Assembly: GCA_023301765.1 (NCBI GenBank)
Contig: JALZUC010000028.1
Coordinates: forward strand, 1 to 64,000
Source: Akkermansiaceae bacterium
Lineage (GTDB): Bacteria; Verrucomicrobiota; Verrucomicrobiia; Verrucomicrobiales; Akkermansiaceae
Reading direction: 5' to 3'
Length of the DNA: 64,000 nt
Made by a program: the position numbers and the translations under genes. Below the pieces are notes generated by a model. The model was given only the letters and a program-made list of their open reading frames with translations. It searched no databases and was not told the DNA's origin. This document shows, piece after piece, positions 1 through 64,000 of this stretch. Each line of letters begins with the position of its first letter. Positions within the stretch are counted from its first letter, which is position 1.

Positions 1-348
1 TTTTGGTTCACCCTGCTCCATGAGCTAGGACACGCTCACCTACACCTCTCTGATGATAAAGAATGCTCGTTCTTCGACTCTGAAGAAAACCAAAGAAAAT
101 CGACCGACCAAAGAGAGATACAAGCCAACAATTTTGCCTCTAACGCCCTCATTCCAGAAACCTTATGGGAAGACCATAGGGAAAATTTACTATCCAGACC
201 TACGGTCGCTAAAGTCGAAACCTTCGCCGAGCACCTAAATATCCACAGCGCAATTGTCGCAGGGCGGATCAGATTTGAAAAAGGTAGATTCAACTTACTA
301 CCAAAAATACAGAATAATGGAAACCTCAGAGAGAGGTTCAACTATTGA
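1..348 (+). CDS. ImmA/IrrE-family metallopeptidase, 3' part (5' end outside window)
   Basis: Reading frame 1 is open from the first base to TGA at 346-348. The translated piece carries HELGH (bases 19-33) followed about 30 residues later by EIQANNFAS, which is the zinc-binding HExxH and the downstream Glu/Ala-Asn helix typical of ImmA/IrrE peptidases (COG2856), often fused behind a HigA-like HTH. The family cleaves or controls repressors of mobile elements, stress genes or toxin-antitoxin loci. The N-terminus is not in the window, so whether an HTH domain precedes it cannot be told. The metal site looks intact, so this is likely a real gene cut by the window edge. The family call is strong; the biological target is unknown. 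Confidence 0.75.
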   Translation, partial: FWFTLLHELGHAHLHLSDDKECSFFDSEENQRKSTDQREIQANNFASNALIPETLWEDHRENLLSRPTVAKVETFAEHLNIHSAIVAGRIRFEKGRFNLLPKIQNNGNLRERFNY

Positions 349-727
349 TACTCACCATTGTAAAATTAACAATATCACCCAAGCTATTCCAATTAGCCGC
401 CAAGTAGTGCGGCAAATAGTGCGGCAAAGGTGTTTTTATCACGCGAATTGCCTCAATGCCCCCCAATATAAGGCAGCTAACGAGAAATTACATAGAGCAT
501 CTCATGATTTTCCACAACCTCTACTGAGCTAGCAACATACGAACAAATCGACATCAAGTCGTTCACAGTAATATACCTACAAAACAAACCGATACCTCGC
601 TCAAAGTAAATGGAACTCTTCTCATTATCATCAAAGGTAAAGTAAAATCAGGAAGGTATATAGGCTAACTTGTCCAATATAAGGAAATCCTTAAATAACG
701 GTGTGTTGATAATAGCGCACAGGCAGC
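349..727. other. Intergenic stretch without a recognisable gene
   Basis: Short open frames here (for example 254-532 plus) have no recognisable motifs and partly overlap the peptidase gene. A 12-base direct repeat (unit TAGTGCGGCAAA) sits around 403-427. Nothing else could be identified; it may be decayed accessory DNA. Confidence 0.4.
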
Positions 728-961
728 TTAGAAATCAACTCTTCCGCACTCCTCCATGTGCTCGTCCCATTGCTTTCGCTCTTCTGCAGACTCAAAGGGC
801 ATACTGCCTGTAAATTCTCTTAAGTCATTACTAGTTTTATCAAGGTTTACCCCTAGATCTTTTCCTAGTGCATCTAGTGAGACCTGATTCATAGACAGCC
901 CTTCATCGGTAGCCTTGGACTTTGCCATTGCTAGCCATGATTCTTTAATGTGTTTGTTCAT
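728..961 (-). CDS. Small protein, possible VapB/RHH-like antitoxin
   Basis: The ORF encodes about 77 residues from ATG at 961; an in-frame GTG at 973 is possible but neither has a clear Shine-Dalgarno sequence. The N-terminal half (KHIKESW...GLSMNQVSLDALGK) resembles a ribbon-helix-helix segment. The C-terminal part (LREFTGSMPF, then acidic residues ending in CGRVDF) resembles the tail of VapB antitoxins that wraps a PIN toxin. No PIN-domain gene was recognised immediately downstream (lower coordinates), so if it is an antitoxin it is orphaned or the toxin has been lost. The assignment rests on weak pattern similarity; it may be an unrelated small protein. Confidence 0.4.
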   Translation of the reverse strand: MNKHIKESWLAMAKSKATDEGLSMNQVSLDALGKDLGVNLDKTSNDLREFTGSMPFESAEERKQWDEHMEECGRVDF

Positions 962-1044
962 TATATGTATCACACTTGTATTTTATCTGAAAGGTGAGCT
1001 TCAGCTAGTTAGGCGGTTTAGGATCAAGGCTCTGTGTAGATACA

Positions 1045-1145
1045 CCATCGCCCCTTCACGGGGGCGTGGATTGAATCTAATTTACACCTGTAAATCAAAT
1101 CTTAACAACTAATCGCACCATCGCGGGGGCGTGGGCTTCAGCATC
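1045..1145. CRISPR. Relic of a type I-C-like CRISPR array (one repeat plus a degraded second copy)
   Basis: Positions 1045-1076 hold a 32-base unit whose core is CGCCCCTTCACGGGGGCG followed by TGGATTGAAT. It can pair as CGCCCC/GGGGCG and ends in the GTGGATTGAAA-type tail of type I-C repeats. A second copy starts 73 bases downstream (CACCATCGC at 1116-1124, then GGGGGCGTGG), but it has lost the left stem arm and the ATTGAA tail. Between them lies a spacer-sized stretch of about 40 bases. No cas gene or leader is recognised in the window. One intact unit is little evidence, but the specific tail sequence makes chance resemblance less likely. Confidence 0.5.
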
Positions 1146-1283
1146 AGAGGGGCACTTGTGTGCTAGTATGGGCACACAGGTTTATTTTAAAAACCATATG
1201 TAGCTCATAGATGAAGTATCTCATTCCGCACACGGCATGGTGACGGGGTAAGTAATTTACTCTGGGGGGGGATTATAAAAAAA

Positions 1284-1311
1284 CCTCTCTACATAGTGTA
1301 GAGAGGTTTTT
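1284..1311 (-). terminator. Intrinsic terminator of the L31 gene (bidirectional shape)
   Basis: A perfect 10-bp stem (CCTCTCTACA / TGTAGAGAGG) with a 3-base loop is flanked by A7 on the left and T5 on the right. It lies about 35 bases beyond the stop codon of the minus-strand L31 gene. Because both flanks are A/T tracts it could stop transcription in either direction. A G8 run lies just to its left (1264-1271). Confidence 0.85.
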
Positions 1312-1341
1312 GAGAAGTTGTTTGTGTAATCCTTTATGGAG

Positions 1342-1611
1342 TTACTTAAGCTTTGGCTTACCTGCGCGGCGCACAGCTCCAAATCTCTTCTGGAACTTGT
1401 CAATACGGCCTGCTGTATCAACAAACTGTTTCTGGCCAGTAAAGAATGGGTGGGTATCTGCGGTAACACCAGATGAGATGATGTAGTGGTCTACACCATC
1501 GATTTGCTCGACTTTAGCTGACTTAGCAGTGGAACGCGTAATGTAGCGTGTGCCAGTGGTCATGTCTTGAAACGCAACGGGATGATACTCGGGATGAAGG
1601 TCTTTTTTCAT
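1342..1611 (-). CDS. rpmE2: 50S ribosomal protein L31 type B
   Basis: The 89-residue product begins MKKDLHPEYHPV and contains SSHPFFTG-like (ADTHPFFTGQKQ), FVDTAGRIDKF and the basic C-terminal KRFGAVRR segment of bacterial L31. It lacks the Cys residues of the zinc-binding type A form, so it is the C-minus (type B, YkgM-like) paralogue, which in other bacteria replaces the zinc form under zinc limitation. Length matches the family. No zinc-regulator site (Zur box) was identified in the 200 bases upstream. It is monocistronic with a strong downstream terminator. Confidence 0.95.
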   Translation of the reverse strand: MKKDLHPEYHPVAFQDMTTGTRYITRSTAKSAKVEQIDGVDHYIISSGVTADTHPFFTGQKQFVDTAGRIDKFQKRFGAVRRAGKPKLK

Positions 1612-1785
1612 GATTGTATATGTTTATATGCCACGTTTCCAGCGCGGCAGGACGGTGAAAATGCAGTAATTCCGATAGCTGTCAAGTAGGAACGAGTTCA
1701 GAGGGCTGTAGATTTTTACTTTCTGAACTTCATCCCCATACCGACTTATCTATGGCATTCCGCATCCACTCATCATAGATGATGT

Positions 1786-1810
1786 CACAGCACCTAAATT
1801 AGGCGCTGTG
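1786..1810 (-). terminator. Hairpin downstream of arsM, possible terminator
   Basis: CACAGC A CCTA is followed by a short loop and TAGG C GCTGTG, giving an interrupted 10-bp stem 18 bases beyond the arsM stop codon. The flanks are not clean U tracts on the minus strand, so termination strength is uncertain. Confidence 0.45.
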
Positions 1811-1827
1811 ATTATATTCTATAATAA

Positions 1828-2976
1828 TTAGCAACAGGTATCACCCTCACAGCATGAGGAACTGTCTGTGGTTTTGTTATAGTCTTGGCCTTTAGTCTCA
1901 CGTGGATGGCGTAGACGTGCACCTTCACAGCTACCAAATGGCTGAGCCTGTGCTGCTGGCACTTCTTCCAGAGGCTCTATAAAGTCAAAGAAGCCAGCGT
2001 AGGGGGCTTTCTTATATATATCATAGGTCTTAGCACATACGGCATAGCGCTTTCCACGCTCCATGGCATGATTATCATCATCAAGAACTTTTTTAAATGG
2101 TCCACGGTAGACTACGGCTTGATTACGCTCCATACAGGGGCCTTCTTTACCCTTCCAGGCTCTGACTGTAACGGAACGAAATTCGATACCTTCTACTGTC
2201 TGCCAAGGTTCTGTCTCAAACTTTACATACTCAACACCATAAAACCCTGCGTCTTCAAAGGCTTTGAGAAATGCTTCTTCACTCATGGCACCTGAGATAC
2301 AACCGCTCCAGAGGTGATCGTCATTTTGTAGGTGTTCTGGGACTTCTTCATCTGACACAATATCTGAGATAACAGCTCTACCCCCATCTTTTAATACTCG
2401 GTAAATTTCTTGGAACATCTGCTCTTTAAGCTGAGGTTCTACGAGGTTTAGAACGCAGTTTGATACAACGACGTCTACACTATCATCTGCGATCATTTTT
2501 TGCTCACGGCGGAGCTTTTCAGCTACATTTTCCATCTCTAACCAGCCGTTAGCATCTTCTACAGGCTTTGACGCTAGCTCTTTTTCTAGTAGGTTCAGGT
2601 CTAAGGCTAGATCTTGGATACGGCCTTTACGAAATTCTACATTTGAGTGGCCAATGTTCTTAGCCACAATTGGCGTATTTCTTTCAGCTACTTCTAGCAT
2701 GGCATCTGTCATGTCTACACCGATCACTTTACCTTCAGGTCCTACTACCTGACTGGCGATAAAGCATATTTTCCCTGTGCCACTGCCAAGATCCAGCACT
2801 GTGTCACCAGGCTCTACCCATTCTGAGGGGTCACCACAGCCATAGTCTTTTTCTATAACTTCAGCTGGGATTTGCTTGAGGTATTTAGGGTTATAGTCAA
2901 CAGGGCAGCAGAGTGCTTGTTCTTGCTGCTCAGCTGCAGCGGCGTAACGGTCTTTAACGGCAAATTCAGTTTTCAT
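1828..2976 (-). CDS. arsM: Arsenite methyltransferase (ArsM-type SAM-dependent)
   Basis: The 382-residue protein has a class I methyltransferase core with the SAM loop VLDLGSGTGK near residue 61 and GVDMTDAM after it. Family cysteines are present in CCPVDY near the N-terminus, SNCVLNLV and SGCISGAM, the positions that bind trivalent arsenic in ArsM, and the tail ends SSSCCEGDTCC. ArsM methylates As(III) to methylated, partly volatile species in the cytoplasm. It starts only 24 bases after the putative anti-sigma gene, so it is probably the last cistron of an ECF sigma operon rather than of an arsR-type ars operon; no arsR, arsB or arsC gene is nearby. Function is well supported by motifs; regulation is inferred from spacing. 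Confidence 0.88.
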   Translation of the reverse strand: MKTEFAVKDRYAAAAEQQEQALCCPVDYNPKYLKQIPAEVIEKDYGCGDPSEWVEPGDTVLDLGSGTGKICFIASQVVGPEGKVIGVDMTDAMLEVAERNTPIVAKNIGHSNVEFRKGRIQDLALDLNLLEKELASKPVEDANGWLEMENVAEKLRREQKMIADDSVDVVVSNCVLNLVEPQLKEQMFQEIYRVLKDGGRAVISDIVSDEEVPEHLQNDDHLWSGCISGAMSEEAFLKAFEDAGFYGVEYVKFETEPWQTVEGIEFRSVTVRAWKGKEGPCMERNQAVVYRGPFKKVLDDDNHAMERGKRYAVCAKTYDIYKKAPYAGFFDFIEPLEEVPAAQAQPFGSCEGARLRHPRETKGQDYNKTTDSSSCCEGDTCC

Positions 2977-3000
2977 AGATGGTCAGGTGTTTACAGTGAT

Positions 3001-3939
3001 CTAAAAATATTGCAATAGATCTTCCTTTTGCTCTCGCTGAGCTTTGGACATGAGGATGTAGGTATTCTCACTGTCACGCCAGCGCACTACATTCCACTCT
3101 GTCCGAGGGCAATGATAGCAGTTAGATACAGTCACTTTATTTCTGACTGGGATATCAGAGTCACTTATTAAGTCATTACGCATTATTATGAGGTGCATCG
3201 GGACTTCGTCCTTTGTTAAAAGGCAGATTAGAGATGCTTCTCTATTACCGGCGAGTAATAGCTTTTTACAGCCAAGGCTGGGTAGAGCCTGTAGTCCTTC
3301 TGGCAGGTCTGCTATGGTTACAGGGGCGGGGTAATTGTTTCCTGCTAACCATGATGTAAGGTGACTACTGCTCTCATGCTTAACGTCTAGCGTAAATTCT
3401 GCATTAAGTATCCTTCCGGCATCTAGCTGAACTTCAAGTGAAGCAACCTGATCTTTACTGCCTATATCTAGCTGCATGGCAAAGAATACTCCTAGTATCA
3501 AGGTGGCGGCTATGGCGGCGATGTTAAGCCACTTTTTCTTCCTAAGTGGAAGCGGCACTACATTAATTACGCTGCCCTGCTTACGATTATTTTTTTCCAT
3601 TTCCATGGCGGCAATAACTTGATCACGCAGGTTAGCAGGCGGCTGTAGTGCCGAGAGTGCACCACTGAACATACTATCCATTTCTTCATGGAGGCCTGGA
3701 CCATCTGGGGATTCACCATGCATGATAGTTAGTAAATTCATTCTAAGGTCTTCAGGAATTTCAAGTCCCGTAAGAGCTTCTGAAAATCCAGCATCTGCAG
3801 CGCGCTCATCAACAAGCCATTTTCCCAGCTCACGGTCTTCGACTGCTAGCTGTAGAGCTAGCTTAAAGTCTACGTCTGTGGCGTCTGCACCATTTGGGCG
3901 GAAGCTTTGAAGTATAAATTTAGCTTGGGTCTTATCCAT
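3001..3939 (-). CDS. Membrane-anchored putative anti-sigma factor
   Basis: This 312-residue protein overlaps the end of the upstream ECF sigma gene by 8 bases, the usual layout of a sigma/anti-sigma pair. The first 135 residues are hydrophilic and acidic. A single membrane helix follows (about residues 137-157, AAIAATLILGVFFAMQL) behind a basic stretch, and a 150-residue extracytoplasmic domain ends the protein. That outer domain contains a CYHC (CxxC) motif and two more Cys (LGCKK, ICLL), which could sense redox state or a thiol-reactive metalloid. No zinc-binding HxxxCxxC of the classical ZAS family is seen. The anti-sigma role is inferred from context and topology. Confidence 0.6.
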   Translation of the reverse strand: MDKTQAKFILQSFRPNGADATDVDFKLALQLAVEDRELGKWLVDERAADAGFSEALTGLEIPEDLRMNLLTIMHGESPDGPGLHEEMDSMFSGALSALQPPANLRDQVIAAMEMEKNNRKQGSVINVVPLPLRKKKWLNIAAIAATLILGVFFAMQLDIGSKDQVASLEVQLDAGRILNAEFTLDVKHESSSHLTSWLAGNNYPAPVTIADLPEGLQALPSLGCKKLLLAGNREASLICLLTKDEVPMHLIIMRNDLISDSDIPVRNKVTVSNCYHCPRTEWNVVRWRDSENTYILMSKAQREQKEDLLQYF

Positions 3940-4474
3940 GGTTTTCTATGTTATTAGGGTTCATTTTAATGACCTTTTGAGGTGCAATGGATGGGGCTTT
4001 CTGCATTTGTTTACGCAGTTGGCTTTTCCCCCTGGAGATACGCGACATAATGGTACCAATCGGCACACCAAGAATTTCAGCAATCTCTTTATAGCTGTGC
4101 TGCTGAAGATAGAATAGTGTCAGTGGCGCGCGGAATATTTCATCCATTTCGCCCAAAAAGTGCACCGCACTTTGTGCATCCAGCTTACGCTCATGCCCGT
4201 CCTCGTGGACTGGTAGCTGATACTCTATTTCTTCGATATCACTCTCGGTGTAGCGAGCTTGTCTACGGCTCTGCCCCAGGTGTTCACGAAAGAGCGTGGT
4301 GAATAACCATGATTTTGCCTTAGCTCGGTCTTTCAGCTGATGCCCTTTCTGAGCCCATATGCAGAATGTCTGCTGGACAAGATCAGAGGCTCCATCTGGA
4401 TTTTTCGCTAATGAGTAGGCAAAGCGGTAGAGTGGCTGGTAATGAGCGTCTACTAGATCTTCAAACTCGGACAT
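3932..4474 (-). CDS. ECF RNA polymerase sigma factor
   Basis: The 180-residue product has sigma-70 region 2 (LYRFAYSLAKNPDGASDLVQQTF, KAKSWLFTTLFR) and region 4 (FYLQQHSYKEIAEILGVPIGTIMSRISRGKSQLR, a helix-turn-helix). It lacks regions 1 and 3, as ECF factors do. It is translationally coupled to the anti-sigma gene and sits 48 bases downstream of the serine protease gene. The targets are unknown; ArsM in the same cluster is an obvious candidate. Confidence 0.92.
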   Translation of the reverse strand: MSEFEDLVDAHYQPLYRFAYSLAKNPDGASDLVQQTFCIWAQKGHQLKDRAKAKSWLFTTLFREHLGQSRRQARYTESDIEEIEYQLPVHEDGHERKLDAQSAVHFLGEMDEIFRAPLTLFYLQQHSYKEIAEILGVPIGTIMSRISRGKSQLRKQMQKAPSIAPQKVIKMNPNNIENHG

Positions 4475-4522
4475 GATACCAAGTATGATAGGATAAGAGC
4501 TTAATTTATTCCCACCACTTAT

Positions 4523-5374
4523 TTATTTTTTAATAAGTTTCCGGATAGATTCTGCAGGCACACAGTTTCCGATAACCATCTGAAAGTTTCTCTTTGGGTC
4601 TTTTTTAGAGTTAGTGGTAGCATAAAGACTTCTTGTGCTCGATACCATCCCTACAACATTACCAAGGTTATTAACCACTGGGCCGCCACTTGATCCACGG
4701 GCAAAGTCTGCAGTAACAGCCATGGCGTCTATCTGCCCACCTACATTAGATGCCTTACGGAAGTAGCGGGAGATATTTCCAGCCGTGTAGGTGAAAAATC
4801 TTTTATCCGGATGGGCAATGATGTGAATAGATGCACCTACCCCAGCGTCTTGCCCTATGGCGAGAGGTTTAAAGCCTTCACCCTTAACCCGGAAAATAGC
4901 AATATCATCCTTAGCACTTGCTGCAAGAATCTCCACAATAGGCGCTACTTTACCATCCAGAGTGCGTATGCCAAAGCCCTCTGCTTTTTTACCATTAAAA
5001 ACATGGTAATTAGTTACCATAATACCGTCACTAGTCAGGACCCAGCCAGTGGCTACACTACCTGCATGCCATAAAGGGCATTTATCACATTTATACACAG
5101 ACCCAATCACTACAACGCTCTGAGCCGCAGTGGCGTATACATTATCCAACTTTTCAGTAGATAGGCTAGGTAGCGCGATATTACAGCTAGTTCTAGCTAG
5201 ATTAGGTAATAGATCATCCGTATTTACCATCTGCCCAGCTTCCGCTAGCTTACCCATATCAGTCTCAAAGGATTTGAGGATTTTGGTATCATTTACAACT
5301 ATAGGTGTTGTTTTTGCGTAACTAGAGAGACAGAACGCAACTGTAAGAGTGGCGATAATGGTGGATTTTTTCAT
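4523..5374 (-). CDS. Secreted trypsin-like serine protease (S1C/HtrA-like, no PDZ)
   Basis: The 283-residue protein starts with a signal peptide (MKKSTIIATLTVAFCLSSYA). The catalytic triad is visible: His in TNYHVF, Asp in KDDIAIF and Ser in ARGSSGGPVV. It is shorter than DegP/HtrA and has no PDZ domain after the protease fold. A CDKC motif precedes the first strand of the core, so a disulfide or metal site is possible. It lies directly upstream of the ECF sigma/anti-sigma pair in the same orientation and may act in envelope protein quality control or in signalling to the anti-sigma factor; that link is inference from adjacency only. Confidence 0.85.
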   Translation of the reverse strand: MKKSTIIATLTVAFCLSSYAKTTPIVVNDTKILKSFETDMGKLAEAGQMVNTDDLLPNLARTSCNIALPSLSTEKLDNVYATAAQSVVVIGSVYKCDKCPLWHAGSVATGWVLTSDGIMVTNYHVFNGKKAEGFGIRTLDGKVAPIVEILAASAKDDIAIFRVKGEGFKPLAIGQDAGVGASIHIIAHPDKRFFTYTAGNISRYFRKASNVGGQIDAMAVTADFARGSSGGPVVNNLGNVVGMVSSTRSLYATTNSKKDPKRNFQMVIGNCVPAESIRKLIKK

Positions 5375-5402
5375 GGGGGAATTATGTATATCTGATGGTT
5401 AT

Positions 5403-6593
5403 TTACTGGCTCATTGCCTGTAGCACATAGCTAGAGGGGCGGAAGTTCTCAATAATGAGTTCCTGCTGACTTCCACGGTTCATACGCACTTCACTGATAT
5501 TGAAATTAGGCGTTTTATGTGGAGCGAAGAGAATGTCATCATGTGTGCTATTTTCGTGTTTTTTAAACATATCCGGCACTATATCACCACCAAGGTGATC
5601 ATCACGGCCTGTCGCCAAGTGGCAGGTTCCTAGAATTTTTTCATCCTGAATGTCAGAGCCTGATACTGGTAATACCTGGGTGCCAAAGCCCAGCTCTCCG
5701 AGTGTGCCCGTCATGGGGTCATCTTTAAGTCGCTGATTATGCTCCTCAATAGTAGCTGGATTTCCTTCAATAAGAGTGGAGCTGATGATATTCCTATCTA
5801 CTACTTCCAATACACCTAGAGTGCCATCTTCATATTTCATAGGGAACTGACCACGTGCATCTTCTGGCACAAAGTAAACTTCCCCCGCAGGCAGGTTAGC
5901 CACGTCTGGTGTTTTACCTCTGCATAGTCCATGACTTTTCTGAGCATCCTGACCACCAAGACCAAGCCAAGCGGTAAGCACGCGCCCATCTTCAAGAGTG
6001 AAGTCAACTTCAATAGAGTCCGCATTAGTAAGTGCCAAGCGCATACATTCTGCATCAGCAGAAACTTCATCATAGTTCACCGCCAGACCTGAGTTAAGAA
6101 TTATATCATTAACTCCGTGTAGCGTAGCTCCCCGGAAGCCAAACTGCTTACATTTCTCCGTGAGAGGCGCCGTAGCACTCCAATCTGTGATACATAAAAT
6201 GATATCATAGTTAGGGTAAATATCACGATCTAGTGATAACTCATTACCTTCCACATCCCAACATGGGTCTTTTATGTCTAGGTTAGAGCCGTTAGTGCAT
6301 TTATAGGCATACATCTCTCCTCCTGTCATGCCTAGCTCCTCCATGACACCATTTCTAAGGTTTTCGTAAAAGTGCTTATGAGCATTTTTCTGCACAGGGA
6401 AACCCTCTACTTCAAGGTAAGCATGACCTTTCATCATAGATTTAGGATCATCAAAATCTGTGAGAATACATACTTTACAATCTTGAGTGGGTTTAAACAC
6501 ATTATCTAACAAGCAACTTAAACTAAAGTCATTAAACTGACGCTTAGAGGGATCAGCTATTATTTCATCCGTCATGTATTTGGGTAACGACAT
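5403..6593 (-). CDS. M29-like aminopeptidase family protein (aminopeptidase T-like)
   Basis: The 396-residue protein has features of the thermophilic M29 aminopeptidase family in the C-terminal half: LPAGEVYFVPED, GELGFGTQ and GTCHLATGRDDHLGG with a later H-D-D segment. In M29 enzymes these glutamates, histidines and aspartates bind two metal ions. No signal peptide is seen, so it is probably cytosolic. It is the first gene of a minus-strand series with the protease 28 bases downstream. The sequence is divergent, so peptidase activity should be treated as probable rather than shown. Confidence 0.65.
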   Translation of the reverse strand: MSLPKYMTDEIIADPSKRQFNDFSLSCLLDNVFKPTQDCKVCILTDFDDPKSMMKGHAYLEVEGFPVQKNAHKHFYENLRNGVMEELGMTGGEMYAYKCTNGSNLDIKDPCWDVEGNELSLDRDIYPNYDIILCITDWSATAPLTEKCKQFGFRGATLHGVNDIILNSGLAVNYDEVSADAECMRLALTNADSIEVDFTLEDGRVLTAWLGLGGQDAQKSHGLCRGKTPDVANLPAGEVYFVPEDARGQFPMKYEDGTLGVLEVVDRNIISSTLIEGNPATIEEHNQRLKDDPMTGTLGELGFGTQVLPVSGSDIQDEKILGTCHLATGRDDHLGGDIVPDMFKKHENSTHDDILFAPHKTPNFNISEVRMNRGSQQELIIENFRPSSYVLQAMSQ

Positions 6594-6654
6594 GCAGATA
6601 GATTAGACTCAATCCAGATGACTGCAAGCGGAAGTTAGAATACTTCTAATCATT

Positions 6655-6815
6655 CTTTTAGAATGGCTGATTCAGGCCTAACATCCGTACGCACTACGGG
6701 GGGCGGATCTCTCCTCCCCCCGCATATGCACTCTCGTTAGAGAGAAACAACAACGCACGTCCCCGAGGGAACACATAGGTAGACGTGCAGGACCAAGAAA
6801 AGGTCACAAAAAAGT
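6655..6815. other. Intergenic region rich in inverted repeats
   Basis: Between the M29-like gene and the channel gene there are four consecutive inverted repeats: CATTCT/AGAATG, CGGGGGG/CCCCCCG with a 12-base loop, CTCT/AGAG with loop CGTT, and GCACGTC/GACGTGC enclosing about 20 bases. No open frame or U-tract terminator explains them. It could be a structured RNA, a leader or a combination of terminators; no known RNA family was recognised. Confidence 0.35.
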
Positions 6816-6851
6816 TTCTTACCCTTATTTAAATGGGCCTTATCGTAGGTG

Positions 6852-7709
6852 TTACTCAGCAGAGCGTCCACGTACAGGTTCATTAATAAGCTTTTCGTTA
6901 GGCACTATTACAAAGCCCCCATCAGCACGGGTAAGCTTAGTGGTGACAGGCCCCACGCCTGAGACCTTCATGCTCTCACCCTCAAATTCAATTTCTGTTC
7001 CGACTTGGTAAATATCACGTGAGTAAATACCTGAAACGATACTTAGGGCAACTCCCTTCAAACCTAATCCTAGGCAAAGCGCTAGCGCTAGGCCTAAGGC
7101 GGCAAGGATAATTTTTACCGTAGCATTAAGTAACTCCGTCTGGATATTAAGCTTCGCAAGGGCGACAGTCAGAACAAGAATAAAGATAAAGCCAAAGATA
7201 ACCTTTGAGAGTGTTTGCGCGTAACTGAGCCCTGCAACATTAAGCCCATTGAAAACTGCATTTTTCACCATATCAGCGACAAAAAAGCCAACCACCATGA
7301 TAAGAGTCGCCGTAATCGCATTTGGCATGAAGGAAATGATACTCATTACAATATCTGAGATATCTGAGATAGAGGCCTCTCGGGCCGCCACCTTAATGGC
7401 AAAGAGCATAGCCCCCCAGAACAGGAGTTTACCTATAAATGCGCCAGGCGCATCTTTGATACCTACCCCCTGAAGTCTTCCGGTAATTCCAGTTTTGTCC
7501 AGAAACCCATCAACACCCAGACGAGCAAACAATGTGCTTACGGCTTTAGCTAGCAATTTAGCAAAGACAAAACCAAGAAACAGCAGTACAAGAGCAAGTA
7601 AAAGCTGAGGGATAAACTCCGCGAAGTTTTCAATCATTTTGATTAAAGCCTCGCGAATTTTACTAAAAAAGGAACCTAGGGAGATGGAAGTATCAGCAAT
7701 TAGATGCAT
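6852..7709 (-). CDS. Small-conductance mechanosensitive channel family protein
   Basis: The 285-residue protein has about five hydrophobic helices, including conserved TM-helix repeats (FIPQLLLALVLLFLGFVFAKLL and MPNAITATLIMVVGFFVADMV), and a Gly/Ala-rich pore-like helix (LGLALALCLGLGLKGVA). A short beta domain follows (VGTEIEFEGESMKVSGVGPVTT, ending FVIVPNEKLINEPV), which is the MscS beta domain. It is truncated after this, lacking the MscS C-terminal cage. Channels of this type release solutes under osmotic downshock. It is the third gene of an ECF sigma operon, suggesting envelope or osmotic-stress control. Confidence 0.85.
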   Translation of the reverse strand: MHLIADTSISLGSFFSKIREALIKMIENFAEFIPQLLLALVLLFLGFVFAKLLAKAVSTLFARLGVDGFLDKTGITGRLQGVGIKDAPGAFIGKLLFWGAMLFAIKVAAREASISDISDIVMSIISFMPNAITATLIMVVGFFVADMVKNAVFNGLNVAGLSYAQTLSKVIFGFIFILVLTVALAKLNIQTELLNATVKIILAALGLALALCLGLGLKGVALSIVSGIYSRDIYQVGTEIEFEGESMKVSGVGPVTTKLTRADGGFVIVPNEKLINEPVRGRSAE

Positions 7710-7735
7710 TGTAATATAGGGAAAGCGATCAATCC

Positions 7736-7984
7736 TCAGGCCTTGTAGTGGTCATTCGGATGATTAATCTTACCCCCCGCAGCAGATAAAAGTCCATCAA
7801 CAACTGCAGGAAATCCTTGAAACATAAAAGAACTAAGCTCGCCCATGAACTTCTCATGCATAGCTCTCTCCATCACCATCTCTACCCTCCTATCATTGGG
7901 CACAGGAAGATCCTGCAGACCTGCCTCCTCAAAAAGACGGCTAATCTGTAGTTCATTTAATTCGATGCTTTCTGTTGGGTTCAT
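7736..7984 (-). CDS. Small protein coupled to the ECF sigma gene, unknown function
   Basis: The 82-residue product overlaps the upstream sigma gene by 4 bases (ATGA), so translation is coupled. It has no membrane segment or signal peptide; the N-terminus is acidic (ESIELNELQISRLFEEAG) and a hydrophobic patch follows (FMFQGFPAVVDGLLSAAGG). Its place between a sigma factor and a membrane channel makes a soluble anti-sigma or regulatory role plausible, but no known domain was recognised. Confidence 0.65.
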   Translation of the reverse strand: MNPTESIELNELQISRLFEEAGLQDLPVPNDRRVEMVMERAMHEKFMGELSSFMFQGFPAVVDGLLSAAGGKINHPNDHYKA

Positions 7985-8631
7985 GATGGAGTTTGGGAGC
8001 CCGTTATAACGGGTAGAGGTTCATTTGCAGTACGTTCGTATGCCTCTTTAAATGACTCAAGAGCGCGGTAGTAGCGCATCTTGGCTGCAGAGACTCCTAT
8101 ATCGGTGACATCAGATATCTCCTGCAGTGTCATTCCAGATACATACTTGTAGACAATTATTTCTCTTTCCTTGGGTTTTAGTTGATTAAGGGCTTCGTGA
8201 ATGTGGGCTTTTTTATCAGCGGCGCGATCGTCTTCAAAGTTACTTTTAGGTAGCTCTTCTTTAGCATGATCTTCGTAAGCTTCTTGAACTTCGCGCTTTC
8301 TTATAATCTTACTGATGCGGTTTCGGCAGTAATTGTGCACAATTTTATACAACCAAGTTTTAAAAGCTGACCTCCCCTCGAACTGGTGGAGCTTATGGAA
8401 CACTTGTAAAAGCGAGTCTTGAGCCACTTCTTCGGCATCTTCAGGGGAGCCTAAAAATTTCATACAAAGATTGTAAACCAACCCCTCATGACGCCTTACC
8501 AGCACTCTGTAAGCACTCAGTTCGTGAGGCAACTGTTCTTTACACAACTCTACTAGCTCTTCGTCTGAGAGCTTATCAAGATCCCCCTCATTTTTATCGG
8601 AGGAAGAAGTATTACGTATATTTAACGTCAC
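7981..8631 (-). CDS. RpoE-type ECF sigma factor
   Basis: The 216-residue protein shows sigma region 2 (LVYNLCMKFLGSPEDAEEVAQDSLLQVFHKLHQFEGRS split over the -10 binding helices, FKTWLYKIVHNYCRNR) and region 4 (LKPKEREIIVYKYVSGMTLQEISDVTDIGVSAAKMRYYRALESFK). The start at 8631 is GTG with no strong Shine-Dalgarno site; no ATG precedes region 2, so GTG is preferred. It heads the operon with the small protein and the channel, and is divergent from the DUF1549 gene. Confidence 0.9.
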   Translation of the reverse strand: MTLNIRNTSSSDKNEGDLDKLSDEELVELCKEQLPHELSAYRVLVRRHEGLVYNLCMKFLGSPEDAEEVAQDSLLQVFHKLHQFEGRSAFKTWLYKIVHNYCRNRISKIIRKREVQEAYEDHAKEELPKSNFEDDRAADKKAHIHEALNQLKPKEREIIVYKYVSGMTLQEISDVTDIGVSAAKMRYYRALESFKEAYERTANEPLPVITGSQTPS

Positions 8632-8750
8632 TTTCTGGCTGCCTATTAAAGCATTTGCCTAGCTGGGAGCAATAAATTTATAACAATGAAAAAATTAAAA
8701 AGCTCTCAACGTATAGGATTACTCTACAAATAGAATAAAAATTTATATTT

Positions 8751-8780
8751 TTGACCCCTGAAAAATCACAACTATATTAT
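8751..8780 (+). promoter_or_regulatory. Sigma-70-like promoter for the DUF1549 gene
   Basis: TTGACC at 8751-8756 and TATTAT at 8775-8780 are separated by 18 bases, about 30 bases before the ATG at 8810, in an A/T-rich divergent intergenic region. An alternative -10 (TATAAT, 8778-8783) overlaps with a longer spacer. Confidence 0.5.
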
Positions 8781-8809
8781 AATGAACTAGCTAAATACAG
8801 AATTCCTCT

Positions 8810-10831
8810 ATGAAACCTATCGTCACGTCTTTACACACTATCATATTTCTAGGAGTCAACTTATACGTATTTACCACAGTGTCAGCTAAACCGCTCACTC
8901 CGGACAAAGTCCGTATTTCCAGCCGTGGCATAGATCAATTAGTAGCCTCGTATTTAAAAGAAAAAAAGGTGGCTGCTAACCCCATCATCGATGATGCCAC
9001 CTTCCTCAGGCGTTCTTACATTTCGATTAACGGCCGTATCCCAACCTCCGCTGAGGCTAGAAAATTCCTTACTGATCCGGCCAAAGGTAAACGTGAAACC
9101 TTAGTAGATACTCTGATAGAATCACGCGGCTATAAGAGCCAGATGTTTAATTTTTGGGCTGATCTTTTAAGACTTAATACCAATCAGGAAAAATTTGGTC
9201 TTGGCTGGCATAACTGGATCCTTAAATCCGTAGAAAACAACAAGCCTTATAACAAGTTTGTAAACGAAATGCTCTCTGCTGAAGGCCTACCTTCTAAGAA
9301 TCCCGCGGTAGGCTACTATCTCCGAGACCGTAACATGCTACTCGATAATGTAAGTAATAGCGCACAGATCTTTCTTGGAACGCAGATTGGCTGCGCTCAA
9401 TGTCACGATCACCCGTTTGATGACCTTACCCAAAAGCAGTATTACGAATTTGCAGCTTTCATAGGAGATACCAGCTATAAAAGCGCCGCCGCCGAACATA
9501 TGCTCAACCGTATGACTGAGCACTCCATGGGGAAAACTGGTGCAAAGCCCCGCTCTCTTGCCAAAAGCTTTAGTAAAAAAGAGGCCAAAAAACTAAAAAG
9601 CGACTACGCCTCCACATTCCGCTATTTTAAAAGAAACTCCACCAGCACTGACTCTGGAAAAACACTACGCCTTCCTAAAGACTACAAGTATAATGATGGG
9701 AAGCCAGGTGACCTAGTCACCCCCCAGACTATCTTTGGCGAGCCGATCAAGCTCACCTCCACGCAAGACAAGCAGCAGGCATTTGCAGACTGGATCACCA
9801 GCTCGAAAAACCCGCGGTTTACCAAGGTGATCGTTAATAGACTATGGGCCAAGGTATTTGGCAGAGGCATCGTGCGATCACTAGATGATTGGTCAGAAAC
9901 CACTAGAATTTCACACCCAGAGCTACTCGACTACCTCTGTGAAATAATGAAATCCTCCAACTATAATGTGGAGCAATTCCTACGCGTCCTTTACCATACT
10001 CGTTTATTCCAGACTGCCGTCACCGTAGATGAAGCCAAATCCAGCGGTAGCTATGACTTTCACGGCCCATTACTACGCCGTATGTCCGCTGAGCAGATCT
10101 ACGACTCCCTCACTGTCCTACAGGAGGGCAATGTCGATGACCTACAAAATCACGACATCAAAGATAAATGGGAAAACTACGTCAAAAACGTAGAAACATT
10201 CTTTAAGATGTCCGTCCCAGAGCTCATCAAGCTAGATAAGACCGTAGATAACCGTGAAAAAGAAATCTATGCCCAACGATCCACTGTGAGAAAACTCAAA
10301 CTCGAGATTGCCAAAGCTGAAGGCACTGGGGATACCAAAAAGCTTAAAACCCTCAAAAAAAACCTCAGCAGCCAATACGCGAAAAACAAACAATTTATCT
10401 ATAAAAATGGGGATGATACCATAACCATGCTCACCGTCCAGCAACTGAAAGCCAAAGGCAGTAAAGCGGCCCTGCGATCCTCGCAAAAACCTGCCCCTGC
10501 TAAGCCGGGCACCTTCATCCGCCAGTTTGGCAGCTCAGACCGTGCTATCACCAATGCTTCACACACACAGGCATCTATCCCTCAAGCTCTATCACTCCTC
10601 AACGGTAAAACCATAGATGCCCTAACCTATAAGAAAACCGCACTCGCCAGAGGCTTAGTTCAAAATAAAAGTTCATCTACTAGACTAGAGCACCTCTACC
10701 TCTCTATCTATAGCCAGATGCCCAGTGAGGCAGAACGCCAGCGCTATGAACCCATGATGCAAAGCTCAAAGACAATAAAAACCCTCATCAAAGCCATGCT
10801 GAACTCCAAGCGATTTCTCTTCGTTCAATAA
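8810..10831 (+). CDS. DUF1549/DUF1553 secreted protein (planctomycete-cytochrome-associated type)
   Basis: The 673-residue protein has a signal peptide (to about AKP, residue 28), a DUF1549 domain with RRSYISINGRIPT and the conserved CAQCHDHPFDDL motif near residue 196, and a DUF1553 domain with NPRFTKVIVNRLWAKVFGRGIV and LRVLYHTRLFQT. Unlike many relatives it has no N-terminal cytochrome (PSCyt1) domain. A charged coiled-coil-like insert lies at about 480-530. These proteins are always found beside DUF1501 genes in Planctomycetes and Verrucomicrobia; the CxxCH could bind heme. The biochemical role is not known. It is followed 32 bases later by the DUF1501 gene. Confidence 0.88.
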   Translation: MKPIVTSLHTIIFLGVNLYVFTTVSAKPLTPDKVRISSRGIDQLVASYLKEKKVAANPIIDDATFLRRSYISINGRIPTSAEARKFLTDPAKGKRETLVDTLIESRGYKSQMFNFWADLLRLNTNQEKFGLGWHNWILKSVENNKPYNKFVNEMLSAEGLPSKNPAVGYYLRDRNMLLDNVSNSAQIFLGTQIGCAQCHDHPFDDLTQKQYYEFAAFIGDTSYKSAAAEHMLNRMTEHSMGKTGAKPRSLAKSFSKKEAKKLKSDYASTFRYFKRNSTSTDSGKTLRLPKDYKYNDGKPGDLVTPQTIFGEPIKLTSTQDKQQAFADWITSSKNPRFTKVIVNRLWAKVFGRGIVRSLDDWSETTRISHPELLDYLCEIMKSSNYNVEQFLRVLYHTRLFQTAVTVDEAKSSGSYDFHGPLLRRMSAEQIYDSLTVLQEGNVDDLQNHDIKDKWENYVKNVETFFKMSVPELIKLDKTVDNREKEIYAQRSTVRKLKLEIAKAEGTGDTKKLKTLKKNLSSQYAKNKQFIYKNGDDTITMLTVQQLKAKGSKAALRSSQKPAPAKPGTFIRQFGSSDRAITNASHTQASIPQALSLLNGKTIDALTYKKTALARGLVQNKSSSTRLEHLYLSIYSQMPSEAERQRYEPMMQSSKTIKTLIKAMLNSKRFLFVQ

Positions 10832-10863
10832 TTCCTTATTTACCACCTCTAACAAATACCGTC

Positions 10864-12198
10864 ATGAATGATAACCACTTAAAACTCGATGAGCTATCGC
10901 GCCGTGGATTTCTAGCCACCACTGCAAAGTCATGCTTTGGACTCACCATCGGAGGTGCCGCTTCAAGTTTCTTTACTCAGAGTGCTCAGGCGCAAAAACC
11001 AACAACAAATCCTGCATTACTAGCTACCGGTGGAGGGAAGGCCAAGAGTGTGATCTACCTCTTCATGTCCGGCGGTCTCAGCCATCTAGACACATTTGAC
11101 CCAAAGCCAAATGCACCAGTGGATATCCGTGGAAAAGTAAATGCTATTAACACCAATGTAGCTGGTATCCAGCTAGGGCACTGCCTACCTGAGCTAGCTA
11201 AGCAAATGGACAAAGTAGCGCTCATCCGCTCCATGAACAGCACCCAGGGAGCACATGCACAGGGCCGATACTACATGCGCACTGGCTACACCCCTCGCTC
11301 CAGCATCGTCCACCCCACATCCGGGGCATGGTCTAACAAGCTAAGAAGTGAAACTAAAAATGACATCCCTCCCTACGTCACCGTAAACTGTGGTAATGAC
11401 CACCCAGGTGCAGGGTTTCTACCCAGCGAGTACACGCCCCTCCCGATTGGGGATGCCAGCTCTGGACTCCAAAACAGCGAACGTAGAAAAGGAGTAGGCG
11501 ATGAAGAGTTTCACCATCAGTTAGATTTAAGAAAACAGCTTGATGCAGACTTTGATGCTCGCTACTCAAAGGGTCATAAAAAAGTCCGCGCCTACAATGA
11601 AGCCTTTGAAGCTGCGGTGAAACTCATGAAGAGCAAAGATCTAGAAGCCTTTGATCTCAGCCATGAGAGTAAAGAAACCCACCTACTCTACGGCACGGAG
11701 CGCTTCTCCAAGGGGGTGTTACTAGCCCGCCGCCTCGTCGAACGAGGAGTCCGCTTTGTCGAGGTAGAATATAGTGGCTTTGATTGGCATGCAGATAACT
11801 TTGGGCTCATGGAGGAGCGTATCCCCACTCTTGATCAGGCACTCGCTGCACTACTGAAGGATCTTGAGCTTAAAGGCTTGTTAGACAGCACCCTTGTTGT
11901 ACTCGGCACGGAGTTCGGGCGCTCCCCTGAGATTAATGAAAACTCCGGTAGAAATCACTACCCAAAGGCATTCTCTACCCTCATGGCTGGAGGCGGTATT
12001 AAGGGTGGTCAAGTTTACGGTGGCACAGATGCCACCGGCGGATCCATAACTAAGGATAAAGTTACAGCACCTGATTTTAATGCCACCATTGCCCACGCCC
12101 TAGGCGTGCCACATGACAAGGTCATCATGTCAGACAGCAAGCGCCCATTCAGCATGAGCGCCCGTGAGGGTAACCCGATCACCAAGCTATTTTCTTAA
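10864..12198 (+). CDS. DUF1501 family protein with Tat signal
   Basis: The 444-residue product carries a twin-arginine motif (SRRGFLAT) followed by a hydrophobic stretch, predicting export in folded form. The core belongs to the DUF1501 family in the alkaline-phosphatase/sulfatase superfamily: SGGLSHLDTFDPKP, FVEVEYSGFDWHADNF and LGTEFGRSPEINENSGRNHYPKAFS hold the conserved Asp and His residues. It forms the standard pair with the DUF1549/1553 gene upstream. The substrate is unknown. Confidence 0.88.
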   Translation: MNDNHLKLDELSRRGFLATTAKSCFGLTIGGAASSFFTQSAQAQKPTTNPALLATGGGKAKSVIYLFMSGGLSHLDTFDPKPNAPVDIRGKVNAINTNVAGIQLGHCLPELAKQMDKVALIRSMNSTQGAHAQGRYYMRTGYTPRSSIVHPTSGAWSNKLRSETKNDIPPYVTVNCGNDHPGAGFLPSEYTPLPIGDASSGLQNSERRKGVGDEEFHHQLDLRKQLDADFDARYSKGHKKVRAYNEAFEAAVKLMKSKDLEAFDLSHESKETHLLYGTERFSKGVLLARRLVERGVRFVEVEYSGFDWHADNFGLMEERIPTLDQALAALLKDLELKGLLDSTLVVLGTEFGRSPEINENSGRNHYPKAFSTLMAGGGIKGGQVYGGTDATGGSITKDKVTAPDFNATIAHALGVPHDKVIMSDSKRPFSMSAREGNPITKLFS

Positions 12199-12210
12199 TA
12201 AGAGAAAACC

Positions 12211-12702
12211 TTAGCGGGGGCTGGGTATAAAGCGGATAGTCAGGGGGTAGCGGTGCCATTTACCTTTACTAGCGGCCACACAGGCCATGATCTCACAGAC
12301 TATCTGGCCTATACCAATAATCGCGATAAAGGGCACCATAATAATCGCGCCTATACCCATGGTCAGCACTCCTATAACTATACTTAAAATCACCAGGGCC
12401 ACCGTATAGATAAAGAGGCTGATTATAAAGTTCAGCGCCTCCCTGCCATGGTAATCTACAAATTTAGAACTATCCTTTTTTATCAACCAGATAATCAGCA
12501 CTCCGATAAAGCCGGTTAGCAGGCCGAGGAGGTGCACTAGCATCCCCATCGTTTTATCATCCTCTGTTAGGCCATTGGCATCCACAGTGACACTGACATA
12601 CTGCTGCTGCGGCATAGCTGGCTGAGGGGCTAGGTAGGGATTCGTCTGATCCGCTGCCGGCAGCTCTGGCGGCTGCACTTCTTTAGATGATGGTGTTTCC
12701 AT
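12211..12702 (-). CDS. DUF4870 membrane protein
   Basis: The 163-residue protein has a Pro/Gln-rich N-terminus (about 45 residues) and then a DUF4870/Tic20-like domain: HLLGLLTGFIGVLIIWLIKK with the charged KDSSKFVDYHGREALNF loop and two further membrane helices. It is convergent with the DUF1501 gene. Function is not known. Confidence 0.8.
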   Translation of the reverse strand: METPSSKEVQPPELPAADQTNPYLAPQPAMPQQQYVSVTVDANGLTEDDKTMGMLVHLLGLLTGFIGVLIIWLIKKDSSKFVDYHGREALNFIISLFIYTVALVILSIVIGVLTMGIGAIIMVPFIAIIGIGQIVCEIMACVAASKGKWHRYPLTIRFIPSPR

Positions 12703-12720
12703 AATAATTTAATTCACAGA

Positions 12721-14223
12721 TTAATCATCACTCCCGATGAACTCTACAAGGTCCTTTCTCATCTTTATGAGGTCTGGCTGATTTAAATAAAACATATGCC
12801 CTGCATCATACCACTTTACGGTGATATTCTTACGCTGAGCTTCAGGTAAATTCATGTGGGCTAGTGAGTGGAGAATACCTCCTGGTGGCGTTGCTAGATC
12901 TGTATGACCACACTGCACGAGAACTTTAAGGTGAGGATTATCACGCATCGCTGTAGCTAAGCGTGGAGAGGTATTTACGATGCTGTTTTTAGCCCCCCAG
13001 TTCCAGGGTCCTACACTGGTTAAAATCTCATATGGGCGTTCCTCCACCCAGCCTAAGCCATCTGCCAGGTAGGATAACATGGCAGTGGAAAATGCCCCCT
13101 TAGCCACAGCATAAGATGGATCATAACGCGGGTAACTACCGGCTCTGTCCGCCTCTGCCCAAGCCGTGCGAGCATCAAATCTACCAAGCACAATACCCTC
13201 ACTGCGGAGTAGTTCCTTACGGAAATAAGAGGGCTGGATACGCAGGTCAGTGCGCAGAATAAGGTTCGCCGGCAGGCCTGTTAGCGCGGAGAGCTCAGCC
13301 GCTACCTCTTTACGCTCTGCCTCAGAGAGTGTGTATCCTTTTAATAAAGCTGAGGCATAGGCCCCAGAGGCATACTCGCGCGCTCTTTTTACCAGAGCAT
13401 CACGATCACCCTTAAGCTTCCCGTGGTGATGAGCCACTGCGGTAAAGGCTGGAAGGAATCCGATGTAGGACAGATCATTACCCTCACTAGGGCGGAGGGT
13501 GCGGAAGTCCATCAGGCTGGACAGGAGCACTACACCATTAAGATCCATACCGAAGCGGCTCTGAAGTTCATTAGAGAGGCCAGATGCACGCACACCACCA
13601 TAGCTCTCACCTAATAGATACTTAGGCGAAGCCCAGCGTTTGTTCTCCGTCACCCAGCGGCGGATAAAGTCTCCCACCGACTGTATATCTTCACTTACAC
13701 CGTGAAACTGTGCTTTTTTATCCTCCGCTCTGGAGTAGCCAGTAGAAACGGGGTCAATAAAAACTAGATCAGCGACATCAAGGATAGAGTGTGCATTCTC
13801 ACCTACCGTCACGGGAGGTTTGATAGGCTTGGTGCCATCTGGAGATGTCTCTAGTATACGTGGCCCTAGTGCCCCGAGGTGCAGCCATACCGCTGAAGAA
13901 CCCGGCCCACCATTAAAGGCAAACATCACCGGTCTCTTCCCCATATCTTCAATGTCATTACGAGTATAGGCTACATAGAAAATGGAAGCTCGCGCCTTAC
14001 CGTCATCAGTTTTTAGAACTAGCCGTGAGGTGGTAGCCGTGTAGTCGATCTTTTTCCCATCAATCGTTACGCTAGCATACTTTTTTACCACCTTAGGAGC
14101 CTTAGCATCCTTCATTGGTTTACTTTCTTTTTCAGCTGCTACTAGGGCACTAGGTGCAGTGGCAACAACCAAAGAAAGAAAGAAAGAAAGGGCAGAAAGC
14201 ACGCGTGGAATGGAGGGTTTCAT
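12721..14223 (-). CDS. S10 family serine carboxypeptidase-like protein
   Basis: The 500-residue secreted protein has a signal peptide and the S10 hallmarks: the oxyanion segment NGGPGSSAVWLHLG, the nucleophile elbow GESYGG, an Asp in CGHTDLATPPGG and a His in DAGHMFYLNQPD. All three triad residues are present. Bacterial S10 proteins are probably periplasmic carboxypeptidases. It lies 18 bases upstream of the DUF4870 gene in the same direction. Confidence 0.88.
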   Translation of the reverse strand: MKPSIPRVLSALSFFLSLVVATAPSALVAAEKESKPMKDAKAPKVVKKYASVTIDGKKIDYTATTSRLVLKTDDGKARASIFYVAYTRNDIEDMGKRPVMFAFNGGPGSSAVWLHLGALGPRILETSPDGTKPIKPPVTVGENAHSILDVADLVFIDPVSTGYSRAEDKKAQFHGVSEDIQSVGDFIRRWVTENKRWASPKYLLGESYGGVRASGLSNELQSRFGMDLNGVVLLSSLMDFRTLRPSEGNDLSYIGFLPAFTAVAHHHGKLKGDRDALVKRAREYASGAYASALLKGYTLSEAERKEVAAELSALTGLPANLILRTDLRIQPSYFRKELLRSEGIVLGRFDARTAWAEADRAGSYPRYDPSYAVAKGAFSTAMLSYLADGLGWVEERPYEILTSVGPWNWGAKNSIVNTSPRLATAMRDNPHLKVLVQCGHTDLATPPGGILHSLAHMNLPEAQRKNITVKWYDAGHMFYLNQPDLIKMRKDLVEFIGSDD

Positions 14224-14361
14224 GGTAAAACAGAGTTAGTTACAGATTTATTTACTTGGTTATTTAGTTTGTTCCAGCCTGATTCTTCAAAGTTTGCTCT
14301 TTCCGTAGCGGATATGCTCCGTAGTGTTTCCACACAAGTCCATCGCCCTTGTTTGTTCTAC

Positions 14362-15279
14362 ATGCGCTGTTTTTATTCATCAGATCTAGATCTTGATCTC
14401 CCAGTAAACCATCCCTTCCCCATGGATAAGTTCTCTGTGAGTAGAGATATGTTACTCGATAAAGGCATTCTCGCCCCGGAGGAAATCATCGATGTCACAC
14501 AGACAGATCTCCATGTGCTTAAACGTGTGCATGATAGTGACTACCTTGCTAAAATCTATCACGGCGCCTTAGACAAGCGTGAGCAGATCGCGCTTGGTCT
14601 CCCAGCAGATCCTAAGCTCTTTGGCCGCTGCGCTACCGAGGCGGAGGCCACACGCCAGACCTGCCACGCAGCCCTCTCAGAGGGTGTCGCCGTCTGTCTT
14701 GCAGGAGGTACTCACCATGCCTTTAAAGGCCGCGGTGAGACATTCTCAGTATTTAATGACGTCGCCATCGCCGTGCGTGATTTACAGGAGAAAAAACCGG
14801 GGATCCGTATCATGATCGTGGATACAGATGCTACTCAAGGTAATGGCACTAACAGCATCTTACACGATGACCCACGCGTCTACACCTACTCCATCCACGT
14901 AGGTCAGACGGCCAATACTAATACCCGTGTTAATGGTAACATGGACGTAGAAACAGTGCGCTACGTGGAGGGGGAAATGTATCTTAAACAGCTCTTCACC
15001 TCCCTGGCAGGAGCTCTTGATGTCTTTCACCCTGATCTTGTCATCTGGGTAGCAGGAGTGACCAATCACTCAAATGATCTGTTAGGAAATATGATGCTTA
15101 GTATAGCAGATATGCAACGCCGTGATGACGTTATCATCCGCGCCTTCATCAAGAACCGCATACCCCTAGCGATCCTCTACGGAGGTGGCTATAATCGCCA
15201 GCCAGAGCTCACTGCCAAGCTGCACAGAAATACCGTGGCCTCTGCTAAGAAAATCGCAACCGAGTTTGGTAAAGGTTAG
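14362..15279 (+). CDS. Histone deacetylase-fold protein with altered zinc site
   Basis: The 305-residue protein (start ATG at 14362, giving MRCFYSSD, where relatives begin; an upstream TTG at 14269 and ATG at 14314 are in frame) belongs to the HDAC/AcuC superfamily. It keeps GGTHHAF (H118, H119), the DxDxxQGNGT core and the GGGY tyrosine (Y277). However, the zinc ligands are changed: DxDxH reads D154-T-D156-A-T158, so His is Thr, and AGxD reads AGVT, so the third-ligand Asp is Thr234. Two of three ligands are therefore missing. The fold is well supported; deacetylase activity is doubtful, and a non-catalytic or different role is possible. It is monocistronic and divergent from the S10 gene. 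Confidence 0.85.
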   Translation: MRCFYSSDLDLDLPVNHPFPMDKFSVSRDMLLDKGILAPEEIIDVTQTDLHVLKRVHDSDYLAKIYHGALDKREQIALGLPADPKLFGRCATEAEATRQTCHAALSEGVAVCLAGGTHHAFKGRGETFSVFNDVAIAVRDLQEKKPGIRIMIVDTDATQGNGTNSILHDDPRVYTYSIHVGQTANTNTRVNGNMDVETVRYVEGEMYLKQLFTSLAGALDVFHPDLVIWVAGVTNHSNDLLGNMMLSIADMQRRDDVIIRAFIKNRIPLAILYGGGYNRQPELTAKLHRNTVASAKKIATEFGKG

Positions 15280-15283
15280 ATCA

Positions 15284-16591
15284 TTACGGCACCACGATAT
15301 TATCTGAGGTCATTATTTCCTTATTCAGGGTCTCATCAGGAAACGACAGCACACGCGTTTTAGGGTCAAATTTAAAAGCCCGCTCAGTCAGCAGATCCAC
15401 TGGCGGCACATCTCCTGCTGCAATAGCAAAGGCAGCATCGTAGCAGCGATAGAGTGCCTGAGCCCTTATCAATCCATTAGCATAAACACTATAAGCAACA
15501 CCTTGATAAACGTCGAAACACTCTAAACCCTTCGGAGATAAATCACGGCTCGTCTTATATCGCCATAGCTCATGATTCCCTCGCCAAAAGCCCATTGGAC
15601 TACACCATTCACAGCGCTGCATTGCCCATTTTGTGGCAATCGCCATCTCGTCATACATGTCTTCTAAATCCACTACCTCCCGTCCGCCTACTTTTTCAGG
15701 ATCATAATCCATCAGTGGTATCACAAAACCTCGCATCCCCGTATAAAAGTCCCCACGTAGAACAGTGGCAAATGATTTATTAGTCACAGGTTTTAATTCT
15801 TTTCTCCAGTGCCTCAGCTCATCTGCATTCAGATTTAACTGTGGAATCACCTCATTAAAAGCAGTAGCATAAACAGTTAATTGCCCAAGAACCCCCACCG
15901 CTTCATGTGTCAAGGATGGCACTTCAATACTCGTATGATGCCGCGCTATCCCCAGTGTCGCTTGTAAGCTTTCCAAGGCTCGCGGCCCATCACCTTTATC
16001 AGCAGCCACCCGCGCATCTGCACAAAGTAGATCCATCGCTGCTTTCGCAAAGCTAATTGTGACAAATTGAAATCTATACGCTCCCACCCCAGCGGCAGAT
16101 TGCCTTTTGAGCAGACCTATCCGCCTTATTTCATTCATTAGCTCTTTTTTACTCAGCAAAAACTCCTGCACCGTTAAGCTATCCCAAGTATCGCTACCGG
16201 ATATCATCTTGCAGATATCATCTGGCATTTCGATACTGGCATATCCAACATGGGGTACATCCTTCCCGTGGCTATCTAGTAAGTCCAGCCACTGAAGAAA
16301 ACCATTTTCGCTAGGAGGCACACTCTGCCACTTTGGCCTAAGCTCGGGGTGATTCATCAATACCTTCTCCATCACACGATCATACGCAGTATAGAGCCGC
16401 TTTGCTTCCGCATGATCAGCGGGATCAGTAGATGCGTAGAGCTGATGCACACTTGGCCCTCCCTCTCTGGTCTTCTCCCCCAACTTCAGCCCACTACGGT
16501 GAATGCCATACCAGCTTATACCCACTACTAGTGTGAGTAGCGCTAGCCCTAGCATTACACGCGCCTTTATTGATTTCATAAATTTTTTCAT
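15284..16591 (-). CDS. Membrane-anchored protein of unknown function, paralogue 1
   Basis: About 435 residues from ATG at 16591 (GTG at 16606 also in frame). An N-terminal basic stretch and one membrane helix (VMLGLALLTLVVGISWYGI) are followed by a large extracytoplasmic domain with no recognised catalytic motif. A downstream paralogue-wide segment reads Y(R/-)CYDAAFAIAAGDVPPVDLLTERAFKFDP. It is a tandem duplicate of the gene at 16615-17916, ending 5 bases from the convergent HDAC-like gene. A pseudopilin-like or secreted verrucomicrobial family is possible, but no function can be assigned. Confidence 0.75.
   Translation of the reverse strand: MKKFMKSIKARVMLGLALLTLVVGISWYGIHRSGLKLGEKTREGGPSVHQLYASTDPADHAEAKRLYTAYDRVMEKVLMNHPELRPKWQSVPPSENGFLQWLDLLDSHGKDVPHVGYASIEMPDDICKMISGSDTWDSLTVQEFLLSKKELMNEIRRIGLLKRQSAAGVGAYRFQFVTISFAKAAMDLLCADARVAADKGDGPRALESLQATLGIARHHTSIEVPSLTHEAVGVLGQLTVYATAFNEVIPQLNLNADELRHWRKELKPVTNKSFATVLRGDFYTGMRGFVIPLMDYDPEKVGGREVVDLEDMYDEMAIATKWAMQRCEWCSPMGFWRGNHELWRYKTSRDLSPKGLECFDVYQGVAYSVYANGLIRAQALYRCYDAAFAIAAGDVPPVDLLTERAFKFDPKTRVLSFPDETLNKEIMTSDNIVVP
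16486..16562 (-). repeat. 77-bp near-identical copy in paralogue 1
   Basis: This segment matches 17802-17878 with only two differing bases out of 77 by eye. It encodes the membrane helix and the HRSGL segment of both paralogues, whereas the rest of the two genes is far less similar, suggesting recent gene conversion or duplication at the 5' ends. Confidence 0.85.
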
Positions 16592-16614
16592 AGCTTGTAT
16601 TATCACGGTAACCT

Positions 16615-17916
16615 TTATGGCACCCTAGTTACTTCCACACCCTGCGCATCTAACAAAGAGTCAGCAGGTAATCTTAACTCCCTCGTTTCAGGATCAAAAA
16701 TAAACGGCTTCCCTGTCAGTAGCTCCACAGGAGGCTCTTCACCAGCAGCTATGGCCAGCACAGCATCATAATACCGGTAGACGATCTTAGTTCTTGCATG
16801 GCCCTTATTATAAATTTGTAACCCTACTGTAATGGTTTCATTTATTAGACCTTGTGTCTGTGAAGACATTTTACCCGGAAATTTATAAACCCAATTACCT
16901 CCTTTACCCTCAATACTCCCTCTCAGAGAAAGCCAACTCTGCACATTTGACCAATGTTTTATATGCCCAATATAAGCAGCATAGAAGTTACTAGGGTCAG
17001 GTATTTTATAAAGGGCAGGAATATCACCTACTTGGTGCATGCATGGTAAAATACACGCCCTCATACCGACATATAACTCCCCCTCGATTACTCTGGAGAA
17101 ATCTTCATTAGTCACAGGCCTCAACTTCTTCCTCAGTTCCGAAATTTCACTCTTACTCAGCTGCAATTCCGGTATCACTTCATTCACTGCTGTATCCAGA
17201 ACCATCAGCGCAACCAATATCCCCACTGTTTCATGATGTAAGCTAGGGGTCTCTATCTGAGAAAAGTGCCTAGCCATACCATAGGCTGCTAAAATGCTGG
17301 TTACCGCCCTGCTACCGTCTCCTTCCTTCGCCGCATAGCGTGCATCTAAGCATAAAAGGTCTGCACATTGTTTCGTAAAACTCGCAGGGTATAGTTCAGC
17401 GCAACAGTCAATATCTACCCCCTCTATTGATTGATCAGGCATCATTCCTATTGCCCTTAATTCGGATAACAATTCCGCCTCCTTAGACAGATATTCTCCG
17501 ATGGCCTCTGTCTTCCAATCCAGCTGATAAATAGCATCGCTTACCTCGTTAGGGAAATCCAGTAAGGCCTCAAGAGGTTCTAATTTACCCACATATCTGT
17601 CCGAAAGTTGCATCAGCCTCAAGTAACCGTTCTCCTCAGGGCTTACATTTTTCCACTTCGGGCGTAGTTCTGGATACTTGTCTAGAATCTTACTCATCTC
17701 TCGATCGTAGGCAATCACCCTCTCACGTCCACGCTGCACCACAGAATGATCACTAGATCGCAGCTGAATACACACACTCATTTCCTCTTCTCCAGCCAAC
17801 CTCAGCCCACTACGGTGAATGCCATACCAGCTCATGCCCACTACTAGTGTGAGTAGCGCTAGCCCTAGCATTACACGCCTTTTTACGCTACTTAGTATTT
17901 TTCGCATTTTCAACAT
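16615..17916 (-). CDS. Membrane-anchored protein of unknown function, paralogue 2
   Basis: The 433-residue product shares the whole layout of the next gene: basic start, one membrane helix (VMLGLALLTLVVGMSWYGI), a large exported domain and the C-terminal YRYYDAVLAIAAGEEPPVELLTGKPFIFDPETRELRLP motif block. The two genes are 23 bases apart. A short C-E-L-Y segment with vicinal Cys residues (DIDCCAELY) is unique to this copy. Function unknown. Confidence 0.75.
   Translation of the reverse strand: MLKMRKILSSVKRRVMLGLALLTLVVGMSWYGIHRSGLRLAGEEEMSVCIQLRSSDHSVVQRGRERVIAYDREMSKILDKYPELRPKWKNVSPEENGYLRLMQLSDRYVGKLEPLEALLDFPNEVSDAIYQLDWKTEAIGEYLSKEAELLSELRAIGMMPDQSIEGVDIDCCAELYPASFTKQCADLLCLDARYAAKEGDGSRAVTSILAAYGMARHFSQIETPSLHHETVGILVALMVLDTAVNEVIPELQLSKSEISELRKKLRPVTNEDFSRVIEGELYVGMRACILPCMHQVGDIPALYKIPDPSNFYAAYIGHIKHWSNVQSWLSLRGSIEGKGGNWVYKFPGKMSSQTQGLINETITVGLQIYNKGHARTKIVYRYYDAVLAIAAGEEPPVELLTGKPFIFDPETRELRLPADSLLDAQGVEVTRVP
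17802..17878 (-). repeat. 77-bp near-identical copy in paralogue 2
   Basis: Partner of the repeat at 16486-16562 (two mismatches). It covers the membrane-helix coding region. Confidence 0.85.
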
Positions 17917-17994
17917 CTACCATAGTTAGATTTCTTGACGCTTACAAAATGCACTGAATTTTATCAAGACTCACCAAGGTGCCCCACCCTTTAC

Positions 17995-20613
17995 TTAACG
18001 GGCACCACCTTCATTTCTCAAAATCTGTAACGGAGGTTGGCTAGAAATACCGCGGCTAAGTAGCATGCCTATCACCACCGTAGTAGCCACCACCACAGTG
18101 ATACCAGCTGCTAATAATACCCATGGAATATGGTAAGCATCTCCTTCGAAAACCAACTCACCTAACAACATACTGGCCGCTACAGCTAGCAGTGATCCAG
18201 CTAAGGTAGCCATCAATGCAAGCATGGCATATTCCACTGCTAGGATGGTAGATATCTGTCTACGGCTTGCGCCTAGCGTACGGAGTAGCACACTCTCACG
18301 CACCCGCACACGGCGCCCTGCTAGTAAGGATGCTACTAGGACTATGGCTCCCGTCACTACAGTAAAAAGTGCCATGACCTGTACCGTTTTCCCCGCAGTG
18401 CTGAGCACGGACTGCACAGTTCTCAAAATCAGGCTGAGGTCTATGGTGTTTACAAAGGGTAACTTCTTAAACATCGCCTGCTGGAGCTGCGCTGTGGCAT
18501 CATCGTTAGGTGAGTTCGCCGCTAATACATTAAACGAGACGTAGTCCTCTATGGTGCCCTCTGGGAAGACGATAAAGAAATTAAGATTCATGCTTCGCCA
18601 GTCCACCTCACGGAGGCTGGAAATCCTGAGCTTCCGAGTCTCACCAAATCCTTCAATAGATATGGTCACTTCATCACCAATTTCTAATCCCAGATCCGAG
18701 GCTAACTTCTGCTCAAAGCTTACAGGGATAGCATCATCCACTGCTAAATCCACGGCACTCCCTACCCATTCACCTTCTATAAGTTTTTCCGTATCTGCAA
18801 GCTCGCCACGATAAGTCGAGCGGAACTCGCGCCTGATGATCCAGCGAGGGATAGGCTCTTTACCAGCGGTAGGTTCACCAATCAGCTCAGCCACGGGCGT
18901 TCCCTTAATCTCAGTGAGCCTCATCTGCACAATCGGAGCATTCCCAATTAAGGTGACTCCATTTTCAGAGATTACTTTTCTAACTGACTGTTTTTCCTCC
19001 GGGGGGATATCTACTAAAAAAAGATTGGGCTTATCACCCATTCTAACAGGATCTAACCACTGCATGAGAATGTTCTGCATCAGAATCAGCGTGAAAATCA
19101 GAAAGGTCCCAAGACCTATAGAGACCATGAATAAGCCCGTTTGATTATTCGGCCGGTATAAACTAGCTATCCCCTGCCGGATGACAAATGGCCATGAAGG
19201 CCGTGCCAATTTCCTCGCTACCCAGCGTAAAATCTTCCCAGCTACTACAAGAAGAAGAAAAGCCACTATGAGGAATCCTACATATCCCAGTGCTATCTTC
19301 CAGCCATTCACTGCATCTTGAGTATCCCACCAGGTCAGAAGAAACGCAAAAACAACCAAGCCCAGAATCACTAACCAACGCAATGGATCACGCGCAGATT
19401 TTTCCAAACTCACAGGATCACGGCGTAATGCCGCTAACGGACTGACACGCCTAACAGTCAGAAGCGGCAGTAACGCAAAACTAATACAAATCATCACACC
19501 CACCACGCTCGCCTTAATGAGCTCAAACCATGCAGGTGCTATTTCCACAGAAAAAGGCAACGCCCCCGCAGGTAAATTCCCCACTAACCAGCTGAGGGTA
19601 AATACAAACCCACAGCCCACTAGTATCCCCCCCAAGGTGCCAACTACCCCCATCGCCATACTCTGAATAAGATAAACAGCAAATGCACGCGCCGCAGAGC
19701 AGCCTAAACAACGTAGGGTAGCTACACTCTGAAGCCGTTCAGAAATATGGATATGAATAGCTCCCGCTACACCTATTCCACCAAGGAAAAGCGCACTAAA
19801 TCCAATGAGATTAAAAAATGTATAGAGCCGGTTAATCGTCTTCTCTATATTTTCACTGCGCTTAGCGGAAGTCGTCTGCCTAAGTCTCAGCTGCTGAAAT
19901 ATCTCATCATTATTTTCAACCAATACCTGAGGGTCTACCCCCTTGGGGAACTTGAAATACGTTCTGTAAAAGACGAGGCTTTTATTACCTGTCAGCTCCG
20001 TTGCCTTGATCACCTCAGGCGAGGTCAGCACAGTGGGAGAGAATGCTGCAAAGCCAGATGCCGATGGTGGAGCCTGGTCTAACACTCCTAAAACAGGCAG
20101 CTCTAGTGCCCCCAGCTTAGCGATATCCCCCACCTTAGCATTCATATTTTTAAGGAAAGACGCCTCCACAATGATACCTCGCTCAGTCTGCGCTCTCTGC
20201 CACGCATCTGCGGGGGTGGTAACGATGCTGCCATAAAATGGAAATGCAGCATCTAGGCCGCGTAGGCTCACTAGCTTAGGCGCGGATGACTCACCTATCC
20301 GTAGCATAGTAGTAAGTGATACACCTCTTACCTGCTCCCCACCATGACTGCCTAAGTCCGCTATCAGAGCTTCCGTTTCCTCAGTATATGGCTGCCTAGA
20401 GGAAACCATCAGATCAGCCCCTAGCAGAGACTTCGCCTGTGAGCCCACAGCATCATTTAAGTTCTGCCGCAGCGAACCTATTGTCACTAGCGCTGCTACA
20501 CCAAAGATGATCGATGCAGAAAACATCAAGAGCCGCCAGCGCACAGAGCGGCTATCACGCCACGCCATCTGCCAAGCCCACTTACTAAAAAGCTCTCTGA
20601 TAATACCTAACAT
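17995..20613 (-). CDS. ybbP: ABC transporter permease, YbbP/FtsX family
   Basis: The 872-residue protein has two FtsX-like permease blocks, one around residues 260-400 (NLIGFSALFLGGIGVAGAIHIHISERLQSVATLRCLGCS) and one at the C-terminus (VLVASLLAGRRVRVRESVLLRTLGASRRQISTILAVEYA), each with large exported domains between membrane helices. This double-FtsX layout and size are typical of YbbP. It partners the ATPase YbbA encoded 6 bases upstream. Function is poorly known in general; in E. coli the genes lie next to tesA, as here. Confidence 0.9.
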   Translation of the reverse strand: MLGIIRELFSKWAWQMAWRDSRSVRWRLLMFSASIIFGVAALVTIGSLRQNLNDAVGSQAKSLLGADLMVSSRQPYTEETEALIADLGSHGGEQVRGVSLTTMLRIGESSAPKLVSLRGLDAAFPFYGSIVTTPADAWQRAQTERGIIVEASFLKNMNAKVGDIAKLGALELPVLGVLDQAPPSASGFAAFSPTVLTSPEVIKATELTGNKSLVFYRTYFKFPKGVDPQVLVENNDEIFQQLRLRQTTSAKRSENIEKTINRLYTFFNLIGFSALFLGGIGVAGAIHIHISERLQSVATLRCLGCSAARAFAVYLIQSMAMGVVGTLGGILVGCGFVFTLSWLVGNLPAGALPFSVEIAPAWFELIKASVVGVMICISFALLPLLTVRRVSPLAALRRDPVSLEKSARDPLRWLVILGLVVFAFLLTWWDTQDAVNGWKIALGYVGFLIVAFLLLVVAGKILRWVARKLARPSWPFVIRQGIASLYRPNNQTGLFMVSIGLGTFLIFTLILMQNILMQWLDPVRMGDKPNLFLVDIPPEEKQSVRKVISENGVTLIGNAPIVQMRLTEIKGTPVAELIGEPTAGKEPIPRWIIRREFRSTYRGELADTEKLIEGEWVGSAVDLAVDDAIPVSFEQKLASDLGLEIGDEVTISIEGFGETRKLRISSLREVDWRSMNLNFFIVFPEGTIEDYVSFNVLAANSPNDDATAQLQQAMFKKLPFVNTIDLSLILRTVQSVLSTAGKTVQVMALFTVVTGAIVLVASLLAGRRVRVRESVLLRTLGASRRQISTILAVEYAMLALMATLAGSLLAVAASMLLGELVFEGDAYHIPWVLLAAGITVVVATTVVIGMLLSRGISSQPPLQILRNEGGAR

Positions 20614-20619
20614 TAATTT

Positions 20620-21312
20620 TTAATGGTCAGTAGGTTCTACGAGTTTACCGCCCTTCAGCCTGAAAACGTGAGACGCCTTCTGAGCCAGCTCAAGATCATG
20701 GGTCACCACCACCAGTGCCGTGCCCAGCTCACTGTTGAGGTCAAAGAGCATTTTCTCTACAATCTCACTCGCCTCCTCATCCAAGTTTCCTGTTGGCTCA
20801 TCAGCAAAGAGAATCTTAGGCTGGTGAATAAACGCTCTGGCTATTGCCACCCGCTGCTGCTCCCCACCAGATAACTGGGTGGGGTAATGCTTCATCCTTT
20901 TTTCTAGTCCCACGCGTGTGAGTAAGTCAGCTGCTCGATCAGTAAGATCCGCCCCACCCATACCTGATAGCTCTCCGGGAATCAGCACATTCTCTAAAGC
21001 TGTAAGAGTGGGCATCAGCTGAAAGTTCTGAAAGATAAAGCCCACTGACTCACTCCGTAGCTTTGCCCTAGCATCCTCTCCTAGTTTAGAAATATCACGC
21101 CCATCGATCTCCACAGTACCACTGGAAGCTCTGTCTAATCCTGCGCAAAGACCTAATAAGGTAGTCTTCCCACTACCAGATGGCCCCACTATGGTAGCCG
21201 TCTCGCCATGTGGCACGCCGATGCTCATATCATCCAGAACCGTCAGTTGATGATCACCGCTTTGATAGGTTTTGGTAAGTTTATGTGTCTTGAGGATAAA
21301 ATTTGTGGCCAT
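20620..21312 (-). CDS. ybbA: ABC transporter ATP-binding protein, YbbA family
   Basis: The 230-residue ATPase shows Walker A (GPSGSGKTTL), the Q-loop (FIFQNFQLMPTLTALENV), the signature LSGGEQQRVAIARA, Walker B (ILFADEPTGNLD) and the His switch (VVTHD). The LolD/MacB-like sequence fits the YbbA subfamily. It is divergent from tesA, 87 bases apart, and adjacent to its permease. Confidence 0.93.
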   Translation of the reverse strand: MATNFILKTHKLTKTYQSGDHQLTVLDDMSIGVPHGETATIVGPSGSGKTTLLGLCAGLDRASSGTVEIDGRDISKLGEDARAKLRSESVGFIFQNFQLMPTLTALENVLIPGELSGMGGADLTDRAADLLTRVGLEKRMKHYPTQLSGGEQQRVAIARAFIHQPKILFADEPTGNLDEEASEIVEKMLFDLNSELGTALVVVTHDLELAQKASHVFRLKGGKLVEPTDH

Positions 21313-21399
21313 GATCTACTCGCTAATTCTTGTGAACAGGTTACATTACATGGACTCTGATACCATCACAGAGTTACTCGTTATTTGCTTGGACGTACT

Positions 21400-22044
21400 A
21401 TGATACACCTATTCCCAAAATCCTCCTCATTTTTAAATGTAATTCTCCTACTCTGTGTAATCCTGCTCAGTGAGCAATCACAGGGGGAGACTCGCAAGAG
21501 AGTTGTCTTTCTGGGCGATAGCGTAACCGCTGGATATGGACTGAAAAAAGAAGAGGCTTACCCGGCACTGGTGCAAGCAATGGCCGCAAAAGACGGCTAT
21601 AACATCCTAGCCATCAATGCTGGATTAAGTGGTGATACCACCAGCGGAGGACTACGCAGAATCCGAGTGCTGGCAAAAAAACCAATACATATCTTAATCA
21701 TCGCACTAGGTGGCAACGATGGTCTACGCGGCCTGCCCCCTACATCCAGTGAGAAAAATATCAAAGCAATCGTGGATATAGTGCAAAAACAGAGTCCTGA
21801 GACTAAAATCATGATCGCCGGCATGCAAATGCCTGAAAACATGGGCGAGGAATACAGAGAAGCCTTCCAGAAGATTTTCCCCACCACTGCCAAAGATAAA
21901 AAAGTGCATCTCCTGCCATTTCTGTTAGAAGGTGTAGCGGCTGATAAATCTCTCAACCTCCCAGACCTCATTCACCCTAACGCTCAGGGACAAAAAATCA
22001 TGGCAAAACATGTCTACCAAGCGCTAGCACCTCTACTGAAGTAA
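21400..22044 (+). CDS. tesA: Arylesterase/thioesterase TesA-like (SGNH hydrolase)
   Basis: About 214 residues from ATG at 21400 (an in-frame TTG at 21385 lacks a ribosome site). A signal peptide is followed by the SGNH blocks VVFLGDSVTAGYGL (Ser), Gly in SGDTTSGG, GGNDGLRG (Asn) and PDLIHPNAQG (Asp/His). TesA is a periplasmic lysophospholipase/acyl-CoA thioesterase. The tesA-ybbA-ybbP order matches the conserved neighbourhood of many bacteria. Confidence 0.88.
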   Translation: MIHLFPKSSSFLNVILLLCVILLSEQSQGETRKRVVFLGDSVTAGYGLKKEEAYPALVQAMAAKDGYNILAINAGLSGDTTSGGLRRIRVLAKKPIHILIIALGGNDGLRGLPPTSSEKNIKAIVDIVQKQSPETKIMIAGMQMPENMGEEYREAFQKIFPTTAKDKKVHLLPFLLEGVAADKSLNLPDLIHPNAQGQKIMAKHVYQALAPLLK

Positions 22045-22046
22045 TT

Positions 22047-22157
22047 ATGGAATAATCTATCCTCAAGCTCCTTAAAGAAATCGAAGCTGATCATAGCATT
22101 GAAATTCTCTATGCATGTGAATCAGGAAGCCGCGCCTGGGCTTTTGCCTGCTATTAG
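22047..22157 (+). pseudogene. N-terminal fragment of a COG3541 (RlaP-like) nucleotidyltransferase
   Basis: The frame starting at 22059 reads ILKLLKEIEADHSIEILYACESGSRAWAF then stops at 22155-22157. The core ILYACESGSRAWAF is the GS-containing start of the polymerase-beta-type nucleotidyltransferase family COG3541 (YcgL). The nearest ATG upstream (22048) runs into a stop after two codons, and the conserved DSDYDVRF metal-binding block is missing. It is therefore a broken fragment, not a gene. Confidence 0.65.
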
Positions 22158-22203
22158 AAATAAGAAATGAGCTCTTCCAAACCGGTTAGCGTCCATCGCT
22201 TTA

Positions 22204-22722
22204 TTAAGGATTCCACCGGACAGTGGCTCCGATAGCTGAGAGCGCTCCTCTGCGTTGGCGTTTCAATAACGAGTGCTTCATGGCGGAGGAATCCCCCTCT
22301 AGTGGTAGTCTTACTAAGAGCTGCTCTAGGCCATCAGAGCCAAAAAGTTTCAGACGGGCGTAGCCGTTAGCACGATCATAGTAAAAAACAATCACCCCAT
22401 CTAAAATTTGATTTTTTTCCAACACTTGCTGAAGCTTACTAGGAGATTTAGTATTAATTAATCGGTCAAATGACAGCCCTACCTTCTGCGACTGGAGGAC
22501 TTTTATCTCTGCTGTATTTTCACTCCATGGAAAAACCTTACCCACTTGATCGCTGGTGTAGAGAGCCTTCATATCCATTACCAAAAGCTCTGCCAGACGT
22601 TTACCCTCAGCAGTGGTATGAGACGGTGTGGCGTCTACAAATGCTATATTAAGCCCCCTTGAACCAGCTAGACTAACCATGGGGAGGAGTGCTAGAAATA
22701 ACAGAATGGTTATTATTTTCAT
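22204..22722 (-). CDS. Secreted protein of unknown function
   Basis: The 172-residue protein has a signal peptide (MKIITILLFLALLPMVSLAG) and a mixed alpha/beta mature part beginning GLNIAFVDATP. The pattern resembles small periplasmic proteins of the TolB-N/DUF2380-like type, but no motif is decisive. It is convergent with tesA. Confidence 0.65.
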   Translation of the reverse strand: MKIITILLFLALLPMVSLAGSRGLNIAFVDATPSHTTAEGKRLAELLVMDMKALYTSDQVGKVFPWSENTAEIKVLQSQKVGLSFDRLINTKSPSKLQQVLEKNQILDGVIVFYYDRANGYARLKLFGSDGLEQLLVRLPLEGDSSAMKHSLLKRQRRGALSAIGATVRWNP

Positions 22723-22909
22723 AATCCAAATGATTTAATCGTGTTGCCCCACCGGAAACAATATCAAAGTCATCACTACTAGGCTAAAGCCCCCTTTCTC
22801 CCCCCTCTCAGGACCTCAAGACTGCATCTCTATAATCAGTCCGCCTTTGAGATAAATCATTGCCCACTCTTGGTTCTTACGGCATACAGCATCTACAATT
22901 TTAGCTGTT

Positions 22910-24724
22910 ATGATATCCACGCCTACCTTCCCGCTACTCACTCGCCTCTTCTGCCCAGCACTGATCATTGGTAGCTTATCAATGCTGCCAGTCACTCATG
23001 CCCAGTTACAACAGGCCAGTATCTATGATGACGAAACAAAGGATTTTTTCTCTTACGAGTCAAAGCGTCTGGTGGATATAAAAGACTATCGTACCAATAC
23101 AAAAAACATGCAGTTCAGTCACTACGGTGGATGGAAGGCGCGCCGCGTTAAGGCGACAGGTTTCTTTCGTGTAGAAAAGGTTAAAGGGCGATGGTGGGTA
23201 ATCGACCCAGAGGGTTATTTATACATTCATAAAGCGGTCAATTCTGTACAGCTTTTTGATAAATTCTCCCCTGATGATGTTTATAAATTACTACCAAAGT
23301 TTGGTATGAATGGGACCGGCAACTGGTCAGATACTGAAATACAAGACTCGAAGCTTAAGAAGAAAGCACCTCTCGCATACTGCCCAAAGTATAGCTTTGT
23401 TTCCAGCTACAAAAGAAAACGCTCAGATCGTTTACCTATTGCAGTATTTGATGATGAATTTGTTAGCTTCTGTAAGAAAAAAGCGCATGAAGAATTTTCC
23501 AAATTTAAAGATGACCCTCAGGTATTAGGCTATTTCATAGATAATGAGTTATCATGGACCTTTAAAGCAGGTCTTGAATCTCACCTCGATGTTAATGACC
23601 CTGAGGATAAAAACTACCAAAAGGCAGTCAATTTTCTAAAAGAGCGAGGCAAAGGGCTTAAGGATTTCACGAACGAAGATGCTGATGATTATTCCGTATT
23701 AATGCTGGAGCGATACTTATCAGTGGTCTGTCCTGCCGTAAGGGCTGTTGACCCCAATCATATGATCCTTGGGCCGCGCTTCAATAAAAGCTGGAACCGC
23801 ACTAAGGAATTTATGGAGGTGGCAGGACGGCACCTCGATATAATAGCTATCAACCACTACCACAGATGGGGCACGCGCAGTAATGAGTTAGAAAATATTG
23901 CTAAATGGACTAATAGCCCGCTTTTAATATCTGAGTTTTACGCGATGGAAAAGATACCAAACTTCGAAGAAATAGGTGCTGGCTGGAGGGTTAAAGATGA
24001 AACATCAAGAGCGCTATTTTACGAAAACTTCCTCATCACTCAGCTCAATAAACCTTATGTAGTAGGTTTTCATTGGTTTAATTTCCAAGATGACTTCGCT
24101 GATAATAATTCTTCAAAAACAATCGCACGCAGAGGCTTGATAGACATTAAAGGTGATAGCTATGAAATAGTTCAGGCCAGCATGAAGCACATGAATGACC
24201 GCATTTATGACTATATCAATCATGTAGATAGTAGGCGCAAACCAGACGTGATTATTACTGCAGAGGCAGATGCTTCCTACAAAAGGCGTAAAAACTTAGG
24301 CGGTGAACCCGATATGTTAGTCAGGCACTCTGATGGTAAGTTTACCCACATTGCACATGTCCGCTTTAATCCATCATCAGCTAAAAGAACTATCGCTTCA
24401 GCAAAGATTCAGTTATTTGCCATCAGCCCAGACGAAAAACTTACAAGTCGTTATAAGGCAGAGCTTGTTAGTAATAGTCGCTGGAAGGAAACCTCAATTG
24501 ACGAAGATAGCGCACCAGAAACTACCAAAACACTTACTCGTTGGCACCATGGTGATGACATAGAGATCGATGTTACCGAAGAGGTAGTAGCCGCTATCAA
24601 GACGCGCTCTAAAATATCTATTCGTATCTCCGGGGAGCTCGATAACGGTATGAAAATCCGATATGGAGCACGTGAGCACCCTGATACTCACGTACACCCT
24701 AAACTTGTTATTTATTATAAATAA
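22910..24724 (+). CDS. GH50-like (clan GH-A) secreted glycoside hydrolase with C-terminal CBM-like domain
   Basis: The 604-residue protein has a signal peptide (to about residue 32), then FFRVEKVKGRWWVIDPEGYLY as in GH50 agarases, a TIM-barrel core with DNELSW (acid/base Glu candidate), INHYHRWG and LISEFYAME (nucleophile Glu candidate), and the aromatic GFHWFNFQDDFADN block. From about residue 445 a beta-sandwich resembling the DNRLRE/CBM96 type follows (ITAEADASYKR, HIAHVRFN). It would act on a marine galactan-type polymer (agar), but GH42-like or other GH-A activities are possible. It stands alone with its own upstream region. Confidence 0.65.
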   Translation: MISTPTFPLLTRLFCPALIIGSLSMLPVTHAQLQQASIYDDETKDFFSYESKRLVDIKDYRTNTKNMQFSHYGGWKARRVKATGFFRVEKVKGRWWVIDPEGYLYIHKAVNSVQLFDKFSPDDVYKLLPKFGMNGTGNWSDTEIQDSKLKKKAPLAYCPKYSFVSSYKRKRSDRLPIAVFDDEFVSFCKKKAHEEFSKFKDDPQVLGYFIDNELSWTFKAGLESHLDVNDPEDKNYQKAVNFLKERGKGLKDFTNEDADDYSVLMLERYLSVVCPAVRAVDPNHMILGPRFNKSWNRTKEFMEVAGRHLDIIAINHYHRWGTRSNELENIAKWTNSPLLISEFYAMEKIPNFEEIGAGWRVKDETSRALFYENFLITQLNKPYVVGFHWFNFQDDFADNNSSKTIARRGLIDIKGDSYEIVQASMKHMNDRIYDYINHVDSRRKPDVIITAEADASYKRRKNLGGEPDMLVRHSDGKFTHIAHVRFNPSSAKRTIASAKIQLFAISPDEKLTSRYKAELVSNSRWKETSIDEDSAPETTKTLTRWHHGDDIEIDVTEEVVAAIKTRSKISIRISGELDNGMKIRYGAREHPDTHVHPKLVIYYK

Positions 24725-24776
24725 TCGGTATCTCAGAGCCTTGCTTCTAGGCCTGATAATCACCCTTCGCCTTTAA

Positions 24777-25469
24777 CTACTGCTGCGCCCGGTGAAATTC
24801 ACATTCACAGTTATAGGCAGGGTCCTGAGACCCCGGCTCGCTCTCCAGAAGAATCACTAGCCCTCCAAAATACTCATAGTAGTATAGACGTTCGTTACCT
24901 TCTATCACCCCTACTGGTTTCATTTTAGATATATTAAAATTCACCTTAACCTTGGGGTCATCGGAGAGAGAACCCGCCATATTAATAGTATCTACACTAT
25001 AATGATGTATTTTTTTAGCGCTGACAGCGAGCTTCTTTCCCGCAAAAAACGGTATCTCGATTTCTCTTATCCCCTCTTCACCTGAGAGTGATTTGAAGTG
25101 CTTTTCTGAGACCTTCCAATCCACTATTTCAATACGCTTCATATGAGCAAACTGACGCGCTCTATGAGCCTTTTGAGCTTTATTAGAGGAGAGTTTCTCT
25201 ATCCACTCAGCATGTTTATCCGTCTGTTCAGCACTGAGAGATTCACCTAATAAAGAGCTTATATTAATACCTTTTTCTGAGTCTGGATTTTCTAAATCTA
25301 GCTGATTAATTACTTCACTGTGTACGAGAGATCCCACCATTGCCTTTGAAGGTTGTAGCTGCGGTGATACCGTAGCTTCTACTTCAACATTGAGTTTTTC
25401 TTTTTGCTCGCATGAGAGACTTGCGAGCAAAAGCCCCAGTATTAGATTTCCTTTAAGAACCAAGTTCAT
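24777..25469 (-). CDS. Probable lipoprotein, function unknown
   Basis: The 230-residue protein begins with a hydrophobic signal ending in ASLSC-E, a plausible though not ideal lipobox. The mature part is hydrophilic. The C-terminal region contains IEVIDWKVSEKHF-like and PGSQDPAYNCECEFHR, with two close cysteines. It lies 18 bases after the metalloprotease gene in the same direction, and could be an inhibitor or partner of that enzyme; this is only positional. Confidence 0.6.
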   Translation of the reverse strand: MNLVLKGNLILGLLLASLSCEQKEKLNVEVEATVSPQLQPSKAMVGSLVHSEVINQLDLENPDSEKGINISSLLGESLSAEQTDKHAEWIEKLSSNKAQKAHRARQFAHMKRIEIVDWKVSEKHFKSLSGEEGIREIEIPFFAGKKLAVSAKKIHHYSVDTINMAGSLSDDPKVKVNFNISKMKPVGVIEGNERLYYYEYFGGLVILLESEPGSQDPAYNCECEFHRAQQ

Positions 25470-25487
25470 AGATTTTCTCTTTAGAGT

Positions 25488-28160
25488 TTATTTTGCTAAA
25501 TTTGCTTCAACCCGAATAAACATTTTCGTCTTATCCAGACTAGCAGGCAAGCCAACACGAATCGTTTCCACCCCAGCATTATCAGTACTGGCGACACTCT
25601 GCACAGTATTAGAGAGCAGCGCCCAGTCCTCTAGATTCACTGAACTCCAAACACTGTATTCCAAGCCACTTAGCGCCGGACTTCTCCGCGTGTATTCAAA
25701 ATTCCCTTCTGAATCTAAGGCTTTCATATACGGATTACTAGAGCTGTGACTTGTAGGATCAAGTCCCCAAATCCTCTCTTCATTGTTTGTTAATCCATCA
25801 CCATCAAAGTCTTCACCTGTGGAGCCTATATCTGAGCCTTGAGAAGTCGACCACTCTACATAATCAGTCTTTGTAGACTCTAATGGAGGAGAGCTAAATC
25901 CATTGGAAGCTGCAACACTTACTTCCCAGTTATCAAATAGAGCATTACCGGTAAGGTTTGAAGAAAGTGATAGGTAGTTTGCATAATCCTGACTCCAGGT
26001 AAAACTTCCTGAGGTATGTGCATTACTATTATTATCAAAATAGACACTATATGATACAGAGGAACCTGCCAGAAGGCTAGTAGGATGGTAGACAACTTTC
26101 ATCTCAGCTGGAGGACCAGGAATCCCAGCTATGCTATTAGTCAACACTCCGTTTTTATAGATTTCTAATACGTTAGTTGTCTTCCTGTAGGCAACCAGCA
26201 GATCCGCAGGATTGTTAAAGCCATCTGCTCCTTCTTGACCTTCCAATTCCATAAGAGTCTGACCAATACCTATACCCATCCTCCGTGCATTACCAACAGT
26301 GCTGTAGCCAATAATATCAACTTTCACGGAGACCTCATCAAAGGCGCTCATCAGAGGTGCTCCAAAGTTAAAATTATTAATGTATATCATACCACCAAAA
26401 GAGCCACTGGTACTAGGGCCATCAATACGCAATTGATTCGAAAATATATCTACAATGGACTGGTCAAAAATAACCTGCGTGTAAGTAGCCGTCCCTATCT
26501 GACCAGATTGCCCGCTAGAGCCGTTGAGAGAACTCCGGTTATAAGTATCTGCATGTAATAATCCTTCAGTAAGAACCATAGGTGCCGCTGAACTCATTTT
26601 ACTCGGCTCACTAAGACCTGCAGCTAATCGAGCATAGACTCTATAAGTCTGCTCTTCTCCCATACTAAAACTAGTAGTAATGAAAGTAGGAGAATTCTGC
26701 CAATCACTATGCTGAGAGCCATTTACATGCTCAAATAAATACTCAATAACACCCTTATTTGAAAATTTATCTGAAGCTCGCATCAAAAGCCTTCCCCCGC
26801 TAACCGGGACTACCTCTACCGCCCAGTCTAATTCTGGAGCTCTCGTCTGCAAATGTACTACTGCAGTTGATGTTCTACCTGATGTATCGCTGATTTGGTA
26901 GCGAAAGTGATCATACCCATAAGAGTAATTCTCAGGTAAACTGATCCGTATTAAATCACCTTCTTGGGAAATTACTGCTCCTAGTAATGATTGAGATTCA
27001 AAAGATACTATATTTATACGTTCTCCATTCGAATCATTATCATTAATCAGCGGCGCAACAGTAAAGCTCTCACCCCTGAAAACTGTATCAGTGGAAACAC
27101 GGTCATCTCCAGCACGTGGAGGCATATCAGGAGCCGCTGTTCCCAAATTAGTAATTACGCTGAGCGAGTCATCTCGCTCAACCAATACTAGCTCCATCTC
27201 TGGCGCAGACATCTTTGCGAGACCATTTCCTGAGTTAATCGTCTTCCCTTCTGGAGATAGCAGCTCATTTTCACCTCTTCCATCATAGTGACTTAGTCCC
27301 CAGTTATGGCCAAGCTCATGCCGGCCTGGCCCGGCAAAGTCTCCTGTAGTAAAGCCACCGTTAGCACTCGTGCCATGACCCACCACACCAACTCCAGCAA
27401 CCCCACCTCCAATCATAGACTGAATGACTGTACTTAAATCATGCTCCACTCCAGGGTCTGGACCATTAACCTTCTCATTATTGAGCTCTTTCAGTACCGC
27501 ATGTAGATTACTCAAGTTACTACCAGCCTCAATATAGGGATCATTACTTAAGCTAGCTCGGATAACGACACGGCCAATTCTGTTAAAATGATTTACATCA
27601 CGAAGATAAATTAAATTAATAGCCGTCATTGAAAAATCAACCATCTCCATACAAAGCTCTGGGCTTCCTCCAACCGTGCCGTAATAACGATTAGTTAAAT
27701 CCACATAGACATCAATAGCATGTAAATCATGACCCGCTCCGCCATCGCGCAATCCAAATGTTGGCCAAGATGGTGTTAATTCACGTTCCTCAATCTGCAG
27801 CTCACCATCACGGTCTATCCATTCAAAGCCGTTTTCAAACGTCATTCTAGTATAGATCGATCCATCACTCCGGCGCACACAAGCCGCAACAGCACCCGGC
27901 TGACCATTAACTCTTCCTATGTAGGTTCGGGGATCTCCCACATCCACTATATCAAAGGTGCCATCATCCTTCTGCACTGCTACTTCAAACAGAGGACCAC
28001 GTGAGGAAAAGCGTGTAAAATTAATAGTATATACTTCACTGCCATTGGAAATAGTATGTGTAAATGTATTCGGTAACTCCTGTGCTATAGCACAGGTCAT
28101 CACTTGAACTAAGACAGGACCAGATATCAATAACCGTAAAAAAATATTTAACTTCTTCAT
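25488..28160 (-). CDS. Large secreted zinc metalloprotease (HExxHxxGxxH) with Ig-like and C-terminal repeats
   Basis: About 890 residues from ATG at 28160, where a signal peptide begins (MKKLNIFLRLLIS); the in-frame ATG at 28190 is less fitting. The metzincin site HELGHNWGLSHYDG is near residue 278. After it comes a cadherin/Ig-like tandem segment (PLINDNDSNGERINIVSF), a concanavalin/LamG-like beta domain, and a C-terminal segment with FDGDGLTNNEERIWGLDP (calcium-binding TSP3-like) and SGLEYSVWSSVNLEDW, which is typical of exported verrucomicrobial proteins. It is probably an outer-surface protease. Confidence 0.8.
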   Translation of the reverse strand: MKKLNIFLRLLISGPVLVQVMTCAIAQELPNTFTHTISNGSEVYTINFTRFSSRGPLFEVAVQKDDGTFDIVDVGDPRTYIGRVNGQPGAVAACVRRSDGSIYTRMTFENGFEWIDRDGELQIEERELTPSWPTFGLRDGGAGHDLHAIDVYVDLTNRYYGTVGGSPELCMEMVDFSMTAINLIYLRDVNHFNRIGRVVIRASLSNDPYIEAGSNLSNLHAVLKELNNEKVNGPDPGVEHDLSTVIQSMIGGGVAGVGVVGHGTSANGGFTTGDFAGPGRHELGHNWGLSHYDGRGENELLSPEGKTINSGNGLAKMSAPEMELVLVERDDSLSVITNLGTAAPDMPPRAGDDRVSTDTVFRGESFTVAPLINDNDSNGERINIVSFESQSLLGAVISQEGDLIRISLPENYSYGYDHFRYQISDTSGRTSTAVVHLQTRAPELDWAVEVVPVSGGRLLMRASDKFSNKGVIEYLFEHVNGSQHSDWQNSPTFITTSFSMGEEQTYRVYARLAAGLSEPSKMSSAAPMVLTEGLLHADTYNRSSLNGSSGQSGQIGTATYTQVIFDQSIVDIFSNQLRIDGPSTSGSFGGMIYINNFNFGAPLMSAFDEVSVKVDIIGYSTVGNARRMGIGIGQTLMELEGQEGADGFNNPADLLVAYRKTTNVLEIYKNGVLTNSIAGIPGPPAEMKVVYHPTSLLAGSSVSYSVYFDNNSNAHTSGSFTWSQDYANYLSLSSNLTGNALFDNWEVSVAASNGFSSPPLESTKTDYVEWSTSQGSDIGSTGEDFDGDGLTNNEERIWGLDPTSHSSSNPYMKALDSEGNFEYTRRSPALSGLEYSVWSSVNLEDWALLSNTVQSVASTDNAGVETIRVGLPASLDKTKMFIRVEANLAK

Positions 28161-28374
28161 AAACCTAGAATGTGCAGATTCATATAACACCTATTTTAAA
28201 ATATGCAAAGCCACTCCCCTCCAAATACAATATTTTATTATAGATTATTCACTTTAAACCTTCCTTATGAACCTTCGATTACACCTATATATCTCTGGCT
28301 ATGCATGTTAGTAAAAAAGATCTAGCTGTGTAACATTGACAAACTAAGCAGCTCTATGAAACAAACACTCTGGT

Positions 28375-29073
28375 ATGACAAAACGTAAGGTAAAGATTCC
28401 TAAAACACCACTTACAGTGGGCTCAGTAGTCTCCCTGAATCAGCTAGCATGTCTGCAGCCCATTGAGCTGCACCAACAGTGTGATCTGCTTGAGATCAGA
28501 TTAGATGGCATGGCGGGTCATGAGGATACGCTAAAAATGGAGTTAGACCGCTTTAAAGATTTCCCCCTTCTGTTCACTGCTCGTGCCGCTAATGAGGGTG
28601 GCTTAGTAGCTATAAACGCGGAGGAAAGAGGGCGACTGTTACTATCGGTAGCAGAGCGTGCGAGCTGGATCGATGTTGAGCTAGCCTCTTATAAGGAAAT
28701 GAAAACTGTTATTCATGAAATCCGCAGCCTTGGGGTAGGACTTATCCTTTCTCATCATAACTTTGAGGAAACTCCGGAAGAGTTTGCACTACAGCAGACT
28801 GTAGAACTTGGCGATGAAGCCGATATCGTAAAGCTAGCGGTGATGCACCAGTCTGTGGATGACTTCACTCGCTGCACCCGTGTAATCCAGCAAAATAATC
28901 GTCCAATGTCACTCATGGGTATGGGCAAGCTAGGTGCAGTGTCACGTCTTCTCTACGCACAACATGGCTCATTACTAAACTATGGATATCTGGGTGATGA
29001 ACCGACAGCTCCGGGCCAGTGGCCAGCAAAAACACTTAAAGATACTATCTCTGCACTTGAGCCCATTGTGTAA
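28375..29073 (+). CDS. aroD: Type I 3-dehydroquinate dehydratase
   Basis: The 232-residue product has the type I dehydroquinase motifs: EIRLDGM, FTARAANEGG, LILSHHNFEETP (His), DIVKLAVM with the Schiff-base Lys, and LMGMGKLGAVSRL at the substrate site. It catalyses the third step of the shikimate pathway in the cytosol. The gene is isolated, divergent from the metalloprotease and convergent with the helicase. Confidence 0.93.
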   Translation: MTKRKVKIPKTPLTVGSVVSLNQLACLQPIELHQQCDLLEIRLDGMAGHEDTLKMELDRFKDFPLLFTARAANEGGLVAINAEERGRLLLSVAERASWIDVELASYKEMKTVIHEIRSLGVGLILSHHNFEETPEEFALQQTVELGDEADIVKLAVMHQSVDDFTRCTRVIQQNNRPMSLMGMGKLGAVSRLLYAQHGSLLNYGYLGDEPTAPGQWPAKTLKDTISALEPIV

Positions 29074-29090
29074 TCTTAGAATCTGACTAA

Positions 29091-31103
29091 TCAATCACTG
29101 TCAGCCTGCTGGTTTACCACCTTGATCGGAGCATCAGGCAGGGCATTTAGAAATGTCTTACCGTAAGTTTTTGTGACCACTCTGTTATCTAAGAGAACTA
29201 CCATGCCACTATCTTTTTTAGTCCTTATAAGGCGGCCTACTCCCTGACGCAACTTAAGCACCGCTTCAGGCACTGAATAGTCTACAAAGGAATTCCCCCC
29301 CTCCGCCTCGATCGCCTCTAGTCGAGAAGCTACCAGAGGGTGATCAGGCACGGCAAAAGGAAGGCGTGTCACGATAACATTTGATAGCGCTTCACCGGGA
29401 ACATCTACTCCAGCCCAGAAGCTATCCGTACCAAAGAGCACACTGTTAATGTCCTTACGGAAAATTTCTACCATCTTGTGGCGCGGAGTACCATCCCCCT
29501 GGACCAGTAGACGCCAGTCATGATCAAAGAAAAAGTCCTCCATAGCCTCTGCCACACCCCGCATTAGCCGGTAGCTAGTAAAGAGAACAAAGGCTTTTCC
29601 CTCAGTGTATTTCAGCACGCGCCCTATCCAGTGCACCAGTGCCTTTTCATAATCATCACTAGACGGATCAGGCATGGATTTGATCACGTAGATCTCCATT
29701 TGCTCTTTATAATTAAAAGGGCTACCTATCTTGACCGCTTTCGAGTTCTCGGCACCTATACGCTTTCTAAAATAGTTAAGTTCATCATCGCCAGTGCCAA
29801 GTGTAGCACTTGTTAGAACACAAGTTCTCTCTGGCCCGAACATCATACGGCGCAGTCTATCCGCTACTCTCACTGGTGCAGCGTGGATACTTAGCAGATC
29901 ACCCTCACGGCCGCCTTTTTGAATCCAGTAAACACTTTCATCATCTTCTTGATCGAGAAATATACGAATACCCGCATGGATCTCACGCATCCGTCTAGCA
30001 CCATCCATAAGCTCACTACGCGAGGTGGAATCTTTTTCGAGTGCGTCAGCGCAGTTTTCTACTTCAGTCCAGAGCTGCCGCAGAGGTTCCGCTAAGGTGT
30101 TCTCCACAAAGTCCGGCTCTCTTACGCGGCACTCCTTACTAAATTTGCCAAAGGTGACTTCAGCGGCAATAGCATCATAAAAGTCATCGGCAGCTTCCAG
30201 TGCACGCTCCGCAGCTTTCATTGCGCCTGCATGTCGGAGAGCTCGTAGTGTCCCCTTACGGCTTTTAGGATTATACAAACGTTGAATATCAAACTTTAGT
30301 CCAGCATGACTCTGCATGAGACCTAGCTGCACAGCTGCCACATGCTCTAAAGTATGAGCCTCATCAAAAATTACAAAGTCATTAGGAAATAGATAGCCGC
30401 AATCATCATCCGCTAGCTCACCAAGGGCAAAGAGGGAAAAGAACAGCGTGTGATTAAGCACCACAATATTTGCCTCCTCCATCTCCTTACGCGCTTTTTG
30501 ATAGAAACAATTACCTCGCTGCCCACAGGTGCGCTGAGTACAGACACTACCCTCACTACAGACTTGGCTCCAGACCTTGGCTGATGGCTGGAAATCCAGA
30601 TCACTCTTGGTGCCATCCGTCGTTCCTTCAGCCCAGTTCCAGATAGCCTTCAGCTCTTCACCCTCACTAGTACTGAAAAGATCCCCAGTCTGGTCCATTG
30701 CGCGGCGCAGGCGTAATGGGCAGAGGTAGTTACCACGGCCTTTAAGTAAAGCTGCCTTCAGATCGCCTCCTAAGATTTTATTAGCCAGAGGGATATCCTT
30801 AGACACTAGCTGTTCCTGAAGGTTGATCGTGTGTGTGGAGATGACTGCTTTTCTTCCAGTCTCGAGAGCAAATTTTGCTGCGGGGATAAGATAGGCCAGA
30901 GATTTTCCCACTCCTGTCCCAGCCTCTGCACACAGCACATGGCTCTCCTCCAGAGCTTCAGCTACATGCATGGCCATCTGCTGTTGCTCAGCACGAAATT
31001 CAAAATCAGGCGATACAGACAGGCCTCCTGTGGAGGAAAACATAACCTCCATTTCCTTGAGTAATGCACCGGGTGTGGCACCTTGTTCTGCGAAGCTGAT
31101 CAT
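29091..31103 (-). CDS. dinG: DinG-family ATP-dependent DNA helicase
   Basis: The 670-residue XPD/DinG-like helicase shows Walker A (CAEAGTGVGKSLAYL), a DEAH box (FVIFDEAHTLEH), an iron-sulfur Cys set (YLCPLR, VCSEGSVCTQRTCGQRGNCF), motif III (VLTSATLG) and motif VI (RQGVGRLIRTKKD). It lacks an N-terminal exonuclease domain. DinG helicases resolve R-loops and DNA damage intermediates. Confidence 0.9.
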   Translation of the reverse strand: MISFAEQGATPGALLKEMEVMFSSTGGLSVSPDFEFRAEQQQMAMHVAEALEESHVLCAEAGTGVGKSLAYLIPAAKFALETGRKAVISTHTINLQEQLVSKDIPLANKILGGDLKAALLKGRGNYLCPLRLRRAMDQTGDLFSTSEGEELKAIWNWAEGTTDGTKSDLDFQPSAKVWSQVCSEGSVCTQRTCGQRGNCFYQKARKEMEEANIVVLNHTLFFSLFALGELADDDCGYLFPNDFVIFDEAHTLEHVAAVQLGLMQSHAGLKFDIQRLYNPKSRKGTLRALRHAGAMKAAERALEAADDFYDAIAAEVTFGKFSKECRVREPDFVENTLAEPLRQLWTEVENCADALEKDSTSRSELMDGARRMREIHAGIRIFLDQEDDESVYWIQKGGREGDLLSIHAAPVRVADRLRRMMFGPERTCVLTSATLGTGDDELNYFRKRIGAENSKAVKIGSPFNYKEQMEIYVIKSMPDPSSDDYEKALVHWIGRVLKYTEGKAFVLFTSYRLMRGVAEAMEDFFFDHDWRLLVQGDGTPRHKMVEIFRKDINSVLFGTDSFWAGVDVPGEALSNVIVTRLPFAVPDHPLVASRLEAIEAEGGNSFVDYSVPEAVLKLRQGVGRLIRTKKDSGMVVLLDNRVVTKTYGKTFLNALPDAPIKVVNQQADSD

Positions 31104-31517
31104 CCTCGCACAGAGTCATATCCCATCATCTGAACACGCACAACCACCAAGCTCAGATATCGTCATTTCGAAAGAAGTCATGAGTATGTCGTAGTCCTAG
31201 TATAGCGTGCACTCGCCCGCGTTTGCGAAAAGCATGGCATCGCCACTACTGGCCATCATACAGTAAATTTTAACTGAAGGCTCATAAGATCAGATTAAAG
31301 TCTTACCATAGCTACAACTACCTTATAACATAGGTGCAGGAAATTTTACCCAGCTGTCATCTAGGTCTATAATATTATCACAAGCAGTCCCTCCTAGAGA
31401 GTATACCTGGAGCTACCCCTTTTTTCATTGGGTAATGAGGGTGAACCTAACCTTACTAATAAAGCAGGCTCACCAGTATCAACCAGCCGCACAGATGATT
31501 GGCCTATCAGTAGATAA
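31104..31517. other. Intergenic region with a degraded minus-strand coding remnant
   Basis: Between the helicase start and the sulfatase stop. The left two thirds (31104-31322) shows nothing recognisable besides the helicase upstream region; the right third holds the remnant listed separately. Confidence 0.5.
31323..31512 (-). pseudogene. Possible frameshifted C-terminal gene fragment
   Basis: On the minus strand one frame reads LLIGQSSVRLVDTGEPALLVRLG and, after a shift near 31415, another frame reads YSLGGTACDNIIDLDDSWVKF-PAPML before a stop at 31323-31325. Both pieces look like real protein sequence but no start codon and no single frame joins them. This may be a decayed secreted-protein gene, or a chance open stretch; no family was recognised. 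Confidence 0.35.
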
Positions 31518-33338
31518 TTATTTTTTGTTTTTTACCTGCGGTGGCACGCGGCCAAATGCTGGGTCGTAGACTGGAATTTCCATTCCTGCTGGAGTCTGCC
31601 AGCCAGCCTTAGGCTTGTGTGTCACATACGCATAGTATGGTGTAGCAGTAAGCTCAGGGCTGATAAAGAGAGGAGCTAATTCAGTAACCCCCTTTTTCAG
31701 CGATACTTTGAATGTCACTTCCTTAGCGCCCTTTGGAATATCTTTACTGATGTCAATATCACCTATAACCATACGCGCTTGCTCATAGTTATATGCTACT
31801 CCATAAGTGCCATCGTTGATCGCCTTATCGGCCTCTACCGGCCAGCGGCGCAGGGAGATTTCATAGTCGCCATCTTGCTCTACCTCGATAGCCCAGTGAG
31901 CCTTCACAGCTACCTTACCATCTTTAATATGATTCTGGTGCCATGGTGGCAGCCTATTGAGTAGCCAGTCATGTGATGATAGAGCTACTACAGGTGACTT
32001 ATCTGAGCCGATCACCATGTAGCTTACTAGTCCATGCTCCTTAGAAACATCATCCCAGAACTTATCATACTCACCACGAAGGCGTGCGAGCATTTCTGGA
32101 TTCTCAGCAGCTATATCCGCGGCCTGCTTCGGGTCTTCTTTGATATTGTATAGCTCTTTTCCATTCACAAGGCGCCAGTCCTCAGTCATTACAGCGCTTT
32201 GTTTCCATTTAATGGGATTCACCACACGCTGGGACTCTACAATCAATGTGCGAGGTGACCATTTTTCACCATCAGTATAGAGAAGTTCCTTCACATTAGA
32301 CCCATCAAACTTGATTTCTGGTGCCTTAAGTTCACAGATATCTATGAATGTTGGCAGGACATCAATATGTGCAGTTAGATTTTTAATAGATTTTCCAGCA
32401 GTAATCCCTCCCTTAGGCCATCTTAGCAAGAAGGGCACGCGGTGACCACCTTCATATTCAGAGCCTTTTCTTCCTCTCATACCGCCATCATAGCCCCTCT
32501 TACCATTAACTCCTGCTGACGTACCATTATCGGTCATGTATACCAGAATAGTATTCTCAGTCAGACCTTCGTCATCCAGAGTTTTCATGAGCTTGGCCAT
32601 ATTATCATCGATGTTGGTGATCATGCCGTAGAAGGGAACATTGGGCACACCTGGCTTGCCCTTATAAGGTGTAGTATACTCCTCTGGGCAGTAATATGGG
32701 CTGTGCGGTGCATTTGTAGAAATATAGGCAAGAAAGGGTTTCTCTTTGTTTGCTTTGATAAACTTAATACCTTCATCAAACCAGATGTCTGTGCAGTATC
32801 CCTCGAACTGTTTCAACTTTCCATTCACGATGTAACTATCATCAAAATAATCATTACCCCAGAAATCAGGTGCCTGCCCTACACCACCTGCTTGGTGGTA
32901 AACAGAGTGCTGGAAACCTCGGTCTTCTGGGCGGTATGGATAACAGTCACCAAGGTGCCATTTACCAAACATACCAGTAGCATAGCCATTATCACTGAAG
33001 ATATTAGCCATCGTCACCTCACGTCTGCGAAGCATGCTACGCCCCTGCACAGTGTGCCATACGCCTATGCGATTAGAGTAACGGCCAGTCATAAGGGCGC
33101 CACGAGTGGGAGCACAGGTAGGGTCTACATGGAAGTTATTAAGCAGTGTGCTCTGCGTACGTAGTTTATCAATATTAGGTGTTTTGATCACTTTATTTCC
33201 CGTGAACCCTAAATCACCATAGCCTTGGTCATCTGTAATTACTATGATCACATTCGGCTTTTCCGCTGCGTTACTGGCTGAAATTACTGTTATACTGGTA
33301 GCAGCAATAACTGATTTTAAAAAACATTTGATAGTCAT
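31518..33338 (-). CDS. Secreted sulfatase (FGly-type arylsulfatase)
   Basis: The 606-residue protein has a signal peptide ending around SNA (residue 23). The catalytic elements are intact: metal-binding TDDQGYGD (D36, D37), the maturation motif CAPTR with Cys75 for formylglycine, FGKWHLGD (K126, H128) and YMTDNGTS. The C-terminal part carries a small beta domain typical of verrucomicrobial and planctomycete sulfatases. It would remove sulfate esters from a marine polysaccharide; FGE (SumF-like) is not in this window. Confidence 0.93.
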
Positions 33339-33467
33339 GGTAGGTGATCGGTATTTGTGTGAAAGCTAATTTAATCGAAGTTAGTATTCCCTAAAAAATC
33401 CGTCCAGTAAAAAGGGCGACAGTTTAAGATAAACCGCCGCCCTCTAGAATTAATATAAAATTTTCAG

Positions 33468-34892
33468 CTAGCGCCCGCGGCCACCGCCTCCAGCACCGCC
33501 GCCCCCTCCCGCACCGCGCCCCCCTCCAGCACCTCGGCCAGTACGAGCACCGCCTGTTGAAAAACGTGTGATACGCTCTTTCACTTCATCGCTGAGTGAT
33601 TCTGTAGATTGGATATAGCTCTGCGCAGCTTCTTTATCTGTACGCGCCCAACTCATCGCAGTAATAGCTATTGCTCTGCTACGATCACGCTCTGCACCAA
33701 TAGTCTCTGCCAATTTAAGATTCGCTTGCACATCACCACTCTGATTAGCCATAACAAACGAGGACACAGCTTCATCACGAATGCCACCTTCTGGCTGAGC
33801 ATTAACAAATTCTAATGCTGCTTCAGCATCTTGACCTGCCCACGTAGATACTACACGACCAATTCCCGCTTCCTGAGCATTCGTTGAGCCACTTCCCATA
33901 AGCCACTCTGCTGCAGCTGCGGGATCTTCACGACTCCATTCACGGGCTATAGATTGCGCCGCTGTGTCACGAGCCTCACCTTCATCGAGTGATACCAGGT
34001 TAGCTGCTGCTGCCTGAGGGTCTGCATCGGCTAAACCTCGCAGCGCGCGTGCAGTAGCCTCTTCCTGCTGATCGGCAGGCAAACTGGCAATCCAAGCCTT
34101 TGCCTCACCCCAGTCTTTCTTACCCCATTCAAGTGCGATCGAATTTTGCGCATCTTTTTTAGCATCTGCATCTGAGATAGCGGCAAGCATAGCAGCCGCT
34201 GTAGCTGGATCTTCTGTAGCAGCCTCTGCCACTATACCGCGGATAGCGTCACGCTGATCCCGACCTTCTAGAGACTCAGCCCACTTCATAGCCCCATTAC
34301 TATCTTGGCGTGCCCACTCAGTAGCTATCACAGCAGCAGTGGAGCCGCCGCCACGGCCACCACGGCCACCCATCATACCAGATGTGCGGAATTCATTAGA
34401 GTTCTGGGCATAGTAAGTGGCCGCATCTTGTGGATATTTAGCGGCCCAGCTCTGCATCACAGTACCCCTGACAAAGTTCCCAGCAAACCCCATAGTCTTA
34501 GTATACGCCATAGCAGCAGTAGGATCTTCTTCACCCCAGCGAGAAAAAAGTAAGTAGCCTACCATGACACGCTCACTCCATGGAAGGTCTTCTAACTTCT
34601 TAGCTTCTTCTTCAAACTGAGAAGGATCCAGGCCTGCGTAATAGCTCATCAGTGCTGTCAGGCGATTATTTTGCCCAGGTAAAGCCATAGCTTCTTTAGC
34701 CGTTTTAACCCGGCTAGAGCCACCCTCACCAGATGATGCCGAACTAGCGGAACTACTCGCCGCACGGCGTGCCGAGCGAATATCAGTAGGGGCTTCTGAG
34801 TCAGTAGCTGGGGCATTATTTTGCCCAGCGAAAAATCCTGCAGCACCTCCAATACAGAGGGCGGCAACGGGTGCGAGAACAGTGGCTTTCAT
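33468..34892 (-). CDS. Membrane-anchored repeat protein with Gly/Arg-rich tail
   Basis: The 474-residue protein has an N-terminal membrane anchor (APVAALCIGGAAGFFAG), a Ser/Ala-rich linker and then about nine helical repeats of roughly 33-35 residues with a recurrent EW(A/S)R.DP.AA..W.. pattern. It ends in a Gly/Arg-rich tail (GRGAGGGRGAGGGGGAGGGG). The repeats are alpha-solenoid-like, probably protein-binding and on the outer side of the inner membrane. The tail is encoded by a C-rich stretch at 33476-33545. No enzyme motif; such repeat proteins are common in Verrucomicrobia, function unknown. Confidence 0.75.
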   Translation of the reverse strand: MKATVLAPVAALCIGGAAGFFAGQNNAPATDSEAPTDIRSARRAASSSASSASSGEGGSSRVKTAKEAMALPGQNNRLTALMSYYAGLDPSQFEEEAKKLEDLPWSERVMVGYLLFSRWGEEDPTAAMAYTKTMGFAGNFVRGTVMQSWAAKYPQDAATYYAQNSNEFRTSGMMGGRGGRGGGSTAAVIATEWARQDSNGAMKWAESLEGRDQRDAIRGIVAEAATEDPATAAAMLAAISDADAKKDAQNSIALEWGKKDWGEAKAWIASLPADQQEEATARALRGLADADPQAAAANLVSLDEGEARDTAAQSIAREWSREDPAAAAEWLMGSGSTNAQEAGIGRVVSTWAGQDAEAALEFVNAQPEGGIRDEAVSSFVMANQSGDVQANLKLAETIGAERDRSRAIAITAMSWARTDKEAAQSYIQSTESLSDEVKERITRFSTGGARTGRGAGGGRGAGGGGGAGGGGRGR

Positions 34893-34987
34893 ATTGTCGT
34901 TTTTTAGTAAGGTAAAGTAGAGGCGTATTCCACGCCACTTAACTTGAACACTAGAAATCCTCTAAAGTTGCAGGTTTGTTATTCTCT

Positions 34988-36169
34988 CTATGTAAACAAG
35001 CCTCCCACCACCGCGGCAAGGATAACCAGAGCCCAGACGGGGAGCCATTTAAAATAAATTGCCAATGCGAGAATAAGAATAGCTAGGATATCCACAAAAC
35101 CTGTCACACTCCCGCTAGCAAGCATCCCTAACAAGGCTGCACCGATCACACCTACCACAGTAGCATTCGCTCCGCGCACACCAGCACGCGCCCATGAAAA
35201 ATGCTTCAGCCTATCCCAGACCGGCAGCCCCCCAGCTAGCAGCACCATACCCGGTAAAAATAATGCGACTAGACCCAGAGCACCCCCAGCCCATGCATTT
35301 CCCAGCAAATTCATGGCTGAGCCCAGAAATCCACCAAAAGTAAATAAAGGACCGGGTACTACCTGCGCAGCACCATAACCAGCTAAGAATGTATCCTCAG
35401 ATATCAGGCGCGTGTCCACGGTAGAGGCCTCTAGTAGGGGCAGCACCACATGGCCACCACCAAAAACAAGTGCTCCTGCGTGCAATAGTCCCCCTACACC
35501 TTGAGCGTCTGAACTATTTGGAAAGATAAGCGGTACAGCCATAAGCACCCCCATTACTACTATAGCAGGAATCACACTGCGCCACCAATTACCCTCCTCA
35601 GCCTTTGTTGATCTACCAGGCATATCAGCAGCTGAGGTTGCACCAAACATCACAACGCCCATCAACGCTCCTAAAAGAATAACTACAGGAGCTACCCACG
35701 CCTGGGGTGATATATATATAATAACCATTGCCACCAGCGCGAGGAGCATCTCAGGAAGCCTCGGGCAGAGGCTCTTCCGCATCCCCAACATAGCCACTGC
35801 CACCACCGCTATAGCCGACAGCTTTAGACCATATAACCAGCCGTCACCTAACCACTCCTGCACACCCCCCATACCAATAGCAAATACGATCATCGCCAGC
35901 GCAGATGGCAAAGTAAACCCAAGCCAGGCACCCAGACCACCTAGCCACCCTCCGCGTTCATACCCGATAGCCGCCCCCAGCTGACTACTACCCGGACCAG
36001 GTAAAAACTGCGTCAGCGCCATCAGCTCTGCAAAACGCTCCTCCTTCAACCACTTTAACCTCTCCACATAAGCCTCTCGGAAATAACCAATATGAGCCAC
36101 TGGCCCACCAAATGAGACCAAGCCAAGTTTTAGAGAAGTCCAAAAGCATTCAACAAATCCGTGTGACAT
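34988..36169 (-). CDS. chrA: Chromate transporter ChrA (long-chain, two CHR domains)
   Basis: The 393-residue protein has two homologous halves of about 190 residues. The first begins FWTSLKLGLVSFGGPVAHIGYF with FLPGPGSSQLGAAIGY, the second has LVFGGGHVVLPLLE and QVVPGPLFTFGGFLG, the signature motifs of CHR proteins, plus about ten hydrophobic helices. Long-chain CHR transporters export chromate; the gene stands alone without ChrB. Confidence 0.9.
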   Translation of the reverse strand: MSHGFVECFWTSLKLGLVSFGGPVAHIGYFREAYVERLKWLKEERFAELMALTQFLPGPGSSQLGAAIGYERGGWLGGLGAWLGFTLPSALAMIVFAIGMGGVQEWLGDGWLYGLKLSAIAVVAVAMLGMRKSLCPRLPEMLLALVAMVIIYISPQAWVAPVVILLGALMGVVMFGATSAADMPGRSTKAEEGNWWRSVIPAIVVMGVLMAVPLIFPNSSDAQGVGGLLHAGALVFGGGHVVLPLLEASTVDTRLISEDTFLAGYGAAQVVPGPLFTFGGFLGSAMNLLGNAWAGGALGLVALFLPGMVLLAGGLPVWDRLKHFSWARAGVRGANATVVGVIGAALLGMLASGSVTGFVDILAILILALAIYFKWLPVWALVILAAVVGGLFT

Positions 36170-36249
36170 GGCACTACTTTAGAAACACAAACCTCAAATT
36201 CCAAATACCAATTTCTTGCAAATTCGTCACCTCGCGCTACCTCTGCATC

Positions 36250-36576
36250 ATGTTTAGCACCTCGATCGGACGCCTAAGAATCATCAGCATGATGGACGGC
36301 CTATCATTCCTCTATCTACTCTATCATTCTATATACTCAAAACGCATACTAGGGATCGATGATGCTATACGAATCCCTGGAATGATCCACGGCGCTCTAT
36401 TCACCATATTCTGCTTCCTCCTTCTTGACGCTATGCTGAAACAGAAATGGAATATCAGACCTCCCTTCTACAATAGCCCGCCCATCTTAATCTTTCTATC
36501 ATCCCTCATCCCCTTCGCCCCCATCGCCGTGGAAATATGGCTAAAAAAACAAATTCCAGCGGAAAAAACCACCTAA
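36250..36576 (+). CDS. DUF3817 family membrane protein
   Basis: 108 residues from ATG at 36250; a longer in-frame form from 36112 would overlap chrA antisense and its extra N-terminus is unlike the family. The sequence has GRLRIISMMDGLSFLYLLYHS and RIPGMIHGALFTIFCFL, the DUF3817 (YdzA-like) pattern, with three hydrophobic helices. Function unknown. It is convergent with the SprT-like gene. Confidence 0.8.
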   Translation: MFSTSIGRLRIISMMDGLSFLYLLYHSIYSKRILGIDDAIRIPGMIHGALFTIFCFLLLDAMLKQKWNIRPPFYNSPPILIFLSSLIPFAPIAVEIWLKKQIPAEKTT

Positions 36577-36580
36577 GGAT

Positions 36581-37162
36581 TCAGCCTAAAAACGTTTCAG
36601 CAAGACGGAACTTCTTATCATAAGATCCACCGTTATGCTTTTTACAACAGGTGAAACACCCAGCGTAACGCTTTATTTTACGCACTCGCTCAAAGCCCTC
36701 ACCACAGACAGGGCAACTGTAGCTCCACCTCTTACGCATCTTTCGCCCTGGTAACGGTAACGAATGCGTCACCCCCTCCCCTGGAATTCCTACATCATTA
36801 CACGCCTGCTGCCACTCCACACCATGAGCGGTAATACGGCGTCTCCCCGCACGACTATAAGCTACCAGATGTGCCAACTCATGAAGTAATGTGCGCTGCA
36901 CCTCATCAGGCGCTATTTCTTTAAGCTTAGGATTTAGTTCGATCACAGCATCTGGCCAAAATGCACGCCCAGCTGTAGTTCGCATCCGATGATTCCATCT
37001 CACCTGAAGCTTATCAGTCAGATGCCCTAGGTCCAGCGCGTGAAGTACCTCTACACACTGCTCACGCAGCTCCATATCACTCTGCGCCGCTAGTTTCACG
37101 TCACGCTTAGACCTCACCTTAGAAGCCATAGCTTTTTTATTTCGGGAAAAAAGAAACTCCAT
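36581..37162 (-). CDS. SprT-like zinc metallopeptidase domain protein
   Basis: About 193 residues from ATG at 37162. It has HELAHLVAYSRAG (HExxH zinc site), AHGVEWQQACNDVG with the third ligand region, and a C-terminal zinc ribbon (YSCPVCGEGFERV, YAGCFTCC). The layout is that of SprT/Spartan-like proteins, which in other lineages cleave DNA-protein crosslinks; the bacterial function is unproven. It is followed by the UbiA-like gene upstream in the same strand. Confidence 0.85.
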   Translation of the reverse strand: MEFLFSRNKKAMASKVRSKRDVKLAAQSDMELREQCVEVLHALDLGHLTDKLQVRWNHRMRTTAGRAFWPDAVIELNPKLKEIAPDEVQRTLLHELAHLVAYSRAGRRRITAHGVEWQQACNDVGIPGEGVTHSLPLPGRKMRKRWSYSCPVCGEGFERVRKIKRYAGCFTCCKKHNGGSYDKKFRLAETFLG

Positions 37163-37198
37163 CTGCACGGCACCTAAAAGTTTAACCCCATCACATGA

Positions 37199-38143
37199 TC
37201 ACGCTACCAGAAAAATAGGCAACGGTATTAGTAGCGCCACATCCGCTAACACTCTCTGAGCATCTAAACTAAGGCGTTCACGATAGTGATTAATCACCTG
37301 CAGAGAAGCCGCCGCCACCATAACAGCATAGAAAAACGGCTTAGAATATTCATCAGCATAGAACGCTGCAAAAAACAGACTCCCAGCTGCCAGCACCACC
37401 AGCCCTAGCGTTAGACTAGCCTCATGCGAGTAGGATTTTTCGACAGAGGAAGCCACCGTTGCTCTCTCCCAGAGATCAATAGCGGTAATATTCATCATAC
37501 ACAATGCACCTAAGACCAACACCTCACGACAATAAAAAAACACCACCATTAATGTCCGCAGCACCATTACACCAAAGTTCCAAATAGCATCAGCTATACC
37601 AGTATTATGAAAGGCAAATAGCACACCATTAAAATCCGCCACCAACAATGAAGCATTAGCCGCATTCACAGGAATACCCACGCCCATCGCGAAAATCATC
37701 CCAGCAAGGAAATTCTTCACATACGGCACCTCTTGAGTGCGGAACCACACCAGCAAAAAATAAAAAGCACACAGCACTATCGCCACCAAGCCGGCTGAAA
37801 ACATAGCCCGGGGCAGTACATATAACGACTCATAAATGCAGACCCCGGCACCCACTAGACTACCAAGCAATAATACCCAGCGCAAACGCCAATGAAAATA
37901 GTGCCTGGGCGAAGACTCTCTCAGCTCTGGGTGTCTCCAATTATCTATCAGCCTATCTACCACATAGACACACCACACGGCAAGTGGCAGCACCCACCAT
38001 GAAGACACCGGAATATACTCCACCCGCAGAGCCTTAGCCAGCATCCACATCCAAGCTATCGCTACCAACGGAGCGTCTATACTCAATAAGTTAGGAATCA
38101 ACCATAACACTAACCGGCGTTTTTCCATAAAATCGCAGCGCAC
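37199..38143 (-). CDS. Polytopic membrane protein, UbiA prenyltransferase-like
   Basis: The 314-residue protein has about eight hydrophobic helices. The GTG start at 38143 is preferred because AGAAGG lies 7 bases upstream; an ATG at 38128 is in frame. The first acidic motif VDRLIDNWRHPE and the later ITAIDLWER resemble, weakly, the two Asp-rich motifs of the UbiA superfamily, but the canonical NDxxDxxxD is not complete. It may be a divergent UbiA-type enzyme or an unrelated membrane protein; no substrate is suggested by the neighbours. Confidence 0.55.
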   Translation of the reverse strand: MRCDFMEKRRLVLWLIPNLLSIDAPLVAIAWMWMLAKALRVEYIPVSSWWVLPLAVWCVYVVDRLIDNWRHPELRESSPRHYFHWRLRWVLLLGSLVGAGVCIYESLYVLPRAMFSAGLVAIVLCAFYFLLVWFRTQEVPYVKNFLAGMIFAMGVGIPVNAANASLLVADFNGVLFAFHNTGIADAIWNFGVMVLRTLMVVFFYCREVLVLGALCMMNITAIDLWERATVASSVEKSYSHEASLTLGLVVLAAGSLFFAAFYADEYSKPFFYAVMVAAASLQVINHYRERLSLDAQRVLADVALLIPLPIFLVA

Positions 38144-38198
38144 TTATCAACCTTCTAGGAGCTAACTGATCGCCCCCAGAGAGTAAAACCGCGCGCAA

Positions 38199-38351
38199 TT
38201 AATGACCACCAGCATCTTTTTTATCCTTATCAGACTTGAATAGATTCTTTGTACCTTTTCCTTCATCGCTGTCCTCCCAAGAATGGCGTTCACAGGAGAC
38301 AAAAGTAAATATAGCGGCAACCGCAATAGAGCTAAAAATGATTTTTCTCAT
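38199..38351 (-). CDS. Small lipoprotein (50 residues)
   Basis: The minus-strand ORF from ATG at 38351 to TAA at 38199 encodes MRKIIFSSIAVAAIFTFVSC-ERHSWEDSDEGKG, then TKNLFKSDKDKKDAGGH. The hydrophobic signal ends in FVSC, a good lipobox with a processed Cys at residue 20, and the mature part is a 30-residue highly charged peptide. It sits divergent to FloA. Such tiny lipoproteins are easily missed; function unknown. Confidence 0.7.
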   Translation of the reverse strand: MRKIIFSSIAVAAIFTFVSCERHSWEDSDEGKGTKNLFKSDKDKKDAGGH

Positions 38352-38499
38352 GTCACGGATTTCTATAAACCATCACCAGCAGAAAGCAAGCCGTCATTAC
38401 ATCACAATTTTATCATCAGATTTCTTGCAAGTCCCCCATTGTTGTTTCAAAGTGTCATCCAAGAACATAATCACCTAATAATCTCACCACATCACACCC

Positions 38500-39525
38500 A
38501 TGCACACACTCATCTTAGCTAACCTCTTAATTCCTGCCCTACTCGGTGCAACCGTCCTTGCAGGCCTCATCTTCGTTTTTATCCTCTTTAAGTTTCTTGG
38601 TATCTGGATTCAAGCACGCAGTGCAGGAGCACCCGTGAGCCTGATGAACCTTGTCTTCATGCGTTTCCGTAAAGTGCCACCAGCCCTCATCGTAAACAGC
38701 CGCATCACCGCCGTGAAAGCAGGCCTTCCCTTCACTACGGACCAACTAGAGGCCCACTACCTATCAGGTGGTGACATCACCCACGTCGTCCTCGCCATGA
38801 TCGCCGCAGATAAAGCCGGTATATCCCTCTCTTACGATCGCGCCTGCGCCATCGACCTCGCCACTAAAGACACCGGCAAAACCGTACTCGAAGCCGTAAG
38901 AACATCTATTAACCCTAAAGTAATCGACTGCCCAAACCCCGCCAGTGGAAATACAAAAATCACTGCGGTAGCCAAAGACGGCATCGCTGTAAATGCCCGC
39001 GCCCGCGTCACGGTAAGAACAAACTTAAGCCGCTTTGTCGGTGGTGCCACTGAGGAAACTATCATCGCCCGCGTTGGCGAAGGCATCGTCACATCCGTAG
39101 GTTCCGCCTCATCCTACAAACACGTATTAGAAAATCCAGATAACATCTCAAAACTCGTTCTTGGTAAAGGAGTAGATGCTTCCACAGCCTTCGAGATCCT
39201 CTCCATAGACATCGCTGACGTCGACGTCGCAGATAACATTGGCGCCCGTCTCCAAGCAGAACAAGCCGAAGCAGATAAACAAGTAGCCCAGGCAAAAGCC
39301 GAAATGCGCAGAGCTGCAGCCGTAGCTGTAGAGCAGGAAATGTCGGCCAAAACTCAAGAAATGCGCGCCAAAGTTGTAGAAGCAGAAGCAGGTATCCCCA
39401 TGGCCATCGCAGAAGCATTCCGTAATGGCAACCTAGGTATCATGGACTACGTTAAGTATGAAAATGTCAATGCCGACACAAAAATGCGCGACTCCATCGC
39501 CGGTGAAGGCCCTGATGGCGAGTAA
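38500..39525 (+). CDS. floA: Flotillin-like protein FloA
   Basis: The 341-residue protein has an N-terminal membrane helix ([27 protein letters not shown]), a SPFH-like domain and Ala/Glu-rich helices ([20 protein letters not shown]) near the C-terminus, ending in a [19 protein letters not shown] segment as in FloA/YqfA. FloA organises functional membrane microdomains. Next gene is 33 bases downstream, likely cotranscribed. Confidence 0.9.
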
Positions 39526-39558
39526 CCTCTAAACCACTTAACCCCCAGCTTTCCCTCC

Positions 39559-40050
39559 ATGGAAATAGACGGCCAAGTCATCGTCCTGATCATCTTCGTA
39601 GTGATCAGCGGCATTCAATGGTTCATTAAAAAAGTTCAAGGAAAAGATGACCCAAGTGACAACTCTGAATCCTTAGAAAACATCTATGATGACTTCCGGG
39701 AAGAGATCCGCCAGCGCCAAACCACCCTTCAGCAGCCAGAAACAGCACAAGTACCACCGCCACTAGCAGTCAGTGACCAGGCCCACTCACCTACTAATCA
39801 CACTGAAGTCATCAGCTTCCAGGCACCTGCGCCTCCACGCTTTAGTATGCCTGAGCCAGCAGTAACACTCACCACCGCGCAACGAGAAGCCGTAGCAAAA
39901 TTCGAAGAACGCGGCAGAATAAAAACACGGCATAGTGCCCCCCCCCCTAGTATATCCGCTCGGTCCCTCCTAACCAACCCTCAATCCGCTCGTCAAGCAG
40001 TCATCCTTCAAGAAATATTTTCTAAGCCAAGGTCTCTACAAAAGTTTTAA
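39559..40050 (+). CDS. Single-pass membrane protein downstream of floA
   Basis: The 163-residue product starts with a membrane helix (VIVLIIFVVISGIQWFI), then a long hydrophilic Pro/Gln-rich segment with no recognised domain, ending with ARQAVILQEIFSKPRSL. It lies 33 bases after floA in the same direction. A C10 homopolymer (39938-39947) inside the gene could cause phase-variable frameshifting. Possibly a FloA partner; function unknown. Confidence 0.75.
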   Translation: MEIDGQVIVLIIFVVISGIQWFIKKVQGKDDPSDNSESLENIYDDFREEIRQRQTTLQQPETAQVPPPLAVSDQAHSPTNHTEVISFQAPAPPRFSMPEPAVTLTTAQREAVAKFEERGRIKTRHSAPPPSISARSLLTNPQSARQAVILQEIFSKPRSLQKF

Positions 40051-40367
40051 TCCACAATAATAACAAAACTCTAAAGAACCTTTACGAAGCTGAACCAGCT
40101 CAGGACATAACACCAAAAACCCATACAGCACAATGATTTCTGAACAATCTACCACTGAAAATTACTTTCTCAGCCACTCAAAATCAATTGCTCAAAAGAA
40201 CTCCGTTCGCGTATCCTAATTACCGAGCTTCGTTTATCCTTGTAAAATAAATAAAATACCGCTAATTATCTGTCCTTGCCTCAAAAAGAGGTGATACTCG
40301 TTCAAATAATTTGTGCATACGGTTGTTCGAAAGTTTACGTTGAACAATGCACATACAAGAAAAGCAA
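40051..40367. other. Intergenic region, upstream leader of the RRM gene
   Basis: 317 bases, A/T-rich, without a recognisable gene. It is likely to hold the promoter and 5' leader of the RRM-protein gene. No known riboswitch or terminator was seen. Confidence 0.4.
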
Positions 40368-40640
40368 ATGAATATATATGTAGGTAACCTGTCTTATGGT
40401 GTCAGTGATAATGATCTCCAACAACTCTTCGCTGAGCACGGATCAGTCTCTAGCGCAAAAATCATCCAAGACAGAGAAACAGGACGCTCCAAAGGATTTG
40501 GATTCGTCGAAATGTCTGATGACGGTGACGCGCAAAAAGCGATTGAATCACTTAATGGTCAATCCATAGATGGTAGAAATCTTACCGTCAACGAAGCACG
40601 TCCACGTGAAGAGCGTCCACCACGCCGCGATAACTGGTAA
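40368..40640 (+). CDS. RNA-binding protein with RRM domain
   Basis: About 90 residues from ATG at 40368 (an in-frame ATG at 40347 adds MHIQEKQ). A single RRM is complete: MNIYVGNLSYGVSDNDL (RNP2) and GRSKGFGFVEM (RNP1), with a short basic tail. Bacterial proteins of this class are cold-related RNA chaperones. A strong terminator follows. Confidence 0.92.
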   Translation: MNIYVGNLSYGVSDNDLQQLFAEHGSVSSAKIIQDRETGRSKGFGFVEMSDDGDAQKAIESLNGQSIDGRNLTVNEARPREERPPRRDNW

Positions 40641-40667
40641 TATCTCTACGAAGATTTTCCCTTTTAC

Positions 40668-40702
40668 AAGGCTGTCTCCATCTGGAGGCAGCCTTTCTTT
40701 TG
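40668..40702 (+). terminator. Intrinsic terminator of the RRM gene
   Basis: A 12-bp stem (AAGGCTGTCTCC / GGAGGCAGCCTT, one G-T pair) with loop ATCT is followed by TCTTTTG. It lies about 30 bases after the RRM stop codon. Confidence 0.85.
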
Positions 40703-40804
40703 TTACCCCCTATTGTTCCACTACGCTATTAAAGCTAGAAATACCTCACCGCTTAAAGTAAAGCCACCTTGACAGCTCACCTCAGCGGCAGAATAATTAA
40801 AACT

Positions 40805-41218
40805 ATGCAAGCCCCCCAGTTTATGGATGCCGTCAAAGCGGTAATCGCACGCGATGATCGTTTTCAACTGGGAGCTTACTACTTCCTCAAGGACGCACTA
40901 GACTTTACCGTAAAACGCGCCATGGATAATAACGGCGGCCAGCAACGTCACGTCACCGCTAGCGAGCTCCTCATTGGCCTTAGAGATCTCGCCCTACAAG
41001 AATTTGGCCCCATGGCCAGTACCATGATAAGCGAATGGGGGGTTACTCAGTGCACAGACATCGGTATCATGGTCTTCCAGCTCATTGAGGAAGGAGCTTT
41101 TGGCAAGCAGGACTCTGATACCCCAGAAGACTTTACTAATATCTTCTCTCTTCAGCAAACCTTAGCTGCCCCATTTCTCCCGACCGCACTGGCTACGACC
41201 GATGGCCAAAATGCATAA
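40805..41218 (+). CDS. Minf_1886 family protein
   Basis: About 137 residues from ATG at 40805 (a TTG at 40769 is in frame). It resembles the conserved verrucomicrobial/planctomycete Minf_1886 family: short cytosolic proteins with FxxAVxxVxxRDxRFxxGAYxFLxxAL near the N-terminus and HVTASELLIGLRDLALQEFGPMA. Function unknown. Followed 22 bases later by the GDSL esterase gene. Confidence 0.8.
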   Translation: MQAPQFMDAVKAVIARDDRFQLGAYYFLKDALDFTVKRAMDNNGGQQRHVTASELLIGLRDLALQEFGPMASTMISEWGVTQCTDIGIMVFQLIEEGAFGKQDSDTPEDFTNIFSLQQTLAAPFLPTALATTDGQNA

Positions 41219-41240
41219 TCACCCCTAGTCAAATACAACC

Positions 41241-41966
41241 ATGATCAAGCCCTTACTCCTCATCGCACTCTCCCTCGCTATTCTCCCCATCGCCTGTGCC
41301 CAATCTCCCGTAGAAGAAGCCGCAGACACAGCAATAGACCGCCTCGACATTAAATGGTGGAAAGCTCGCCACGAGATGAAAGTCAAAGCGGCCAAGAACA
41401 CCAAGGTAGATCTCCTATTTATCGGAGACTCCATCACTCATGGTTGGGAAAACAAAGGCAGCAAATTCTGGAAAAAATACTACGCTCCACGTAATGCCTT
41501 TAACATTGGTTACTCCGGTGACCGCACCCAGCACGTCCTCTGGCGGCTAGAAAACGGGGAAATGGCCGGCATGAAACCCAAAGTTGCCGTTATCATGATC
41601 GGCACAAACAATACGGGGCACTCTATGCAAAAGGCAGAAGAAACCGCAAGCGGTGTCCAAGCTATCATCAAGCACATACACCAGAATAGCCCGGAGACCA
41701 AAGTCCTCCTCCTCGGGATCTTCCCGCGCGGCTCTGAGCCCACTCATAAGATGCGCCTGCTCAATGATGAGATTAACAGCATCATCAAAAAAAGCGCTGA
41801 TGGAGAAAAAGTCACCTACCTAGACATCAGCCCATCCTTCCTTGATGACAAAGGCATGCTCAATGAAGAAATCATGCCAGACAAACTCCACCCACTACCT
41901 CATGGATACCAAATCTGGGCAGAGGCTATGGAACCCGTTCTAAAAAAACTACTTAACGAGAAATAG
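41241..41966 (+). CDS. Secreted GDSL/SGNH hydrolase (PAF-acetylhydrolase-like)
   Basis: The 241-residue protein has a signal peptide (to about residue 20), GDSITHGWE (Ser), NIGYSGDRTQHVLWRL, IGTNNTGH (Asn) and DKLHPLPHGY (Asp/His). The layout matches esterases acting on small acyl or acetyl groups such as sugar O-acetates. It follows the Minf_1886 gene in a likely shared unit. Confidence 0.85.
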   Translation: MIKPLLLIALSLAILPIACAQSPVEEAADTAIDRLDIKWWKARHEMKVKAAKNTKVDLLFIGDSITHGWENKGSKFWKKYYAPRNAFNIGYSGDRTQHVLWRLENGEMAGMKPKVAVIMIGTNNTGHSMQKAEETASGVQAIIKHIHQNSPETKVLLLGIFPRGSEPTHKMRLLNDEINSIIKKSADGEKVTYLDISPSFLDDKGMLNEEIMPDKLHPLPHGYQIWAEAMEPVLKKLLNEK

Positions 41967-42084
41967 TCTCTACTATCCCTGTATCAGGAGACGCTTTCTC
42001 CACGCTTCTGTAAGCATTTTAATGTTATGATACTACATCATAGCCATCGCTACGGCCCTTACTACCCAAGTTACTTTTACTCAG

Positions 42085-43584
42085 TTAGCGCACACCAGTT
42101 GCAGGTAAAAAGCGGTAATAAACCTCCAGCATCAGAGTGGCCAGACAGGTCCGGTAGTGTAGCGCCTTAGCCGAGCCCCCCTTATACTGAGCTGCCACAG
42201 CATTCAACTTACCGCCACCACCTACATCCACCCATGACCCCTCGTCACTCTGGCTATTTAGCAGCTGATCGCGAAAAAGGTTATTATAAAAATGCCACTC
42301 ATCACCACCCCGGTTAATCATAGCCTGTGCATGGTAGTAATGACGGTAGAGATCAGCATTAGCCGTATGATAATCAAATTTAGCATGCTTCCGAATATAG
42401 CGCGCACCCTCACGTACTAGTGAATCATGGCCTTTACCCCACATCTGGAAGGCTAGCACCCCGCCCCCCGTCATTGTATAACCTTTATCATTATGAGGTT
42501 GGGGACTAGTATAACCTATCCCTCCACTAGCGGCTTGAGTTCCCTTAATATACGCTAACGCAGAACGAATACTATTTGTAAAATCTCGCTCCTCCCACAG
42601 CCCAGTGTACTTACATGCCTTGAGCGCCTGAATGTGCCAAAGACCTATCGAGTTATCCCCACCACGTTTACCTGACCGATCATAACCATAGTCCCATGAA
42701 CCAGAGTTATGCTGGTTTTCTAAAATCCAATCTCCAGCCGCCCGCACTGATTTATTAAGATTAGGGATGTTAATATCTAACTTCGTACAAAAGGTAGCTG
42801 CCTCAGCCAGTGCATAAGTAGCTATACTATGATCATAGCACCAGTGCCTATCTTTGAAGTCATTCGCCATTTTACCATTATTATTCATACTAATATTAGT
42901 CAGATAAACGATGGCTCGCGTAACGGCATCACCAAACTCCTCAGAGTTAGGCGTCTCACAGTGGCCTAAGTAAGCAAGCAAGGCAAAACCTGTCATCGCC
43001 ACTTGATTCTCACCACACCAGCTACCATCACTTTTTTGGGTTTTTTTTAACCAACGCAAAGAGCTCATAACCGCATCTTCACAACGCTCATTCCCACCAT
43101 TGTTAGAAAGACGACTAAGACGATCAGCCTTGGAACAACGCTTCCTAATATCACCAGAAATGGCCGCGTAAGGGTCTCCCCTATCGCCCTCACCGAAATC
43201 ATTATCCCCCCCTAGACCTTCACCCCCTAACTCAAAATCAGCCGAAGGATCAGGAACATCTATCTCAAATGAAGGAATAGCTATGTTAGATAGCTTCTGA
43301 GGAAATAACATCTTAGAAAACATATCAACAGGGCTCGAGGGGACACGCTCTGCTACTCTCCTAGCTTCTGGGGTATCATGTACTTTATCCGTAAGACTCC
43401 TATCCACATAGGTCTCTATAAGAGCAATCGGAGGATCAATAGACTTAAAGAAAAAACTCATAAACAGCAGCGCTAAAAAGAGCACTGTTAGAACCGCAAC
43501 AATAATACTTGTTAGGGTAGTATTACGTTGCTGATCAGCGAGGCGTTTATGTACTTCTGGACTAAGTTGTGCGTGGAGGCTCAT
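42085..43584 (-). CDS. Membrane-anchored terpene-cyclase-like (alpha/alpha6-barrel) protein
   Basis: The 499-residue protein has one membrane helix near residue 25-45 (LTSIIVAVLTVLFLALLFMSFFF) and an exported domain from about 170 with squalene-cyclase/prenyltransferase-type repeats (SLRWLKKTQKSDGSWCG, VAMTGFALLAYLGH, AGDWILENQHNSGSWDYGY, ALAYIKGTQAASGGIGYTSPQ). These barrels in planctomycetes and Verrucomicrobia are usually not cyclases; no acidic DxDD motif was found. It may bind polyanionic or glycan ligands. Function unknown. Confidence 0.75.
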   Translation of the reverse strand: MSLHAQLSPEVHKRLADQQRNTTLTSIIVAVLTVLFLALLFMSFFFKSIDPPIALIETYVDRSLTDKVHDTPEARRVAERVPSSPVDMFSKMLFPQKLSNIAIPSFEIDVPDPSADFELGGEGLGGDNDFGEGDRGDPYAAISGDIRKRCSKADRLSRLSNNGGNERCEDAVMSSLRWLKKTQKSDGSWCGENQVAMTGFALLAYLGHCETPNSEEFGDAVTRAIVYLTNISMNNNGKMANDFKDRHWCYDHSIATYALAEAATFCTKLDINIPNLNKSVRAAGDWILENQHNSGSWDYGYDRSGKRGGDNSIGLWHIQALKACKYTGLWEERDFTNSIRSALAYIKGTQAASGGIGYTSPQPHNDKGYTMTGGGVLAFQMWGKGHDSLVREGARYIRKHAKFDYHTANADLYRHYYHAQAMINRGGDEWHFYNNLFRDQLLNSQSDEGSWVDVGGGGKLNAVAAQYKGGSAKALHYRTCLATLMLEVYYRFLPATGVR

Positions 43585-44015
43585 AGAGTTTAATTATTAT
43601 GTTACATAGAATACAACGCAGCAAAGTCCTGTTTACTTAGTTATTTCCACTATAATAATAACCAGTTAGCTAATGAAAAACTCATTAAGACATACCCCAC
43701 ATACGTTTCCGTAGCAGGCCCTCTACAGATTATTTTTCAAAAGCCTTCTCAAGCAGGCTCCTTGCAGCACCGCGCGCTGACAAATCAATAAATAACTGAT
43801 CAATCTCATGGCTAGAATCAGCCCCCGCTATAGAGATCTCACTAACATACAGCTCCTAACTCACACCCCCATTCACTAATCCACGTAACCGTTAAACCAT
43901 CACAGCAGCTATCTATATTATAAATATATGTAGTCTTAACGCATTTTATAAAAAACGATTTGCGCAGGTCAATCTTGTATCATCAGGCCATTTTCTATAA
44001 AAATACCGCATCACT
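43585..44015. other. Intergenic region upstream of the uronate operon
   Basis: 431 bases between divergent genes. It contains the minus-strand remnant listed at 43730-43855 and A/T-rich DNA near 43905-43990 that probably holds the operon promoter; no clear operator was recognised. Confidence 0.5.
43730..43855 (-). pseudogene. Short protein-coding remnant without start codon
   Basis: A minus-strand frame immediately after a stop reads ELYVSEISIAGADSSHEIDQ, then LFIDLSARGAARSLLEKAFEK, then stop. It has no start codon, so it is most likely a gene fragment. The family is not recognised. Confidence 0.35.
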
Positions 44016-45080
44016 ATGAACACTGTTGCTATCGATAAACATAACGCCCTCGTGCAGGCAGCCTATGAAGCTCGTGGCTTCAGCTCAGATGAGGCCAAAG
44101 ACGCCGCTGACATGTGCGCCGCCGCCACTTGGCACGGCAACCGCACCCATAACGCCCTTAAGGCACTCCACCTAGATGACCTATTTGGTTCTGCAAATGG
44201 CGGCTGCACCCCGGGGGCTCAAATTGAGATTATTGAAAACCGCTTCTCCGCCGCTGAAGTCTGGAACTCACATAAAAAACTTGGCCAATCTGTAGCAAAA
44301 CGTGCCTTTAACCGTGCCATCGAACTCGCAGAACAACACGGAATAGGTATCGTCAGTGTAGATAACTGCTTCCACTACCTCTGGGGTGGTGGCTACGTCA
44401 TTGAGGCTGCTAAGCGCGGCTACATCGCCTATACTAACTGCACTTCAACTCTCGCAGAGGTCGTCCCCTTTCAAGGAAAAACACCCACTCTAGGCACAAA
44501 CCCTCACAGCTGGGGATTCCCCACCACTGAGGCACTAGGATACCCCATATGTATCGACTGGGCTACCTCCACCGTCGCCATGGGACGCGTCCAACAACTT
44601 AAACGTGAAGGCAAAAAACTCCCACAGCATGCAGCTGTAGACGCAGAGGGAAAACCCACCACGGACCCTAATAATGTATCAGCACTACTCCCCTTCGGCG
44701 CACACAAGGGCTACGGACTCTCACTCATCAACGAGCTTACCGCAGCACTCATAGGAGGCTCACTCCCCCTACACCGCGGCCGCACCAGCCCAAGTGCTGA
44801 TGAAAAAAATAGCACCTCCTTTTTCTTCCAGATCATCCATCCAGAGGCGATCTCAGCAGGTAACTTTGCCGCAGGCCGTAATCAGTCAGCTAATATCAAA
44901 GCTGTGATCGAAGATATCCTAGGACCAGGAAATGGTAATTGCCTACTGCCCGGGCAGCTAGAAGCAGAAGCTGCTAAAAAGTCTGAGCAAGCAGGTGGAC
45001 TTCTATTTAGTGAAGTTGAGCTCACAGAGCTCAACAAAATTGCCACTTCACTCGGCCACCCCACCCTCACCACTATCTAA
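44016..45080 (+). CDS. Ldh-family NAD(P)-dependent oxidoreductase (malate/lactate dehydrogenase type 2)
   Basis: The 354-residue protein belongs to the Ldh_2 (YlbC/ComC-like) family: WHGNRTHN near residue 40, SVDNCFHYLWGGGYVIEAA, TLGTNPHSWGFPTTE, DWATSTVAMGRV and LPFGAHKGYGLSL all lie at the conserved sites. Family members oxidise 2-hydroxyacids or reduce keto acids such as 2,3-diketo-gulonate or pyruvate. As the first gene of the operon it may reduce or oxidise a sugar acid; the exact substrate is not given by the sequence. Confidence 0.88.
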   Translation: MNTVAIDKHNALVQAAYEARGFSSDEAKDAADMCAAATWHGNRTHNALKALHLDDLFGSANGGCTPGAQIEIIENRFSAAEVWNSHKKLGQSVAKRAFNRAIELAEQHGIGIVSVDNCFHYLWGGGYVIEAAKRGYIAYTNCTSTLAEVVPFQGKTPTLGTNPHSWGFPTTEALGYPICIDWATSTVAMGRVQQLKREGKKLPQHAAVDAEGKPTTDPNNVSALLPFGAHKGYGLSLINELTAALIGGSLPLHRGRTSPSADEKNSTSFFFQIIHPEAISAGNFAAGRNQSANIKAVIEDILGPGNGNCLLPGQLEAEAAKKSEQAGGLLFSEVELTELNKIATSLGHPTLTTI

Positions 45081-45089
45081 CATCTAGTT

Positions 45090-46538
45090 ATGTATTTAAA
45101 TAAAGACGTATTTCTGGATAGTGAGACTGCACGCACGCTCTACCACCAAGTAGCTGCATCGCTCCCCATTATTGATTTCCACACTCACCTTCCTCAGCAA
45201 GAAATCATGGACGATCACCGCTTCAGTGATCTCTGGGAACTGTGGCTCAAACACGACCACTACAAATGGCGCCTCATGCGCGGCTGCGGAATCGATGAAA
45301 AATACATCACGGGAGACACCTCACCATGGGAGAAATTTCACGCCTTTGCCTCCATCATGCCCTTAGCTGTAGGGAACCCTGTACACCACTGGGCACACCT
45401 GGAACTACAGCGTATCTTCAACATCCAGACAACCCTCTCAACAGACACCGCTGAAGAAATCTGGCATAATGCCAATAAGCAACTCGCCACGGACTCATCA
45501 CTCAGCGTGCGAGGTCTGTTAGAAAAATTTAATGTTGAGCTAGTCTGCACCACAGATGATCCCGCCTCTGATCTCAGTATTCATAAGAAGTTAGCTGACC
45601 AGAACACTACCACCACGCTACCCACCTTCCGGCCAGACCTCGCTATGGCCGTAGATAAACCAGAGATGTTTACCCAGTGGACACTCAAACTTCAAGAATG
45701 CACCGGCCAGCCAGTCACAGACTTTCCCAGCCTTATAGCAGCACTTAAAAACCGCCATAATGCCTTTCACACCGTTGGCTGCCGCCTCTCAGACCACGGG
45801 CTACCATTCTGCCCGAACGGCTACAGTTCAGATACCACTACGGAAGAACTCAGCGAGATCTTCACCCGCGCCACTTCTGGAAGAACTGCCGCTACTACAT
45901 CTGAACAGGAACTTTTTGCCTCCGCAATCATGACTAACGTCGCCACATGGAATACTGAAAAAGACTGGACCATGCAGCTCCACCTGGGGCCATTACGTAA
46001 CGTAAACACACCCATGTTTCACAAACTCGGACCAGACTCGGGCTTTGATACCATGGGAGCCTGGCCACAGACAGGAGCGCTCGTTCGCTTTTTAAGCTCA
46101 CTCAAGTCTAACGCCATCCTCCCGCGTACTATCGTCTACAACCTTAATCCTAACGAAAGCGCTGCCATATGCTGTGCCACGCAGAACTTCCAAGACGCTA
46201 GCTGCTTAGGAAAAATCCAATACGGCCCTGCCTGGTGGCACCTTGATCACAAGCGTGGTATCATCGAACAACTAGAGCTCCTCACATCTCTTAGCGCACT
46301 GGGCACCTCTGTAGGTATGCTCACAGACTCTCGCTCCTTTACATCATACGTACGTCATGAATACTTCCGCAGACTACTCTGTGGTACCATCGGCAAAGCT
46401 GTAGAGAATGGCGAAATCCCTAACAATCCAACACACCTCAAAACCCTCATCACCAATATCTGTTACACCAATGCCGCAAATTATTTCCGCTGGCCTAAAG
46501 GCAGCACCTCTTTTTACCCTAACCACATAAAACCATGA
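45090..46538 (+). CDS. uxaC: Glucuronate isomerase
   Basis: The 482-residue protein has the uronate isomerase motifs [16 protein letters not shown] near residue 33, [28 protein letters not shown], the long FRPDLAM block and [26 protein letters not shown] near the end. It converts D-glucuronate to D-fructuronate (or galacturonate to tagaturonate). It starts 9 bases after the Ldh gene and overlaps the SDR gene by 4 bases. Confidence 0.95.
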
Positions 46539-47314
46539 ACTACATCAATTCTTTATTCAGCCTTAAGGGCAAAGTTGCCGTCATCATCGGTGGCACAGGA
46601 GAACTCTGTGGCCACATGGCTCTCGGCCTAGCCAAAGCAGGTGCTGAAGTCATACTCGCAGGCCGTGACGCCAATAAGGCAGAGGATAAGCTTAAAGCCA
46701 TCTCAGAGGTAGGAGGCAAGGGTTACTTCGTCTCTACTGACCTCACCGAGAAAAACTCACTCGAAAATCTGTTAGAAACAGTTATTGGAAACTCTGGCCA
46801 CGTAGACGTCCTCATTAATGGTGCTGGAGTAAACTCACCTACTCCGTTTTTTGAGGTGGAAATGGATGAGCTAGAACACATCTTTAATGTTAACTTTGCC
46901 GCCACATTTCAGGCCTGTCAGGTTTTTGGAAAATATTTTATCAATGAAGGTGTCCCAGCCTCCATCATTAATCTTGGCTCGATCTCTGGGCTTACCCCAC
47001 TTTCTCGCGTCTTCACCTACTCCGCCAGTAAAGCCGCTGTACATAACTTAAGCAGAAACCTTGCGCGTGAATGGGCAGATAAAGACATCCGCGTAAATAC
47101 GCTCGTGCCAGGTTTCTTCCCAGCTGAGCAAAACCGCAAAGTTCTAGACGAAACTCGTATACTAGAAATCCTGCGTAAGACACCAATGTCTCGCTTTGGA
47201 AATCCAGAAGAACTCATCGGCACTGTGCTTCTACTCGCATCTAACAATGCTGGGGGATTTATCACCGGCACAGAAATAGTCATCGATGGCGGATTTGACG
47301 CTATGAGCATTTAA
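46535..47314 (+). CDS. SDR oxidoreductase (probable fructuronate/mannonate reductase type)
   Basis: The 259-residue SDR shows the dinucleotide motif [19 protein letters not shown], the Ser in NLGSIS, and the YSASK active site. Overlap with uxaC (ATGA) indicates coupled translation, and the location favours a reductase for the isomerised uronate, in place of UxuB. This is inferred from context; SDR specificity cannot be read from sequence. Confidence 0.85.
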
Positions 47315-47337
47315 TCAATAAATAAACTAACAAACCT

Positions 47338-48963
47338 ATGTCTGATCTACTCGAGCGAGCCCAGAACGGCCCCCCCCTAACAAAACTGGGCATCTATGCT
47401 AAACTCAGTGGCCCTGGGTGGATTCAGGCGGCAGTTACCCTAGGTGGAGGTTCTCTAGTAGGAGCTCTCTATCTTGGTGTCATCGGCGGTTATGAATTCA
47501 TGTGGCTACAGCCGCTAGCGATGCTCTGCGGCATCATCATGCTCTCCGCTATTTCCCACATCACACTCTCATCTAAAGAACGCCCCTTTGTAGCAGCAAA
47601 AAAGAATATCTCACCGATACTAGCGTGGGGTTGGCTCATTGCTACTATCATTGCAGACGTAGTATACTGCGCTGCCCAATATGGACTTGGGACGGATGCT
47701 GTGCAAAACAACCTAGGGATACTGAATGGAGGGTCTGCACAGACATATACAGTCACCGGCATCTTTACCATTTTTAGTCTTACACTCCTCTGGCTATCTC
47801 TAGGAGGCGGCAAGACATCAAAGGTTATCGAACATGTTCTGAAGGGGCTCGTAGCTATAGTCGTCCTAGCATTCATGGCCGTTGTCATTGTGCTGGCCAG
47901 CCGTGGTGATGTTGCTTGGGGATCATTCTTTAAAGGCCTCATCCCTGATTTCTCAGCCTTATTTAAGCCCACCTCCAGCTACAGTGAGGCCATAGCCGCC
48001 ACTGGTGAAAATGCCTCCTTTTGGAAAAAATACATCGCGGATAGTCAGCGTGACATCATCATTGGTGCCTTTGGATCAGCTGTAGGTATAAACATGACCT
48101 TCTTAATGCCATACACCCTAATGAAACGTGGGTGGACGAAGAGACACCGAGAGCTTTCACGTTTTGATCTAGCACTAGGTCTCTTTGTTCCTTTTATCCT
48201 CGCTACATCATTCCTAGTTATCGCCACCTCTGCCCAGTTTCATGCTAAAAAAGATGGTATCGTTAGCACCGGTAACTACAACGCCGTATTAGACTCATAT
48301 CTCAAATCAAAAAACACAGACTACGATAAAAAATCAGTAACAGCCCAGGCACATCGTGACGCCATCCCATCAGCGGATAAAGAGGTAGCCACCATGGTCA
48401 CTAAGCGAACCGCTAAAGATCTAGCCACGTCCCTCGAACCTGCACTTGGTAAAAATGCACAGCTCATCTTTGGCATCGGTATCCTTGCCATGGCCATTTC
48501 CACTATGATCGTACACATGATGATGAACGGCTACGCAGTCTCAGAGGCCTTTGGTAAACCGGGACAAAAAGCCCTCTTTATGATCGGTGCTTCCATGCCC
48601 GCCCTCGCTGGATTCTTCTCACCCATCTTATGGACAGGGAATCCTGATGTAAAAACTGCGCTGAACATCCCTGCAGGCACCATCGCCACCACACTCCTCC
48701 CCATCGCCTACCTGATCTTCATCCTGCTCATGAACTCAAAGAAAACACTGGGTAATGAAATGCCACGTAATCGCACACTCATCAATATACTTATGCTCAT
48801 TGCAGGCGGGGCAGCTAGCTTTGCTGCTATCTGGAATCTTCTAGGCCGCTATGGGAGTAATGATCCGTTTATGCACACCTTTGGGCTGATCGGCCTCATC
48901 GCCCTACCAGTCTTATTAATCATCGGCGTTATTGGGTTTATAAAAAACAACAAAAGCTCTTAA
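47338..48963 (+). CDS. Nramp-fold transporter lacking the metal-site residues
   Basis: The 541-residue protein has the Nramp/LeuT-like fold with GPGW at the first helix and about eleven hydrophobic helices. The conserved DPGN of metal-transporting Nramps reads GGGS (residues 36-39) and the MPHN of helix 6 reads MPYT (257-260), so the Asp, Asn and His of the metal pathway are missing. An extra hydrophilic segment (about 210-240) and a long loop (about 300-340) are present. The operon suggests a sugar acid or related solute as cargo. A C8 run at 47370-47377 lies near the start. Confidence 0.85.
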   Translation: MSDLLERAQNGPPLTKLGIYAKLSGPGWIQAAVTLGGGSLVGALYLGVIGGYEFMWLQPLAMLCGIIMLSAISHITLSSKERPFVAAKKNISPILAWGWLIATIIADVVYCAAQYGLGTDAVQNNLGILNGGSAQTYTVTGIFTIFSLTLLWLSLGGGKTSKVIEHVLKGLVAIVVLAFMAVVIVLASRGDVAWGSFFKGLIPDFSALFKPTSSYSEAIAATGENASFWKKYIADSQRDIIIGAFGSAVGINMTFLMPYTLMKRGWTKRHRELSRFDLALGLFVPFILATSFLVIATSAQFHAKKDGIVSTGNYNAVLDSYLKSKNTDYDKKSVTAQAHRDAIPSADKEVATMVTKRTAKDLATSLEPALGKNAQLIFGIGILAMAISTMIVHMMMNGYAVSEAFGKPGQKALFMIGASMPALAGFFSPILWTGNPDVKTALNIPAGTIATTLLPIAYLIFILLMNSKKTLGNEMPRNRTLINILMLIAGGAASFAAIWNLLGRYGSNDPFMHTFGLIGLIALPVLLIIGVIGFIKNNKSS

Positions 48964-48987
48964 CCCATTATCCCCCTCTCTTATATT

Positions 48988-50031
48988 ATGAAATTTGGAA
49001 TCATCGGTGCCGGTATGATAGGCCGTTTCCACGCTCAAGCCATTACCGATATGGAAAATGGAGCACTTCATTCTGTTTTTGACCTCAATCAAGAACGTGC
49101 TGAAGCACTAGCTCATGACTTCGGGGCAAAAGCTTACACAGACATGGAAAACTTCCTCGCAGATGCTGAGCTAGAGATCGTCACCGTAGGCACCCCCAGC
49201 GGCGCACACCTAGACCCTACACTAGCAGCGCTTAACGCAGGTAAACACGCCATCGTAGAGAAACCGTTAGAAGTCACCACAGAGCGTATCGATCAGCTCA
49301 CTGCTGCCGCTAAAGCCAATGGTAAAACTCTAGCTGCTGTTCTGAACCGTCGCTTTCACCCCGGTATGGACGCATTTAAAAAAGCATCAGAAGAAAACCG
49401 CTTTGGCACCCTCGCATCTGCCTCAGCCTACGTTAAATGGTATCGTGATCAGGCCTACTATGACTCCGCTGGCTGGCGGGGCACCTGGGCGCTCGATGGT
49501 GGTGGTGCACTTATGAACCAGTCCATCCACACCGTAGACGCTCTACTTTACCTCGCTGGCCCGGTAAAACGTGTCACCGCCACCAAGGCGCTACTGGCTC
49601 ACGAACGTATTGAAGTAGAAGATCACTGCGTCGCTCTTCTTGAGTTTGAAAATGGCGCCCGCGGTGTGATCGAGGCCTCCACCTGCACGTGGTCTAAGGA
49701 CGGTCACCCTGCCAGAGTTCAGCTCTCCGGCACTGAGGGCTCAGCCTTCCTCGCAGACGAAGCATTTGAAATCTGGGATTTTCAAAACGAGCAAGCCGAA
49801 GACACGGAAATCCGCGCCACCCTTATGAAAGGTCAAGAAGCAGGCCTGGGCGCAAACGATCCCACCTCCATTAATACTTACCAACACCAGCGCAACTTCG
49901 AGGAAGTAGTCAATGCCATTCAAGAAGGCCGTGAGCCCTCCACCTCGGCAAACGAATCACGCAAAGCTGTAGAACTCATTCAAGCCATCTACAAGTCCGC
50001 CAAAAATGACGGGCAGTGGATCTCCCTTTAA
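48988..50031 (+). CDS. Gfo/Idh/MocA family oxidoreductase
   Basis: The 347-residue protein has the N-terminal Rossmann motif IIGAGMIGRFHAQAI, the conserved EKPLEVT block after AGKHAIV, and the second-domain GGGALMNQSIHTVDALLYLAG. Such enzymes oxidise or reduce sugars at C3 or other carbons with NAD(P). It is 24 bases after the transporter and 10 bases before the TIM-barrel gene. Confidence 0.92.
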   Translation: MKFGIIGAGMIGRFHAQAITDMENGALHSVFDLNQERAEALAHDFGAKAYTDMENFLADAELEIVTVGTPSGAHLDPTLAALNAGKHAIVEKPLEVTTERIDQLTAAAKANGKTLAAVLNRRFHPGMDAFKKASEENRFGTLASASAYVKWYRDQAYYDSAGWRGTWALDGGGALMNQSIHTVDALLYLAGPVKRVTATKALLAHERIEVEDHCVALLEFENGARGVIEASTCTWSKDGHPARVQLSGTEGSAFLADEAFEIWDFQNEQAEDTEIRATLMKGQEAGLGANDPTSINTYQHQRNFEEVVNAIQEGREPSTSANESRKAVELIQAIYKSAKNDGQWISL

Positions 50032-50041
50032 CTCAAAATAC

Positions 50042-50908
50042 ATGAAACTCAGCGGATTCACAGACGAGGCTGCCCCAGACCTAGCCACCCAGATTAAAGC
50101 CACCCAAGAGCTGGGCTGGCAGTATATTTCCGCGCGCGGAATTGATGGCAAAAACATCCATGACCTAGACGAAGCCGCCTTTGACACTGCATATGGCCAG
50201 CTCTCAGAAGCTGGCATTAAAATCGCAGAATTTGGCTCTCTCATAGGCAGCTGGTCAAAAAATATAGATAGTAATCTAACCTTAACTATGGATGAAGTAG
50301 AGCGCTGTATCCCCAGGATCCAGAAACTCGGCACAGAGATCGTCCGCGTCATGTCCTACGCACAGAAACCATGGGGAGAAGATCAGCAAGATCAAGAGCG
50401 CTTCCGTAGACTACGTGCTATCACAGCACGCTTTAGTGAGGCTGGCATAACCGTAGCTCATGAGAACTGCATGAACTACGGAGGCTTCTCCAGCCAACAC
50501 ACTCTCCGCCTCATAGAAGAAGTCCCTGGCCTACAACTCATCTTTGATACAGGGAACCCAGTCTTCCAGCGTGACCGCTCACAGGAGGAACCACAACCAT
50601 GGCAAGACGCATGGCAGTTTTACCAAGACGTGCGTGAACGCATTATCCACATACACATCAAAGACTGTAGAAACCCCAAAACAGATGACGTGGAGCCAGA
50701 ATATGTATTTCCCGGTGAAGGGCAGGCATACATCCCAGCTATTATAAGTGACCTTATAAAAAATAACTACGATGGATTCATAGCTATTGAACCTCATGTA
50801 GCCACTGTTTTTCATGCAAAATCAAAAGACAAAGACTGGAATCAATGTTATAATTCATACATTAATTACGGTAAATCCTTAGAAAAAATCATCTCAGAAA
50901 ATTCATAA
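50042..50908 (+). CDS. Sugar phosphate isomerase/epimerase-like TIM-barrel protein
   Basis: About 288 residues from ATG at 50042 (an upstream ATG at 50006 would overlap the previous gene). The AP-endonuclease-2-like barrel has KLSGFTDEAAPDLATQI, VRVMSYAQKPWGED, VAHENCMNYGG, LIFDTGNPVFQ and IIHIHIKDCRN with the metal-binding Glu, His and Asp of xylose-isomerase-like proteins. Within keto-sugar operons these may act on 3-keto-sugars. It begins 11 bases after the Gfo/Idh stop. Confidence 0.85.
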   Translation: MKLSGFTDEAAPDLATQIKATQELGWQYISARGIDGKNIHDLDEAAFDTAYGQLSEAGIKIAEFGSLIGSWSKNIDSNLTLTMDEVERCIPRIQKLGTEIVRVMSYAQKPWGEDQQDQERFRRLRAITARFSEAGITVAHENCMNYGGFSSQHTLRLIEEVPGLQLIFDTGNPVFQRDRSQEEPQPWQDAWQFYQDVRERIIHIHIKDCRNPKTDDVEPEYVFPGEGQAYIPAIISDLIKNNYDGFIAIEPHVATVFHAKSKDKDWNQCYNSYINYGKSLEKIISENS

Positions 50909-50912
50909 TTAT

Positions 50913-51596
50913 ATGATGAACATACCATATCTCAGCACCATCATCACCCTCATCCTAGCTCCACTTTCACTAGCAGATGAGACCACCACTATAGAGCATA
51001 AAACTATCTCCCTTTTTGATGGTAAAACACTCACAGGCTGGAAAATCGTGGGTGGAAATGGCAACTTCAAGGTCGAAGACGGCGCGATCGTAGGCTACGG
51101 AAACAACATTAATAATAACACCTTTCTCTGCACAGAAATGTCATACGGTGACTTTGAGCTCACTTATGAATTTAAGTTCGATGACCGCAGTGGTAACTCA
51201 GGCCTCATGTTCCGAGCTCTTCAGAAGCCCTCTAAAGATGGAAACGGCCGTGTTTATGGCTACCAGTGTGAGTCCGATAATAAAGACCGCTCATGGTCCG
51301 CCGGCATCTATGATGAAAAACGCCGAGGATGGCTATTCCCTGACAAGGCAGACAAAGAGCACTGCAGCACATTCACCGCACAAGGACTAAAAACTTTCAA
51401 ATGGAATGAATGGAATACTATCGTGATCCGCTGCCAAGGTAACCACATTCAAACATGGCTCAATGGTGAAAAACGTGCGGACTTCACAGATAACGATAAG
51501 AAACATGATACCCGTAAAGGATTCTTTGGCCTACAAGTTCATAAGGGGAAATCATGTAACGTACGCTGGAAAAACCTTCAACTTAGACACCTCTAG
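50913..51596 (+). CDS. Secreted DUF1080 (3-keto-disaccharide hydrolase-like) protein
   Basis: The 227-residue protein starts with a signal peptide (MMNIPYLSTIITLILAPLSLA) and has the DUF1080 jelly roll with ISLFDGKTLTGWKIVGG, SYGDFELTYEFKFDDRSGNSGLMFR and GFFGLQVH. DUF1080 members hydrolyse 3-keto-glycosides formed by Gfo/Idh enzymes, so its presence directly after such an enzyme is meaningful. It starts 4 bases after the TIM-barrel stop. Confidence 0.9.
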   Translation: MMNIPYLSTIITLILAPLSLADETTTIEHKTISLFDGKTLTGWKIVGGNGNFKVEDGAIVGYGNNINNNTFLCTEMSYGDFELTYEFKFDDRSGNSGLMFRALQKPSKDGNGRVYGYQCESDNKDRSWSAGIYDEKRRGWLFPDKADKEHCSTFTAQGLKTFKWNEWNTIVIRCQGNHIQTWLNGEKRADFTDNDKKHDTRKGFFGLQVHKGKSCNVRWKNLQLRHL

Positions 51597-51626
51597 ACTT
51601 AGCTGACCACCTCATAACGCAGACCC

Positions 51627-53924
51627 ATGAAACGCTCTTCCCATACCCGTATTTTATTAGTCAGCTGCATTTCAGCCATAGGCCTACTCTCACCAGCTCT
51701 CTCACAGCAAGGAGATAGAAAAGGCCACAATATGACCGCCCCCATTGCTGCTACTAAGATTCCACCATCCCCCTACCTCTCACTAGATGATGCCCTGGAA
51801 AAGTTTCAAATTGCACCCGGATATGTCATCGAGCCAGTAGCCTCTGGTAAAGATGTCTACATGAGCGTCGCCCTATCGTTTGATGGTAATGGCCGCGCAT
51901 GGTCTTGTGAAATGCGTAGTTACATGCCTGATCTTGATGGTAATGGTGAAGGCACTCCCAATGGTAGAATCAGAGTATTAGAAGATACGAATGGCGATGG
52001 TAAAACTGACCGTGTTACCACCTTCTTAGAAGGCCTGGTCCTCCCACGCGCCGTGGCCGTCACCAGTGATGGCTGCCTCTACACCAGTGGCCAAACCCTC
52101 TATTTCACAAAAAGAGACGGACTCAAGCCCGTTGGCAAACCTACTATAGTAGACGCTAAATACTCCACTGGTGGAAACCCAGAACATAGCGCTAACGCTC
52201 TCCTCTATGGTCATGATAACTGGTACTATAATGCCAAGAGCACGGCACGCTACCGCCGCATAAATGGTAAATGGATTAAGGATACCACACGTCTGCGCGG
52301 CCAATGGGGCCTAAGTAAAGACAACGCCGGCCGCCTCTACTACAATACTAACAGTGTCACCCTCAAAGGTGACATCTTCCCACCTATGTTTATGCGCGGT
52401 AATACTCACTATAAACCTAAGGTCAAAGTCTCACCCTCCATCGGGTCTAGAGACACTAGCCCCATACACATCACACCGGGTGTAAACCGTGCTTATTTAA
52501 AGGGCACGCTCGATAATCAAGGCCGCTTGAACAAAGTCACGGCCGCGTGTGGTGTCACCATCTACCGCGGAGATAACTTCCCAGAGGAGCAGCAAGGCAT
52601 GGCATTTATCTGTGAGCCTGCTGGAGATCTTATTAAAGCCGTAAAAATCAGCCGTGATCAGTATAATAACCCCACTGGGAGCCACCCATACGGTAGCAGT
52701 AAAGAGTTTCTAGCCAGTTCAGACGAATGGTTTCTACCCTGTAACCTATACACAGCGCCAGATGGCTCTCTATGGCTAGTGGACATGTACTTTGGACTAC
52801 TCCAGCACAAAGCATACATGACCAGCTACCTGCGTCACCAATACACCAGCAGGAAGTTAGACCGACCCGAGCCAAACACTGGCCGAATCTACCGCATTCG
52901 CTATCAAAAAAATAAACTCTCCCCAGTACCCCAGCTGGAAGGGCTATCTACAGCAGAAACAGTCAACTTTCTCAGCCACCCAAATGGCACTATCCGCGAC
53001 ATCGCCCAGCGCCGCATCGTAGAATCTCAAGACTCCTCCGTAACGGACGCGCTGACGCAATTGATAGATACATCGCCAAATTCACTAGCAAAAATTCACG
53101 CCCTCTGGACCCTAGAGGGTCTTGGTGAAATCCCCACAGCAGCACTTGTCAAAGGCCTTAAAAGCTCAGACCCAGATGTAATTAATAATACCCTAGATAT
53201 CATTGCTCGTAGCCGGATGAATCACTCAGATATTAAACAAGCCATCACCTCCCTGGCAAATAAACCACAGACTCTACATGCGCGCATCAAAGCCTCATCC
53301 GCAGCTGGTATGTTAGATCAGGCTCTGGAGCTCACACTTCAATCTAAAAAAACACCCTTTGTATCTGAGGTATTTATCAGCAGCCTTGGCTCAGAAACAG
53401 TAGCCGTCAGAGAAAAATACAAAACAATAAACCACCCTAAACTAGACTCATTACTTACTACTGCCGCAAAAGCCGCCAAGAATAGCAAATTAGTAAAAAC
53501 CAAACCTGGAGCACACCTTAATACAGAAGACCTCACCTCCTTCAAACGCGGTAAAGCTATCTACACCACCAAAGCCGCCTGCTTTGGTTGCCACGGCACT
53601 GATGGCGCAGGTCTAGACAGCCTCGGCCCACCACTAGATAAATCTGAGTGGGTGACCAAAAACCCAGAACGCCTAACAAAGATTCTCCTCCAAGGAATGG
53701 TAGGGCCACTCAGCGTCAACGGGGTGAAATACTCACCAGCACTGGCGATGCCTGGCCTAAAGGATAACGCCTCTATCACTGATCAAGATCTAGCCGATGT
53801 TATCAACTACATTAGCAATGCATGGAGTAATCAGTCCAAGCTCATCACCCCAAACTTCGTTAAAAAAATCCGCTCTAATACAAAATCCCAACAAGCACCC
53901 TATCAAGCGAAAGCTTTAGAGTAA
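51627..53924 (+). CDS. PVC-type propeller dehydrogenase with C-terminal cytochrome c
   Basis: The 765-residue exported protein has a signal peptide, a beta-propeller domain (FDGNGRAWSCEMRSYMPDLD, RVLEDTNGDGKTDRVTTFLEGLVLPRAV) of the sorbosone/glucose-dehydrogenase-like type, a HEAT-like helical segment (about 430-590), and a class I cytochrome c domain with CFGCHG near residue 652. It may oxidise sugars outside the cytoplasmic membrane and pass electrons to the respiratory chain. As the last gene of the operon, 30 bases after DUF1080, it may supply electron acceptance for the sugar oxidation step. Confidence 0.85.
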   Translation: MKRSSHTRILLVSCISAIGLLSPALSQQGDRKGHNMTAPIAATKIPPSPYLSLDDALEKFQIAPGYVIEPVASGKDVYMSVALSFDGNGRAWSCEMRSYMPDLDGNGEGTPNGRIRVLEDTNGDGKTDRVTTFLEGLVLPRAVAVTSDGCLYTSGQTLYFTKRDGLKPVGKPTIVDAKYSTGGNPEHSANALLYGHDNWYYNAKSTARYRRINGKWIKDTTRLRGQWGLSKDNAGRLYYNTNSVTLKGDIFPPMFMRGNTHYKPKVKVSPSIGSRDTSPIHITPGVNRAYLKGTLDNQGRLNKVTAACGVTIYRGDNFPEEQQGMAFICEPAGDLIKAVKISRDQYNNPTGSHPYGSSKEFLASSDEWFLPCNLYTAPDGSLWLVDMYFGLLQHKAYMTSYLRHQYTSRKLDRPEPNTGRIYRIRYQKNKLSPVPQLEGLSTAETVNFLSHPNGTIRDIAQRRIVESQDSSVTDALTQLIDTSPNSLAKIHALWTLEGLGEIPTAALVKGLKSSDPDVINNTLDIIARSRMNHSDIKQAITSLANKPQTLHARIKASSAAGMLDQALELTLQSKKTPFVSEVFISSLGSETVAVREKYKTINHPKLDSLLTTAAKAAKNSKLVKTKPGAHLNTEDLTSFKRGKAIYTTKAACFGCHGTDGAGLDSLGPPLDKSEWVTKNPERLTKILLQGMVGPLSVNGVKYSPALAMPGLKDNASITDQDLADVINYISNAWSNQSKLITPNFVKKIRSNTKSQQAPYQAKALE

Positions 53925-54059
53925 GCCAAGTCATTTAGCTAGGGCACGGCCGCAATTCTTAAGGACATAAATACCCTTCATGGTCATCAAAACCTACAGG
54001 ATTAAGTGCGTAGCGGCTACTTCAGTTTTACGTTAGATTACCCCTGTTAGATCCAGCCT

Positions 54060-55787
54060 CTAGTGTTTACTAATAATCAAACCACTAAGTGCAGACTGTA
54101 TAGCTTCACTGCCTTTTACTGGGCCAGTAATAACTCTGATCGTGTAAAAGCCTCCAGCAACTGGATTATTTATAATAACAGGCACCTGAATAGCTCCGGG
54201 CTCATCAGCTAGGATTTCGCTATCTGTCATAGATTCATCCTTTGAACTCATAACCTCTATACGGTAGTCCCCCGCATTTTGTATGAGATAGAGGTTTACC
54301 GTAACTGAGCTCGGATCCTTTCTTGGCATCCTTAACTGAATTTCATATCCAGCATCTTCAGATTGCTCGTTATTTCTAACAACCGATGCTCCAGGAAATA
54401 AAACTTTCTCATTCTTCGTAAATCGAATCGGGTTTTCAGTCATCTTAACCGGACTGACTTGCCCAAAGGTCTGTATACTTAAAATATACCCTCCCCCCCC
54501 AGTCACCAATTTAGAGGAAATAGGTATATCAACACCCACCATCCAGTCCACAGTATCACTGCTATCTAGAGTCACTGTTTTAGGATTATTTTGCTTCCTC
54601 AAAGAATGAATAAAAACTTCCTTACCAATACTCAGCGAATGTAGCCCTGACGTATCTTTTACTACAGAAGCACCATCGCTTTCACTAGAATCACCTCGTT
54701 TTGTTGCAAAGATTACGCCAAGAATTAAAAACATTACCAACCCTCCGATTATAGAAAACATCAACACCTTTTCCTTTTTGGCACTTTTAGCAACATCGTT
54801 CACAACCTGCGCGTGAGCTCCACTTAATGGATCTCCCGCTGCTGTATTAGCTGCGCTATTATTAACAGCAGAAGTAGCCATAGCCGCCCCCCCCTGTGCC
54901 ACAGCCATACCTGCTGCTGCCTCTGATATCCTAGCTGTTTGTTCGAGTTTTTTAGCCGCCGCATCAGCCAGCTCAAATGCATGAAGAGTTATCATAGCGG
55001 CTGAAACATCTTGAGGGCGCTTTTCTGGATCTACATCAATGAGCGACATAATCCATTTCACAAAATCAGGCTTAAGCTTGTCTACATACTGATCAACACT
55101 CGGTATCCCCTCGCCATGATAGGCAGCTAAACACTCTTCACTAGATTTACTTGAAAATGGATGACCTCCCACTAACGCAGTGTAGCAAAGCTGACCTAAC
55201 ATAAATAAATCTGCCCTAGCATCTGGCTCCACACCTTCCTGATGAAGTTCCGGAGCCAAAATGACAGGGTCAGCCACCTTAACTTTCTCTGCCTTAACCA
55301 TAGATGCCAGTTGGTTAAGCCCCAAGTCTACTAAAAGATATCTATGACCTCCAGACGCTCTATTTATTCGTTTAATAGAACCCGTGTGGAGTGCCCCATG
55401 GAAGACTCCAGACTCATGAGCTGCATGTAGCGCCTCTAACATATCAGCGGCCATTCTATAAACTCCAGCCTCACTCAAAGCTCCAGTTTGTAATCGCTCA
55501 GCTAGAGACTCCCCTTCGATAAGCTGGGAAAATACATATGCGCCACCGTCCGCTATATGTACATCATAGATCGTCATCATGTTAGGGTGCTGCATAGAAC
55601 CCATCTTCCCTGTGTATATCCCAAAATCCCTCCGCCATGAATCATCCCTTGTTTTTACCTCAGGATTATCACCATACTCAATATACCTACACATCACGCG
55701 GCGCTGTAGCATAGTGTCATCTGCCAAATAGACAGCGCCTAATATATCCTCTCCTAGCTGACTAGTTATTTGGTATCGTTCTGTCAT
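54060..55787 (-). CDS. Transmembrane pseudokinase (Ser/Thr kinase fold, catalytic residues missing)
   Basis: The 575-residue protein has a kinase-like domain (residues 4-275). The glycine loop is weakened (LGEDILGAVY), the VAIK Lys is R34, the helix-C Glu aligns with Y58, HRD reads H130-G-A132 and the later K and N read H134 and S137; only the DFG Asp remains (D154-L-G). One membrane helix (341-362) separates this from a C-terminal beta-rich exported part, about 210 residues, that resembles PPC/beta-sandwich domains. Two C8 runs lie in the gene (54493-54500 and 54887-54894). It is likely a signalling or scaffold pseudoenzyme. Confidence 0.85.
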   Translation of the reverse strand: MTERYQITSQLGEDILGAVYLADDTMLQRRVMCRYIEYGDNPEVKTRDDSWRRDFGIYTGKMGSMQHPNMMTIYDVHIADGGAYVFSQLIEGESLAERLQTGALSEAGVYRMAADMLEALHAAHESGVFHGALHTGSIKRINRASGGHRYLLVDLGLNQLASMVKAEKVKVADPVILAPELHQEGVEPDARADLFMLGQLCYTALVGGHPFSSKSSEECLAAYHGEGIPSVDQYVDKLKPDFVKWIMSLIDVDPEKRPQDVSAAMITLHAFELADAAAKKLEQTARISEAAAGMAVAQGGAAMATSAVNNSAANTAAGDPLSGAHAQVVNDVAKSAKKEKVLMFSIIGGLVMFLILGVIFATKRGDSSESDGASVVKDTSGLHSLSIGKEVFIHSLRKQNNPKTVTLDSSDTVDWMVGVDIPISSKLVTGGGGYILSIQTFGQVSPVKMTENPIRFTKNEKVLFPGASVVRNNEQSEDAGYEIQLRMPRKDPSSVTVNLYLIQNAGDYRIEVMSSKDESMTDSEILADEPGAIQVPVIINNPVAGGFYTIRVITGPVKGSEAIQSALSGLIISKH

Positions 55788-55977
55788 AGCACTCTGTTGA
55801 TAGATATATTATATCGACTTTCTTTTAATAAGCTCAAAAAGCTCGTAAGCCATTAAATATAAGTGAGGTATTACACTCAAAAAAAAATAGGTAAAGTATA
55901 AATACGCCCCCTGTCAGCCCTGTATCATACACATACAAATGTAATTCTCAGTTTTGTCTAAAACTGAAACAGTAACT

Positions 55978-57507
55978 CTACTCAGCAGCCTTCGCCTTAA
56001 GATCAAATTTCTTATCACTAACACGCTCAATCTCTACAAAAAAAGCACCCAGCTCTCTAGTCAGAGCTAGTTGCCCTGTAAACCAACACTCCATATCAAT
56101 AATACCAGCGTCCGCATCCATCTGTAACGTTACCGAGGTGGCACCTTTCATCACCTTAAGCTGCGCCACATTCCCTCCTAAGCGGATGAAGGCCGTGCCT
56201 CCCGCCAGCTTCATTAGCTCTTTATACTGACCATTAGCAGTATCGCTAGGCAGAAGGCTTGCCGTGATTTTATATCTACCAGAACGAGTAATATTTACAG
56301 CCCAGCTACCTGAATAAGCAGGAAATTCATCCTTATATTTTGGGTTGTTTTTAAGCCCCCCAAGGATAGCTAAAAGGTCATCTTGATAGACCATAGCCAT
56401 CGAATTAGGTGATTCACCATTTACATCAATAATCTTGGAAGCACGCCAATCAAGAGCTGAAAGTCTTACCACACGCCCATCATGCTGCCCTACGTCAAAA
56501 GCACGCGTATCATGCAGCGCCTTACCTGCCAGCTGCCACCACTGGCCATGTGCAGTAAGTAGCTGTCTATGCATCTGCTGATGCTCTACCAGATCTAATG
56601 GCTGAACGAGATCGGCGGCAAAACCTTTTGCCCGATATAAATTTATACCATTCACTAAAGCTAAACCCTCACCAATAACTAAAGAACCACGGTGTCGGTT
56701 TCTCTCTGCGGACTCAGTCACTGGCCAGTTTCCATAATGAAAAAAACGAAAGGCTGATTTTGAACTCACCTTTAGCCCTACCATATCACATATCAATCTA
56801 TGTAGATCCCAATCAGTCTCGATACTAATGGTAGACTTTTTCACCCCTCTAGTAAAACACTGCCACCTAGCCGGATGGTAATATTTCTGAGCCAAATCCC
56901 CGCCCGATTCTAAAATCACCACAATAGCCGGATGCTGGTTTTTTTCCGCCCACTTAGATAAGGCATCCATAATAGAGGCTCTACTCAGCTCTCTACCTTC
57001 AGCGATATAAACAAAGCTAGATTGATCAAAACTCTCTATCTCTAACGGTGCCTCCCCACTCTTCTCCCAGCGATCAGTCAGAGTATTACGCAGCGCCGCA
57101 GTATGAGCATACGCCCTATCAAAGCCCCTGCTCTGCGGTTCAAACGGCTCATTTACCCCCAAAGCCCACGCACCATAAAAGCAAGCTTGATACCCTAGAT
57201 TCTTAAAAAGGTTTGCTAAAGTTTCACCCCTAACAGCCTTCCTACGCCAGTCCGCATCAGCTACTACCCCCTGCTCCAATGCTGGCGTGCCAAAAAGTAA
57301 TGCAGTCTGCACAGCCGCCCTGCCAGGACTAGCGAGACAGCTCCCACTTTGTTTAGCCCATCCCTCTGGCTTTATAAAATCAAGTTCAACTCCAGACTTA
57401 ACCTCTGTAGCATTCAGCTGGATCACAAATACATGAGGACGCTCCTGCTCCGCCTTTGCGAAACCAGAAATACACACCATCACTATCAATAGAAACCTTG
57501 CCAGCAT
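55978..57507 (-). CDS. Secreted pseudosulfatase (sulfatase fold without catalytic residues)
   Basis: About 509 residues from ATG at 57507, where a signal peptide begins; an upstream ATG at 57537 overlaps the phosphatase start. The sulfatase alignment is visible (SPGRAAVQTALLFG, ANLFKNLGYQACFYGAWALG, EPQSRGFDRAYAH). The Cys/Ser of the C-x-P-x-R motif is Ala59, GKWHLG reads GAWALG (A113, A115), and the metal-binding DDxGYGD block is absent. The C-terminal region (about 400-500) keeps the beta domain found in the intact sulfatase at 31518-33338. An aberrant alignment using C57 is possible but would need an insertion. Probably a non-catalytic binding protein. Confidence 0.8.
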   Translation of the reverse strand: MLARFLLIVMVCISGFAKAEQERPHVFVIQLNATEVKSGVELDFIKPEGWAKQSGSCLASPGRAAVQTALLFGTPALEQGVVADADWRRKAVRGETLANLFKNLGYQACFYGAWALGVNEPFEPQSRGFDRAYAHTAALRNTLTDRWEKSGEAPLEIESFDQSSFVYIAEGRELSRASIMDALSKWAEKNQHPAIVVILESGGDLAQKYYHPARWQCFTRGVKKSTISIETDWDLHRLICDMVGLKVSSKSAFRFFHYGNWPVTESAERNRHRGSLVIGEGLALVNGINLYRAKGFAADLVQPLDLVEHQQMHRQLLTAHGQWWQLAGKALHDTRAFDVGQHDGRVVRLSALDWRASKIIDVNGESPNSMAMVYQDDLLAILGGLKNNPKYKDEFPAYSGSWAVNITRSGRYKITASLLPSDTANGQYKELMKLAGGTAFIRLGGNVAQLKVMKGATSVTLQMDADAGIIDMECWFTGQLALTRELGAFFVEIERVSDKKFDLKAKAAE

Positions 57508-57535
57508 CACGCATAGAATACAACATTCCAACATC

Positions 57536-58027
57536 ATGCCAAGAACACCTTTTCATGTCTTATTCGTCTGTATGGGAAACATCTGTAGATCACCAGCTGG
57601 TGAAAACATCTTCCGCCACCAGGTAAAATCCGCCGGCCTGGAAAACGATATCATCATCGACTCCGCCGGCACTCACAACTACCATACTGGCAAAGGGCCT
57701 GATCACCGTATGTGCGCTACTCTCAAATCACGTAGTATACCAGCAGATGGTAAGGCTCGCCTATTCAACACTCAGGATTTTTATAACTTTGATCTTATAC
57801 TCACGATGGATACGGAGAACTATCAAAGAGTCACCGCACAAGAGCCAGATGATGACTATCGCGCTAAAGTTAGAATGTTTACCTCCTACTGCACACAGTC
57901 AGAAAATCAAATCCCAGATGTGCCAGACCCCTACTATGGTGGTGACGAAGGCTTCGAGCAGGTGGCCGATATATTAGTAGACGGTTGCGCAGAGATTATC
58001 CACCAGTACCAGCAAGGTACGCTCTAA
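57536..58027 (+). CDS. Low-molecular-weight protein tyrosine phosphatase
   Basis: The 163-residue protein shows the P-loop VCMGNICRSP (C12 to R18) and the Asp of DPYYGG (general acid region), plus the DSAGTHNYHTG block. The enzyme dephosphorylates tyrosine (and sometimes arginine) residues in the cytosol. Its start codon overlaps by 2 bases the alternative start of the divergent pseudosulfatase gene, so the promoters must lie inside each other's coding or upstream sequence. Confidence 0.93.
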   Translation: MPRTPFHVLFVCMGNICRSPAGENIFRHQVKSAGLENDIIIDSAGTHNYHTGKGPDHRMCATLKSRSIPADGKARLFNTQDFYNFDLILTMDTENYQRVTAQEPDDDYRAKVRMFTSYCTQSENQIPDVPDPYYGGDEGFEQVADILVDGCAEIIHQYQQGTL

Positions 58028-58028
58028 A

Positions 58029-58475
58029 CTACTCTTCAATCAGCACGTCAGCTCCTTCTTGAACTCTGTCGTAAAGCTCCACGATATCTGCATTCCTCAT
58101 CCGGATACAGCCACAGCTAGCTGGAGTGCCTAGTTTATCCTCATGGTTAGTACCATGAATATAGATATAACGTTCCATACTATTAGCATTCTCAGGCTCC
58201 ATACCGTCCAGACGTATGATGCGCGTCAGCACGAGATCCCCCTCACCTGCCTCGCCCCTCCAGACGCCCTCAGGTTTCCGTGAGCGGAATACTGTACCCA
58301 GCTCAGCACCTTCACCTATTTTTTCACGGATCTCAAAACTCCCAATAGGGGTACAATAACTACCTTCTTTAAATCCTATACCGTTAGAGGCACTGGAAAT
58401 ACTGTAAGTCGCTACTCGCTCACCGTCATTCATGAGAGTGAGAGACTGATCTGTAATAGAAATTTGAATATTCAT
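58029..58475 (-). CDS. L,D-transpeptidase (YkuD) domain protein
   Basis: The 148-residue protein is a bare YkuD catalytic domain: YIHGTNHEDKLGTPASCGCIRM with His and the Cys nucleophile of the SxGC(I/V)RM motif. No signal peptide is seen, unusual for an enzyme that crosslinks peptidoglycan in the periplasm. Its start overlaps the ketosynthase stop by one base, so it belongs to the ketosynthase/bioB operon. Confidence 0.85.
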   Translation of the reverse strand: MNIQISITDQSLTLMNDGERVATYSISSASNGIGFKEGSYCTPIGSFEIREKIGEGAELGTVFRSRKPEGVWRGEAGEGDLVLTRIIRLDGMEPENANSMERYIYIHGTNHEDKLGTPASCGCIRMRNADIVELYDRVQEGADVLIEE

Positions 58476-59647
58476 CAGCAGCCTATTGGTGAACGTAATG
58501 AAACGATAGAGTTATGCCCACCCATACCAACAGCTATTTTTAACACTGTAGCACCATGAGGGGAAAGCGGTGAACTATCTAAGGTAAACATCCCACCCTC
58601 TGGCACAGTCATATCAGCCATATTACCAGGCAGTGTCTGCTGTCTCATATGGTGAGTAAGTATAGCACAGTCCAGCACCCCGCTAGCGCCCACTGTATGA
58701 CCAGTATAGGGCTTTAATGGATGAAGGGAAATCGCCTGATCATGTGGTAGTGCACTTGTTAGCGCTGAGAGTTCGGCCTTCGCGTGGAGCAGTGTCCCAC
58801 TGGCATGCGGGCATACTGCACGAATATCCGGTTCATTTTTTAAATCCGCCACAGCTCCTTGGAGACAGTCACGGAGTCCTGCACCATCAGCTGGCATACC
58901 TATGGGAGAGTCAGCATCAGAATTGCACCAGTAACCAGTAAGTGCCACAGCTGAGGATGGTGCGTCATCAGAGAATGCCTCTAACACCATAGCAGCCCCT
59001 GCCTCACCGGGGAAAAATCCTGACGTATCTGGTGAATACGGATCATTCACCCCTGTGGTAGAAAGCACCCCTGTATTCCGATAACACTCTAACACCTCAG
59101 GTAAGAGTGGCAGCTCCACCCCCACCACGATCGCACGCTTCACCATCCCCTGAAGCAGCATCATTCTGGCTATTCCTATAGCATCTAGGCCAGCCGCACA
59201 CCCACTAGCAATCACCTGCCACGGTCCACATGCACCCAGCTCAATACTTATGATGGATGCTAACTCACCATGCATCGAGTTACTAGCCGCCATTAAACCT
59301 ATCGCACGCCGCTCAGGCCAAGGTGTTATAAACCCACCCAGATTCCCACGACTACTACCTACGATAACAGCTGTATTTTTTAGCTCATCTTGGCTCAATC
59401 CAGCATCTTGCACAGCCTGCTTAGCTACATGAAGTGACAACATAGAGGCTGGCGCCCATTTTCTAGATACAAATATATCTCTCGGCGTAATCCACGATGC
59501 CGGTAAATCAGCAAACTCAGAACCCTCACCTAACAAGTTAGATAAGGGCGACAGGTTTACCTCCCCTGCCGCTATCCGCGAGGCATGCACTAGAGAACCA
59601 TCACCTAGTCCGCTGGTGAGACCAATACCAGTGATTGCTATTTGCAT
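58475..59647 (-). CDS. Beta-ketoacyl-ACP synthase (FabF-like)
   Basis: The 390-residue protein has the KAS nucleophile in ASGCAAGLDAI (C150) and the two catalytic His in CPHASGTLLHAK and KPYTGHTVGASG. The architecture matches FabF/KAS II, but the sequence is divergent (short loops and PWPERR after GSSRG), suggesting a dedicated function rather than bulk fatty acid synthesis. It lies 12 bases downstream of bioB and overlaps the YkuD gene by one base. Confidence 0.85.
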   Translation of the reverse strand: MQIAITGIGLTSGLGDGSLVHASRIAAGEVNLSPLSNLLGEGSEFADLPASWITPRDIFVSRKWAPASMLSLHVAKQAVQDAGLSQDELKNTAVIVGSSRGNLGGFITPWPERRAIGLMAASNSMHGELASIISIELGACGPWQVIASGCAAGLDAIGIARMMLLQGMVKRAIVVGVELPLLPEVLECYRNTGVLSTTGVNDPYSPDTSGFFPGEAGAAMVLEAFSDDAPSSAVALTGYWCNSDADSPIGMPADGAGLRDCLQGAVADLKNEPDIRAVCPHASGTLLHAKAELSALTSALPHDQAISLHPLKPYTGHTVGASGVLDCAILTHHMRQQTLPGNMADMTVPEGGMFTLDSSPLSPHGATVLKIAVGMGGHNSIVSLRSPIGC

Positions 59648-59659
59648 GAACTTAGCAGC

Positions 59660-60682
59660 TTAGCCACAGCAAGGTGAGGATGACTCACATGTAGGTGCTG
59701 GTGAGGCAGGTCGCTCCCCATCCTTACATGGTGATTCCATCGAAGGATTTGGCGCCTGAGCCTTGAGGTTGAGCTTCTCAATAAGCTCGAGATCCTTCTG
59801 GATAGCAGGGTTCTTAGCCGTTAGAAGTTTATCTCCATAGAAAATAGAGTTTGCACCCGCGAAGAAACACATGGCCTGCCCCTCCTCAGACATCTGCGTC
59901 CGGCCAGCAGAGAGGCGGACCTTAGCATTAGGACATGCGATGCGAGCCACAGCGATCATTTTAACAACATCAAAGATACTAACAGGATCAGAATCTCCAA
60001 GTGGTGTACCCGGCATAGGCATCAGTGAATTAATTGGCACACTCTCTGGCTGAGGGTTAAACTCAGAGATTGTCTCTATCATTTTTAAACGGTCTTCCGT
60101 ATTCTCACCAAGGCCCAGAATACCACCACAGCATATACTCATACCTGCATTCTGCGCGTGACGAATAGTATTAAGTCGATCGTCGTATGTGTGGGTTGTT
60201 ACGATATTAGGATAATGCTCACGTGAGGTATCTAGGTTATGATTATAGGCTGTAACTCCTGCATCCTTAAGCTCCACGGCCTCATCAGCTCCTAGCTCAC
60301 CAAGGGTCACACAAACTTCCATGCCCAGCTCAGAGACAGATTCTATAATCTCTTTAACCTGCTCAAAACGCTTAGTTCCAGCGCGGACACCCTTCCATGC
60401 GGCACCCATACAGAAGCGAGTTGAGCCACTTTCACGAGCAGCACGCGCACGCTCCATAACTGCATCCTTTTCCATTAAACGTTCAATTTCCAAACCAGTG
60501 CTATGACGCGCGGACTGTGAGCAGTATGAGCAGTCCTCTGAGCAGCCCCCAGTCTTGATAGATAATAGCGTGCATAGCTGCACCTCATTCTCTGGCCAAT
60601 GAGTCTCGTGGACGGCTCGAGATTTTTTTAACAGCTCAAAAAGTGGTAAACTATGGATGCGATGTAGTTCTTCGTATTTCAT
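59660..60682 (-). CDS. bioB: Biotin synthase
   Basis: About 340 residues from ATG at 60682; a longer form starting at 60772 overlaps the upstream gene and its extra 30 residues do not match the family. It has the radical SAM motif CSEDCSYC (C47, C51, C54), SIKTGG before it, MGAAWKG, YNHNLDTS and RLSAGRTQM, all characteristic of BioB, which inserts sulfur into dethiobiotin. A Cys-rich tail (CESSPCCG) is an unusual extension. Confidence 0.95.
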   Translation of the reverse strand: MKYEELHRIHSLPLFELLKKSRAVHETHWPENEVQLCTLLSIKTGGCSEDCSYCSQSARHSTGLEIERLMEKDAVMERARAARESGSTRFCMGAAWKGVRAGTKRFEQVKEIIESVSELGMEVCVTLGELGADEAVELKDAGVTAYNHNLDTSREHYPNIVTTHTYDDRLNTIRHAQNAGMSICCGGILGLGENTEDRLKMIETISEFNPQPESVPINSLMPMPGTPLGDSDPVSIFDVVKMIAVARIACPNAKVRLSAGRTQMSEEGQAMCFFAGANSIFYGDKLLTAKNPAIQKDLELIEKLNLKAQAPNPSMESPCKDGERPASPAPTCESSSPCCG

Positions 60683-60716
60683 GAATATATTAGTAAATGG
60701 ATAAATGGTCAGTATT

Positions 60717-61409
60717 TTAGCGGACCCAGCGGCCAGAAACAGAGGGCATTTTCCCCTGCCCCACTGGCACATAGTTAGTCTTACCCTTGGCCCCGATCAG
60801 TGAGCTCCCCATGTGCCGTTTCCAGACAACACTCATACTCTCGCCAGTATGGCAGCCCCAGCTCTGACAAGATGCGTTTCGAGCAAAGGCTCCACGCCTG
60901 AGTTTAGCTATATCATTCTGGTGAAACCACGCTGTACTGGCACCTATGATATCTGCGCTATAATCAAGTAGGAAACAGTATTTATTAGAATGCCCAAAGA
61001 AATCGAATGTAATAATCGAGCGTGATGCCTGGCCGTTAATAGTCTGAATAACATCACCACCACTATACACCCAGATCAGCTTTACCTTCCTCCTAGCTGA
61101 CAGCTCTGTGATCCATTTTACATAAGGCTTACTATCCTCGATGCCACGAGCAGCATAGCCAGGGCGATAAACCATCCATGTAATCTCAGCATCCTTACCA
61201 TATGCCGTGCGTATTTCCACCATCCGCAGTGTAGCACCACGGACAAAGTTCGCCCACCAGCGATCATGCTGATCCCGCTTCACTCGGAGATTCTCCCACT
61301 TTCTCAGCGCAGGCCCACCACTGAGAATAAGGTGTTTTTGAGCTGATTCAGCGATACTGGAAGCACCTACCAGCCCAAGCATGAGGAGGAGAAGAAAACG
61401 AACACGCAT
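60717..61409 (-). CDS. Secreted protein with possible clan-CD (caspase-like) Cys peptidase signature
   Basis: The 230-residue protein has a signal peptide (MRVRFLLLLMLGLVGASSIAES). Its C-terminal half reads FDFFGHSNKYCFLLDYS, with His140 followed by Ser rather than Gly, then NASCQSWGCHTGESMSVVWKRHMGSSLIGAKGKTNY with Cys181 and Cys186. This resembles the His/Cys dyad arrangement of clan CD domains (DUF4347/CHAT-like). The N-terminal half (about 25-125) is of unknown fold. It ends 34 bases before bioB in the same direction. The assignment is inferred from motif order and spacing. Confidence 0.5.
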   Translation of the reverse strand: MRVRFLLLLMLGLVGASSIAESAQKHLILSGGPALRKWENLRVKRDQHDRWWANFVRGATLRMVEIRTAYGKDAEITWMVYRPGYAARGIEDSKPYVKWITELSARRKVKLIWVYSGGDVIQTINGQASRSIITFDFFGHSNKYCFLLDYSADIIGASTAWFHQNDIAKLRRGAFARNASCQSWGCHTGESMSVVWKRHMGSSLIGAKGKTNYVPVGQGKMPSVSGRWVR

Positions 61410-61507
61410 GAGGCTGATTATTCACTCAGGTAATGCAGCTGTCCAGACTGAAGTCTCACCGAATCACTCCCTATGGCGCACCAACCGCCCCCCTATTAAA
61501 TCTAGAA

Positions 61508-63349
61508 TCAAACTTCGTCATCAGTCCCCAATCTCCGCCAAGCAGCAATAGCCTCGATTACCATCCACAGCTCAAGAATAAGTGAAGTAGTACCTATACC
61601 TACTAGCAGCCAGCGCTCCTGCGCAATCCAGCTTTCACTAGCCCCCACTGCCTCAATAAAAATCTGGTAGCCCATAGCCCACGCAGGTAAAGCCAGCATA
61701 AAGAAGGCTGGGATAGCAACAAACCAAACAGGCAGCTTATTTCGTCTCATCCAGAAAATAATTACCAAGAAGGCTAGCCCCCCAAGCAGCTGGTTTGTCG
61801 CGCCAAATAAGGGCCAGAGAATTAGACCTCCAGTTCCAGCAGGCTTCCCAACAGCAGCGGGCAGAGATGCCATCCACCACGCGAGAGCAATCGCAAAAAT
61901 AGTCGCCCCATGCTTATTTACCAACCAGCTGAGAGGGTTTGCACTAATCACAATAGTACTAGCCTCCTCATCATCATCTTTTTTCCGCAACAGGCATGAT
62001 GCCAGCTCCTGCACCACGTATCTCTGTAATCGACACGCAGTGTCCAATGTCGTTGCTGCAAATGAAGCCACAAATACCCCCATTAAAGCTGTAGCATATT
62101 GCGCAGGTACACCCAGCGCCTTTAGAAAATTTGCCGAGCCATCCACAAAAGCACCCACCTTAGCACCCAGCCCCATAGTGCTCCAGTCACCGTACCGCGC
62201 ATTCCAGGCATCAGCACCCATCAATATCTCTCCACCCCCGCCAGCCACACCTAGTCCTAGCCCCGCAACACAGGCCAGAATAACAAGCACAGCAAGAAAA
62301 CCCTCAGTAAGCATAGAGCCAAAGCCTACAAACATAGCATCCGTCTCACAGCTCAGCTGCTTAGAGGATGTACCGGAGGAAACTAAACAGTGAAAACCAG
62401 AGATGGCACCGCAGGCGATCGTAATAAAGAGAAATGGGAATATCAGCGGCAGCTGCTTAGCATCTACCGAGGGCTCCATAGCCGGCGCCGCAATTTCTAA
62501 AACTGGCCTAACTCCATCCACCGGAGCCCCTCCCCAGATAGCAGCCACCACCAAACCTAATACCACCAACCCCAGAGCAGATAATAACTGCAAAGAATTA
62601 ATATAATCACGCGGCTGGAGTAATATCCATACTGGAAGCACTGAAGCCACATATGAGTATGCCAGTAACAGGCTCACCCAAGTCATCAGATCCCATTTCT
62701 GCATTTCACCATTCATCCAGCCCACCCAGCCAGAGTTACCATTCGCCACTGACACATACATCAGCACCAACGCCACTAAGGACGCTATCATAATATTACC
62801 TCCTTTTCTATGGATGAAAAAACCTATCAACACCGCCAACGGAATCTGAAAAAGACACGGTGCTATAGCCTCCGGATAAGTGCGAAACACCACCGCTATC
62901 ACCAGACCAAAGATCGCCAGCACAATCGTCAAAGCCATAAATAAAATGAGTAAAAAAAGCACCCTCACACGAGGTGAAATAACCCGCCCAGCAATATCTC
63001 CCACTGTCTGCCCACGGTTCCGCATAGATACAATAAGCGCCCCAAAATCATGAACAGCCCCAATAAATACTGAGCCAAAAAGCACCCAAATCAACGCCGG
63101 CAGCCAGCCCCACATCACAGCAAGTGCTGGCCCCACAATAGGCCCAGTCCCTGCGATTGAGGTAAAGTGATGCCCAAACACCACCCCCTTACTAGTAGGC
63201 ACGTAGTCATTTCCATCCTCTAACTCCACAGACGGCACCTTAGCCTCGGCATCGAGCTTGAAGACCTTACTCCCCAGCCATTTCCCATAAGTATTGTAAG
63301 CAATAATATAGAACACAAAAGCTCCAAGAGCGATAAAAAGAGTGGTCAT
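61508..63349 (-). CDS. cstA: Carbon starvation protein CstA
   Basis: The 613-residue polytopic protein matches CstA: GPIVGPALAVMWGWLPALIWVLFGSVFIGAVHDFGAL near residue 70-105, the RNRGQTVGDIAGRV loop, GFHCLVSSGTSSKQL and LFGATNQLLGGLAFLVII. CstA is a peptide/pyruvate-type transporter induced on carbon limitation. About sixteen hydrophobic helices are seen. It is upstream of the secreted protein and biotin genes, but 98 bases apart, so probably a separate unit. Confidence 0.95.
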   Translation of the reverse strand: MTTLFIALGAFVFYIIAYNTYGKWLGSKVFKLDAEAKVPSVELEDGNDYVPTSKGVVFGHHFTSIAGTGPIVGPALAVMWGWLPALIWVLFGSVFIGAVHDFGALIVSMRNRGQTVGDIAGRVISPRVRVLFLLILFMALTIVLAIFGLVIAVVFRTYPEAIAPCLFQIPLAVLIGFFIHRKGGNIMIASLVALVLMYVSVANGNSGWVGWMNGEMQKWDLMTWVSLLLAYSYVASVLPVWILLQPRDYINSLQLLSALGLVVLGLVVAAIWGGAPVDGVRPVLEIAAPAMEPSVDAKQLPLIFPFLFITIACGAISGFHCLVSSGTSSKQLSCETDAMFVGFGSMLTEGFLAVLVILACVAGLGLGVAGGGGEILMGADAWNARYGDWSTMGLGAKVGAFVDGSANFLKALGVPAQYATALMGVFVASFAATTLDTACRLQRYVVQELASCLLRKKDDDEEASTIVISANPLSWLVNKHGATIFAIALAWWMASLPAAVGKPAGTGGLILWPLFGATNQLLGGLAFLVIIFWMRRNKLPVWFVAIPAFFMLALPAWAMGYQIFIEAVGASESWIAQERWLLVGIGTTSLILELWMVIEAIAAWRRLGTDDEV

Positions 63350-63496
63350 AGTCGCTCAACATACACATCTACCACTTCCATATCAACCATAGATAGCATT
63401 AGCTCTGCTGGTAACTAGCTACACCATCATGCTTCTATTAAAATCACAATTTCCTCATTGCACTCAAAGTCTAATATATCAATGCTCTGCATAGTT

Positions 63497-64000
63497 ATGG
63501 CAGATTGGTATTACGGCAAAGACAATACACAGCACGGCCCTGTGTCCGAGCAGGAGATTCACGCACTTGTCTCTTCAGGGCAAATCAATAGCAGTAGCAT
63601 CATCTGGCGTGAGGGCATGACCGACTGGATACCTTTGAAGGATGTGCCAGAGTTTCAATCAATATCAGCTAGCGCCGGTGACTCCGCAGCACCATATGCA
63701 TCACCTCAGACAAATTCTCCCCAGTCTGTGCAACACATGCCTGTGATCGCAGCCCCTACATCCGGACTATCTATTGCAGCTCTCGTCTGCGGCATACTCG
63801 GCTGTATCACATGCTACATCGGAGGGTTTTTTGGTCTTCCTGCCGTAATCTGTGGCCACATGTCGCTGAAGAAGATTAAAAACAGCCCCACCCCCATCGG
63901 AGGAAAAGGCATGGCGATTGCTGGTCTGATCTGCGGTTATATCGGCATTGCGATGACACTTATCTTTCTTATATTCTTAGCCATAGGAATCGCTGGGGGC
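63497..64000 (+). CDS. GYF_2 domain plus DUF4190 membrane protein (3' end outside window)
   Basis: The open frame from ATG at 63497 (another ATG in frame at 63482) runs to the window edge. Residues 1-50 (ADWYYGKDNTQHGPVSEQEI, IIWREGMTDWIPLKDVPEF) form a GYF_2 (cell-surface/RDD-associated) domain; a Ser/Pro linker is followed by GLSIAALVCGILGCITCYIGG and HMSLKKIK(N)SP, the DUF4190 pattern with two or more membrane helices. Function unknown; the truncated C-terminus may hold further domains. Confidence 0.85.
   Translation, partial: MADWYYGKDNTQHGPVSEQEIHALVSSGQINSSSIIWREGMTDWIPLKDVPEFQSISASAGDSAAPYASPQTNSPQSVQHMPVIAAPTSGLSIAALVCGILGCITCYIGGFFGLPAVICGHMSLKKIKNSPTPIGGKGMAIAGLICGYIGIAMTLIFLIFLAIGIAGG

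Follow-up and report, generated by a model that had tools for sequence, protein, structure and literature searches.

Analysis of a 64,000-nucleotide stretch of DNA from an Akkermansiaceae bacterium (the window) revealed a membrane protein with a kinase fold in which catalytic residues have been replaced, and some of the replacing residues are nearly invariant across a pseudokinase clade of one origin. Judging from its conservation, the kinase-like domain probably no longer transfers phosphate. We hold with moderate confidence, on the basis of sequences and structural models, that the protein is a non-catalytic receptor-type pseudokinase in which a glycan sensor outside the cell would act through protein partners inside. 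The features of the locus are listed in Table 1.

Table 1. Features of the pseudokinase locus, with positions in the window.
Feature	Coordinates	Strand	Basis
Putative pseudokinase receptor gene, 575 aa	54060..55787	-	ORF; Pkinase 58.9 bits; orthologues
Pseudokinase domain, predicted cytoplasmic, residues 1-272	54972..55787	-	Pfam 5-259; superposition on Stk1
Degraded glycine loop GEDILG, residues 12-17	55737..55754	-	Asp14 for second Gly
Arg34 at VAIK Lys site	55686..55688	-	Arg in 37 of 41 clade members; Lys in 31 of 31 active kinases
Tyr58 at helix-C Glu site	55614..55616	-	No Glu in any of 41 clade members; Glu in all 31 active kinases
His-Gly-Ala 130-132 at HRD	55392..55400	-	All 41 clade members lack the Asp and have the His
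Ser137 at catalytic-loop Asn site	55377..55379	-	Ser in 40 of 41 clade members; Asn in 31 of 31 active kinases
Asp-Leu-Gly 154-156 at DFG, Asp kept	55320..55328	-	Clade: Asp in 41 of 41; Gly156 in 38 of 38
Ala-rich linker, low confidence, residues 273-335	54783..54971	-	pLDDT below 50 at 275-340
Transmembrane helix, residues 336-362, after AKSAKKEK	54702..54782	-	Hydropathy; helix in model
Beta-sandwich domain, predicted exported, residues 384-575	54063..54638	-	pLDDT 85.6; CBM61 Z 10.4
Sulfatase-like protein, upstream neighbour	55978..57537	-	Pfam Sulfatase 26.8 bits, cut-off 25
PVC-type heme-binding CxxCH protein	51627..53924		Convergent with pseudokinase gene

Architecture of the protein

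The open reading frame is intact, as had been predicted, running from ATG to stop, and the aligned orthologues agree with its start position and length. The Pfam Pkinase match lies above the curated cut-off of PF00069 (31.7 bits), which assigns the protein to the protein kinase fold, and at E-values up to 1 the whole protein matched just Pkinase and PK_Tyr_Ser-Thr. The model of the kinase domain superposed on Staphylococcus aureus Stk1 with a Z-score of 28.6 (257 residues, 2.5 A), and KSR1 and KSR2 were among its closest folds (Z 26.3-26.6; KSR2 26.6). A single hydrophobic helix (residues 341-359, mean hydropathy 2.8) lies between the kinase-like half and a C-terminal all-beta domain, in agreement with the membrane helix and beta-rich C-terminus of the original prediction. 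Because AKSAKKEK stands ahead of the helix, the positive-inside rule predicts a cytoplasmic kinase half and an exported beta domain.

Replacement of the catalytic residues

The substitutions proposed earlier at the VAIK lysine, the helix-C glutamate, the HRD motif and the catalytic-loop asparagine were borne out when their codons were read in the DNA; the codon of the retained Asp154 occupies 55326-55328. The further statement that all but the DFG aspartate had been lost is overstated: the domain also keeps His130, Gly156, the APE motif (178-180), Asp193 and Arg257, as well as Gly17, the third glycine-loop glycine. With His130, Gly156, APE, Asp193 and Arg257 kept, the scaffold of the kinase fold is intact and the catalytic set is gone. 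The catalytic loop contains neither aspartic acid nor asparagine to serve as base or second metal contact. Loss of the VAIK lysine and the HRD aspartate with the DFG aspartate kept is the sequence pattern of a pseudokinase, and the window protein has it.

Orthologues whose aligned identity is 27-48% share these losses, which are thus due neither to chance nor to sequencing error. In the orthologue alignment that had been suggested as a check (12 rows), the losses are conserved, and Arg34, His130, Gly131, Ser137, Asp154 and Gly156 are invariant. Catalytically complete orthologues with unconstrained altered sites, which would have spoken against the proposal, were absent among the orthologues read, where the altered sites are strictly constrained.

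Single origin of the pseudokinase clade

A search of 58 related genomes revealed full-length relatives within the genus, with identities of 35-50%. A profile of the ectodomain matched nine of the 14 genus genomes, the other five being without the gene; three matches occurred in genome G012 and two in G010, one of the latter being an active kinase. The search was extended to 145 genomes of the family with loci sorted by motif, and among the loci read there the motif-found pseudokinases were confined to three genera (g1, g10 and g14). A careful tree was computed from 72 kinase domains (41 pseudokinases and 31 active kinases) with the catalytic columns excluded; L037 (active kinase), L088 (pseudokinase, His34) and L089 (pseudokinase, Arg34) stood outside it. 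All 41 pseudokinases fell on one side of a branch (support 99/98; 200 of 200 bootstrap trees), and shuffled labels needed 23.6 changes on average. In a quick tree, 38 pseudokinases also fell in one clade (SH-aLRT 97). The pseudokinase clade has one origin.

All 31 active kinases carry the full set of lysine, glutamic acid, histidine, aspartic acid, asparagine and aspartic acid, and neither the helix-C glutamate nor the catalytic aspartate is present in any clade member. The exceptions to the replaced residues are Phe34 (L124 and L127), Lys34 (L125), Leu34 (L126) and His137 (L124), all in the later-added rows L123-L127. Further clade-specific positions in the 38-row set are Phe55, Asp173, Met196, Gly208 and His209. 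Counted from DxG to APE, the activation segment spans 27-31 residues in 38 pseudokinases and 32 residues in 27 of 32 active kinases. At position 14 the genus members have aspartic acid (10 of 11) or glycine (1 of 11).

The constancy of four positions (R 37, H 41, S 40 and D 41 of 41) could also point to a repurposed active site, that is, a pocket that keeps nucleotide binding or has gained new chemistry through Arg34, His130, Ser137 and Asp154, as in SelO or SidJ. Glycine is retained at position 14 in 27 of 38 clade members (first set), and passages of a 2025 review describe modelled ATP in DYD pseudokinases that likewise have arginine for lysine and no helix-C glutamate (O'Boyle et al. 2025, PMC12599244). 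However, the catalytic loop of the window protein offers no acidic or amide residue as base or for a second metal, the Asp14 of its own lineage should disfavour ATP, and the SelO model has no match in the window protein (Pfam, E up to 1). We consider a repurposed site quite improbable and rank it below the receptor model.

Beyond the three genera, the best loci from 193 phylum and 113 order genomes (57 of 57) keep the lysine, the glutamate, the catalytic aspartate, the asparagine and the DFG aspartate; this survey covered the best-scoring loci alone, so weaker relatives may be missed. A scan of the contigs of the named genomes gave one relative, an active cyanobacterial kinase. Among the phylum-search loci (within L155-L175), 17 of the 57 have HGD in place of HRD with the aspartate kept. 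By sequence, these kinases appear to be one arginine-to-glycine step along and short of the pseudokinase state.

Selection on the two halves

Kinase-domain dN/dS (NG86) was computable for two pairs, L010-L011 (0.116) and L054-L055 (0.041); synonymous sites were saturated between the window and L008, and the value for L014-L015 was not computable. With dN/dS of 0.04-0.12, the dead kinase domain evolves under purifying selection. Over the final 180 aligned residues dN/dS was 0.31 for L010-L011, 0.21 for L014-L015 and 0.14 for L054-L055, and identity between the window protein and L008 falls from 69% in the kinase domain to 32% over that same stretch. The contrast in both measures shows the dead domain to evolve slowly and the outside domain fast. 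At the level of sequence, faster divergence of the ectodomain is a receptor-like pattern.

A kinase decaying towards loss might be suspected from the several catalytic residues that are gone and from the genus genomes without the gene (5 of 14). The one clade origin, intact reading frames, fixed substitutions and low dN/dS run counter to decay, which was rejected on this conservation and selection evidence as extremely improbable. The structural or sensing role across the membrane that had been proposed for the protein gains support from the constraint on the altered sites and from purifying selection on the kinase-like domain.

Fold of the exported domain

Neither Pfam nor a sequence search of the PDB gave a match for the C-terminal domain. 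Modelled alone from a 14-row alignment, it gave an all-beta fold with a pTM of 0.86 (pLDDT in Table 1). Among known folds it comes closest to CBM61 with galactotriose (137 residues, 2.7 A), at a Z-score of 10.4 that is modest yet above 8, below which a match can reflect a common arrangement. The next folds (Z 8.5-10.3) are MAM domains (meprin and receptor phosphatase mu) and CBM22, CBM4, CBM16 and the alginate-binding and porphyran-binding modules, the carbohydrate-binding modules falling at Z 8.6-9.3; Eph receptor ligand-binding domains were also among the Foldseek matches. The models suggest that the exported domain may bind a glycan, perhaps a sulfated one. Because protein-binding MAM and Eph domains have a CBM-like fold too, the fold is not proof of a glycan ligand; nor does similarity of fold establish function. 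Marine Akkermansiaceae live on sulfated algal polysaccharides, according to passages in PMC8857213 and PMC13174399.

Distant stand-alone homologues of the ectodomain occur at L112 in genome G022 (6278-7081, 7888-8673 and 8814-9596). By eye, two of these have lipoprotein-like signal sequences and one has an N-terminal membrane anchor.

Exchange of ectodomains and a tandem kinase pair

Within the clade the pseudokinase domain is variously joined to a window-type beta domain, to LamG (recognised in L058 and L084), to an A3-type domain, to others, or to nothing. Certain members lack an ectodomain or a membrane helix, and the conserved function of the pseudokinase domain therefore cannot depend on a receptor in every case.

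At locus L044 of G010 the pseudokinase gene (2123-3907) is followed downstream by a kinase gene (291-2081) with VAIK, HRD and DFG intact. The helix and ectodomain of the two proteins are 61% identical (245 columns) and their kinase parts 27%. The active kinase domain is 65% identical to that of a paralogue at G010:C64, which has no match to the ectodomain profile. The simplest account of these sequences is that the active kinase acquired the sensor of the neighbouring pseudokinase. Such a pair with a shared ectodomain was found in one genome only, and in the genome of the window itself no further protein matches the window ectodomain profile. A search of 22 genomes with the A3 ectodomain gave eight matches, seven in pseudokinases identified earlier in the analysis, the eighth in an open reading frame cut by the contig end (384 aa); none of the 22 genomes showed it on an active kinase. 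The ectodomain fold, the swapping of ectodomains in the clade and the active kinase that shares an ectodomain lend indirect support to the sensing part of the original prediction.

Neighbouring genes

The protein upstream of the pseudokinase gene has alanine at the formylglycine cysteine, NA for DD and GAWA for GKWH, so that by its catalytic residues it is not a sulfatase despite its Pfam score. The neighbour at L038 (8767-10332), which lies below the Pfam cut-off (16.1 vs 25) and was counted solely as a homologue of the window's, has like losses; between the two, DD is NA/NE, the cysteine is Ala/Val and GKWH is GAWA. Given these losses, two adjoining pseudoenzymes have been kept together in two genomes. 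Sulfatase or sulfatase-like genes adjoin the pseudokinase gene at seven of ten genus loci versus about 0.3 expected from genome-wide counts; the statistics assume independent loci and 900-1000 genes per Mb, which makes their P values rough. L044 was counted for one flank only, and the two neighbouring copies at L042 as one locus. Five of these loci have the gene immediately upstream and in the same orientation. The loci are related, and the adjacency therefore amounts to perhaps four independent cases. At the sister-genus loci laid out direct adjacency was not seen, the sulfatase at L078 being a few genes off. PVC heme-binding genes (DUF7133/cytochrome c) adjoin the pseudokinase gene at the window, L038, L039, L012 and others. 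The adjoining PVC-type gene matches TIGR02604 (135.7 bits; cut-off 122.2), which supports a Planctomycetes-Verrucomicrobia-Chlamydiae lineage.

These neighbourhoods would suit a purely structural anchor, namely a platform for a surface polysaccharide-degrading complex with sulfatases and PVC cytochromes and without signalling, and EssB/YukC provides a precedent of a membrane pseudokinase scaffold (in passages of PMC12599244). Such a platform is the chief rival of the receptor model and nonetheless unlikely: the adjacency comes down to a few independent cases and is missing at the sister-genus loci laid out, sulfatases should be extracytoplasmic whereas the kinase fold is inside, and the swapping of ectodomains fits sensing better.

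Comparison with known pseudokinases

According to passages of the 2025 review (PMC12599244), bacterial pseudokinases have received little attention, and a mechanism has been proposed for few of them; arginine replaces the lysine in ActPs2 and DYD, and there are families with membrane helices and shortened activation loops. The same passages allow comparison of three families with the window protein. DYD pseudokinases share with it a membrane kinase fold, the lysine-to-arginine change and the missing helix-C glutamate. They have a DYD motif at DFG, a catalytic-loop asparagine is named for them, and they occur in actinobacteria and firmicutes, whereas the window protein has DLG, serine for the asparagine, HGA and a PVC lineage. 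In ActPs2 the HRD aspartate has become asparagine, DFG is mostly deleted and there are long insertions; in the window protein this aspartate is Ala132, DxG is kept and the activation segment is shortened. EssB/YukC is likewise a transmembrane pseudokinase with a degraded glycine loop and shortened activation loop, but is a T7SSb component with TRG at the DFG position, and its family model had no match in the window protein (Pfam, E up to 1). None of the families considered from this review, which also include ActPs1, ActPs3 with GLW, CP1 and DLHK, has the combination of features of the window clade. The stems Verrucomicrob- and Planctomycet- are absent from its main text, and titles and abstract openings in the open-access literature yielded no description of the clade.

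The PASTA kinases PknB and Stk1 are the nearest solved folds to the window kinase domain. They consist of an N-terminal kinase with intact catalytic residues, one membrane helix and a sensor outside. PASTA repeats are absent from the window protein (Pfam), which scored 95.8 bits against 450 for the Stk1/PknB model NF033483. The label of PASTA kinase was rejected, the NCBIfam scores being generic to kinase domains and all below cut-off. The label of anti-phage kinase was also rejected on NCBIfam scores below cut-off; for the many kinase models listed by PADLOC there is no cut-off.

In HER3 and KSR a dead kinase fold pairs with active kinases, as described in passages of PMC13259870, and KSR1 has the same lysine-to-arginine change in a review passage. 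Both are eukaryotic, and the likeness would lie in the way of working, not in membership.

Proposed mechanism

In the receptor model, a ligand, presumably a glycan on the evidence of the fold, would bind the beta domain outside the cell, and this binding would alter dimerisation or conformation inside. The pseudokinase could then recruit or allosterically control an active Ser/Thr kinase or another partner, by analogy with HER3 and KSR in animals. The remodelled pocket (Arg34, Ser137 and Asp154) may lock the fold in one conformation and so present a docking or allosteric surface.

As a tentative and somewhat doubtful extension, clade members may be lineage-specific dead-kinase receptors with swappable lectin-like ectodomains that heterodimerise with active transmembrane Ser/Thr kinases which recognise the same glycan. 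The G010 tandem pair would then be a fixed example of a pseudokinase/active-kinase heterodimer sharing a glycan sensor. The clade constitutes a clean natural set, with one origin, a fixed replacement active site and exchangeable outside domains, and it includes one genome in which an active kinase is tied to the same sensor. If the receptor model holds, eukaryotes would not be alone in signalling through dead-kinase receptors, and such signalling may connect sensing with the utilisation of sulfated algal polysaccharides.

Other kinase-like proteins of the same genome

Two further proteins were observed in the window's own genome. L001 (1-2178, contig C68) is an active Ser/Thr kinase whose outside part appears C-type-lectin-like by eye, and is a possible partner. 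L005 (1162-3540, contig C1) is a second candidate pseudokinase, with FAVR at VAIK and HGN for HRD when read by eye.

Follow-up and report, generated by a model that had tools for sequence, protein, structure and literature searches.

A sulfatase homologue without an active site is retained at a conserved locus in Akkermansiaceae and may act as a binding protein

The window analyzed here is a stretch of 64,000 nucleotides from a 2.46-Mb Akkermansiaceae genome that belongs to a marine relative of Akkermansia. An open reading frame of 509 codons starts on its reverse strand from an ATG at 57507 (Table 1). An alternative upstream ATG at 57537 is possible; the start reading MLAR is the one kept among orthologues. 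Given its signal peptide-like N-terminus (MLARFLLIVMVCISGFAKA), the product is probably a secreted protein. Pfam searches of the 509-aa protein found PF00884 (Sulfatase) as the sole family, with a weak match above the cut-off (E 3.8e-6, residues 69–202) that is the lowest score among the 30 Pfam sulfatase matches in the genome. The nucleophile Cys is kept in all 24 other sulfatases of the genome with a readable signature, and a PF03781 sulfatase-modifying/formylglycine-enzyme-type domain is present. Taken together, these two observations indicate that the organism is probably capable of sulfatase chemistry. Another sulfatase gene in the window (31518–33338, reverse strand) encodes a full active site and has carrageenan sulfatases as its nearest solved relatives; its C-terminal extension gives a weak BLAST alignment with that of the 509-aa protein. 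The neighboring Ser/Thr-kinase-like gene (54060–55787, reverse strand) reads HGAL for the kinase HRDL, and its VMCR segment has Arg in place of the usual Lys; the HGA change is also found in three genus relatives (L201–L203). This gene seems to encode a conserved, membrane-spanning pseudokinase, so that two dead enzymes would lie side by side.

Table 1. Features of the sulfatase homologue and its flanking region, with positions in the window.
Feature	Positions	Strand	Basis
Pseudosulfatase gene, 509 aa, start MLAR	55978..57507	-	ORF reading; start conserved in orthologues
C-terminal stretch, CBM6/CBM35-like beta-sandwich (predicted), residues 330-509	55981..56520	-	Separate model; Foldseek, VIA; within most conserved half
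Sulfatase/alkaline-phosphatase fold without active site (predicted), residues 22-336	56500..57444	-	AlphaFold model, VIA-align
Position of DN metal pair, S201-G202	56902..56907	-	Alignment
Positions of GKWH Lys and His, Ala113 and Ala115	57163..57171	-	Alignment
Motif D84-x-D86-W87-R88-R89	57241..57258	-	D84, D86, W87 in 10/10 pseudosulfatases, 0/10 intact relatives
Position of helper Arg of CxPSR, Gln67	57307..57309	-	Alignment
Position of formylglycine Cys, Arg63	57319..57321	-	Ungapped alignment with intact and intermediate relatives
Position of first metal pair (DD in active sulfatases), N32-A33	57409..57414	-	Alignment
Putative signal peptide, residues 1-19	57451..57507	-	Sequence; helix in structure model
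Promoter-like site TTGGCA-16-TATTCT	57515..57542	-	Consensus match only; box and distance to ATG kept in orthologues
Divergent low-molecular-weight protein tyrosine phosphatase gene, marks the syntenic slot	57536..58027	+	Pfam LMWPc, E 1.2e-42; slot comparison

The catalytic center of this protein has been lost. In alignments with intact relatives, the DD, Cys, Arg, Lys, His, second His, DN, and Lys positions are all replaced or deleted, which covers every active-site position that can be aligned. The initial annotation had counted three lost catalytic sites; the loss is real, but its extent was understated. Among the features of active S1 (formylglycine) sulfatases, the protein lacks the nucleophile in C/S-x-P/A-S/T-R (Arg63, with Gln67 at the helper Arg), the metal ligands DD and DN (N32-A33 and S201-G202), and the Lys and His of GKWH (Ala113 and Ala115). 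The last two absences agree with what had been read from the sequence before, whereas the formylglycine Cys had been placed at Ala59, which is four residues off in the ungapped alignment; this correction leaves the loss of the nucleophile unaffected. The register of Arg63 is fixed by A69...G73 and by relatives in which SPTCAPTR or APGGAATR is still present, and the freshwater relatives (APGGAATRAELLSG) and intact relatives (SPTCAPTRAALMTG) align without gaps to the window segment SPGRAAVQTALLFG. Moreover, the TG glycine of sulfatases comes ten residues after the Cys, and this spacing applied to G73 leads to Arg63. The resemblance of ASPGR to CSPSR arises only from a change of SPT, upstream in SPTC, to SPG. 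The idea that the protein is an active sulfatase that relies on an atypical site, such as a modified C57 or another nucleophile, is contradicted by the sequence and extremely improbable: C57 is near the nucleophile motif, but precedes the nucleophile position by six residues and so is not the modified residue, it is replaced in orthologues such as those of G013 and G002, and all metal ligands, the Lys, and the His are gone. Descent from the S1 lineage is evident from the PF00884 match, the structural similarity to arylsulfatases (VIA Z 18), and the grouping with intact sulfatases of the same locus in the tree (99/98). The product is a member of this lineage by descent only, as a pseudoenzyme, and its pseudoenzyme status is close to certain.

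The predicted structure retains the sulfatase fold, as the initial annotation had proposed. For the AlphaFold model of the full protein (pLDDT 79, from 12 sequences), VIA-align of residues 22–336 gives Z scores of 18.3 to 3ed4 and 18.0 to human arylsulfatase A (1auk). The C-terminal part modeled alone has a pLDDT of 87.6. Its top Foldseek and VIA matches are mostly CBM6, CBM35, and CBM36 modules, with a moderate best Z of 8.2 at 10–15% identity, and insecticidal crystal-protein beta-sandwich domains are also among them; a Z of about 8 at such identity is a level that a common beta-sandwich can also reach. Pfam and NCBIfam searches of the C-terminal part found no named domain and no Pfam CBM match, and a phmmer search of the PDB with the C-terminus of an intact copy found no match. 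The model is thus suggestive of a CBM6/CBM35-like fold for the C-terminal domain, without being proof of it.

Conserved pseudosulfatases do occur in Verrucomicrobia. Orthologues are present in 10 of the 14 genus genomes (the window's own counted) and in a more distant genome of another genus (G026), and all of them lack the active site. Judged from these sequences, and set against the 24 of 24 other sulfatases that keep the Cys, the loss of the site is not a chance event. Identity to the window protein is 40–54% in most genus orthologues and 36% in G004; the closest orthologue is 53% identical, compared with 67–91% for most neighboring genes. Deletions in the sulfatase half are found in some species, and in G001 the gene is split across two contigs. 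The gap to the divergent phosphatase gene is 28 nt in most orthologue loci and about 4.5 kb in G012. Among the four genus genomes that lack the orthologue, a FecCD-type transporter gene adjoins the phosphatase gene in G005, G006, and G010, and the contig of G003 is too short to tell. This absence indicates that the gene is dispensable in these four genomes. The gene downstream of the pseudosulfatase differs between species while the pseudosulfatase is kept, and an operon role with this gene was rejected. In G013, a series of short repeats of identical sequence (translated as MLPCWVLESRQS) and, behind it, a Cas1-like ORF (identified by eye) lie about 0.5–5 kb downstream of the pseudosulfatase gene; these repeats are probably a CRISPR array.

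The same slot beside the phosphatase gene is occupied by intact sulfatases in other genera. Among 59 further genomes of the family, nine have a sulfatase homologue there, with seven intact and two dead copies (G079 and G108); G031, G019, and G014 also carry intact copies in the slot. A contig scan with the single window protein as the query found no relative, whereas an alignment-based query succeeded and recovered orthologues in Akkermansiaceae and Verrucomicrobiales MAGs. Four freshwater copies came from this second scan; they have Gly in place of the Cys, keep most metal ligands, and in some cases also retain the Lys and His. The phosphatase gene is near the sulfatase homologue in three of these four. 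Within the order-wide sample, full-length homologues with the C-terminus of the pseudosulfatase are found only in one family (f1). In other genera, a conserved protein of about 460 aa (MKN.W..PA..L..GA.GG...GK) follows the phosphatase or sulfatase gene (L090, L091, L092, L183, L185, and many of the slot loci L116–L175).

In the phylogeny, which is limited by long branches, the slot sequences cluster together (99/98), separately from the other sulfatases of the genome. The genus copies and that of G026 form one clade (100/100), the freshwater copies and that of G108 form another (87/98), and the dead copy of G079 pairs with the intact copy of G063 (99/99). The best tree fits three losses of the active site. 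In AU tests, a single clade of all dead copies is not formally rejected (p 0.085), and one origin for all dead copies except that of G079 is fully compatible with the data (p 0.40). Although the former p value leaves room for it, a single origin of all dead copies was set aside on the basis of the pairing of G079 with G063, and G079 appears to have lost its active site separately. For the remaining copies, T62G and P65A are shared by the genus and freshwater sequences, which suggests a common ancestor that had already lost the Cys, and thus one Cys loss for this combined lineage.

The gene remains under purifying selection in spite of these losses, and the initial view of a dead yet retained sulfatase holds for every genus orthologue. 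Every complete copy has about 500 open codons. Whole-gene pairwise dN/dS is 0.13–0.22 among the dead copies where computable (the lowest value rests on near-saturated dS, and synonymous sites are near-saturated between many pairs), 0.09–0.14 for two pairs of intact copies, and 0.26 for the dead copy of G079 against the intact copy of G063. In the intact copies, mean identity is 0.74 in the N-terminal half and 0.66 in the C-terminal half, whereas the genus dead copies have 0.32 and 0.54, respectively. Constraint has therefore moved from the catalytic half to the C-terminal half in the dead copies. Moreover, the dead clade has 24 conserved residues that none of the ten intact copies shares (excluding a start-alignment artifact at residue 2). 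These include D84, D86, and W87, found in all ten pseudosulfatases, and R89, found in nine of ten; R88 is conserved in intact copies too. D84xD86W87 is a newly gained motif of the pseudosulfatases. A decaying pseudogene in which frameshifts have yet to appear could account for the fast evolution, the deletions in the sulfatase half, and the absence from four genus genomes. However, this explanation is strongly disfavored by the open frames, the dN/dS values, the gained invariant motif, and the conserved start and upstream box, although the −35 hexamer of this box overlaps the phosphatase start codons and part of its conservation may be coding. The gene does not appear to be decaying, and the promoter-like box, start, dN/dS, and motif fit a functional non-catalytic protein. 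It is unlikely that the new residues (e.g., D84, D86, R88, H313, and H320) confer a different catalytic activity. Several charged residues are indeed newly conserved in the pseudosulfatase clade, but none of the ancestral metal ligands survives, the newly conserved positions fall in two different regions of the chain, and the Pfam and NCBIfam searches found no known catalytic signature.

Among known systems, the nearest solved structures to the intact slot copy are S1_19 carrageenan sulfatases (E 3e-57). These enzymes (ZgCgsA, 9hh2/9hh3; PsCgsB, 6bia/6b0j) are the closest solved relatives of both the intact copy and the pseudosulfatase profile, and they share the fold of residues 22–336. Judged from these relatives, the pseudosulfatase is probably close to the S1_19 branch. 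In contrast to the pseudosulfatase, which has none of the site, they are active with a full site, and the C-terminal extension has no sequence match in the PDB. The predicted fold of the C-terminal domain resembles that of CBM6 and CBM35 modules, with the differences in identity, Z score, and Pfam matches given above. An earlier hint of inactive S1 proteins in the same superphylum comes from the SulfAtlas paper, in which nine S1 sequences of Lentisphaerae and Planctomycetes without the site Arg are suspected to be inactive (PMC5066984). The Arg alone is reported lost there, whereas the pseudosulfatase has lost the nucleophile, metal ligands, Lys, and His, and its retention is documented. A partial literature search found no paper on pseudosulfatases. 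Heparanase-2, an inactive relative of heparanase (PMC12406646), provides a parallel in the way it works, as a glycan-processing enzyme kept after its death; its fold and organism are unrelated.

The loss of catalysis together with retained selection in about ten related species points to a function other than sulfate cutting. The best explanation, with a probability of roughly 0.55, is a secreted pseudosulfatase that acts as a glycan- or partner-binding protein rather than a reaction center. This reading draws on the intact sulfatases that other genera carry at this locus and on the variable downstream genes beside a constant pseudosulfatase, and the binding role itself is inferred. Glycan binding is plausible because the C-terminal model resembles CBM6/CBM35 and constraint is now stronger in the C-terminal half; the ligand may be sulfated, or the protein may recruit a partner, as the initial annotation had proposed. 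Akkermansiaceae have been linked with the use of sulfated polysaccharides (PMC8857213). A protein–protein role fits the same data.

Many sulfatases oligomerize, and a less probable alternative to glycan binding is a dead subunit or decoy that makes protein contacts to regulate active sulfatases or other secreted proteins, or to serve as their scaffold. The presence of a dead paralogue alongside some 24–29 active-looking sulfatases in the genome and the location of the invariant new DxDW motif in the dead domain are consistent with such a role. Nevertheless, no intact sulfatase gene adjoins the pseudosulfatase gene, the nearest on the contig being over 20 kb away, and the stronger conservation is in the CBM-like half rather than the sulfatase half. 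Under the preferred reading of a binding protein, the ancestor would have been a sulfatase of the S1 type, near the S1_19 branch of carrageenan sulfatases, and the gene would have stayed at its present locus throughout. The nucleophile may have been lost first, followed by the metal and substrate ligands. The CBM6/35-like domain would then most likely hold a polysaccharide, either algal or from the surface of the cell itself, and the dead domain, which carries the new DxDW motif, would serve as a binding or docking surface.

A further and more tentative proposal, for which the odds are somewhat below even, is that catalysis was lost at least twice at this fixed locus while the gene was kept, because the C-terminal half of the ancestral enzyme also served another, non-catalytic function from the start. 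If this is true, the intact copies are two-function proteins and the dead copies keep the second function only. Sulfatase counts serve to infer which bacteria degrade sulfated algal or mucin glycans, and the pseudosulfatase family would be annotated as "sulfatase" though unable to be one. One locus here holds an unusually complete series, from intact copies through copies that have lost the Cys and kept most else to copies that have lost everything. Together with the shift of constraint between the two halves, this series provides a test case for the transition from an enzyme to a non-catalytic protein.
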